From a virus: a stretch of DNA of 28,640 nt. This document shows, one piece after another, positions 1 to 28,640 of this stretch. The DNA lies in the IMG/VR virus record IMGVR_UViG_3300042010_000143, positions 1-28,640 of that record; one strand, 5' to 3'. The position numbers and the translations under genes are program-made. Position 1 is the stretch's first letter, and each line of letters opens with the position of its first letter. Below the pieces are notes generated by a model. The model had not been told where the DNA came from. It ran no database searches and was given only the letters and a program-made list of their open reading frames with translations.

Positions 1-35
1 GCTAGCTGTTTTTGTAACCAGTGGAGAGAAATGTC

Positions 36-476
36 ATGAATGAGGCAGGCGAGCGACCGGCTGTTTGTCCGGCATGCATGTCGATTAGCTCGATAGAAAA
101 CCTACCTCGAGCGCGTCTTCTTTTGAAATCGCTTGAGTCGTTAGAGGTGCGGGATGTAAGCGCTTGGAGCGCTTCAATCCTTCGCGACGAGGTTCATCCT
201 GATTTGGCGGTGAGAGCTGCCAGAAAGGACTTTCTGACAGTCTTGTGCCTGCTTGGATTTATTCCTTCATGTCCAGAAGTCGTTGATCTTCCACTTTTGG
301 ATCGCCGACCAGGACGAATATCTGTTGTTGATACAACTTCGAGCCATCGTCGAGATCCCGAAATATCTGGTGGCGAACCATCAGTACCTGAAACGTCCTG
401 TAGCAGCCTTTGTCTGGGTGGACCTCAACAAGATCAACGAGCTCTCCAATGCGAGGGATTACCGGAGCCTCGTTAA
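36..476 (+). CDS. doubtful hypothetical ORF, early region
   Basis: No family recognised. An ATG preceded by GGAGAG opens a 146-codon frame; a GTG 15 nt upstream is a less likely start. The first roughly 75 residues have a plausible protein composition (CPAC pair near the N-terminus, then a charged and leucine-rich stretch). The second half lies antisense to the better supported minus-strand gene at 259-561 and reads like a shadow of it, rich in Pro, Ser, Gly and Arg. Either the gene is real only in its first half, or the whole frame is chance. Confidence 0.25.
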   Translation: MNEAGERPAVCPACMSISSIENLPRARLLLKSLESLEVRDVSAWSASILRDEVHPDLAVRAARKDFLTVLCLLGFIPSCPEVVDLPLLDRRPGRISVVDTTSSHRRDPEISGGEPSVPETSCSSLCLGGPQQDQRALQCEGLPEPR

Positions 477-561
477 AGCTCAGGAGTGCATCCGAGACTC
501 TCATGTCGGTCGGTCGTTTTGCGCCATCCGCAAGATATTGAAAGTGCATTTTGTAAGTCAT
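259..561 (-). CDS. hypothetical phage protein, 100 aa
   Basis: Unrecognised small soluble protein with no membrane segment. The start is supported by a GGAGG seven bases upstream of the ATG on the minus strand. The sequence begins MTYKMHFQYLADG and has an even mix of charged and hydrophobic residues, with beta-strand-like stretches (VLMVRHQIF, QIFVLVGD). It is the only clear minus-strand gene in the left 25 kb and is divergent from the replication gene that follows. It could therefore belong to the early or immunity side, but that is inference from position only. Confidence 0.6.
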   Translation of the reverse strand: MTYKMHFQYLADGAKRPTDMRVSDALLSFNEAPVIPRIGELVDLVEVHPDKGCYRTFQVLMVRHQIFRDLDDGSKLYQQQIFVLVGDPKVEDQRLLDMKE

Positions 562-712
562 GTCCGGCCTCCATGGGCCTTTCTGTTGGGGAACAATAAG
601 TTACCACGGATGCGCCGGACACCTATTCGACCTCTCTCTGTAGGGCGATTTCGTTCGCGTGGAGATAGGTAATTAATGGCTGGGCGGTATATCCGCTCTG
701 GTGGTAGTCAAT
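562..712. other. divergent intergenic region
   Basis: About 150 bp separate the minus-strand gene from the plus-strand replication gene, so promoters for both are expected here. I see no convincing -35/-10 pair, no long inverted repeat and no RNA gene. The only distinctive feature is the AGGTAATTAATGG stretch near 667-679, shortly before the replication gene. Confidence 0.3.
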
Positions 713-1360
713 ATGGCCAATCCATGGTTCCGGTTGTATTCGGAATTTGCAACGGACCCAAAAGTCCAGATGCTCAGCGAAACTGACCAGCGTCGTTACA
801 TCATGCTGTTATGCCTACGTTGCAGTAACGGAGATGTAACGTTACATGAAACAGAGCTAGCGTTTCAGTTACGTATCAGTGAAACGGAATGGGCTCAAAC
901 GAAGGCTGTTTTAGTAGCAAAAAAGCTCATCACAGAGGATGGAAAACCGACGGCGTGGGATAAGCGTCAATATGTCTCTGACTCAAGTGCGGCGCGGGTT
1001 GCAAGACATCGCAAGAACAAAAAACTGTTAGCGCAACAGGGGTGTAACGTTACAGTAACGCCACCAGATACAGATTCAGATACAGATAAAAGCTCTTCCG
1101 CGAAATCCGTTACATCGGGTTCAGGTTCGAAAACCTCCAAGCCCAAACCGATGGGAGTTATCGCGACGAAGTTAGTCGCGCCATCGAAAACCTCAAGTCC
1201 ACTCGATCCAGTCTGCGAGCAGGCTGATCGAGCAAACCGACTCGCGGAAATCAACCAGGAGCAAATCCGAGAGGCGCTGGGCGTGCCCGACGATCCGGAG
1301 GCGTGTAGAGCGCAATTACTTTCCAAGTTCAAAACTTCGGGAGTTCACGGCAATGCTTAA
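713..1360 (+). CDS. phage replication protein O-like (origin-binding initiator)
   Basis: Probable initiator that binds the phage origin and recruits the replisome, in the manner of lambda O. The N-terminal 90 residues (start MANPWFRLYSEFATDPKVQ, then an RRYIMLLCLR helix and a winged-helix-like region) match the N-terminal domain common in Pseudomonas phage replication proteins. Residues 115-160 are a low-complexity Asp/Ser/Thr/Lys linker. The ATG at 713 is preferred over the GTG at 701 because the family usually begins MANPW. The gene carries iteron-like repeats (see repeats), as lambda O carries its origin. It overlaps the next gene by 8 bp. The family call is from memory of sequence style, not a search. 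Confidence 0.72.
   Translation: MANPWFRLYSEFATDPKVQMLSETDQRRYIMLLCLRCSNGDVTLHETELAFQLRISETEWAQTKAVLVAKKLITEDGKPTAWDKRQYVSDSSAARVARHRKNKKLLAQQGCNVTVTPPDTDSDTDKSSSAKSVTSGSGSKTSKPKPMGVIATKLVAPSKTSSPLDPVCEQADRANRLAEINQEQIREALGVPDDPEACRAQLLSKFKTSGVHGNA
794..1113. repeat. iteron-like CGTTAC/GTAACG cluster, candidate replication origin
   Basis: Inside the O-like gene the 6-mer CGTTAC occurs at 794, 840, 1048 and 1108, and its complement GTAACG at 825, 836, 1044 and 1055. Two pairs merge into the same perfect 12-bp palindrome TGTAACGTTACA at 835-846 and 1043-1054. Just behind the second palindrome lies a tandem CAGATA hexamer array, four units with one mismatch, at 1065-1088. In lambda the origin iterons lie inside gene O. 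That these repeats are an origin is inference. Confidence 0.5.
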
Positions 1361-1697
1361 TCTCGAAAAGCACCTTCTCTCGGAAGCAGGTATTCCCAGT
1401 CTCGCAGAGGCCTTTGTTGAGGCCTGCCGAAATGTCCGCCCCTGCATGGCGGGGAAAGCGAAGTGGAGTCACCAGGTGGTGCATCACGCTGCTCGTGAGA
1501 CCGGGTGGTGGAACCTCAACAACCGAGAAACATTTCCGAAGAACAAGATTGAGGAAATGTTTGAGAGGAACTTTTCTGAGGCTTGTAAGCGATTTGTTGA
1601 GGGCGGTTATTTGTACAAACTGCCTGCTGATTCGATTAGAACACCTGAGGTTGCTCGCGCAGCTTTGGATGCAATTAAAAGTACGCTAAAGAATTAG
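1353..1697 (+). CDS. putative replication accessory protein at the lambda P position
   Basis: A 114-residue soluble protein directly behind the O-like gene, with its ATG inside the end of that gene and GGGAG upstream. By position it corresponds to lambda P, the DnaB helicase loader, but it is about half the length of P. Recognisable stretches are GIPSLAEAFVEACRNVRP and a TGWWNLNNRETFP segment followed by an amphipathic helix (MFERNFSEACKRFVEGG). Function is inferred from synteny. It could equally be another small replication or middle-region protein. Confidence 0.5.
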   Translation: MLNLEKHLLSEAGIPSLAEAFVEACRNVRPCMAGKAKWSHQVVHHAARETGWWNLNNRETFPKNKIEEMFERNFSEACKRFVEGGYLYKLPADSIRTPEVARAALDAIKSTLKN

Positions 1698-1720
1698 TTT
1701 GGTTTTATGGAGGTGTTGTT

Positions 1721-2665
1721 ATGACAGTTAAATATTCATTGGAAGGCTTGGTTAAAGAAGGAACTATCAAACGTGCCCGTGCTGGATTGCAAGTTCCCTA
1801 TAAGAATCTTGTGCCCATCTGGAACGCTCGTGACCATGACGAAGACTGGGAAGAGAAAATCACCGATTTGGTGAAATACCTTCGCAACGGCGGCACGGTC
1901 CCGGCTATCGAGATCCACATCAACGAATCCAACGGCAATATCGAAATCGTTGAGGGCTACCGCCGCCACGAGGCTTATGGTCGATTGATCGCCGAAGGTC
2001 TGCCGGTTGACTTGATCAACATCGTGCAGTTCAAAGGCAGCAAAGAAGATCGCATTGCCCGTATTGTAACCAGCAACAATCAGGTCGAGCTAAAACCGCT
2101 TGAAATGGCAAAGGTCTATAAGCAACTTTCCACGCTGAATATGACTCCGGCTCAAATTGCTGAGAAAGTTCATAAGAGCCGCCCACACGTTGATGGTTAT
2201 CTGTTGTTGGCAAATGCCAATCATGATGTTCAAGAGTTGGTCCGCTCGAAGTTGGTAAGAGCAGATACCGCAATTAACTGCATTCGGGAGCATGGCGAGA
2301 AGGCAGGCGTATTCCTCCAGGAAGCGCTCCAGAAACGCGGTGGCAAGAAGATCACCATGGGCAGCATCAAAGGTAAGTCGCTGCCGAAGAAGATAGCCAC
2401 CGGCTACCTCGCATCCGCCGACACGCTCGCAATCTCTTTCGGTACTGAGGTGCACACCAAGCTGTACGAGATCACCCAGGCGAAGAAAGAGCGTGGTGAA
2501 GAGATCGCCGATGAAGACCTGATCACCGTGCAGCTATCCGCGAAGGCGCTCGGCGTGTTCCTTGAGTCGCATGGTGACGCCGAAGCCGTTCGTGCCAAGC
2601 AGGCAGAAAAACAGCGTCTACGCGAAGCCAAGGCCGCTCAGGGCGAACTGGGGGGGGGGTGGTAG
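1721..2665 (+). CDS. ParB/Spo0J-like nuclease-domain protein
   Basis: A 314-residue protein with a ParB-type N-terminal domain at roughly residues 24-120, containing the signature EIVEGYRRHEA (76-85), where the family has a GxRR motif. A helix-turn-helix follows at about 142-165 (TPAQIAEKVHKSRPHVDGYL). The C-terminus is charged (RAKQAEKQRLREAKAAQ) and ends in glycines encoded by a G10 run. No ParA neighbour is present, so plasmid-style partition is unlikely. Phage ParB-like proteins can act as DNA-binding regulators or nucleases. The start has a strong AGGAGG-type site (GGAGGTGTTGTTATG). Confidence 0.75.
   Translation: MTVKYSLEGLVKEGTIKRARAGLQVPYKNLVPIWNARDHDEDWEEKITDLVKYLRNGGTVPAIEIHINESNGNIEIVEGYRRHEAYGRLIAEGLPVDLINIVQFKGSKEDRIARIVTSNNQVELKPLEMAKVYKQLSTLNMTPAQIAEKVHKSRPHVDGYLLLANANHDVQELVRSKLVRADTAINCIREHGEKAGVFLQEALQKRGGKKITMGSIKGKSLPKKIATGYLASADTLAISFGTEVHTKLYEITQAKKERGEEIADEDLITVQLSAKALGVFLESHGDAEAVRAKQAEKQRLREAKAAQGELGGGW
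2650..2659 (+). repeat. G10 homopolymer at the ParB-like/NinB junction
   Basis: Ten consecutive G bases end five bases before the ParB-like stop codon. The tract also supplies the ribosome binding site for ninB. One extra G, or a -1 slip, would move reading from the ParB-like frame into the ninB frame, which is open through this region (Gly-Gly-Gly-Val-Val-Val-Met). Confidence 0.9.
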
Positions 2666-2667
2666 TC

Positions 2668-3138
2668 ATGGCTGAGCGAATCAGTGTCAACAGCGCGCCG
2701 AAGCTTTCGGAAGCCATCACGATGCTGACCGCGATGTACCGCGAGAAGAAGTACGTCGTGGTTAGCATGCGCGGAGGCAAAGATCGCACCCTTGACCAGA
2801 ATGCCCTGTGGTTTTCCCTCTATCAGCGCATCGCCCAGATGACACAGATCGGCGATGTCGAGGACGCACGCCGACACTGCAAGCTGCATTTCGGTGTGCC
2901 GATCATGCGCAGCGACTGTCCCGAATTCCGTGATGGCTGGAATCAAATGTTCTTGCATCTGACATACGAGCAGAAGCTTGAGTTGATGGGGTCTTGCCCG
3001 ATATTCGGCCCGGACGGATTCCCTGTTACACGCCTATTCAATCGCGCCCAGGGCATCCAGTACACGGACCGGATCGTGGATGCCTTTTCGTCGAAGGGTG
3101 TCGTGTTCGACGACCTTCTGGGTGAGGAGGGGGAATGA
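2668..3138 (+). CDS. ninB: NinB / lambda Orf-like recombination mediator
   Basis: NinB (lambda Orf) is a DNA-binding recombination mediator acting with the phage or host recombination system. This 156-residue protein has the family pattern: RTLDQNALWFSLYQRIA near residues 40-60, RRHCKLHFGVPI near 72-83, MFLHLTYEQKLELM in the middle, and FPVTRLFNRAQGIQYTDRIV followed by DAFSSKGVVF at the C-terminal side. ATG 2668 is preferred; the in-frame GTG at 2659 would start inside the G-run. It overlaps the next gene by four bases (ATGA). Confidence 0.85.
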   Translation: MAERISVNSAPKLSEAITMLTAMYREKKYVVVSMRGGKDRTLDQNALWFSLYQRIAQMTQIGDVEDARRHCKLHFGVPIMRSDCPEFRDGWNQMFLHLTYEQKLELMGSCPIFGPDGFPVTRLFNRAQGIQYTDRIVDAFSSKGVVFDDLLGEEGE

Positions 3139-3434
3139 GTAAGCAAACAAAGCTGACCAAGGCAGCGCGTGGCCGTGAATGCCAAATCCGCATTCCAGGT
3201 GTTTGTAACGGCAACCCCGAAACAACCGTGCTCGCGCATTACCGAATGGCCGGTACCTGCGGCATGGGCATGAAGCCAAACGACCTGCAGGGCGCTTGGG
3301 CGTGTTCTGCCTGTCATGACTACGTAGACAGCCGAAGAAGCGCTGCTGATCGAGCTGAGGCTCGCCAGTACCACGCGGAGGGCGTCATGCGCACGCAGGC
3401 CATTTTGATCAGTGAAGGGATAGTTGCAGCATGA
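3135..3434 (+). CDS. YbcO-like (DUF1364) phage nuclease
   Basis: A 99-residue protein with the arrangement known from the YbcO/DUF1364 family, a predicted HNH-like metal-dependent nuclease found next to nin-type genes. Visible features are the basic start KAARGRECQIRIPGVCNG, the LAHYRMAGTCGMGMKPNDLQ core and ACSACHDYVDSR, whose Cys and His residues suggest metal binding. It is coupled by ATGA overlaps to ninB and to the hydrolase gene. A DNA-processing or recombination role fits its position but is inferred. Confidence 0.82.
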   Translation: MSKQTKLTKAARGRECQIRIPGVCNGNPETTVLAHYRMAGTCGMGMKPNDLQGAWACSACHDYVDSRRSAADRAEARQYHAEGVMRTQAILISEGIVAA

Positions 3435-3850
3435 ATGAACAAGCAATTGATGTACTTGCTCGCACTTTGTGGGGGGAGGCTCGTGGCGAAGGTCTCGCCG
3501 GTCAGATCGCTGTAGCCCACGTGATCCGCAACCGCGTAAACGATGGCAAGGATAAATCTTGGTGGGGTGAGGGCTACGTCGGCGTGTGCCAAGCCAAATG
3601 GCAATTCAGCTGCTGGAACGCGAATGACCCGAATTATCCCTATCTGAGCGGCCAGAAGCCTATCCCGCTCGATCAATACACTCAGGCACGGGAAATCGCA
3701 GTAATCGTGATGGATGGTCTCCAGCCGGACCCCACAGGCGGTGCCACTCACTACTATGTAGCCAAGATGAAGAATCCGCCTGCATGGCGCACCAATGCCA
3801 CGCGCACCTGTGTGATCGGTAGTCACGTGTTCTTCAAGAATGTTCCGTAA
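3431..3850 (+). CDS. SleB/Hydrolase_2-type cell-wall hydrolase
   Basis: Peptidoglycan hydrolase of the SleB catalytic fold (Hydrolase_2). The N-terminus reads LARTLWGEARGEGLAGQIAVAHVIRNRV; Glu16 is the expected catalytic residue. The characteristic CQAKWQFSCWN and GATHYYVAKM stretches follow. The protein is only 139 residues, is a bare catalytic domain, and has no signal peptide or membrane segment, so it would need a holin for export. It is the only clear lysin in the window and may be the endolysin, although it sits upstream of the terminase genes and not in a downstream lysis cassette. Confidence 0.8.
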   Translation: MNEQAIDVLARTLWGEARGEGLAGQIAVAHVIRNRVNDGKDKSWWGEGYVGVCQAKWQFSCWNANDPNYPYLSGQKPIPLDQYTQAREIAVIVMDGLQPDPTGGATHYYVAKMKNPPAWRTNATRTCVIGSHVFFKNVP

Positions 3851-3859
3851 GGAGGACCG

Positions 3860-4384
3860 GTGAGCAAGGCAAAGAAAGGGGTTGATTGGGCCGCAATTGA
3901 GGTCGAATACCGATCTGGCGTTAGGGCGCTCAGAGTGATCGCTGTCGCGCATGGAACGAAAGAAAGCACCATTCGAACCAGGGCGCAGAAATACGGTTGG
4001 GTGCGAGATGTAGCGGGCACCAAGCGAGAAATTGTCAAGGCTGCCATGGCCGGTTCCGCGCATGATTCCGCGCAAACTTCCGCGCATGAAGTAATGCGCG
4101 GAATTGAGAGTGCAGCCGCTGAAGATATCGTTGATATGGAGCGGGGAATCCGCATCAGTCGCACGTGCCTGGAGAAGCTGGAGACGGCTGTAGGTGTCGC
4201 GAAGGAGCCGAAAGAAATCAAGGTAGTCGTCGAGGCGACGGGCATGGCCATCGATTCGATTCGCAGGATTCGCGGCCTTGATACACCACCTGGTGGTAGT
4301 CAGCGCAAAGATGATGAGATGACCCACGAGGAGCTGATTGAAGAATGTAAGCGCCTTGGCTTGCCGACATCGATCTTTGACTGA
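3860..4384 (+). CDS. terS: terminase small subunit
   Basis: DNA-recognition subunit of the packaging motor. The 174-residue protein begins at a GTG with GGAGG four bases upstream. Residues 9-50 form a helix-turn-helix-like region (AAIEVEYRSGVRALRVIAVAHGTKESTIRTRAQKYGW), a central helical region would mediate oligomerisation, and the acidic C-terminus (DDEMTHEELIEECKRLGLP) would contact the large subunit. It directly precedes the large subunit, with TGATG overlap. A repeat array within the gene is described separately. The assignment rests on context plus the HTH. Confidence 0.82.
   Translation: MSKAKKGVDWAAIEVEYRSGVRALRVIAVAHGTKESTIRTRAQKYGWVRDVAGTKREIVKAAMAGSAHDSAQTSAHEVMRGIESAAAEDIVDMERGIRISRTCLEKLETAVGVAKEPKEIKVVVEATGMAIDSIRRIRGLDTPPGGSQRKDDEMTHEELIEECKRLGLPTSIFD
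4054..4103. repeat. 12-bp-period TTCCGCGCA array inside terS, candidate pac/cos recognition site
   Basis: TTCCGCGCA occurs at 4054, 4066 and 4078, exactly 12 bp apart, followed by its reverse complement TGCGCGGAA at 4095. The third copy and the inverted copy form a perfect 9-bp inverted repeat with an 8-base spacer. The repeats encode tetrapeptides of the form xSAH/xSAQ. Packaging sites lie inside or beside small-terminase genes in P22 and SPP1, so a packaging role is a reasonable inference. Confidence 0.55.
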
Positions 4385-5841
4385 TGACCAGGTCTGAGTT
4401 GTTGGATGCGTTGGCAGTAGCTGAGGCCCGGAAATCATTCTGGGCTTTTCGTCGCTACATGGACCCCAAGCTGAAGATCGGTTGGTGGCAACGTGAAGTC
4501 GCGAACGTCCTGCAGAACTTCTTCGACGAACTCATTGCCGGCGAGCGCCCAATGTACGTCATCCAGGCGCCACCACAGCACGGCAAGAGTATTCAGATCC
4601 TCGACTTCATTGCTTGGCTGTCTGGTAAACATCCTGAGTACCGGACGATCTACACGAGCTTTTCTGAGCGCCTGGGCATCCGCGCAAACCTTCGGATGCA
4701 GCGCATCATGGATAGCGCCAAATACAAGAAAGTATTCCATGGGACCCAGCTCGGAAAATCGAGAAGCAACCCAACTGGCGGTGTCGCTCTTCGTAATCAC
4801 GAGATCCTCGAATATGCCGGAGAGGAGGGGTATTTCCGGAATACCACTGTACGCGGCTCAATCACCGGCGAAGGGCTCGATCTGGGTGTCATTGATGACC
4901 CCATCAAGGGTCGGGCGGAAGCCAATAGCAAGGCTGTGCGGGATGCTGCTTGGGATTGGTTGACCGATGACTTCTTCACGCGCTTTTCAGAGCATGCGGG
5001 CTTGCTGGCCATCCTCACTCGTTGGCATGTGGACGATCCGATTGGTCGGCTTATCAAGAATTCGCCAGGAGTACAGGTGTACTCCTATCCGGCAATAGCC
5101 ATAAAAGACGAGCCAAACCGCAAAGAGGGTGAGCCGCTTTTTCCTGAGCACAAGTCGAAAGACTTCCTCATGGCTCGAAAGGAGGTTATGGCCGACGCCA
5201 ACTGGCAGGCCCTGTATCAGCAGAACCCGCAGATTCTCGGTGGCGAGCTGATCCACAGTCGCAACTTCCGGCGTTACACGATCACGCCTCAGATCCTCTA
5301 TCGGAACATCTATGCCGACACAGCGCAGAAGACTTCCGAGCACAACGACTACAGCGTCTTCCAATGCTGGGGCATGGGAGACGATGGTCGTATCTATCTG
5401 CTGGACCAGATCCGGGGCAAGTGGGAGGCGCCCGAGCTGGAGCGTAAGGCCGTCGACTTCTGGAACAAGCATGCCTGCATGCCGGGCGTGGGCGCGCTTC
5501 GGCAACTGATCGTTGAGGAAGCATCCAGCGGCACAGGCTTGATCCAGTCGATCAGGACCAGCGCAAAAGCACCGATTGCCCCTGTTGATCGTGGCACGAG
5601 AGAAGGCAAGTTGAGTCGCGTCATGGACATCCTCGGTTACATCGAGGCGGGCTTCGTGTGCATCCCTGAAGAGGCGCCATGGGTAAGCGATTTTACCGAG
5701 GAGTGCGATGCCTTCAATGCCGCCATGACCCACGACCACGACGACCAGGTAGACCCAATGGTCGACGCAATTAAAGACATGCTCGCCGGTTCGACTGGCG
5801 GGCTGATTATTCCTGAAGAAGCAGCGAGCATATTTGGATGA
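4384..5841 (+). CDS. terL: terminase large subunit
   Basis: ATPase and nuclease that cuts concatemeric DNA and drives it into the prohead. At 485 residues it is typical length. The Walker A-like motif is QAPPQHGKS (61-69) and Walker B is GVIDDPIK (168-175). The C-terminal RNase H-like nuclease has the acidic residues expected: Asp312 in YADTA, Glu378/379 in VEEA and the HDDQVD cluster (452-457). The C-terminal half matches the type found in psiM2-like terminases. The start ATG overlaps the small-subunit stop by one base, and the portal gene start overlaps its end. Confidence 0.95.
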   Translation: MTRSELLDALAVAEARKSFWAFRRYMDPKLKIGWWQREVANVLQNFFDELIAGERPMYVIQAPPQHGKSIQILDFIAWLSGKHPEYRTIYTSFSERLGIRANLRMQRIMDSAKYKKVFHGTQLGKSRSNPTGGVALRNHEILEYAGEEGYFRNTTVRGSITGEGLDLGVIDDPIKGRAEANSKAVRDAAWDWLTDDFFTRFSEHAGLLAILTRWHVDDPIGRLIKNSPGVQVYSYPAIAIKDEPNRKEGEPLFPEHKSKDFLMARKEVMADANWQALYQQNPQILGGELIHSRNFRRYTITPQILYRNIYADTAQKTSEHNDYSVFQCWGMGDDGRIYLLDQIRGKWEAPELERKAVDFWNKHACMPGVGALRQLIVEEASSGTGLIQSIRTSAKAPIAPVDRGTREGKLSRVMDILGYIEAGFVCIPEEAPWVSDFTEECDAFNAAMTHDHDDQVDPMVDAIKDMLAGSTGGLIIPEEAASIFG

Positions 5842-7358
5842 GACGTAAAAAAAGACGTAACGCGGTGATGCCACAGACGGCGGCGCCCATGAATATCAGT
5901 GCGATTGCCGCAACCGTATTTGATCGCGCTCCCAGTGATCAAAATCTTATGGTTGCTGATCAGTGGAAGCCACCAGTAAACCTTTGCGATTCGAGCAAAA
6001 AGGGCAAAGCAACACGTCTGGCGATGGATGCAGCCCTAGATGCTGCTGGTGTCTATACAGCTGCGCAGGCTATGGGCGGAGTCGTAGGCGTTGATGGTGG
6101 CTCGGGTATTTCCTTTCCCGGATATCCTGCGCTGGCCAACCTTCAGCAGAATCCGTTGATGCGCTTGATCGTGGACACCATCAGCGATGAATCAACACGC
6201 AAGTGGGTAACGCTCCAGGGCGTCGATAAAAAAGTAAAGGACGACGACATCAAGCGCGTCACCGATGCGTGCGAAAAATGGCAACTGCGCGACGTATTTA
6301 AAGCAGCCTCCGAGATGGTCGGCTTTCAAGGCGGCTGCCTGCTCTTTATCGACGTAGGCGCGACCGACGAAGAGTTGGTTACGCCGCTTGTGATATCGGA
6401 CAAGACCATCGGCAAAGGTAAGCTGAAGGCGCTAACGATTGTCGAGCCGATGCAGGTATATCCGGGCCTATACGACGCCTCAAATCCATTGTCGCCAAAG
6501 TACTTCAGGCCAGATACATGGATTGTCCAGGGTGTTGAAGTGCACGTCAGCCGCTTCCTGTGCTTCACCAACAATATCCCCAGCCTCATGCTCAAGCCCG
6601 CCTATAACTTCTTTGGGATTCCCCTGGTGCAGCTCGCACTACGTTACGTGCAGAATTTCGAGAGCTCCCGTGACGCATCGGCAGAGATAGTTCACAACTA
6701 CTCGCTGCTTGGCTTAAAGACCAATCTTTCCCAGATCCTGACGGATGAGGGAAGGGCTCAGATTCAGCGTCGAGCGAAAATGATGCTGGGGGCAAAGCGC
6801 ACACTTGGCATGGCAATCATCGACAAAACGAGCGAGGAGATGTTCCAGATCGATACGCCAATGTCTGGCCTGAAGGATCTTGTAGGGCAGCAGCTTGAGC
6901 TTTTGGCGCTTATCTCAGGTATTCCTGTAACCAAGCTTTTTGGTACCGCGCCACAGGGTATGAACGCCACTGGTGAGGGCGATATGCGCAACTTCTACGA
7001 CAAGATCCGGACGTGGCAGGAGATCTTGTACTTCAAGAATTTCCAGAAGGCGAGAGAGCTTATCGAGCTCACGGAGTTCGGTTCAATCACACCTGGTATC
7101 ACCGAGGTGTGGGAGCCGTTGAAAGAATCCGATCCGACCGAGCAAGCGAACATACGCAAGACCAATGCAGATGCTGATGCCATCTATTTGGATCGAGGCG
7201 TCTTGCTTCCAGAGGAGGTCAGAGAGCGTCTTTCCGCAGATGAAGAAAGTGGCTTTACAGGATTGGATGAGCTCGCACCGTTAGAGGAGGAACTAATTGA
7301 TGGACTCGAAACAGAAGCAACCGAGCCGGCCAGCATCGTTCCGGAACCTCAAGCCTAA
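5838..7358 (+). CDS. portal protein (DUF1073 family)
   Basis: Dodecameric portal ring at the capsid vertex that conducts DNA and joins head to neck. The 506-residue protein follows the terminase with a 4-bp overlap. It has the DUF1073 features: PGYPALANLQQNPLMRLIVDTISDE near residues 94-118, the FQGGCLLFIDVG segment, ISGIPVTKLFGTAPQGMNATGEGD (about 358-381) and a C-terminal acidic tail. Databases sometimes label this family with the anti-CBASS name Acb1; here the length and context clearly indicate a portal. Confidence 0.9.
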   Translation: MRRKKRRNAVMPQTAAPMNISAIAATVFDRAPSDQNLMVADQWKPPVNLCDSSKKGKATRLAMDAALDAAGVYTAAQAMGGVVGVDGGSGISFPGYPALANLQQNPLMRLIVDTISDESTRKWVTLQGVDKKVKDDDIKRVTDACEKWQLRDVFKAASEMVGFQGGCLLFIDVGATDEELVTPLVISDKTIGKGKLKALTIVEPMQVYPGLYDASNPLSPKYFRPDTWIVQGVEVHVSRFLCFTNNIPSLMLKPAYNFFGIPLVQLALRYVQNFESSRDASAEIVHNYSLLGLKTNLSQILTDEGRAQIQRRAKMMLGAKRTLGMAIIDKTSEEMFQIDTPMSGLKDLVGQQLELLALISGIPVTKLFGTAPQGMNATGEGDMRNFYDKIRTWQEILYFKNFQKARELIELTEFGSITPGITEVWEPLKESDPTEQANIRKTNADADAIYLDRGVLLPEEVRERLSADEESGFTGLDELAPLEEELIDGLETEATEPASIVPEPQA

Positions 7359-8136
7359 ATCGGGCGGCATGGTTGCTCGGCCACCGATGGCAAACGCAGC
7401 GCTGAAGGTGCGGTATGCCCAAAAGCTGAAGCAGCTCAATCAAGCCATGTTCGCGAGTGTTGAGTGGTGGCTAACTGCCATGTATCGAAGTCGAGAAGGG
7501 GAAGTGGTTGGGGATGCCAGTCCAGCGGCGGAGGCACAAAAGTTACTTTCAGCATTGGGGCGAAAATGGAAAGGCTTATACGGAAGCAAGGCCAATGATT
7601 TGGCGAAGTGGTTCATCCGCACTGCTGATACAACAACGACATCCAGTCTCTTTAGCTCGCTCAAGGAGTTCATGCCCACCGTAAAGCCTCAGATGTCCAG
7701 GAGGACGCAAAACATACTTACAGCGATGACTAAGGATAACGTCGGTTTAATAAAATCAATTCCGACCAAGTATTTTGAACAAATCGAAGAGGCCGTCATG
7801 CGAGCTATGACAAATGGCCGCGATCTTGAGTCATTAAAAAAGGATCTTTTATCAATAGGTGGGGTTACAGATAAGCGCGCCGATTTGATTGCGCGCGATC
7901 AAGCGAGCAAAGCTGCTTCTGTAATCAATCGATCTAGACAATTAGATCTTGGAATCAAAAAGGGTATTTGGATTCACACCCATGCATCGAAAGAACCTAG
8001 ACAAAGTCATCTTGATGCTAATGGCAAAGAATATGATCTAGAAAGAGGCATGTTGATCGATGGGGAGTGGATTCAGCCAGGAGAGGAAATTAACTGTACG
8101 TGTATGGGGGCGCCAGTAATTCCCGGGTTCGAATAA
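7300..8136 (+). CDS. head morphogenesis minor protein (Mu F / SPP1 gp7-like)
   Basis: Minor capsid or portal-associated protein needed for head assembly or DNA ejection. The C-terminal half carries the family pattern: RADLIARDQASKAASVINRSRQ, IWIHTHASKEPRQSHLDANGKEYD and the terminal EINCTCMGAPVIPG. The ATG at 7300 has AGAGGAGG upstream and is preferred over the TTG three bases earlier. The first 59 bases overlap the portal gene. From about 7700 onward the gene is clearly more AT-rich than its neighbours, suggesting a different recent history for its 3' half. Confidence 0.88.
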   Translation: MDSKQKQPSRPASFRNLKPKSGGMVARPPMANAALKVRYAQKLKQLNQAMFASVEWWLTAMYRSREGEVVGDASPAAEAQKLLSALGRKWKGLYGSKANDLAKWFIRTADTTTTSSLFSSLKEFMPTVKPQMSRRTQNILTAMTKDNVGLIKSIPTKYFEQIEEAVMRAMTNGRDLESLKKDLLSIGGVTDKRADLIARDQASKAASVINRSRQLDLGIKKGIWIHTHASKEPRQSHLDANGKEYDLERGMLIDGEWIQPGEEINCTCMGAPVIPGFE

Positions 8137-8216
8137 TAAGATACAAATCCTTATTGCTTTCTCGGGTTTTCTGCTTAACTATATTCATACATTAATTGTA
8201 GGTGTGAATTCTCGCC
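8137..8216 (+). promoter_or_regulatory. AT-rich gap, possible internal promoter
   Basis: This 80-bp gap is unusual in an otherwise gapless operon. It is AT-rich and contains TTGCTT followed by AACTATATT after about 17 bases, a loose sigma70-like arrangement. The next gene's ATG has only a distant AGGTG as a ribosome site. A promoter here is possible but the boxes are weak. Confidence 0.25.
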
Positions 8217-9401
8217 ATGAGTGCAGCAGTGCTCGCTAATGACTCGGCGCGCAGGGTTGATGAAAACGGCTTTTTGCATGTTGATGTTTCGACTCTAACT
8301 AAGGCAGCGGTCAATCCGTACTACGGTCGTGAGATACCAGAATGGGAAAGTCTTGGGCTTGAGCCTGACAATATTTACCAGGTGCTTCGTCCAGCTGATG
8401 AGCTTGAGAAGGCTGTAGATACATTTAACGGCTTGCCGATTCTCATTAAGCATAAAGAGGATTCGGCACTCGACCCGCAGAAGGCACTACGGGTAGGCAC
8501 AACAGGAACAAGTGCTGTTTGGGATGAACCCTACATCGTTAATGCGATTGTCTTCCATGATGCGACAGCAATTGCGCTCATTGAGTCCAACCAGCAGAAA
8601 GAGTTAAGCGCAGGTTATCGTTACGAAGCTGTAATCGAAAAAGGAACTTTCGAAGGGCAAGCCTACGACCTGCGAATGAAGAATATACGGGGCAATCACA
8701 TTGCCCTGGTCGAAGAAGGTCGAGCTGGAACTGATGTCGTTGTAGCTGATGGCTCCCCATTTTTAAGAGGTATGGTTATGAGCGTTAAAGAGAAGGCAAA
8801 GGCGCTGGCAAAGTTGCTTTCAGGAAAAGGGTTGCTCGCGAAGGATGAAGCGATTGCGGCTGATGAAATTGAAAAGGCGATGGATGCCGAAGAAAAGCCC
8901 AAGGACGAACCAGTGGGTGATCAGGACCCTATTCAGGTTCTTACCGCTGAATTGGAAAAACTGAAACAGCAACTAGCCTCACTTGCTCCCCAAGAAATCG
9001 CTGAAGACGCTGCGAAAGACGAAGAGTCGACCGTACCTCCTAAAGAACCGATGGCGACGGATAAGAAGTTGCAGAATCCACCGAAAAAAGAAGAGCCCGT
9101 AATTGCGGTTGATGAGAAGAAAATCACTGCCAATGTGATGGCGCACTTCCGGGAAAAGGAAATAGCTGCCGAAGAAGTTCGCCCATTGGTTGGCACCGTG
9201 ACGGTTTCCGCCTTCGATAGTGCGGAGGGCATCTATGCCTTTGCCCTAGAACAGAAGGGCATGAATCCAAAGGATTATCCCGCCAGCGCTCATAAAGGCA
9301 TGGTGGCGGTACTCAATGCCCAGCGCAATCCGACGCCGATTGCGCTGGACGCTAAGCCGTCTGGCGTTCTCGCGGACATCGATCTTGGCCGCTTCCACTA
9401 A
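8217..9401 (+). CDS. DUF2213 prohead protease fused to scaffold
   Basis: Head maturation protease with a C-terminal scaffold, 394 residues. The N-terminal domain (about 1-185) shows the expected catalytic pair: Ser131 in ELSAGYRYE and His161 in IRGNHIALVEEGRAG. From about residue 188 the protein becomes charged and helical (KEKAKALAKLL, long Glu/Lys/Pro-rich segments), as scaffolds are, and a small folded domain ends it. An internal ribosome site and ATG at 8778 would yield the scaffold alone. It precedes the cement and major capsid genes, which is the normal order. Confidence 0.85.
   Translation: MSAAVLANDSARRVDENGFLHVDVSTLTKAAVNPYYGREIPEWESLGLEPDNIYQVLRPADELEKAVDTFNGLPILIKHKEDSALDPQKALRVGTTGTSAVWDEPYIVNAIVFHDATAIALIESNQQKELSAGYRYEAVIEKGTFEGQAYDLRMKNIRGNHIALVEEGRAGTDVVVADGSPFLRGMVMSVKEKAKALAKLLSGKGLLAKDEAIAADEIEKAMDAEEKPKDEPVGDQDPIQVLTAELEKLKQQLASLAPQEIAEDAAKDEESTVPPKEPMATDKKLQNPPKKEEPVIAVDEKKITANVMAHFREKEIAAEEVRPLVGTVTVSAFDSAEGIYAFALEQKGMNPKDYPASAHKGMVAVLNAQRNPTPIALDAKPSGVLADIDLGRFH
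8765..8780 (+). promoter_or_regulatory. internal RBS and in-frame start for a free scaffold protein
   Basis: AAGAGG at 8765-8770 lies seven bases before an in-frame ATG at 8778 (Met188 of the DUF2213 protein), exactly where the protease domain ends and the charged scaffold begins. Initiation here gives a 207-residue scaffold, as Nu3 arises within lambda C. The sequence signals are clear; use in vivo is inferred. Confidence 0.55.
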
Positions 9402-9417
9402 TGCAGGAGTAATAAAA

Positions 9418-9888
9418 GTGCCTTTTCAGCGGACAGTACAAAGCGGCCTTGTCGAAGGCATGCCAGGCGATCCGGCTAGCGCCAACCCGTTTTCCACTAT
9501 GGTCAAGCAGGCCAAGGATGCTTGCGCCCCAGGCTTGTTCTTGTGGGGCAGTGCGGACGGGAAAACTTTTTCGCCGCTGGGGATCGGTAAGCCTGACGCA
9601 TATTGTATGCGCGATCAGACGCAGCCTTTTGGGGGCTTTCTGAAAGAGTCCGGACACATTATCCCTCTGGGCTTCAATGCGACCGGCGCCATTAATGGCG
9701 ACTGGTATGCCGTTTCAACTACTACCGCTTCCGTCAAGCAAAAAGTATTTGCTTCTAACTTGAACGGAAAAATCTCAACGGGTGCGGCTGGCGCAGCTAT
9801 CGCCGATCACACTGAAACAGATTTCACCGTCACAAAGGTTGCAGGTACGGGTGCAGCCGGCAGTGCAATCGTAATTTCCAAGCACTGA
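9418..9888 (+). CDS. structural cement / head decoration protein (gp24-like)
   Basis: Capsid-stabilising protein placed between the scaffold/protease and the major capsid gene. The GTG start is set by AGGAG at 9405-9409; longer in-frame starts lie inside the protease gene and lack such a site. The 156-residue product is rich in Gly, Ala, Thr and Ser (PGDPASANPFSTMVKQ, GAAGAAIADHTETDFTV), contains many short beta-like segments and resembles the gp24 cement family. The family name is from recognition of style and position. Confidence 0.72.
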   Translation: MPFQRTVQSGLVEGMPGDPASANPFSTMVKQAKDACAPGLFLWGSADGKTFSPLGIGKPDAYCMRDQTQPFGGFLKESGHIIPLGFNATGAINGDWYAVSTTTASVKQKVFASNLNGKISTGAAGAAIADHTETDFTVTKVAGTGAAGSAIVISKH

Positions 9889-9896
9889 GGCGCATT

Positions 9897-10904
9897 ATGA
9901 GCATTCAAGATTTTCAACGACTAGAGCGAATCGGTATTTCTGGTGTTCCACGGCAGTGGTTGGATGACACTGCGCGGGCGCGTATCGCACAGGATGCCGC
10001 GTTAGTTACTACGCCGAACAACGGCGTACCTGCGTGGATGACGCAGTACACATCTCCGAAGCTTATTAAGGTATTGACCGCAAAGTTGGGTGCAGAAGAA
10101 GCATTTGACCCAGCGCGCGTGGGCAGTTATGGCACCATGACCGCAGCGTTCCCGATGATTGAGCACACTGGCGATGTTGGCGCGTATTCCGACTATGGGC
10201 GCGATGGTCATGCAGGCTTCAACGCTAACTGGCCAATGCGTGAGTCTTTCTACTTTCAAACTATTGTGACTTGGGGTGATCTTGAGTTAGCTGTTATGGC
10301 CGCCGGCAAGATCGATGCGGCCAGCCAGAAGCAGGATGCCGCTGCCTTGGTTATGAAGATGGCGCATAACAAAATCTGGTTTTACGGTGTTCAGAACTTG
10401 TCAAACTGGGGGATCTTGAATGACACGCGCCTGAATCCTGCCGTACCTCCTTTGCCTAATACTAACTCCGACCTCGAGTGGGCGGATAAGGACGACAAGG
10501 AAGTCTACGACGACGTAAAGTATCTTTATAAAACACTGGTCGCTCAGAACGGCGGGTTGGTCGACAAAAAAACAAAGATGACGCTCATTCTCGATACCGA
10601 CTCTGAAACAGAGCTCGATAAGAAGAGTGCTTATGGCGAGTCCGTTGTCGTGTCGCTGAAAAAAACCTATCCGAATATGGAGATTGTGACAGCGGTCGAG
10701 ATGGATACAGCGTCTGGTCGAGTAGCAATGCTCATCGCGCATGAAGTCATGGGCCAAAAAACTGGTGAGCTGGGCTATGTCGAGCTACTGAAAGCTCACG
10801 GCGTCGTGCGAGATCTTTCCAGTCTTCGCCAAAAATATTCGGGCGCGAACTTCGGTGCTGTCATGTATCAGCCGAATGCCATCGCCACCATGATCGGGAT
10901 CTGA
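9897..10904 (+). CDS. major capsid protein (DUF2184 family)
   Basis: Forms the icosahedral shell, with an HK97-type fold expected. It is 335 residues long and comes right after the cement protein. Recognisable DUF2184 segments include the N-terminal RIAQDAALVTTPNNGVPAW, the PMIEHTGDVGAYSDYG stretch near residue 80, YGVQNLSNWGILND (about 162-175) and the C-terminal GAVMYQPNAIATMIGI. The ATG follows a weak GAGG-like site eight bases upstream. Confidence 0.88.
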   Translation: MSIQDFQRLERIGISGVPRQWLDDTARARIAQDAALVTTPNNGVPAWMTQYTSPKLIKVLTAKLGAEEAFDPARVGSYGTMTAAFPMIEHTGDVGAYSDYGRDGHAGFNANWPMRESFYFQTIVTWGDLELAVMAAGKIDAASQKQDAAALVMKMAHNKIWFYGVQNLSNWGILNDTRLNPAVPPLPNTNSDLEWADKDDKEVYDDVKYLYKTLVAQNGGLVDKKTKMTLILDTDSETELDKKSAYGESVVVSLKKTYPNMEIVTAVEMDTASGRVAMLIAHEVMGQKTGELGYVELLKAHGVVRDLSSLRQKYSGANFGAVMYQPNAIATMIGI

Positions 10905-10906
10905 CC

Positions 10907-11257
10907 ATGATTATCTATTCCAAACTGCCACGCGATATAACTTTCACGGTCGGTTCCTCGGTAGTGACTATCAAAAAAGCTGACGAAAATCCGGATAGCC
11001 TTGTTCCTGGTTGCAGCAAAAACGATATCGCCGATGCACTGTGGGAAGAGGTGCTGGCGAAATACGGCAAGCACAGCGCGATTAAAAGGGGCTTTATTTT
11101 TGCGTCCAAAAACGACAAGGAAGCAAAGGCCCAGTCAGAAGATATGAAGGGCGAAAAAACAGGACTGGAAAAACTGGATCCGGATAAAGTTCCTGGTGTT
11201 CAACGCAATGACGATCCGGATGTTAAAAACCCACAAGCGCAACAGGTGCGCAAGTGA
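10907..11257 (+). CDS. hypothetical protein between capsid and neck genes
   Basis: Not recognised. The 116-residue protein has a short beta-rich start (IIYSKLPRDITFTVGSSVVTIKKA), a central helix (NDIADALWEEVLAKYG) and a highly charged tail rich in Lys, Asp and Gln. It begins two bases after the capsid stop and overlaps the next gene by four bases. Position suggests a head-completion or decoration role; nothing in the sequence proves it. Confidence 0.75.
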   Translation: MIIYSKLPRDITFTVGSSVVTIKKADENPDSLVPGCSKNDIADALWEEVLAKYGKHSAIKRGFIFASKNDKEAKAQSEDMKGEKTGLEKLDPDKVPGVQRNDDPDVKNPQAQQVRK

Positions 11258-11628
11258 TAGTCACATTCGACCCGGTGAAGTTTCGTCTTACTTTTCCGGG
11301 GGCTTTTCCAGAGCTCGAATATCCTGATCTGTTTTTGCAGGCCAGCTTTAACCGCGCGGCGATGCAGATCAGCAATGCGACTGACTCTCCAATCCCTGTA
11401 GAGCCGCGTGAGGGGATTTTGTACCTCACAACGGCTCATATCGCGATCATTGGTCGGCGCGATCCAAACATGTCTGGTCAGATCGTTTCGGCCTCTCAGG
11501 GGACCACCAGCGTAACCCTGTCGAATCCTGTAGCCATCGGTAGCGAAGCATGGTGGCTACAAACTTCATACGGACAGGAAGCCTGGCAAGCAACAAGTCC
11601 CTATCGCTCATTTTTGTGGGTGGAATGA
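11254..11628 (+). CDS. DUF4054 head-tail connector
   Basis: Adaptor protein of the neck, expected to bind the portal. The 124-residue sequence shows the DUF4054 pattern: FRLTFPGAFPELEYPDLFLQASFNRAAMQI at the N-terminus, YLTTAHIAII in the helical core, GQIVSASQGTTSVTL in the loop and YGQEAWQATSPYRSFLW near the end. It begins at a GTG that overlaps the previous stop (GTGA), a strong sign of translational coupling. Confidence 0.85.
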   Translation: MIVTFDPVKFRLTFPGAFPELEYPDLFLQASFNRAAMQISNATDSPIPVEPREGILYLTTAHIAIIGRRDPNMSGQIVSASQGTTSVTLSNPVAIGSEAWWLQTSYGQEAWQATSPYRSFLWVE

Positions 11629-12083
11629 TGAGTGGCGCGAAGATTGTCGGCGGTGAAAAGCTTGAAGCGGTCCTGAAAAAACTTGCTGCTGCGAAAGGCG
11701 CGCGTGTGCGTGTTGGCATTCTGGAAAACACGAAATATCCAGACGGCACGGATGCGGCCATGGTTGCCGGGGTTCAGGAGTTCGGTAACGAGAACACACC
11801 AGCACGTTCATTTATGCGTCGAACTGTCGCGGAGCGTGTGGGTGTCTGGAAAAACGGTTTTGCCAAGCAGCTTGAAACCAACAGCGTCGAAGGCTCGTTA
11901 GACGTATTGGGCGAGCAAATGGCAAAAGATATTCAGACAACCATCCTCAAGATTGCGGATGAGGGCGGAAACGCACCAACAACGATTGAGCGCAAGCGCA
12001 GCAAAAAAGATCGGCCTCTAATCGATTCCACGTTGATGCTGAACAGCGTCAAGCACGAGGTAGTGCCCGGTGAATCTGAATAA
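11625..12083 (+). CDS. HK97 gp10-like neck / tail-completion protein
   Basis: A 152-residue protein with the features of HK97 gp10-type proteins: KLEAVLKKLAAAKGARVRVGILE at the N-terminus, then MVAGVQEFGNENTPARSFMRRTV, where the family has its conserved EFG and P-RxF motifs, followed by helices. It starts at the first ATG of an ATGATG pair overlapping the DUF4054 stop. A longer in-frame TTG/GTG start would overlap that gene by 80 bases and has no ribosome site. Expected role: head-tail joining. Confidence 0.8.
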   Translation: MMSGAKIVGGEKLEAVLKKLAAAKGARVRVGILENTKYPDGTDAAMVAGVQEFGNENTPARSFMRRTVAERVGVWKNGFAKQLETNSVEGSLDVLGEQMAKDIQTTILKIADEGGNAPTTIERKRSKKDRPLIDSTLMLNSVKHEVVPGESE

Positions 12084-12465
12084 TCTCGTGGGCGGCATCC
12101 TCAACAGCGTAACGCCTCAAGAAGAGGTCGTGCTTTTCCGCTGCACTGGCCAGACAAATGACAGAGGCAAGATCACCCCAGTCTACGCGCCAGCATTCCC
12201 CACCATGGCACGTGTGCAATCAGTCAGCGATGCAGCGCTCAAGTTAATCGATCGTGTCGGGGACAACAGCAAGCTTCTGCACTTCTACTTGAATGGCGAT
12301 TGGCGAGGCGTGTTCCGTCCGGACGGTACCGGCGGTGACATGATCTATGCCCGTGGTCGGTGGTGGCTAATCACAGCCGTGCCTGAGGACTTCTCGCACG
12401 CCGGCTGGGTATGTGTACGGGGCACATTGCAAATGACCGGACCTGTCGGGGTGGCCTACCCATGA
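12070..12465 (+). CDS. phage collar / head-closure protein
   Basis: A 131-residue neck protein. It begins at a GTG 14 bases inside the previous gene, without a strong ribosome site, which suggests coupling. The N-terminus (EEVVLFRCTGQTNDRGKITPVYAP) and the WRGVFRPDGTGGDMIYARGRWWLITAVPEDFSHAGW region are compact beta-rich stretches, as in head-closure proteins. The assignment as a collar protein comes from position between the gp10-like and gp12-like genes and from general resemblance. Confidence 0.68.
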   Translation: MNLNNLVGGILNSVTPQEEVVLFRCTGQTNDRGKITPVYAPAFPTMARVQSVSDAALKLIDRVGDNSKLLHFYLNGDWRGVFRPDGTGGDMIYARGRWWLITAVPEDFSHAGWVCVRGTLQMTGPVGVAYP

Positions 12466-12962
12466 CAGACGTTCTCGGCGCCATGTATGACCTGGTAGCA
12501 ACGTTCGCCACCACACCGGCGGACAACATCCTGCGCGCTTGGCCAGATCGGGCTGCTCTACCGCTGCATAGCTATGCCGTAATGACCCTGATCGATGTTG
12601 GCCGTCGCGGCACTAACTCGACTGACTTCACGTTCGATCCGGACACCGAAGAAGACGGCGAAGAGACAGAAAGCGTCCTGCGCGAAACCATGGTGCAGAT
12701 CGATTTCGTCGGCACTGATGCGGCTGCCAATGCCGGCAAATTTGAACTGCTGAGCCGGTCCGCCACTTTCTGCGACTTCCTTGAACCCTACGGCATATCT
12801 CCTTTGTTCGCGGATAACCCACGTGAGATGACCAAGCCCGACGGCACCGATCAATACGCCATCCGCTACGTCATCACCCTGACCATTTCCTACTGGGATG
12901 AAACCAGCATCGCCGTGCCGTGGTTCGACGATGCAACCCTTACAACTGAGGTAATCCAATGA
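12462..12962 (+). CDS. neck terminator protein, gp12-like (LIC_12616 family)
   Basis: Caps the tail end that docks onto the head. The 166-residue protein starts at an ATGA overlap with the collar gene and ends in a 4-bp overlap with the sheath gene. Typical features are the N-terminal helix MYDLVATFATTPADNILRAW, a beta sheet region with ETMVQIDFVGTDAAANAGKFELLSR, and the C-terminal QYAIRYVITLTISYWDE. This order, neck terminator then sheath, is standard for DUF3383-type contractile tails. Confidence 0.8.
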   Translation: MTDVLGAMYDLVATFATTPADNILRAWPDRAALPLHSYAVMTLIDVGRRGTNSTDFTFDPDTEEDGEETESVLRETMVQIDFVGTDAAANAGKFELLSRSATFCDFLEPYGISPLFADNPREMTKPDGTDQYAIRYVITLTISYWDETSIAVPWFDDATLTTEVIQ

Positions 12963-14458
12963 GCATTCCAGCCTCGGCTATTGTTGAAGTCAATCCGGGT
13001 CTATTGGTGCCAGGCGGTACCGATCTGGAGTTGAACGCGCTGTTTGCCTATGACACTCCGCTGATTCCTCCTGGTGCAGTTTTCGCGTTTCCGTCTGCTG
13101 ATGATGCGAAAGCATTTTTCCCGCCTGACGCGGACATCCTGGCACCGATCAGCATCTACTTTCGCGGCTACAACAACAGCCCGATCAAACCGCGAGCGTT
13201 GTTTATCGCTCGTTGGACAGCTGAGGCGACGGCACCCTATGTCATCGGTGCCAAGCATTTGTCGCTGGTTGAGCTGAAGGCAATCAGCGACGGCGAGCTC
13301 ACGCTTACCATGGGCGGTGAGTCCGAAACCCTAAGCGATCTGGATTTCAGTGGAGCCACGTCGTTCTCCGACATTGCGGCCATTGTCCAGGCGGCGATGA
13401 TCTCCGCAGCAGGCACGGACGAGTTCTGGCTGGATTCGATCTGCACCTACGACGGTGTCATGAAGCGCTTCACCATCGGCTCCAGTCACCGCGACGATGA
13501 GGGCGCGATCTCCAAGCCAACAGGGGACGTCGCGCAGGCGCTTGGATTGACCTCGGGCATGCCATTTCAAGGCGCATCGGTCCAATCGCCTGCAGTGTGC
13601 ATGGACGCCGTCAAGCAAGTGACGACCAACTGGGTCACTTTCACCTCGGGCAAGGTTACGACGATACCTACAGAGGTGGAGCAGCTGGAGTTCGCCAAGT
13701 GGTCAAGCGATCAAGGCGTTCGCCATCTGTACGTGCTGTATGAGGACAACCCAAATCTGATCGAGCAAGGCAACACCGACAACATAGGTCGTCAGATTCA
13801 AGACCTGGACTTGTCGGGCGTCGCGGGCGAGTACGGTGAAATCGAGTACGCCGCATTCCTGATGGGTGTTGCCGCGTCGATTGACTACAACCGACCAGAC
13901 GGCGCCATCACGACCGCTTTCAAGGCGCAGGACGGTATCGCCTTCAACGTGACCGATGAACCCACTGCTAACCAGTTGACCACCAATGGTTTCAACTACT
14001 ACGGCGACTGGGCCACGGCCAACGATCAGTTCAAGTTCCACTACCCGGGCCAGATGTACGGACGCTATTTGTGGGTGGACACCTACCTCAACGCCATCTG
14101 GCTGAACAACGCGCTGCAGGTGTCGCTCATGGCCGGCCTGTCGAGTGTTGGGCGCTCCCCGCACAACGCGAAAGGATACGCACTTGTGCGTGCCTGGCTA
14201 CTGGACCCGATCCTGCGCGCCAAGAGCTCTGGTGTCATCGATGACGGCATCGTCCTGGACGAATCGCAGAAGGCTGAAATCGCCGCACAGGCCGGCATGG
14301 ATATTTCGTCTCAGCTGCAAACCAGCGGCTACTTCATTCAGATCCTCGATCCGGGCGCGGTCGCTCGCAAAGAACGGAAAAGCCCAATTATCAACTTTTG
14401 GTACACCTACGGCGGCTCCATTCAGATGCTCGTCGTCGCGTCCCGCGCAATCGTCTAA
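12959..14458 (+). CDS. contractile tail sheath protein (DUF3383)
   Basis: Forms the contractile outer sheath. The 499-residue protein has the DUF3383 start MSIPASAIVEVNPGLL followed by the ADDAKAFFP and SIYFRGYNNSPIKPRALFIARW region (about 46-87), characteristic of this sheath family, and a C-terminal domain (SIQMLVVASRAIV) that would pack on the tube. Central residues 210-330 carry the domain found in other sheaths. Its presence defines the phage as contractile-tailed. The 4-bp overlap with the gp12-like gene indicates coupling. Confidence 0.9.
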   Translation: MSIPASAIVEVNPGLLVPGGTDLELNALFAYDTPLIPPGAVFAFPSADDAKAFFPPDADILAPISIYFRGYNNSPIKPRALFIARWTAEATAPYVIGAKHLSLVELKAISDGELTLTMGGESETLSDLDFSGATSFSDIAAIVQAAMISAAGTDEFWLDSICTYDGVMKRFTIGSSHRDDEGAISKPTGDVAQALGLTSGMPFQGASVQSPAVCMDAVKQVTTNWVTFTSGKVTTIPTEVEQLEFAKWSSDQGVRHLYVLYEDNPNLIEQGNTDNIGRQIQDLDLSGVAGEYGEIEYAAFLMGVAASIDYNRPDGAITTAFKAQDGIAFNVTDEPTANQLTTNGFNYYGDWATANDQFKFHYPGQMYGRYLWVDTYLNAIWLNNALQVSLMAGLSSVGRSPHNAKGYALVRAWLLDPILRAKSSGVIDDGIVLDESQKAEIAAQAGMDISSQLQTSGYFIQILDPGAVARKERKSPIINFWYTYGGSIQMLVVASRAIV

Positions 14459-14470
14459 GGAGCCCACGAC

Positions 14471-14914
14471 ATGACAGCGAGAAAGGGCAACATCACCTCA
14501 GCGAACTCCACGGGCATCATCACCGTCGATGAGCTTTTTCCGAATGGCTTTCTGCTTGAGAACTACGCCACGGACGCCGCCATTGCGATGGATGAAGAGA
14601 CCGTCGCCGAAACTCGTATGGGCGTCGACGGCAAGATGGTGGCCGGCTACGTGCCCTCCATCAAAGTGCTGACGCTGTCACTTGAGGCGGTCAGCGCAGC
14701 CGCAAAATCCCTCGACCTGGTCAACGCCAGAAGCCACCAAAACATGGCGATTTATTACCTGTCGCTGTCGTTCTCCGTTCCAGGGCTTCGTCAGACCTGG
14801 ACGTTCCAGGACGGCGTATTGAAAAGCCTTAAATCGGTACCGGACGTTAAGAAAGTTCTCGACATCCGCACCTTCAAATTCGACTTCGAATCACTCGACA
14901 TTCAGGACTGGTAA
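14471..14914 (+). CDS. tail tube protein (DUF3277-like)
   Basis: Forms the inner tube inside the sheath. The 147-residue protein starts after AAGGAG with good spacing. Its sequence is beta-rich (GIITVDELFPNGFLLENYATDAAIAMDEETVAETRMG, TWTFQDGVLKSLKSVPDVKKVLDIRTFKFDFESLDI), which is the pattern of phage tube proteins that follow DUF3383 sheaths. The length is as expected for a single-domain tube. Confidence 0.82.
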   Translation: MTARKGNITSANSTGIITVDELFPNGFLLENYATDAAIAMDEETVAETRMGVDGKMVAGYVPSIKVLTLSLEAVSAAAKSLDLVNARSHQNMAIYYLSLSFSVPGLRQTWTFQDGVLKSLKSVPDVKKVLDIRTFKFDFESLDIQDW

Positions 14915-14916
14915 TC

Positions 14917-15372
14917 ATGGCTCGCAAAGTAAACACAATCAGCTTTAACGATGGCGGCGAAGAAAAGAGCTTCCGTATTACACAGATGCCGGCAACCAAG
15001 CTTGAGGCTTGGATTGCACGAGCATTGCTCCTGGTTGGGCATACCGACATCGATCCGTCCGCTTTTGCGGGCGGTACCGACGCTGCTGCTTCCGCCGGCA
15101 TAAAGGCACTTTCGGGCGTGAGTTACGAGCAGGCCAAGCCGCTCTATGACGAACTGCTGGGCTGCTGCGAAGTCATGATCGGCGACCACTTCGAAGCCCT
15201 CACGATTTCGAATGCTGACGTGCACATCGAAGACGTAAAGACCCTTTTCAAATTGCGCATGGAGGCGGCCAAGCTGAACTTCAGTTTTTTCGACTTCGGC
15301 GCGCTGTCGAAATCGATGATGGAGAAGATGACGGCCGCCGGTATTACAGCTACGTCAACGTATCCGGCCTGA
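14917..15372 (+). CDS. tail assembly chaperone, short (G-like) form
   Basis: Chaperone for the tape measure protein, 151 residues. It lies between tube and tape measure genes as usual, with a starting beta region (NTISFNDGGEEKSFRITQMPATKLEAWIARALLLV) and helical remainder. The reading frame contains the slippery run T TTT TTC at 15285-15291. A -1 slip there produces a longer G-T-like form, given separately. Low slippage frequency would leave this short form as the major product. Confidence 0.85.
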   Translation: MARKVNTISFNDGGEEKSFRITQMPATKLEAWIARALLLVGHTDIDPSAFAGGTDAAASAGIKALSGVSYEQAKPLYDELLGCCEVMIGDHFEALTISNADVHIEDVKTLFKLRMEAAKLNFSFFDFGALSKSMMEKMTAAGITATSTYPA

Positions 15373-15509
15373 TTGGCGTGATTACCAGCAGCAAGATGGC
15401 CACCCTGCGCGACCTGGAGGAGTACTACTCCTTCGAGGACGCGCTGAACATGGTCGAGATCATCCGCATCAACAATGCGAATGAGCGTATCGCAATGAAG
15501 AAGGACTGA
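14917..15509 (+). CDS. tail assembly chaperone, frameshifted (G-T-like) form
   Basis: Joined reading 14917..15291 then 15291..15509 after a -1 slip gives 197 residues. The -1 frame is open from the slip site to the TGA at 15507-15509, two bases before the tape measure start. It encodes a convincing helical tail (LIGVITSSKMATLRDLEE, DALNMVEIIRINNANERIA) without its own start codon. Many long-tailed phages make the chaperone pair by a frameshift at this place. Confidence 0.8.
15285..15291 (+). other. programmed -1 frameshift site T TTT TTC
   Basis: The heptamer fits the X XXY YYZ rule in the chaperone frame (codons AGT TTT TTC), so both tRNAs can re-pair one base back. Immediately after it, CGAC at 15291 and GTCG at 15306 could form a weak stem. 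The site lies about 80 bases before the zero-frame stop. Confidence 0.75.
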
Positions 15510-15511
15510 GC

Positions 15512-17104
15512 ATGGCAACTGTTATTGATGCGCTGCTGATCACCTTTGGCCTCGATCCATCCGGAATCCACAAGGGAGCGGAAGAGGGCAAAAGCTCGCT
15601 TGAGGGGTTGAAGTCGGCAGCGCTCAAAGCATTCGCAGTGATTGGGAGCGCAGTTCTGATCAAGCAAGCGTTCAGTGAGTACCTGGTCGCCGCCGACAGT
15701 GTTGCCAAACTGTCGGCCAAGCTCGGGGAAAACGCCAGCGAGATGCAGGCATGGGGCGGGGCGGTGGCACTAGAGGGCGGGTCGATCGAGTCGTTCAATA
15801 GCTCCATTTCTAAACTCAACGAAGGCCTGGTACAGATGGCCACGACCGGTGGTGGGCGCTCTGCCAAGTTCTTTCAGGCGCTAGGTATCAGTGCTACTGA
15901 CGCATCAGGCAAGGTCAAACCCGCCACGGAAGTACTGCTCGAACTCTCGGACAAATTCAAAGATATGTCAGCTCAGGAAGTGGCCGGGCTGGGCGCAAAA
16001 ATGGGGCTGGATGCCGGAACGATCTCGATGCTCAAAAAGGGCCGCGACGGCATAGCCGCCATGATCGAGGAACAAAAGGAGCTGGGCGAGTACACCAAAA
16101 AAGATACTGATGCTGCCGAAGCTTTTAATGATTCCTGGGATAAAACGAGCAAATCGCTGTCGATGGTCGCTACCAAAATATTCACCATCTTCACTCCTGC
16201 GCTCACCGGCATGATGGATGCCATCCGCCCGATCATCATCCAGATCCGCAAATGGGCCGAAATTCTTTCGGACAAACTTCAGCCGGCAATCGACGCCATT
16301 ACGAAGTTCATGAAAGAACATCAAACGGTGGTAACCACGGCCTTTGCCGTGATCGCAGGTGTGCTTGTGGCGTTGCTGGTGCCGGCGCTGTGGTCTGCTG
16401 TGGTGGCGACTTACGCGTTGCTTGCTCCTTATATTGCGATCGCGGCAGTGATTGCTTTGGTGGGCTTGGCCATCGGCCTTCTAGTCGAAGACTTTATTGT
16501 ATGGCAAGAAGGCGGAGAGGCGGCATTCGGTGGAGTTTACCAAGCTGTTGCGGATTTCTGGGCCCAGGTGAAGCCTATCGTTGATCTGTTCATAAATTAC
16601 TTTACCGCTGGATGGGCTTTGATTTGGGAAGCAGCCAAGACTGCCTTCGCATTTTTAAAAGGCCTGTTCACCGGCAATTTCACCGAGTTCTTTGCAGCCA
16701 TTGATGGCTTACAGGAGAAGTTCGCGCTCTTTTGGGAGGCTGTTAAAAATCTCGCAGCGCCGTTTTTCGATTGGCTGGGCGAAAAATTCGCTACGGTTGC
16801 CGAATTAGGTGGAAAGGTCGCTGGATTTTTCAGTTTTGGTGGAGATGATGAGGGCTCCGAAGCTGGTGCGTCAGGTGCGAGTGGTGCTGGTGCACCTACC
16901 GCTAAGGACGCCGTTTCGCCCGCTGCTGTAGCTGCTGGCGCCAGCGCCGGTAGTAAGACGGTAACTGTCACTCAATCAGTCGGTAGTGTCACCGTCAACA
17001 CGCAAGCCACGGACGGTAAAGGTGTCGCGTCTGCTCTCAATGGTGCTACGAATAACGAGCTGCAAGGGTTAGTCAATTCGGTTGATTCGGGGGTTATGCA
17101 ATGA
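15512..17104 (+). CDS. tail tape measure protein
   Basis: Sets tail length and is ejected with the DNA. The 530-residue protein is rich in Ala, Lys and helices, with a long N-terminal alpha-helical region (AALKAFAVIGSAVLIKQAFSEYLVAADSVAKLSAKLG), a central hydrophobic block at roughly residues 270-330 with several membrane-like helices (AFAVIAGVLVALLVPALW, YIAIAAVIALVGLAIGLLV), and a Gly/Ser/Ala-rich C-terminus. At this length the tail should be short, roughly 80 nm by the usual 1.5 angstrom per residue rule. Confidence 0.9.
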   Translation: MATVIDALLITFGLDPSGIHKGAEEGKSSLEGLKSAALKAFAVIGSAVLIKQAFSEYLVAADSVAKLSAKLGENASEMQAWGGAVALEGGSIESFNSSISKLNEGLVQMATTGGGRSAKFFQALGISATDASGKVKPATEVLLELSDKFKDMSAQEVAGLGAKMGLDAGTISMLKKGRDGIAAMIEEQKELGEYTKKDTDAAEAFNDSWDKTSKSLSMVATKIFTIFTPALTGMMDAIRPIIIQIRKWAEILSDKLQPAIDAITKFMKEHQTVVTTAFAVIAGVLVALLVPALWSAVVATYALLAPYIAIAAVIALVGLAIGLLVEDFIVWQEGGEAAFGGVYQAVADFWAQVKPIVDLFINYFTAGWALIWEAAKTAFAFLKGLFTGNFTEFFAAIDGLQEKFALFWEAVKNLAAPFFDWLGEKFATVAELGGKVAGFFSFGGDDEGSEAGASGASGAGAPTAKDAVSPAAVAAGASAGSKTVTVTQSVGSVTVNTQATDGKGVASALNGATNNELQGLVNSVDSGVMQ

Positions 17105-17616
17105 CCTACGAAATCACCGACGCGACCACTAATCGCCCTATAGCGCGCATCGCATCCTTTATTGGCCTGAGTTACAAGGGAGAGTCGAAGGTCACCCGCT
17201 ATCCTGTTGAGCGTGGCGGCTTTTTCTCGGCTAACAAAGTCGGCTCGCCTTGGTCGATTCCGCTTCAGATTGCCATTTCAGGAACGTCCGAATCATTGCG
17301 CGCCACGCTGGCGACTCTGGCTAAGTATGAGCAAGGAACTGAACTGGTAAACATCACCACGCCTTTTCATACCTACCTCGACGGCAATATAGAGTCCCTC
17401 AGTTGGACGCTCAATGAAGGCGACGCTACCGGTTTGTTGATACTCGAACTCGGCATCGTCGAGATTCGACAGATCGATGCACGTTATACCAGTGTATCGG
17501 TGCCGCCTAAGAAAGCGGCCCAGGTGAAAAACAAATCGGACGCATCGACAGTTGAGGCCGGGAAGCAACAACCGAAGCCGCGACGTCAAAGCGTGCTTGG
17601 AGGGTGGCTGAAGTGA
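17101..17616 (+). CDS. baseplate protein, Dit-like N-terminal type
   Basis: A 171-residue baseplate component directly after the tape measure gene, with a 4-bp overlap. The beta-rich segment GLSYKGESKVTRYPVERGGFFSANKVGSPWSIPLQIAISG resembles the distal-tail (Dit-like) fold that crowns the tube tip, and VTRYPVERG is a recurrent pattern. The last 40 residues are a Lys/Gln/Pro-rich basic tail. The exact baseplate position is inferred from gene order in simple contractile baseplates such as Pam3. Confidence 0.7.
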   Translation: MTYEITDATTNRPIARIASFIGLSYKGESKVTRYPVERGGFFSANKVGSPWSIPLQIAISGTSESLRATLATLAKYEQGTELVNITTPFHTYLDGNIESLSWTLNEGDATGLLILELGIVEIRQIDARYTSVSVPPKKAAQVKNKSDASTVEAGKQQPKPRRQSVLGGWLK

Positions 17617-17912
17617 TTGAGATCCCACTTTCTCCGATCCCTGGCCAGCGCCTGCAAATCGTCCTCGACGATCAGAATGTCACGCTTCAACTACGCCAGA
17701 AGGGCGCACGCTTGTACATCGACCTCGATGTCAGCGGTACACCCGTCATGGGCGGGGCGATCTGCAGCGACCGGACGAACGTGAAGCAATTCAAAACCAT
17801 GCCATTTCGGGGCGGCCTGTACTTCGTTGATACCAAAGGCCGAGACGCGCCCCAGTTCGAAGGACTCGGTACCCGCTGGGTGCTGATGTACCTATCCGAG
17901 GAAGAACTATGA
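17613..17912 (+). CDS. baseplate plug protein (Pam3 gp18-like)
   Basis: A 99-residue protein starting at a GTG with GGAGGG eight bases upstream and a GTGA overlap with the preceding stop. The segment IPGQRLQIVLDDQNVTLQLRQKGARLYIDLDV then a GGAICSDRTNV region and GTRWVLMYLSEEEL at the end match the small baseplate plug protein found beside hubs in Pam3-type tails. It would sit inside the baseplate hub channel. Confidence 0.78.
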   Translation: MIEIPLSPIPGQRLQIVLDDQNVTLQLRQKGARLYIDLDVSGTPVMGGAICSDRTNVKQFKTMPFRGGLYFVDTKGRDAPQFEGLGTRWVLMYLSEEEL

Positions 17913-18778
17913 CCAGCTTCACGCAGAAGCAAATAGAAGTCCGCTTTACGCTGGGTGCAGGCCAGTTCGCGGCGGGCGGCAATACCAAGATCGTCAACGG
18001 TCTAGCGACTCGCTGCAAGATCAACAAGCCAGGCTTACCCGACAAAAACGGCGCATCGGTGATGATCTGGGGGCTGCTGCCGGACGACATGGCCAGACTG
18101 ACCACGCTAAATTTTCGACCGCTTCAGGTGCAGAAAAACCTTATCCAGATTATGGCGGGCGACGTGGGCGGATCGATGTCTGTGGCTTTCGCTGGCGAGA
18201 TCACCAGCGCCTTTGCCGACTACAACGCGGCGCCCGATATTGCTTTCGTGGTTGAGGCGCTGGCCGGTTACTACCCGAGTGTCACGCCGGCGGCGCCAAT
18301 GTCGATTCGCGGCTCGGTGTCGATCGAAGAGATCGTGAGCGGCATTGCCAAGGATATCGGTTACCAGTTCGAAAACTTTGGGGTTACCGCCTCGCTGCTC
18401 AATCCGATCCTGAGCGGCTCGCCTATCGAAAAAGCCCGGACGGCGTGCCGCAATGCCAACGTGCAACTGATCATCGATGACAACCGGCTGCGCATAGCAC
18501 CGCCTGGTGGCGCGGTGGGCCGTGGCCAGCCGGTGGCCATGTCAGCAGAGACCGGCCTGATCGGCTACCCGACGTTCAGCTCCGACGGCATCAAGCTCAA
18601 AGGCTATTACCAGCCGGACCTTGAGTTGGGTGGGCGCTTGCGCGTCGAGTCAATCGTACCCATGGCAACCGGCGACTGGGTCATTACCAAGCTGTCGCAC
18701 AACATCGAGGCGAATATCCCAGGCGCGGATAACGCATGGTATTCCGAGCTTGATGCGACTTATGGCGGTGGCGTATGA
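17909..18778 (+). CDS. baseplate hub protein
   Basis: Central hub of the baseplate, comparable to gp27/gpD-type proteins. The 289-residue protein has two beta-barrel-like regions: the first near 10-110 (NGLATRCKINKPGLPDKNGASVMIWGLLPDDMARL), the second after a helix (SIEEIVSGIAKDIGYQFENFGV) with DNRLRIAPPGGAVG and a C-terminal GDWVITKLSHNIEANIPGADNAWYSELDATY. It lies between plug and spike as expected. Overlaps of four bases on both sides suggest coupled translation. Confidence 0.8.
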   Translation: MTSFTQKQIEVRFTLGAGQFAAGGNTKIVNGLATRCKINKPGLPDKNGASVMIWGLLPDDMARLTTLNFRPLQVQKNLIQIMAGDVGGSMSVAFAGEITSAFADYNAAPDIAFVVEALAGYYPSVTPAAPMSIRGSVSIEEIVSGIAKDIGYQFENFGVTASLLNPILSGSPIEKARTACRNANVQLIIDDNRLRIAPPGGAVGRGQPVAMSAETGLIGYPTFSSDGIKLKGYYQPDLELGGRLRVESIVPMATGDWVITKLSHNIEANIPGADNAWYSELDATYGGGV

Positions 18779-19392
18779 CCGAGCCAGTCAAGGGGGCGCG
18801 CAAGCTCAGCAGCGCCAATTCCCCGGTCAATGCGATCAGCTTCCTGGTCGAACGGATGCTGGCCGGCTCCCTCAACACCTGCACTTTGGTGCGCGTGGAT
18901 GAGGTCGATCCGAGCCCAGAAGCCCCGAGGGTCGTGGTGACGCCACTGGTGCCGCAGATCGATGGTGACGGGAATACGCTGCCACCTCAGCCCATTTATG
19001 ACGTGCCCTATTCGCGAGTTCAGGGCGGTGTCGCCGCGCTGATTATCGATCCGGTGCCAGGTGATATCGGTATCGCGTTATTTGCCCAGCGCGATATCTC
19101 CACAGTCAAGCTGACAAAGAACTCTGGCCAGCCTGGGAGCCTGCGCACATTCGACCAGGGCGATGCGCTGTACGTGGGCTGGGTGCTGAATGAAACACCG
19201 ACAGTGTTCCTTGAGATCACGCAGGACGGGAAGATCAAGTTGGTGGCGCCGGCAGGTGTCGACATCGAGGGCGACTTGCGTGTATCCGGCAAGGTCGATG
19301 CTGCAGGTGATGTGGTCGGTGGCGGCATATCGCTAAGCACGCACACGCACCTATCCGCAGCTCCTGGTGATCCAACGAGTCCGCCGCAATGA
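18775..19392 (+). CDS. gp138-family membrane-puncturing spike
   Basis: Trimeric spike that pierces the outer membrane. The 205-residue protein has the gp138 N-terminal domain: VRVDEVDPSPEAPRVVVTPLVPQ, YDVPYSRVQGG and DPVPGDIGIALFAQRD. A beta-helix-like shaft follows (LVAPAGVDIEGDLRVSGKVDAAGDVVG), and the C-terminal STHTHL contains the HxH motif that coordinates an iron ion in such spike tips. Its size and tip are typical of small contractile tails. Confidence 0.88.
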   Translation: MTEPVKGARKLSSANSPVNAISFLVERMLAGSLNTCTLVRVDEVDPSPEAPRVVVTPLVPQIDGDGNTLPPQPIYDVPYSRVQGGVAALIIDPVPGDIGIALFAQRDISTVKLTKNSGQPGSLRTFDQGDALYVGWVLNETPTVFLEITQDGKIKLVAPAGVDIEGDLRVSGKVDAAGDVVGGGISLSTHTHLSAAPGDPTSPPQ

Positions 19393-19733
19393 AGACACTT
19401 CTGCTTACGCCCGAGTGGGATCTGCAGCTGGATGCGTCCGGCCAGTTCGCGACGGTGTCCGGACCTCTGGCCGTGGCTCAGTCGGTAGCCAACGCCATTC
19501 GGCTGTTCACGCATGATGCCTATTTCAACCAGACCGAGGGTGTTCCTCACTTTGATATCACCCTCGGTCATCAGCCAAGTCCGGACGTCGTGAAAGAGCG
19601 CTTGATCCGTGCGGCACTGGCGGTACCCGAGGTTGTCTCGGCGACCATGACATCGTTTGCGGTGGTCAATCGAGTGGCCACCGGCAACATCGATATTGAG
19701 ACTGGCGGGGAGGTTGTTAATGTTGCATTTTGA
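19389..19733 (+). CDS. baseplate wedge protein, gp25/W-like
   Basis: A 114-residue wedge component that links hub and sheath. The pattern is LTPEWDLQLDASGQFATVSG at the start, then VAQSVANAIRLFTHDAYFNQTEGVPHFDITLG, close to the EPR/acid-containing gp25 core, and a C-terminal beta strand (NIDIETGGEVVNVAF). The adjacent J/gp47 gene and the spike gene before it place it in the wedge module. Confidence 0.78.
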   Translation: MKTLLLTPEWDLQLDASGQFATVSGPLAVAQSVANAIRLFTHDAYFNQTEGVPHFDITLGHQPSPDVVKERLIRAALAVPEVVSATMTSFAVVNRVATGNIDIETGGEVVNVAF

Positions 19734-20889
19734 TCCCGCGACGGGGCTCTACGCGGACGACACCGCCGTTATTCGTGCGGAGACAGAGGCGCTGTGGAAA
19801 GAGGCGCTGGGTGGAGATGCTGATACATCGCCCGGCTCGCCCATCGGTCAACTGATCGATTCGCAAACTGCACTGGTGGCGGACAAAGATCGTCAGGTCC
19901 TTTACCTGTCCAATCAATTCAACCCGGCTGCCAACGAAGGTATCTGGCAGGACGCCATTGGGCAGATCTATTTCCAAGAGCGTCTCGGTGCGGCGCCGAC
20001 ACTGGTCGAATGCATGTGCACCGGCCTGGCAGGCACGACGGTTTCTGGTTCGGTGCAGGCCGACACGGGAATGCGTCTGATGACCGTTGCGCCCGTGCTG
20101 ATTCCCGCGACTGGAAGCGTGCTGGTGTCTTTTCGCACGGTAGAGGAAGGGCCTATTGTCATTCCGGCAAACAGCGTCACCACGATCATCACAACGGTTC
20201 CTGGCTGGGACACGGTCGACAATGCTGCCCCTGGTGTTGAAGGTCGATTGATCGAAAGCCCGCAAGAGTTCGAGGCGCGGCGCAAGGCCAGCGTGGCAAA
20301 CAACTCGCAAGGGCGGGCAGTGGCCATCAATGGCGCCATTGCCGCAGTCACCGGCGTGATTGATTCGGTGGTGCTGGAGAATTACAAGAGCGCGCCTGTC
20401 GTTGAGTACGGCGTGACCATTCCCGCGCACACTTTCTGGATCGCGGCGGCGGGAGGCAATCCTGCCGATATCGCTTTGGCCATATACCAGAAAAAGGACG
20501 GAGGTGCCGCTACTGCCGGCAATACCACTATCTCGCACGTGGACCCTGAATATCCCCTGGCTACCTACACCTATAACTTTGAGATTCCCGCGAACCTCAA
20601 TATCACCGTGACGGCAACAATCAAGGCCACCGATACGACGCCCAGCGATATTGCCGCCAAGATCAAAACAGCAGTAACCGACAACTTCTATGGGCGCGGC
20701 TCGGTTGATCGCGTACGGATGGCGTCGACATTGTATGCCTCACGCTTCTACACGCCGGTCATCACCGCAGGCGTTGAGGACCTGGTTTCGGTCACCCTGA
20801 GCATTGGTGGCAGCCAGCTCAATAGCATCGAGATCAATGCCGACCGACTCCCCAATCTGGCCGACGTCCTAACGGTGTTCGCACCATGA
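19720..20889 (+). CDS. baseplate J/gp47 family protein
   Basis: Wedge protein (T4 gp6 / P2 J type) that forms the baseplate ring. The ATG follows GGGGAGG and lies inside the end of the previous gene, so the 389-residue form is preferred over the longer frame. Diagnostic stretches are PATGLYADDTAVIRAETEALWKEALG, QLIDSQTALVADKDRQVLYLSNQFNPAANEG (about 40-75), the ESPQEFEARRKASVANNSQGRAVAINGAIAAVTGVIDSVVLENY core and a C-terminal beta domain. Confidence 0.9.
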   Translation: MLHFDPATGLYADDTAVIRAETEALWKEALGGDADTSPGSPIGQLIDSQTALVADKDRQVLYLSNQFNPAANEGIWQDAIGQIYFQERLGAAPTLVECMCTGLAGTTVSGSVQADTGMRLMTVAPVLIPATGSVLVSFRTVEEGPIVIPANSVTTIITTVPGWDTVDNAAPGVEGRLIESPQEFEARRKASVANNSQGRAVAINGAIAAVTGVIDSVVLENYKSAPVVEYGVTIPAHTFWIAAAGGNPADIALAIYQKKDGGAATAGNTTISHVDPEYPLATYTYNFEIPANLNITVTATIKATDTTPSDIAAKIKTAVTDNFYGRGSVDRVRMASTLYASRFYTPVITAGVEDLVSVTLSIGGSQLNSIEINADRLPNLADVLTVFAP

Positions 20890-21452
20890 TCACCGCTGAA
20901 GAGACGGTCCAGTCTCAATACTCGTCAAGCCCGCGCCTGATCAAGCTGGTTCAGGGGATGGCGCAGCAGCTCAACCCTCAAAAGGATATCGAGCTGTTTT
21001 TCCGCAAGGTCGTGGACATCAGCCAGGCCGAAGGGTGGGGATTGGACAATTGGGGGCGGATTCTTGGTCTCGGTCGGATCGTCGAGATATCGGCCACCAA
21101 CAGTTTCGGTTTCGCCGGTAGCGGTTTGCAGCCGTTCAATCAAGCCGCCTTTGATTCGGGCGGGTTGACGAGAAACTACAACCTACTGGATGACGCTTAC
21201 CGCAAGTTCCTGATGCTCAAGGCTGCATCGAACATCAGCAACGCCACAATCCCGACGATCAATCGATTCATGTCGCTGGTGTTTAAGGGGCGAGGGGACG
21301 TGTATGTCCTAGAAACCGGCCCCATGCAAATCCAGTACACCTTCAAATTTATTTTGGAACCATGGGAGCGAACGGTCATGAACCTTGACTGGATGATTCC
21401 GCGCCCGGGTTGTGTTTCCTATACGTGGGTTGAAGAGCCCGTAGCTCCATAA
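20886..21452 (+). CDS. DUF2612 baseplate protein (gp7-like wedge)
   Basis: A 188-residue protein with the DUF2612 signature: SSSPRLIKLVQGMAQQLNP, DNWGRILGLGRIVEI and FDSGGLTRNYNLLDDAYRKFLMLKAASNISNATIPTINRFMSLVFKGRG. In simple contractile baseplates the gene after J encodes the wedge that carries the fibres. It overlaps the J gene by four bases, and the fibre gene follows 12 bases later after AAAGGAACAAAA. Confidence 0.87.
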   Translation: MITAEETVQSQYSSSPRLIKLVQGMAQQLNPQKDIELFFRKVVDISQAEGWGLDNWGRILGLGRIVEISATNSFGFAGSGLQPFNQAAFDSGGLTRNYNLLDDAYRKFLMLKAASNISNATIPTINRFMSLVFKGRGDVYVLETGPMQIQYTFKFILEPWERTVMNLDWMIPRPGCVSYTWVEEPVAP

Positions 21453-21464
21453 AGGAACAAAAAG

Positions 21465-22679
21465 ATGGATCAGCCTGATCTGATTTTGAAACCCCTGGCT
21501 GAAGATTCGGCCACTAAAGTACTGCCGCCATTGACCGCCGCCGAAGCTGGCTTCGGACGGATGTCGCAAGAAGCTGGCTTTCCGCCTGAGACGCAGCAGC
21601 CACTGGAGACTGGCGGCAAGGCTCCTCAGCGCGATGATATGAACGGTGCGCTCAACTTGTTATCCCAGCACCTCGTGTTCCAGCAGGCGGGAGGTCAATA
21701 CAAGTTCAATCCGGTACTTACTTACGACATTGGGCACAGGATCGTTCTTGATGATGGCGTGACTGAGGTGATGTCGATCGTCGATGGCAACAATTCAGAT
21801 CCTAACGCAGGCTTGGGAAGCTCATGGCGCTCAATCGTAGTCGTACCACCGGCTACGGAAACGGTCGCGGGTGTGATCCGTATTGCGACGGATGATGAAG
21901 TCTATGCAGGGGCTGTCGATGACGCGGCGGTCACGCCGCTCAAGCTCAAGAATAAAAGCCAGGCTTCGAAAACGGATGATACCCCCGGCAAGCTTTTAAT
22001 GACGGGCGCACACGGCATGGGCGGTGGCGGGATTTTCCTTCCTGAGGGGGTCGATCTCAATGACGTTATGGCCTATGGCATCTACCGAGTGACCCTCGGG
22101 CTGAATATACCGGCGGGTTTTGAACATTCAACGATGCTCGTGATGGTGGGGGGGACTGACGTCGTGACCCAACTGATGATTAGTAATCAGTCGGGAATCA
22201 TTGCAACACGTGCCCTGATTATTGGCGGTTCGGGTTGGGGGCTTTGGAATATCCAGTGGGGCAACGCCAACCTTGATCTCAATGCGATAGTTTCTATACC
22301 TGTCGGCGTTCCGATCGCCTGGCCAACAGAGATCCCGCCACCCCGGTTCCTTCTCATGCAGGGACAACCCTTCGATGTATCCAGCTTTCCTGGATTAGCC
22401 ACCGTCTATCCCAGCGGAGTAGTGCCTGACATGCGCGGTGAATGGATTCGAGGTGCCGACACTTACCGAGGAATTGATCCAGGGCGAGCCTTGTTGAGTT
22501 GGCAGCCAGGCATGATTGAAGCTCACGATCATGTAGCCGCGGTGGGGGCTGGCCAGAACATTCTGGGTGGCGGAGGCGTCCCGGCTCCAACGGTGGGCAG
22601 CACAAGCACAAGCGTAACTGGCGGCTCCGAAACGCGCCCGCGCAACGTCGCGTTTAACTTTATTTGCAGGGCGCATTGA
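21465..22679 (+). CDS. tail fibre protein with tail-collar domain
   Basis: Receptor-binding fibre of 404 residues. The N-terminus (MDQPDLILKPLAEDSATKVLPPLTAAEAGFGRMSQ) would attach to the baseplate. The C-terminal third has a phage tail-collar domain (RFLLMQGQPFDVSSFPGLATVYP then VPDMRGEWIRGADT) and ends in ETRPRNVAFNFICRAH, the trimer tip common in Pseudomonas fibres. The central part (AGVIRIATDDEVYAGAVDDAAVTPLKLKNK) is the usual shaft link. The tip is expected to vary between relatives and decide host range. Confidence 0.87.
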   Translation: MDQPDLILKPLAEDSATKVLPPLTAAEAGFGRMSQEAGFPPETQQPLETGGKAPQRDDMNGALNLLSQHLVFQQAGGQYKFNPVLTYDIGHRIVLDDGVTEVMSIVDGNNSDPNAGLGSSWRSIVVVPPATETVAGVIRIATDDEVYAGAVDDAAVTPLKLKNKSQASKTDDTPGKLLMTGAHGMGGGGIFLPEGVDLNDVMAYGIYRVTLGLNIPAGFEHSTMLVMVGGTDVVTQLMISNQSGIIATRALIIGGSGWGLWNIQWGNANLDLNAIVSIPVGVPIAWPTEIPPPRFLLMQGQPFDVSSFPGLATVYPSGVVPDMRGEWIRGADTYRGIDPGRALLSWQPGMIEAHDHVAAVGAGQNILGGGGVPAPTVGSTSTSVTGGSETRPRNVAFNFICRAH

Positions 22680-23248
22680 TGATCAGTTTAGTGGATGGTT
22701 TTTTTGAAGAGAGTGGATGTATTCAAGCTCATACCTTTGATGGCGTGACCGGTGAATACCTGGGCGAACGCGAGATGCATGTCAGTCAGGGGTGTGGTCT
22801 GCCAGCGGGAACAACGTTGAGAGAGCCGCCGATAGTCAGCGAACACCAGGTTGCCGTCTGGCGCCAGGATACGTGGGTGTTGGTTCCTGATTTTCGCGGA
22901 CTGGTTTTTCGCACCAGCGACGGCGCGCAAGAGACCCACTCAATGCCGGGTGAATTACCTCCTGAGCTGACGACCTTGCCAAGGCCGAGTGCTGCCTATG
23001 TCTGGGGTGGCATCAACTGGGTGCTTGATGTCGAGCTCGACTTGGAGTTCAAAACGCTAAGGGAAAGGACGTGGATCGAAAGTGAATTGCGAGAGGCGGG
23101 GCGGGAGATTGAAAAGCATCAGGACGCTGACTCGACGGCAATCGGTACTGAAGCCGACTGGCGGAAATATCGTATTGAACTGAGAGCTTGGCCGGATAAC
23201 GGGGCGTTTCCTGATGCCGATAAACGCCCCCAACCTCCCGCGTCGTAA
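22679..23248 (+). CDS. tail fibre assembly protein
   Basis: Chaperone for the adjacent fibre. The 189-residue protein begins at an ATG overlapping the fibre stop by one base; the longer upstream start lies inside the fibre gene. It has the usual two parts: a variable N-terminal domain (GEYLGEREMHVSQGCGLPAGTTLREPPI) and the Caudo_TAP-like C-terminal region (WGGINWVLDVELDLEFKTLRERTWIESELREAGREIEKHQDADSTAIGTEADWRKYRIELRAWP), including the conserved WRKYR followed by LRAWP. Confidence 0.85.
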   Translation: MISLVDGFFEESGCIQAHTFDGVTGEYLGEREMHVSQGCGLPAGTTLREPPIVSEHQVAVWRQDTWVLVPDFRGLVFRTSDGAQETHSMPGELPPELTTLPRPSAAYVWGGINWVLDVELDLEFKTLRERTWIESELREAGREIEKHQDADSTAIGTEADWRKYRIELRAWPDNGAFPDADKRPQPPAS

Positions 23249-23263
23249 CAGCGCTCATCTGGA

Positions 23264-23887
23264 ATGATTGACATGAAAATCGACACTGGCGAAGCCATAG
23301 GTCTATTCAAATTTATTCTCAACAAGATGTCTTGGAAGCTGGTTGCTCAGCTCATGGTCATCGGCGTGTTTTGCGGTGTTTCCTATTTCGCTTGGGAGGC
23401 GCGTTGGAATATTTCATCAATTGCGGTCAGTAAGTGGGCCACTCCTGAAATCAATCAGGATCGACTGCCAGCATTGGTTGAAGGGCTCGTCAATGACGTT
23501 GACCCGAAGGCGATTATGGTCTGGTCTGCCAATGTTGGGGGCGATACTCGGCGGCCGATGCTGGTCTGGATCGATGGCGTTAGACGTCCTGAGTTAGAGA
23601 GCGGGGTAGAGCCACTGTTTCCGGACAGTCCTGCGCGGATGGCAAAAATCGTGCAGCTGATTCGTGGGGAAGCGCTCTGTGATGACTGGACGCTGTGGTC
23701 AAAGATCAGCAGGCCAATCAAGGATACTGGTGTGGTTTGGGGATGTGCCGTGGGGATTCCACCAGGCATGGGCACGTTGGTGGGTGTTATCACGGTGGGC
23801 TTTTCCGAACGACTGCCTGACGATTACACCAAGATCAGATCGGCATTGATTCGCTGGGCCGAATTTGCCGCAGGCAAGGACATATAG
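23264..23887 (+). CDS. single-TM membrane protein, possible holin
   Basis: No family recognised. The 207-residue protein has a short N-terminal stretch (1-25), one transmembrane helix (about 26-44, LVAQLMVIGVFCGVSYFAW) and a roughly 160-residue soluble domain with an alternating alpha/beta pattern, including SRPIKDTGVVWGCAVGIPPGMGTLVGVITVGF. The topology and size resemble the T4 holin gpT (218 residues, one TM, large periplasmic domain). It lies in the usual lysis position behind the fibre genes. Start 23264 or 23273 are both weak; no strong ribosome site is seen. Confidence 0.6.
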   Translation: MIDMKIDTGEAIGLFKFILNKMSWKLVAQLMVIGVFCGVSYFAWEARWNISSIAVSKWATPEINQDRLPALVEGLVNDVDPKAIMVWSANVGGDTRRPMLVWIDGVRRPELESGVEPLFPDSPARMAKIVQLIRGEALCDDWTLWSKISRPIKDTGVVWGCAVGIPPGMGTLVGVITVGFSERLPDDYTKIRSALIRWAEFAAGKDI

Positions 23888-23888
23888 C

Positions 23889-24359
23889 ATGAGTGTCCAG
23901 GTGGGTTTTAGTGCGCCGATGCATGTGCAATACGATGCGGTGGCCAGCAGGGCTCTCGGCTCTGATCATTGGCGGGTGACGCAGGGCTTCCGGTACTACA
24001 TCCAGAATTACGATCATCCGGCTTGGGTGTATGTGCCTGCTGGATATCTCACAGACGGTGCCAGCGTCCCACGCCTTTTCTGGTCGCTGATTCCACCATG
24101 GGGCGCCTATGGACAGGCCGCAGTGGTTCACGACATCGTTTGCGAATACCTCAGCGTCACTGTCGATGGTCAACCTAGGCCTGTCAGCCGTTCCACATGC
24201 GACCAGATCCTGCTGGAGGCCATGGCCGTGCTTGAAGTGCCCTCAATCAAGCGAAAGGTCATATCCAGCGCCGTAGGCCTCTATCGGCGCCTATCGGGTA
24301 TTGCACATCCAACTAGCACGCCACAGAAGCGTGCATTGGAAGCAGCCTGGAGCAACTGA
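23889..24359 (+). CDS. DUF1353 phage protein
   Basis: A 156-residue protein with the DUF1353 core: WVYVPAGYLTDGASVPRLFWSLIPPWGAYGQAAVVHDIVCEY, where TDGAS, PP-G and the VHD motif are the conserved marks. The family is frequent in phages near lysis or tail-end genes. Its biochemical role is not established. It begins one base after the preceding stop; the ATG at 23889 gives the normal family length. Confidence 0.82.
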   Translation: MSVQVGFSAPMHVQYDAVASRALGSDHWRVTQGFRYYIQNYDHPAWVYVPAGYLTDGASVPRLFWSLIPPWGAYGQAAVVHDIVCEYLSVTVDGQPRPVSRSTCDQILLEAMAVLEVPSIKRKVISSAVGLYRRLSGIAHPTSTPQKRALEAAWSN

Positions 24360-24386
24360 CTAAACTACTGCCGAGGTTCGAGCCCC

Positions 24387-24602
24387 ATGATCGAAATGAC
24401 CCTTACTGAATATGCGGAGAAAGTAACGAAGAAAGTTGCTGCCTCAACTATTCACATGACACCCAAGGCCATCAGAAAGGCGATTCACTCTGAACGCAAA
24501 ATAATCATAAGGGTGGATGACACAGGAGCATTTTTGGCTGCTTACGAGGTCAAGGATTTCGGGGGGGACCTGCGGTCCCCCGAGAACCACCTTTCGGATT
24601 AA
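24387..24602 (+). CDS. lambda Cro-like DNA-binding protein
   Basis: A 71-residue protein that aligns well by eye with lambda Cro: MTLTEYA against ITLKDYA, KAIRKAIHSERKIIIRVDDTG against [21 protein letters not shown], and AYEVKDF against AEEVKPF. GAGG lies ten bases before the ATG. A Cro repressor normally sits opposite CI at the early control region; here it is behind the late genes and no partner is visible nearby. The last 15 codons overlap a strong hairpin. Confidence 0.72.
   Translation: MIEMTLTEYAEKVTKKVAASTIHMTPKAIRKAIHSERKIIIRVDDTGAFLAAYEVKDFGGDLRSPENHLSD
24563..24581 (+). other. strong GC hairpin at the 3' end of the Cro-like gene
   Basis: GGGGGACC, loop TGC, GGTCCCCC: eight perfect GC-rich pairs, with an extra two G bases making a G7 run. 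No T-tract follows, so it is not a typical Rho-independent terminator. It could stabilise the 3' end or slow the ribosome near the end of the Cro-like coding region. Confidence 0.6.
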
Positions 24603-24669
24603 TGCCGCTCCATACTCGTTGTGCATGCCGAGACGCGAACTCAATCAAGCGTCAACAGCGGAGGTGACC

Positions 24670-25467
24670 ATGCCCGAAGTCGAAGAGACAGCTCAGGCAG
24701 AACCCGCTCGAACACTTAAGGTCGAGCATGAACACGAGGAGTCAGAGATGAGTGGTATCAGCGAGAACCTGGACAAAATCAACATCAACATGCCTGGTGC
24801 GGATGGTGGCAATGCTGCGCTGATGGCGGCACTGGCAGGGGGCGGCATGGGACGCGATCAAAACAATTTGTGGCCGATCATCCTGCTGGCGCTGTTGCGC
24901 GGTCGAGGTGGTCTGGGTGGCGATGATGGCGGCGACGGCATCAATCCGATTCTGTTCAACCAGATCACGCAAACTCTGGGCGACATCAAGGGCGCAATCC
25001 CTGCTGCTGCAGCATCCACCGAAAATGTGATTCTGCAGCAAACCAACGCACTGAATAGCGCGCTGGCATCGCTAGGGCTGGGTGTTCAGGCGGGCTTCAC
25101 CAACCTGGGTGACAAGGTGACCAACTCGGCCACTGTTGTGCTGGGCGCGGTGAATAACGACGGCGACAAAACTCGCGCCTTGATCCAATCGATCAACGAC
25201 GCGAACCTGCAGCGTGAGCTGACCGTCGCACAAAATGCCTTAGCCGATGAACGTCACAACCGCCGGAGCCGTGACGTTGAAGTCAATGTGACTCAACAGG
25301 TCAACCAGCAACAGCAACAAGCTCAGTTTCAAGCCCAGATCGGCGGCTTGCTGAGCGCGGTACAAGGACTGATGCTTCAAAACAGTCGCCAGGCTCAGGA
25401 CATCGTCAACCTCGGCACCATGACTGCCAGCGGTACCCAGGCAGCGGCGAACACCCAAGTTCGCTAA
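24670..25467 (+). CDS. hypothetical Gly/Gln-rich phage protein, 265 aa
   Basis: Not recognised. GGAGGTG upstream fixes the ATG at 24670; the longer frame to 24517 runs antisense-like through the Cro-like gene. The N-terminus is acidic, then comes a glycine-rich patch around a short hydrophobic helix (NNLWPIILLALLRGRGGLGGDDGGDG), then long helical segments (ENVILQQTNALNSALASLGLGVQAGFTNLG) and a Gln-rich run (VTQQVNQQQQQAQFQAQ). It looks like an extended helical protein, perhaps a virion or membrane-associated component. Confidence 0.75.
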   Translation: MPEVEETAQAEPARTLKVEHEHEESEMSGISENLDKININMPGADGGNAALMAALAGGGMGRDQNNLWPIILLALLRGRGGLGGDDGGDGINPILFNQITQTLGDIKGAIPAAAASTENVILQQTNALNSALASLGLGVQAGFTNLGDKVTNSATVVLGAVNNDGDKTRALIQSINDANLQRELTVAQNALADERHNRRSRDVEVNVTQQVNQQQQQAQFQAQIGGLLSAVQGLMLQNSRQAQDIVNLGTMTASGTQAAANTQVR

Positions 25468-25479
25468 TTGGGGGATAGG

Positions 25480-25504
25480 CGGGGGCTTCGGCCCCCGTTC
25501 TTTT
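25480..25504 (+). terminator. Rho-independent terminator
   Basis: CGGGGGC-TTCG-GCCCCCG (25480-25497), with the very stable TTCG tetraloop, followed by TTCTTTT. It would end transcripts from the 265-residue gene, although the next gene's ribosome site follows at once, so partial read-through is likely. Confidence 0.85.
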
Positions 25505-25517
25505 GTGGGAGAAAGCA

Positions 25518-25826
25518 ATGGATCCTCTAACGCAAGCGATCGAGGCGCTACGCCAGCTGATGGTGGCACCGGCACCTGGGAGCAATATCGCGCTGATCCG
25601 CCGGCTGGTGCAGGAAGAATATGCGCGGCTGGAATCGCCGCAGGCCATCAGCTTTATCGGTGATGCAGAAAGGGAGTTGTTCGAGCAGCACCAGGACAAA
25701 GTGCAAGCGTTCCTGGCATCCGTCGATGGATGTGATGCATGGGGGCTTTTGGTAGAGGCGTTCCGGTCGTACGTGGATCCGTCGGAACAGGTGGAGCAGC
25801 CACTGGACGGGCTTGAGGATGAATAA
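25518..25826 (+). CDS. hypothetical protein, 102 aa
   Basis: Not recognised. A small, mostly helical acidic protein (IEALRQLMVAPAPGSNIALIRRLVQEEYARLESPQ) with no membrane segment. The ATG has GGGAG about eight bases upstream. It is the last plus-strand gene of the phage block; a terminator hairpin starts four bases after the stop codon. A small regulatory or structural role is possible, but nothing visible decides it. Confidence 0.65.
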   Translation: MDPLTQAIEALRQLMVAPAPGSNIALIRRLVQEEYARLESPQAISFIGDAERELFEQHQDKVQAFLASVDGCDAWGLLVEAFRSYVDPSEQVEQPLDGLEDE

Positions 25827-25861
25827 AAAAGCCCCGCGCTGCGTGAGGTCAGCGCGGGGCT
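25824..25861. terminator. bidirectional terminator (T1)
   Basis: AGCCCCGCGCTG (25830-25841) pairs with CAGCGCGGGGCT (25850-25861). The A-tract on the left side makes a perfect U-tract for minus-strand transcripts. It closes the plus-strand phage operon and also ends minus-strand transcription coming from the NUDIX gene or the hairpin element at 25967-26055. Confidence 0.85.
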
Positions 25862-25966
25862 AGGAGTGCTGGCTGTTCGCAGGGAAATGTCATCTCATCC
25901 CGATCTACGAACGGTACCGCTGCCAATCCTTTGCCAGCTCTCCTCGAAGCTGATTAGACTCCTTGG

Positions 25967-26055
25967 TCGATAAAGAGCGTAGTCAATAGATATCAAAAAT
26001 GTTTTTCTCGTCGGCAGAACGCCGGAGAGGGCGTCAGCACCTGGTAACGCGGGCG
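25967..26055 (-). ncRNA. repeated hairpin element, copy A
   Basis: First of three diverged copies. On the plus strand it reads TCGATA, a spacer, AGTCAATAGATATCAAAAA, a weak hairpin, then CGGCAGAACGCCGGAGAGGG followed by GC-rich sequence. The core CGGC-AGAAC-GCCG can form a small stem-loop. Strand is chosen because a U-tract terminator (T1) lies about 105 nt downstream on the minus strand. The element could be a small RNA, its promoter region or a DNA site; the call is inference. Confidence 0.4.
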
Positions 26056-26065
26056 GGGTGGGAGG

Positions 26066-26428
26066 CTAAAGGCGACGTATAAATGACCTGACAATTGATT
26101 TCGTGGCATCGCTTGTGTCTAAGTTATGAAGCGTGTTTAGAGAATGCCAAATGCACTCAGTGATCTCGTTTTGAGGTGTGGCACTTTCGGTATCTGGGAC
26201 AGATGCTTCAAAAACATGGTGGCGTGTGTTGCCTCCATTGAACTCAAAAATATACAGGAGCTGATCAACATTTAGCCCGGTTTCTTCTTGGAGTTCTCGA
26301 ATAGCAGCTCCAGCGATAGTTTCCCCAGTTTCTACCTTACCACCAGGCAGAGCCCATTTTGATTTCGATTTACGAACGAGCAGGATATGTCTATCTCTCT
26401 CGCATATGACTGTAGCTCTGACTTTCAT
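26066..26428 (-). CDS. NUDIX hydrolase
   Basis: Hydrolase of nucleoside diphosphates linked to another moiety, with Mg-dependent chemistry. The NUDIX box is complete at about residues 30-52: GKVETGE, then REL and QEETGL, with Glu45, Glu48 and Glu49 as metal ligands. The 120-residue form starting MKVRATVICERDRHILLVRK has the usual family N-terminus; a GTG start 21 bases upstream is less likely. It is an isolated minus-strand cargo gene among terminators, probably a lysogenic conversion or moron-type gene. The substrate cannot be told. Confidence 0.88.
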   Translation of the reverse strand: MKVRATVICERDRHILLVRKSKSKWALPGGKVETGETIAGAAIRELQEETGLNVDQLLYIFEFNGGNTRHHVFEASVPDTESATPQNEITECIWHSLNTLHNLDTSDATKSIVRSFIRRL

Positions 26429-26489
26429 CTTCTGGCTCGGAAGGAACACGCGGCCTATCTAGAAATTTTATTGGCAATCGTTAGGCTTG

Positions 26490-26511
26490 GCAGAGCGCCG
26501 GCGATGGCAAA
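26490..26511 (-). repeat. degenerate copy of the hairpin element core
   Basis: GGCAGAGCGCCGGCGATGGC matches the core CGGCAGAACGCCGGAGAGGG at about four of every five positions (18 of 22 with flanks). It lacks the rest of the element and abuts terminator T2. It may be a decayed remnant. Confidence 0.3.
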
Positions 26512-26551
26512 AAATCCCCGCATGACCGAGGGCGGAGGCGGAGGTGCGGGG
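26510..26551 (-). terminator. minus-strand Rho-independent terminator (T2)
   Basis: CCCCGCA (26516-26522) pairs with TGCGGGG (26545-26551); on the minus strand the stem is followed by ATTTTTTGCC. It lies downstream, on that strand, of element copy B and of nothing else recognisable. Confidence 0.7.
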
Positions 26552-26672
26552 CAAAATGAGATTGCGTCAGGAGCGAGAGGTTGCCAAGAAGGCAATGCTC
26601 AGCTGCCAGTGAGCGTTGCATTGACCACCGTGAAAACTCCTTGCCGACCTCTTATGGTTATTAGAATTCAGA

Positions 26673-26761
26673 TCGATAGCAGTGAAAAGTTAAAAGGAAT
26701 CAGAAATGTATACTGATTCGGCAGAACGCCGGAGAGGGCGCCTACGCCTTGTGGCGCAGGC
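26673..26761 (-). ncRNA. repeated hairpin element, copy B
   Basis: Best folded copy. On the plus strand: TCGATA, spacer, then GAATCAG (26697-26703) pairing with CTGATTC (26713-26719), then CGGC-AGAAC-GCCG (26719-26731), GAGAGGG, and GCCTACGCC pairing with GGCGCAGGC around a TTGT loop (26740-26761). The first stem keeps pairing while its sequence differs from copy C, suggesting covariation. Copy B lies between terminators T3 and T2, so if transcribed on the minus strand it forms its own unit of roughly 250 nt. Confidence 0.45.
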
Positions 26762-26792
26762 CTGGGGCTGGAGAGCGATTTTCTACAGAAAA

Positions 26793-26822
26793 AGAAAACC
26801 CCGCACTGGGCGGGGATTTTAT
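26793..26822 (-). terminator. terminator T3 behind the HigA operon
   Basis: CCCCGC (26799-26804) pairs with GCGGGG (26810-26815). On the minus strand it is followed by TTTTCTTTTT; on the plus strand by ATTTTATCC, so it may work both ways. It lies 20 bases after the stop of the 54-residue ORF and closes that operon. Confidence 0.8.
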
Positions 26823-26835
26823 CCATTTCAGAAAG

Positions 26836-27000
26836 CTACTCGGTAGGCTGAGGCTTCATTGCTGTCATTACTTCGTTCTGCTTTTCAGTTGCTTTTGCCA
26901 GGACTTCTGAATAGACACGCTTTTTTTCGTCAGATTTTGCATTTCGGATGAAGTCAGAAAATGCCGTTGAGGCGAGCTTACGCTTTGGGAAAATGTTCAT
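26836..27000 (-). CDS. small hypothetical protein, 54 aa, in the higA operon
   Basis: Begins MNIFPKRKLASTAFSDFIRN and continues as one charged amphipathic helical protein (KSDEKKRVYSEVLAKATEKQNEVMTAMKPQPTE). AGAGG precedes the ATG at good spacing, the gap from the HigA stop is 12 bases, and terminator T3 follows 20 bases later, so it is very likely a real co-transcribed gene. Function is unknown. Its place third in a toxin-antitoxin operon suggests a possible regulator or accessory protein, by inference only. Confidence 0.68.
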   Translation of the reverse strand: MNIFPKRKLASTAFSDFIRNAKSDEKKRVYSEVLAKATEKQNEVMTAMKPQPTE

Positions 27001-27012
27001 TGGTCAGACCTC

Positions 27013-27297
27013 TCACGCCACTTCAAGGCGCTCGATATGCGGATGTTCGCGATGTTCAGCCTGCCAAAAATCGAACGCGGACTGCATGGCTAGCCAGTGC
27101 CGACCGTTGCCCAGTCCAGCAAGCTCAAGGCGTAAGGCCAAGTCAGCAGTGATCGCGGCATGACAATTCATCACGGAAGACAACTGGCCTCGGGAGTATC
27201 CCAAGTGCTCAGCCAAGGCGGTAATGGTCATATTGATAGCGGGCAGCACGTCTTCGCGCAGTAGGTCTCCCGGGTGAGGCGGGTTATGCATCGGCAT
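27013..27297 (-). CDS. higA: HigA-family antitoxin
   Basis: Antitoxin and DNA-binding repressor of the HigBA type. The 94-residue protein begins MPMHNPPHPGDLLREDVLPAINMT, the family hallmark, and has an XRE-type helix-turn-helix at about residues 25-45 (TALAEHLGYSRGQLSSVMN). GGAGGG lies upstream of the chosen ATG; longer frames add sequence overlapping the HigB stop region. The length is normal and all motifs look intact. It lies 16 bases behind the truncated toxin gene. Confidence 0.88.
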   Translation of the reverse strand: MPMHNPPHPGDLLREDVLPAINMTITALAEHLGYSRGQLSSVMNCHAAITADLALRLELAGLGNGRHWLAMQSAFDFWQAEHREHPHIERLEVA

Positions 27298-27313
27298 GGT
27301 CAGTGCCCTCCAG

Positions 27314-27481
27314 TCAGTGGTAATCGCAATAGTCCAGCAGCTCCGCGTCAGATCCATTGAAGCGAAAAATCACACGCCAATTCCCTGATACCGTCACTGA
27401 CCAGAATTCAGCCAGCTGGCCTTTGAGCGGGTGTAAGCCGAGCCCAGGGATATCCATGTCGCCTGGCTTGGTCGCTGTCAA
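27314..27481 (-). pseudogene. higB: N-terminally truncated HigB toxin
   Basis: RelE/HigB-type mRNA interferase remnant. The C-terminal part is well preserved: KPGDMDIPGLGLHPLKG, then SVTVSGNWRVIFRF and the terminal LLDYCDYH. Intact HigB proteins are about 92 residues; here homology begins at about residue 38, directly at the T-rich foot of terminator T4. Residues linked with catalysis in HigB (His and Lys of HPLKG, Arg of NWR, the DYxDYH tail) remain, but the N-terminal helix and strand are gone. A 55-residue product from a TTG start is possible; function is doubtful. Confidence 0.78.
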
Positions 27482-27486
27482 CAGGC

Positions 27487-27522
27487 AAAAAAATCCCCGC
27501 GCTGCTGGGGGCAACGCGGGGA
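27487..27522 (-). terminator. minus-strand terminator T4 joined to the higB remnant
   Basis: TCCCCGCG (27494-27501) pairs with CGCGGGGA (27515-27522); on the minus strand it is followed by TTTTTTTGCC. It lies immediately upstream of the truncated higB, where the missing N-terminal codons should be, and would stop transcription coming from farther right. Confidence 0.75.
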
Positions 27523-27619
27523 CAAGGAGGAGTTTTACCAAGGAATAAGGTTAGCATCATAGCCGGGGCTTAATCTGCTGTGTTTCGAGTTTTCCACATC
27601 TCGAATGGTCACGATTCGC

Positions 27620-27643
27620 CTGGGTACTAACCTTAGTACCCAG
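27620..27643. promoter_or_regulatory. 11-bp-arm palindrome, operator-like
   Basis: CTGGGTACTAA, two-base spacer CC, then TTAGTACCCAG: a perfect inverted repeat with 11-bp arms. It lies upstream of the HigB/HigA genes on their strand, beyond terminator T4. Such symmetry with a tiny spacer suits a dimeric repressor better than an RNA hairpin. HigA is the obvious candidate binder, by inference. Confidence 0.5.
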
Positions 27644-27725
27644 CCATTAGAAGGCAGTGGTACAGATAATAAAAGTCAATATGTGTCAGAAATTTTCTTT
27701 AATCGACAGAGCGTCACAGAAGGCA

Positions 27726-27760
27726 AAAAAATCCCCGCGTCTCCTGCCAAGAGCGCGGGG
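27726..27760 (-). terminator. minus-strand terminator T5
   Basis: CCCCGCG (27733-27739) pairs with CGCGGGG (27754-27760), extended by CTC/GAG with one bulged T. On the minus strand it is followed by ATTTTTTTGCC. The left foot AGGCAAAAAAATCCCCGCG is identical to that of T4. It lies downstream of element copy C. Confidence 0.8.
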
Positions 27761-27777
27761 CAATAACTTTCATCACG

Positions 27778-27867
27778 TTAGAGCGCGATGTTTGGCAGCA
27801 TCGCTACTAATACGCTAGTAACAAAGTCACCTCTGAAGGGAACAGGGCAATCCCCTCTGCCAACCAT
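27778..27867 (-). CDS. possible 29-aa peptide in unit C
   Basis: A short frame starting MVGRGDCPVPFRGDF and ending in a hydrophobic stretch (VTSVLVAMLPNIAL). AGGTG lies close before the ATG. It sits between element C and terminator T5 on the minus strand. A comparable but start-less frame (AGKGLAAVPFVDRDEMTF) occurs at the same place in unit A. Small hydrophobic peptides with their own terminator recall type I toxins, but the evidence is slight. Confidence 0.3.
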   Translation of the reverse strand: MVGRGDCPVPFRGDFVTSVLVAMLPNIAL

Positions 27868-27892
27868 CAGCACCTGAATTAAGCCGTGGGAA

Positions 27893-27976
27893 TGGATAAA
27901 AATAAAGTTAATAGGTATCAAAAAGCGTTTTTGAGGTCGGCCGCCGGAAAGGGCGCCCGCTCCTGATGGTGCGGGC
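27893..27976 (-). ncRNA. repeated hairpin element, copy C
   Basis: On the plus strand: TGGATA, spacer, AGTTAATAGGTATCAAAAA, with TCAAAAA (27918-27924) pairing with TTTTTGA (27928-27934); then TCGGCCGCCGGAAAGGG, a five-base-shorter version of the core; then GCCCGC (27955-27960) pairing with GCGGGC (27971-27976). On the minus strand terminator T5 follows about 135 nt later. The arrangement of hairpins is the same as in copy B. Confidence 0.42.
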
Positions 27977-28015
27977 GAGAGATCGGATCAGGCAGCGCCC
28001 CCTGCAAAATTGATT

Positions 28016-28153
28016 TCACGCTTGCCCAACTGGCTCATGAGCTTCATGGTCAGCTGGAGAACTTGAGGTGTCTTCATGCGTCGCTGCAAAGGCAAGGTGA
28101 TGGTCAGCATCAACGATCACCCAGATATCCGCCGGGTGTTCGATGGCTTTCAT
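28016..28153 (-). CDS. weak small ORF, 45 aa
   Basis: Begins MKAIEHPADIWVIVDADHHL and then becomes acidic and His/Ser-rich. No ribosome site is visible before the ATG, and a second minus-strand frame (starting MKTPQVLQLTMKLMSQLG, 27988-28077) overlaps its end. The first 25 residues look more protein-like than the rest, so this may be a broken remnant of a longer gene. Confidence 0.25.
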   Translation of the reverse strand: MKAIEHPADIWVIVDADHHLAFAATHEDTSSSPADHEAHEPVGQA

Positions 28154-28213
28154 TTCGAAACAGTGGATATCCGGGCGCCATCACGCTCCCGATGGCCCGT
28201 CAAACGGCTGAGT

Positions 28214-28640
28214 CTAGCGCTTGATCAGGGAAATCTTCGTTCCCTCGATACTGACCCCCGCCATCAACCCTTGCTGGTCGAAGATGAACGCGTAGGCGTC
28301 GTCTTTCAGCGTCGAGCTGGACAGGTTTTTCGCCACCCCTTCATCAACCACGACAACCGTTGGTCCCACACCGATTTCCCAGCCCTTGGTTTCGGCTATG
28401 TATTTCACGGCTTTATCGGTCATCAGGAAAACCGCATAGCCGTACGACTGGGCGCCGGCCTGCAGCCCCCATGAACCGCTGACGGAGTTGTAGTAATTGT
28501 CGACTGTGGCGCCTTTCATCAGGACGCCTTCGCCGTAGCTGCCACCGAACACAAGGCCCGCCTTGATGATTTTCGGGAAAACCAGCACCGCTTTGGCTTC
28601 GTGCGAGATTTTTTCGGCAAAAGGATGGGCCTTGTAAAGC
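28214..28640 (-). CDS. SYLF/YSC84-domain lipid-binding protein (partial, runs off the window)
   Basis: Host-type gene whose 5' end lies beyond the right edge; the frame stays open to base 28640, reading LYKAHPFAEKISHEAKAVLVFPKI upstream of the listed GTG at 28588. The SYLF pattern is clear: AVLVFPKIIKAGLVFGGSYGEGVL, then VSGSWGLQAGAQSYGYAVFLMTDKAVKYI, and DEGVAKNLSSSTLKDDAYAFIFDQQGLMAGVSIEGTKISLI. Bacterial members bind lipid and are usually exported; the signal peptide would be outside this window. It probably marks bacterial chromosome beside the prophage. Confidence 0.9.
   Translation of the reverse strand, partial: LYKAHPFAEKISHEAKAVLVFPKIIKAGLVFGGSYGEGVLMKGATVDNYYNSVSGSWGLQAGAQSYGYAVFLMTDKAVKYIAETKGWEIGVGPTVVVVDEGVAKNLSSSTLKDDAYAFIFDQQGLMAGVSIEGTKISLIKR

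Follow-up and report, generated by a model that had tools for sequence, protein, structure and literature searches.

How small terminases (TerS) recognize their own DNA is described as unclear and controversial, above all for pac phages (PMC9611059; PMC4737164). In lambda-like phages (lambda, 21, N15), the R sites of cosB are several short words, one of them inverted, that are read by the recognition helix of a TerS helix-turn-helix (HTH), and helix and word differ together between phages (PMC4669245). Lambda cosB lies next to cosN and outside terS, with an IHF site in the complex forms but not in the simple cosB of N15, although N15 has an inverted R-like copy inside terS. The P22 pac lies within terS and is a 22-bp asymmetric sequence for which specific in vitro binding is reported as not demonstrated (PMC9611059). 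SPP1/SF6 pac has repeats at the start of terS and HTHs of a TerS ring as readers, but the SF6 HTH is reported as a weak, mostly non-specific binder (PMC4737164). HK97 and PaP3 have a sequence-specific site read by a ring-like TerS; HK97 reads DNA by N- and C-terminal segments at the tunnel exit, while PaP3 is proposed to read by lateral interdigitation (PMC11331095; PMC7672466). No phased array inside terS appears in the parts of these two accounts that we consulted.

We examined a 28,640-base stretch of phage DNA (hereafter, the window) in which TTCCGCGCA occurs at 4054-4062, 4066-4074 and 4078-4086 on the + strand and once inverted at 4095-4103 on the - strand, with no other copy. Dinucleotide shuffles gave a mean of 0.55 copies, with a maximum of 2 in 100 shuffles, and synonymous recoding of the stretch never reached the observed repeat score (0 of 100). 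The first and third units are identical over 12 bp. The array lies in the terS gene (3860-4384, +; 174 aa, GTG start), which matched PHROG 1206, terminase small subunit (E 1.5e-21, residues 4-98), and directly precedes the large-subunit gene terL (4384-5841, +; PHROG 38, E 1.3e-91; Terminase_6N/6C). The AlphaFold2 model has three short helices of an HTH domain (residues 10-19, 24-31 and 35-45), a helix 51-68 whose end is poorly predicted (mean pLDDT 54 for residues 61-70), and a long helical region beginning with helix 75-113. The third helix, codons 35-45 (3962-3994, +; E35 S36 T37 I38 R39 T40 R41), lies in a high-confidence stretch and is the predicted recognition helix. The array as a whole occupies codons 65-82 (4052-4105, +), and is thus written over the linker between the HTH and the long helices. 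No PDB relative was found by sequence (weak unrelated hits only). Fold comparison of the whole model was filled by long helices, and an HTH-only model gave weak matches, many to homeodomain and HTH proteins, none with E under 0.9; neither comparison identified a relative.

The sequence-only reading had proposed these repeats as a candidate packaging site, with a 9-bp stem, following the logic of P22 and SPP1 pac sites. The proposal of a packaging site read by the small subunit and lying in its own gene is supported, although binding and cutting remain inferences from sequence. The inverted arms are in fact 10 bp, each direct copy pairing with the one inverted copy. Further, the mechanism looks closer to the lambda cosB R sites than to P22 or SPP1/SF6 pac, and whether the window phage is a headful (pac) or a cos packager is not settled. 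We do not classify the array as a cosB, because it lies inside terS, and is phased (at 12-15 bp across the family). No IHF consensus match was found at 3500-4700. It shares its place in terS with P22 pac but comprises phased repeats with an inverted copy. Relative to SPP1/SF6, word and helix covary across the family, which argues for specific reading, although no binding was measured.

Scans with the window TerS alone found no relatives, whereas TerL led to the nearest phage found, L001 (codes beginning with L denote loci or records retrieved in this work), with a TerL 95% identical over residues 1-485. The TerS of L001 is a different one, 45% identical over the first 49 residues with a short C-terminal match, and at the same place it carries GGTATCCA four times (steps of 12, 12 and 13) and twice inverted. 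The 13-bp step puts one copy in another reading frame. Thus, the array is not lost when terS is exchanged but is replaced, and the counter-case named by the sequence-only reading, the same terminase without repeats, did not occur. Among 42 TerL relatives and in phage records, such arrays were seen around terL only with the HTH-type TerS, apart from a different triad in Acinetobacter prophages. That triad belongs to an unrelated TerS family (DUF2280; L025-L094, Acinetobacter prophages among them), about 450-600 nt before terL. There, a 7-base word is followed by the same word 10 bp on near the terS start, with its inverted copy usually 113 bp after the first, inside terS. This layout was found in 31 of 41 distinct regions and in 0 of 820 single-base shuffles, with about ten different words, and may be a second self-encoded site.

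HTH-type TerS genes from scans and phage records formed 69 clusters at 80% identity, and 37 further clusters brought the set to 106. A blind test for three same-strand copies of [TC]NNNC at steps of 12, 13 or 15 found arrays just after the HTH in 79 of 106 clusters (76 on the coding strand), against 0 of 104 in the last 120 nt of the genes long enough to test; 27 clusters showed no phased triple. A looser word caller called 86 of 106 clusters, but also 50 of 104 control stretches, gave some discordant words (for example EGARK: ACG 19, GCG 5, GTA 1, TTG 1), and was dropped in favor of the phased-triple test. Step types on the coding strand were 15+12 (51), 12+13 (18), 12+12 (3, the type of the window) and four others. 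Of the 76 coding-strand arrays, 52 have an inverted copy within 45 nt after the third copy, whereas words of other classes occur there in 106 of 912 tries. At most 5 of 100 synonymous recodings reached the observed score in 53 of 69 clusters.

We wrote the recognition helix as h1 h2 h3 I h4 h5 R and the word as (GG)T N4 N5 N6 C A. Among the 27 helix types with an array, each showed one NNN: EG/DG with R gives ACG; DT with R gives TCG; ES with R gives GCG (the window); HG-A-N gives ATC; HT with N gives TTC; HA-T-L gives AAC; HN-T with L or M gives GAC; HV with A or G gives TAC; HV-T-S, HV-S-N and HV-N-A give TAA; NP-A-A gives TAG; and Q at h4 in HT-A and HG-A gives TGC and AGC. Eleven types have more than one cluster, and HTAAK (L353) with CAG is probably chance. 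Word differences followed helix differences (r 0.750; partial 0.752 given the rest of the protein; 0 of 2000 permutations), not the rest of the protein (r 0.008). Mutual information was highest for h2-N4 (1.45 bits) and h4-N5 (1.44 bits), each 0 of 2000 permutations. In most arrays N4 is the silent third base of a valine codon, and this base was set by the helix residue after E/D/H in 186 of 186 copies: GTA after G/A (115 of 115), GTT after T/V/P (65 of 65) and GTG after N (6 of 6), while valine codons elsewhere in the same genes are mixed. Copies within one array are identical by the caller's rule, so these codons are not independent of each other and the independent unit is the array. A protein-level cause cannot set a silent base, so selection acts on DNA.

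The helix-to-word rule was written down before new loci were read. Of 106 new loci, 105 had the HTH profile and 92 the helix pattern, and these gave 37 clusters below 80% identity to the training set and to each other, 32 of them predictable. The predicted core was strictly the commonest of 27 possible cores in 20 of 32 clusters (15 of 20 with a helix type seen before, 5 of 12 with a new one). It was present at least twice in 22 of 32, compared with 3 of 32 in the 3' ends of the same genes. Twelve predictions were not strictly first (L350, L351, L353, L376, L378, L383, L386, L389, L392, L437, L441 and L452; L376 and L392 were ties), 7 of them with helix types not seen before. Read afterwards, L378 and L383 show the expected core with another last base, and L437 and L441 show an array with G at N5; these are not counted as successes. 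L306 (DAAIR), with TCG where the rule gives ACG, and L386, which mixes two words, go against the rule.

In the reverse direction, we scanned the viral collection for phased GTACGCA without using TerS and kept 80 loci with 81 matches. Of these, 71 of 81 lay in an ORF with the TerS HTH. With a second reader, 68 of 81 had a readable helix upstream (EGARK 63, EGGRK 3, EGTRK 1, DGARK 1), exactly the types to which the code gives ACG. Ten lay outside: simple or coding repeats (L464, L474 twice, L497, L510), one TerS cut by a contig end (L535), and four others (L467, L493, L536, L538). L493 has ten direct and two inverted copies of GTACGCA near a large ORF (3277-3472), and L467 has a GTACGCA triple next to four copies of a GGTTAGCG-like word (6260-6381), both without an HTH TerS in the locus. 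A scan with the window's core, CCGCGCA, gave no TerS case in the 80 loci kept, most matches being 15-bp repeats. The window's own helix-word pair, ESTIRTR with TCCGCGCA, therefore remains a single case; its nearest analogues are ESTIRSR with TTCGCGCA (L154, L159, L161) and ESTLRKR with GCGCA (L349).

L536 lies in a 19,348-base record (L697) with an integrase, an AntA-type antirepressor, an Ash-family protein and a primase (PHROG 1139, DUF927), plus tape-measure-like and neck-like proteins, which we read from these names as a P4-like element. This element holds a 40-bp stretch (around L697 18432-18465; L536 10219-10252) identical to terS arrays of HK639-like phages (40 of 40 with L160), outside any terS. 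No HTH TerS was found in the record, although not all of its ORFs were scanned and an empty result alone shows little. This is what a satellite that borrows a helper's packaging site would look like, but it is one case.

In seven phage records the word GGTACGCA occurs 2 to 8 times, with most copies in the terS array; in phage 8P all three copies of GGTATCCA are in the array, and in USP_25 three of eight. For SEN34, a close relative of HK639 whose packaging sequence was reported as not identified (PMC5261728), the array is visible. The packaging type for the window is open. vB_EhrS_49, which has the predicted word four times, is stated to be headful from experiment (PMC7317114). In HK639, whose array begins at 224 of its record, TACCAC and GTGGTA flank six bases exactly at the record join (L455 end, L103 start), a possible cos that hints at this type but is inconclusive, and none was seen at the joins of SEN34 and GF-2. 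The TerL relatives Aaphi23 and CP-T1 belong to a myovirus group in which five sequenced genomes assembled as circles, taken as circular permutation (PMC3391216).

Collectively, these results strongly support recognition of the array by the TerS HTH. Its role as a self-encoded packaging-initiation site (pac, or cosB-like) is the natural reading, to which we assign a probability of about 0.8, but is inferred without binding, cleavage or end-mapping data. In this reading, each word is read by one HTH of a TerS oligomer, with E35, S36 and R39 specifying the core GCGCA and T40 influencing the bases before it. Three in-phase words plus one inverted word would let several HTHs of one oligomer grip about 50 bp, after which TerL is placed to cut and start packaging. 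Because protein and site share one gene, exchanging terS moves both together. Packaging-initiation sites of this general kind are known, but the in-gene phased array with a readable code appears undescribed, although our literature searches covered few subscription papers and are weak evidence of absence. A broader possibility, which we consider somewhat more likely than not, is that a large family of phage small terminases carries its packaging address in its gene in an HTH-to-DNA code, in which the residue after E/D/H sets the silent base and the first and fourth residues set the next two. The gene would then be a self-addressed, exchangeable packaging cassette whose site can be predicted from the protein alone and used by P4-like satellites by copying about 40 bp, and the DUF2280 family may follow the same principle with another layout. 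Such a code would let packaging sites be read from genomes, which bears on transduction, on satellites that borrow the site, and on why terS genes are exchanged whole.

The alternative that survives best, although unlikely, is that TerS binds the array as an operator, repressing or tuning its own operon rather than, or as well as, starting packaging. The site lies inside the transcribed gene, the SPP1 TerS-pac complex is reported to lower transcription of the motor operon (PMC4737164), and all of the helix-word evidence fits any TerS-DNA function. However, TerS is the packaging recognition subunit, the array is not at a promoter in the window (194 nt inside the gene), and the copy outside any terS in the P4-like element is easier to explain by packaging. 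An RNA hairpin controlling translation or decay of the terS-terL message is very doubtful. The window stretch (4045-4115) does fold strongly, at -31.3 kcal/mol (z -3.5; 0 of 200 shuffles as good), but 24 of 76 relatives' arrays have no inverted copy within 45 nt, the distance of the inverted copy varies, and a hairpin does not explain the match between word and recognition helix.

A protein-level repeat (SAHD SAQT SAHE) with the DNA repeat as its by-product is also improbable. Copies are in frame in the window, and linker peptides of relatives repeat too (VRK, VSK, GTQ), but the inverted copy encodes other residues, 21 arrays have copies in more than one reading frame, the same word is read as VRK or GTQ, synonymous recoding rarely keeps the repeat, and the reading is contradicted by the fixed silent base. 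Replication-origin iterons, as in lambda O-type genes, are similarly unlikely because the window gene is a terminase gene with no AT-rich tract beside the array, and the word follows the TerS helix. Phased 12-bp CCGCGCA words do occur beside an AT-rich tract in other phages (L616 8494-9579, also L601, L602, L605, L612, L628, L635 and L649). In L602, L616 and L628 they lie in a 362-residue ORF, which in L616 matches Phage_rep_O, and are probably origin iterons in their own gene. Finally, although short repeats arise by slippage and 15-bp coding repeats of similar words are common in the collection, a chance product without function is opposed by the shuffles (0 of 100 with four copies), the recodings, and recurrence at the same place in relatives with other words.

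Outside the array, the TerS C-terminal tail (EELIEECKRLGLPTSIFD in the window, 4319-4381) recurs at the C-ends of terS in L001, L003, L004, L014 and L016, in otherwise different TerS proteins before related TerLs, and may be the TerL contact.
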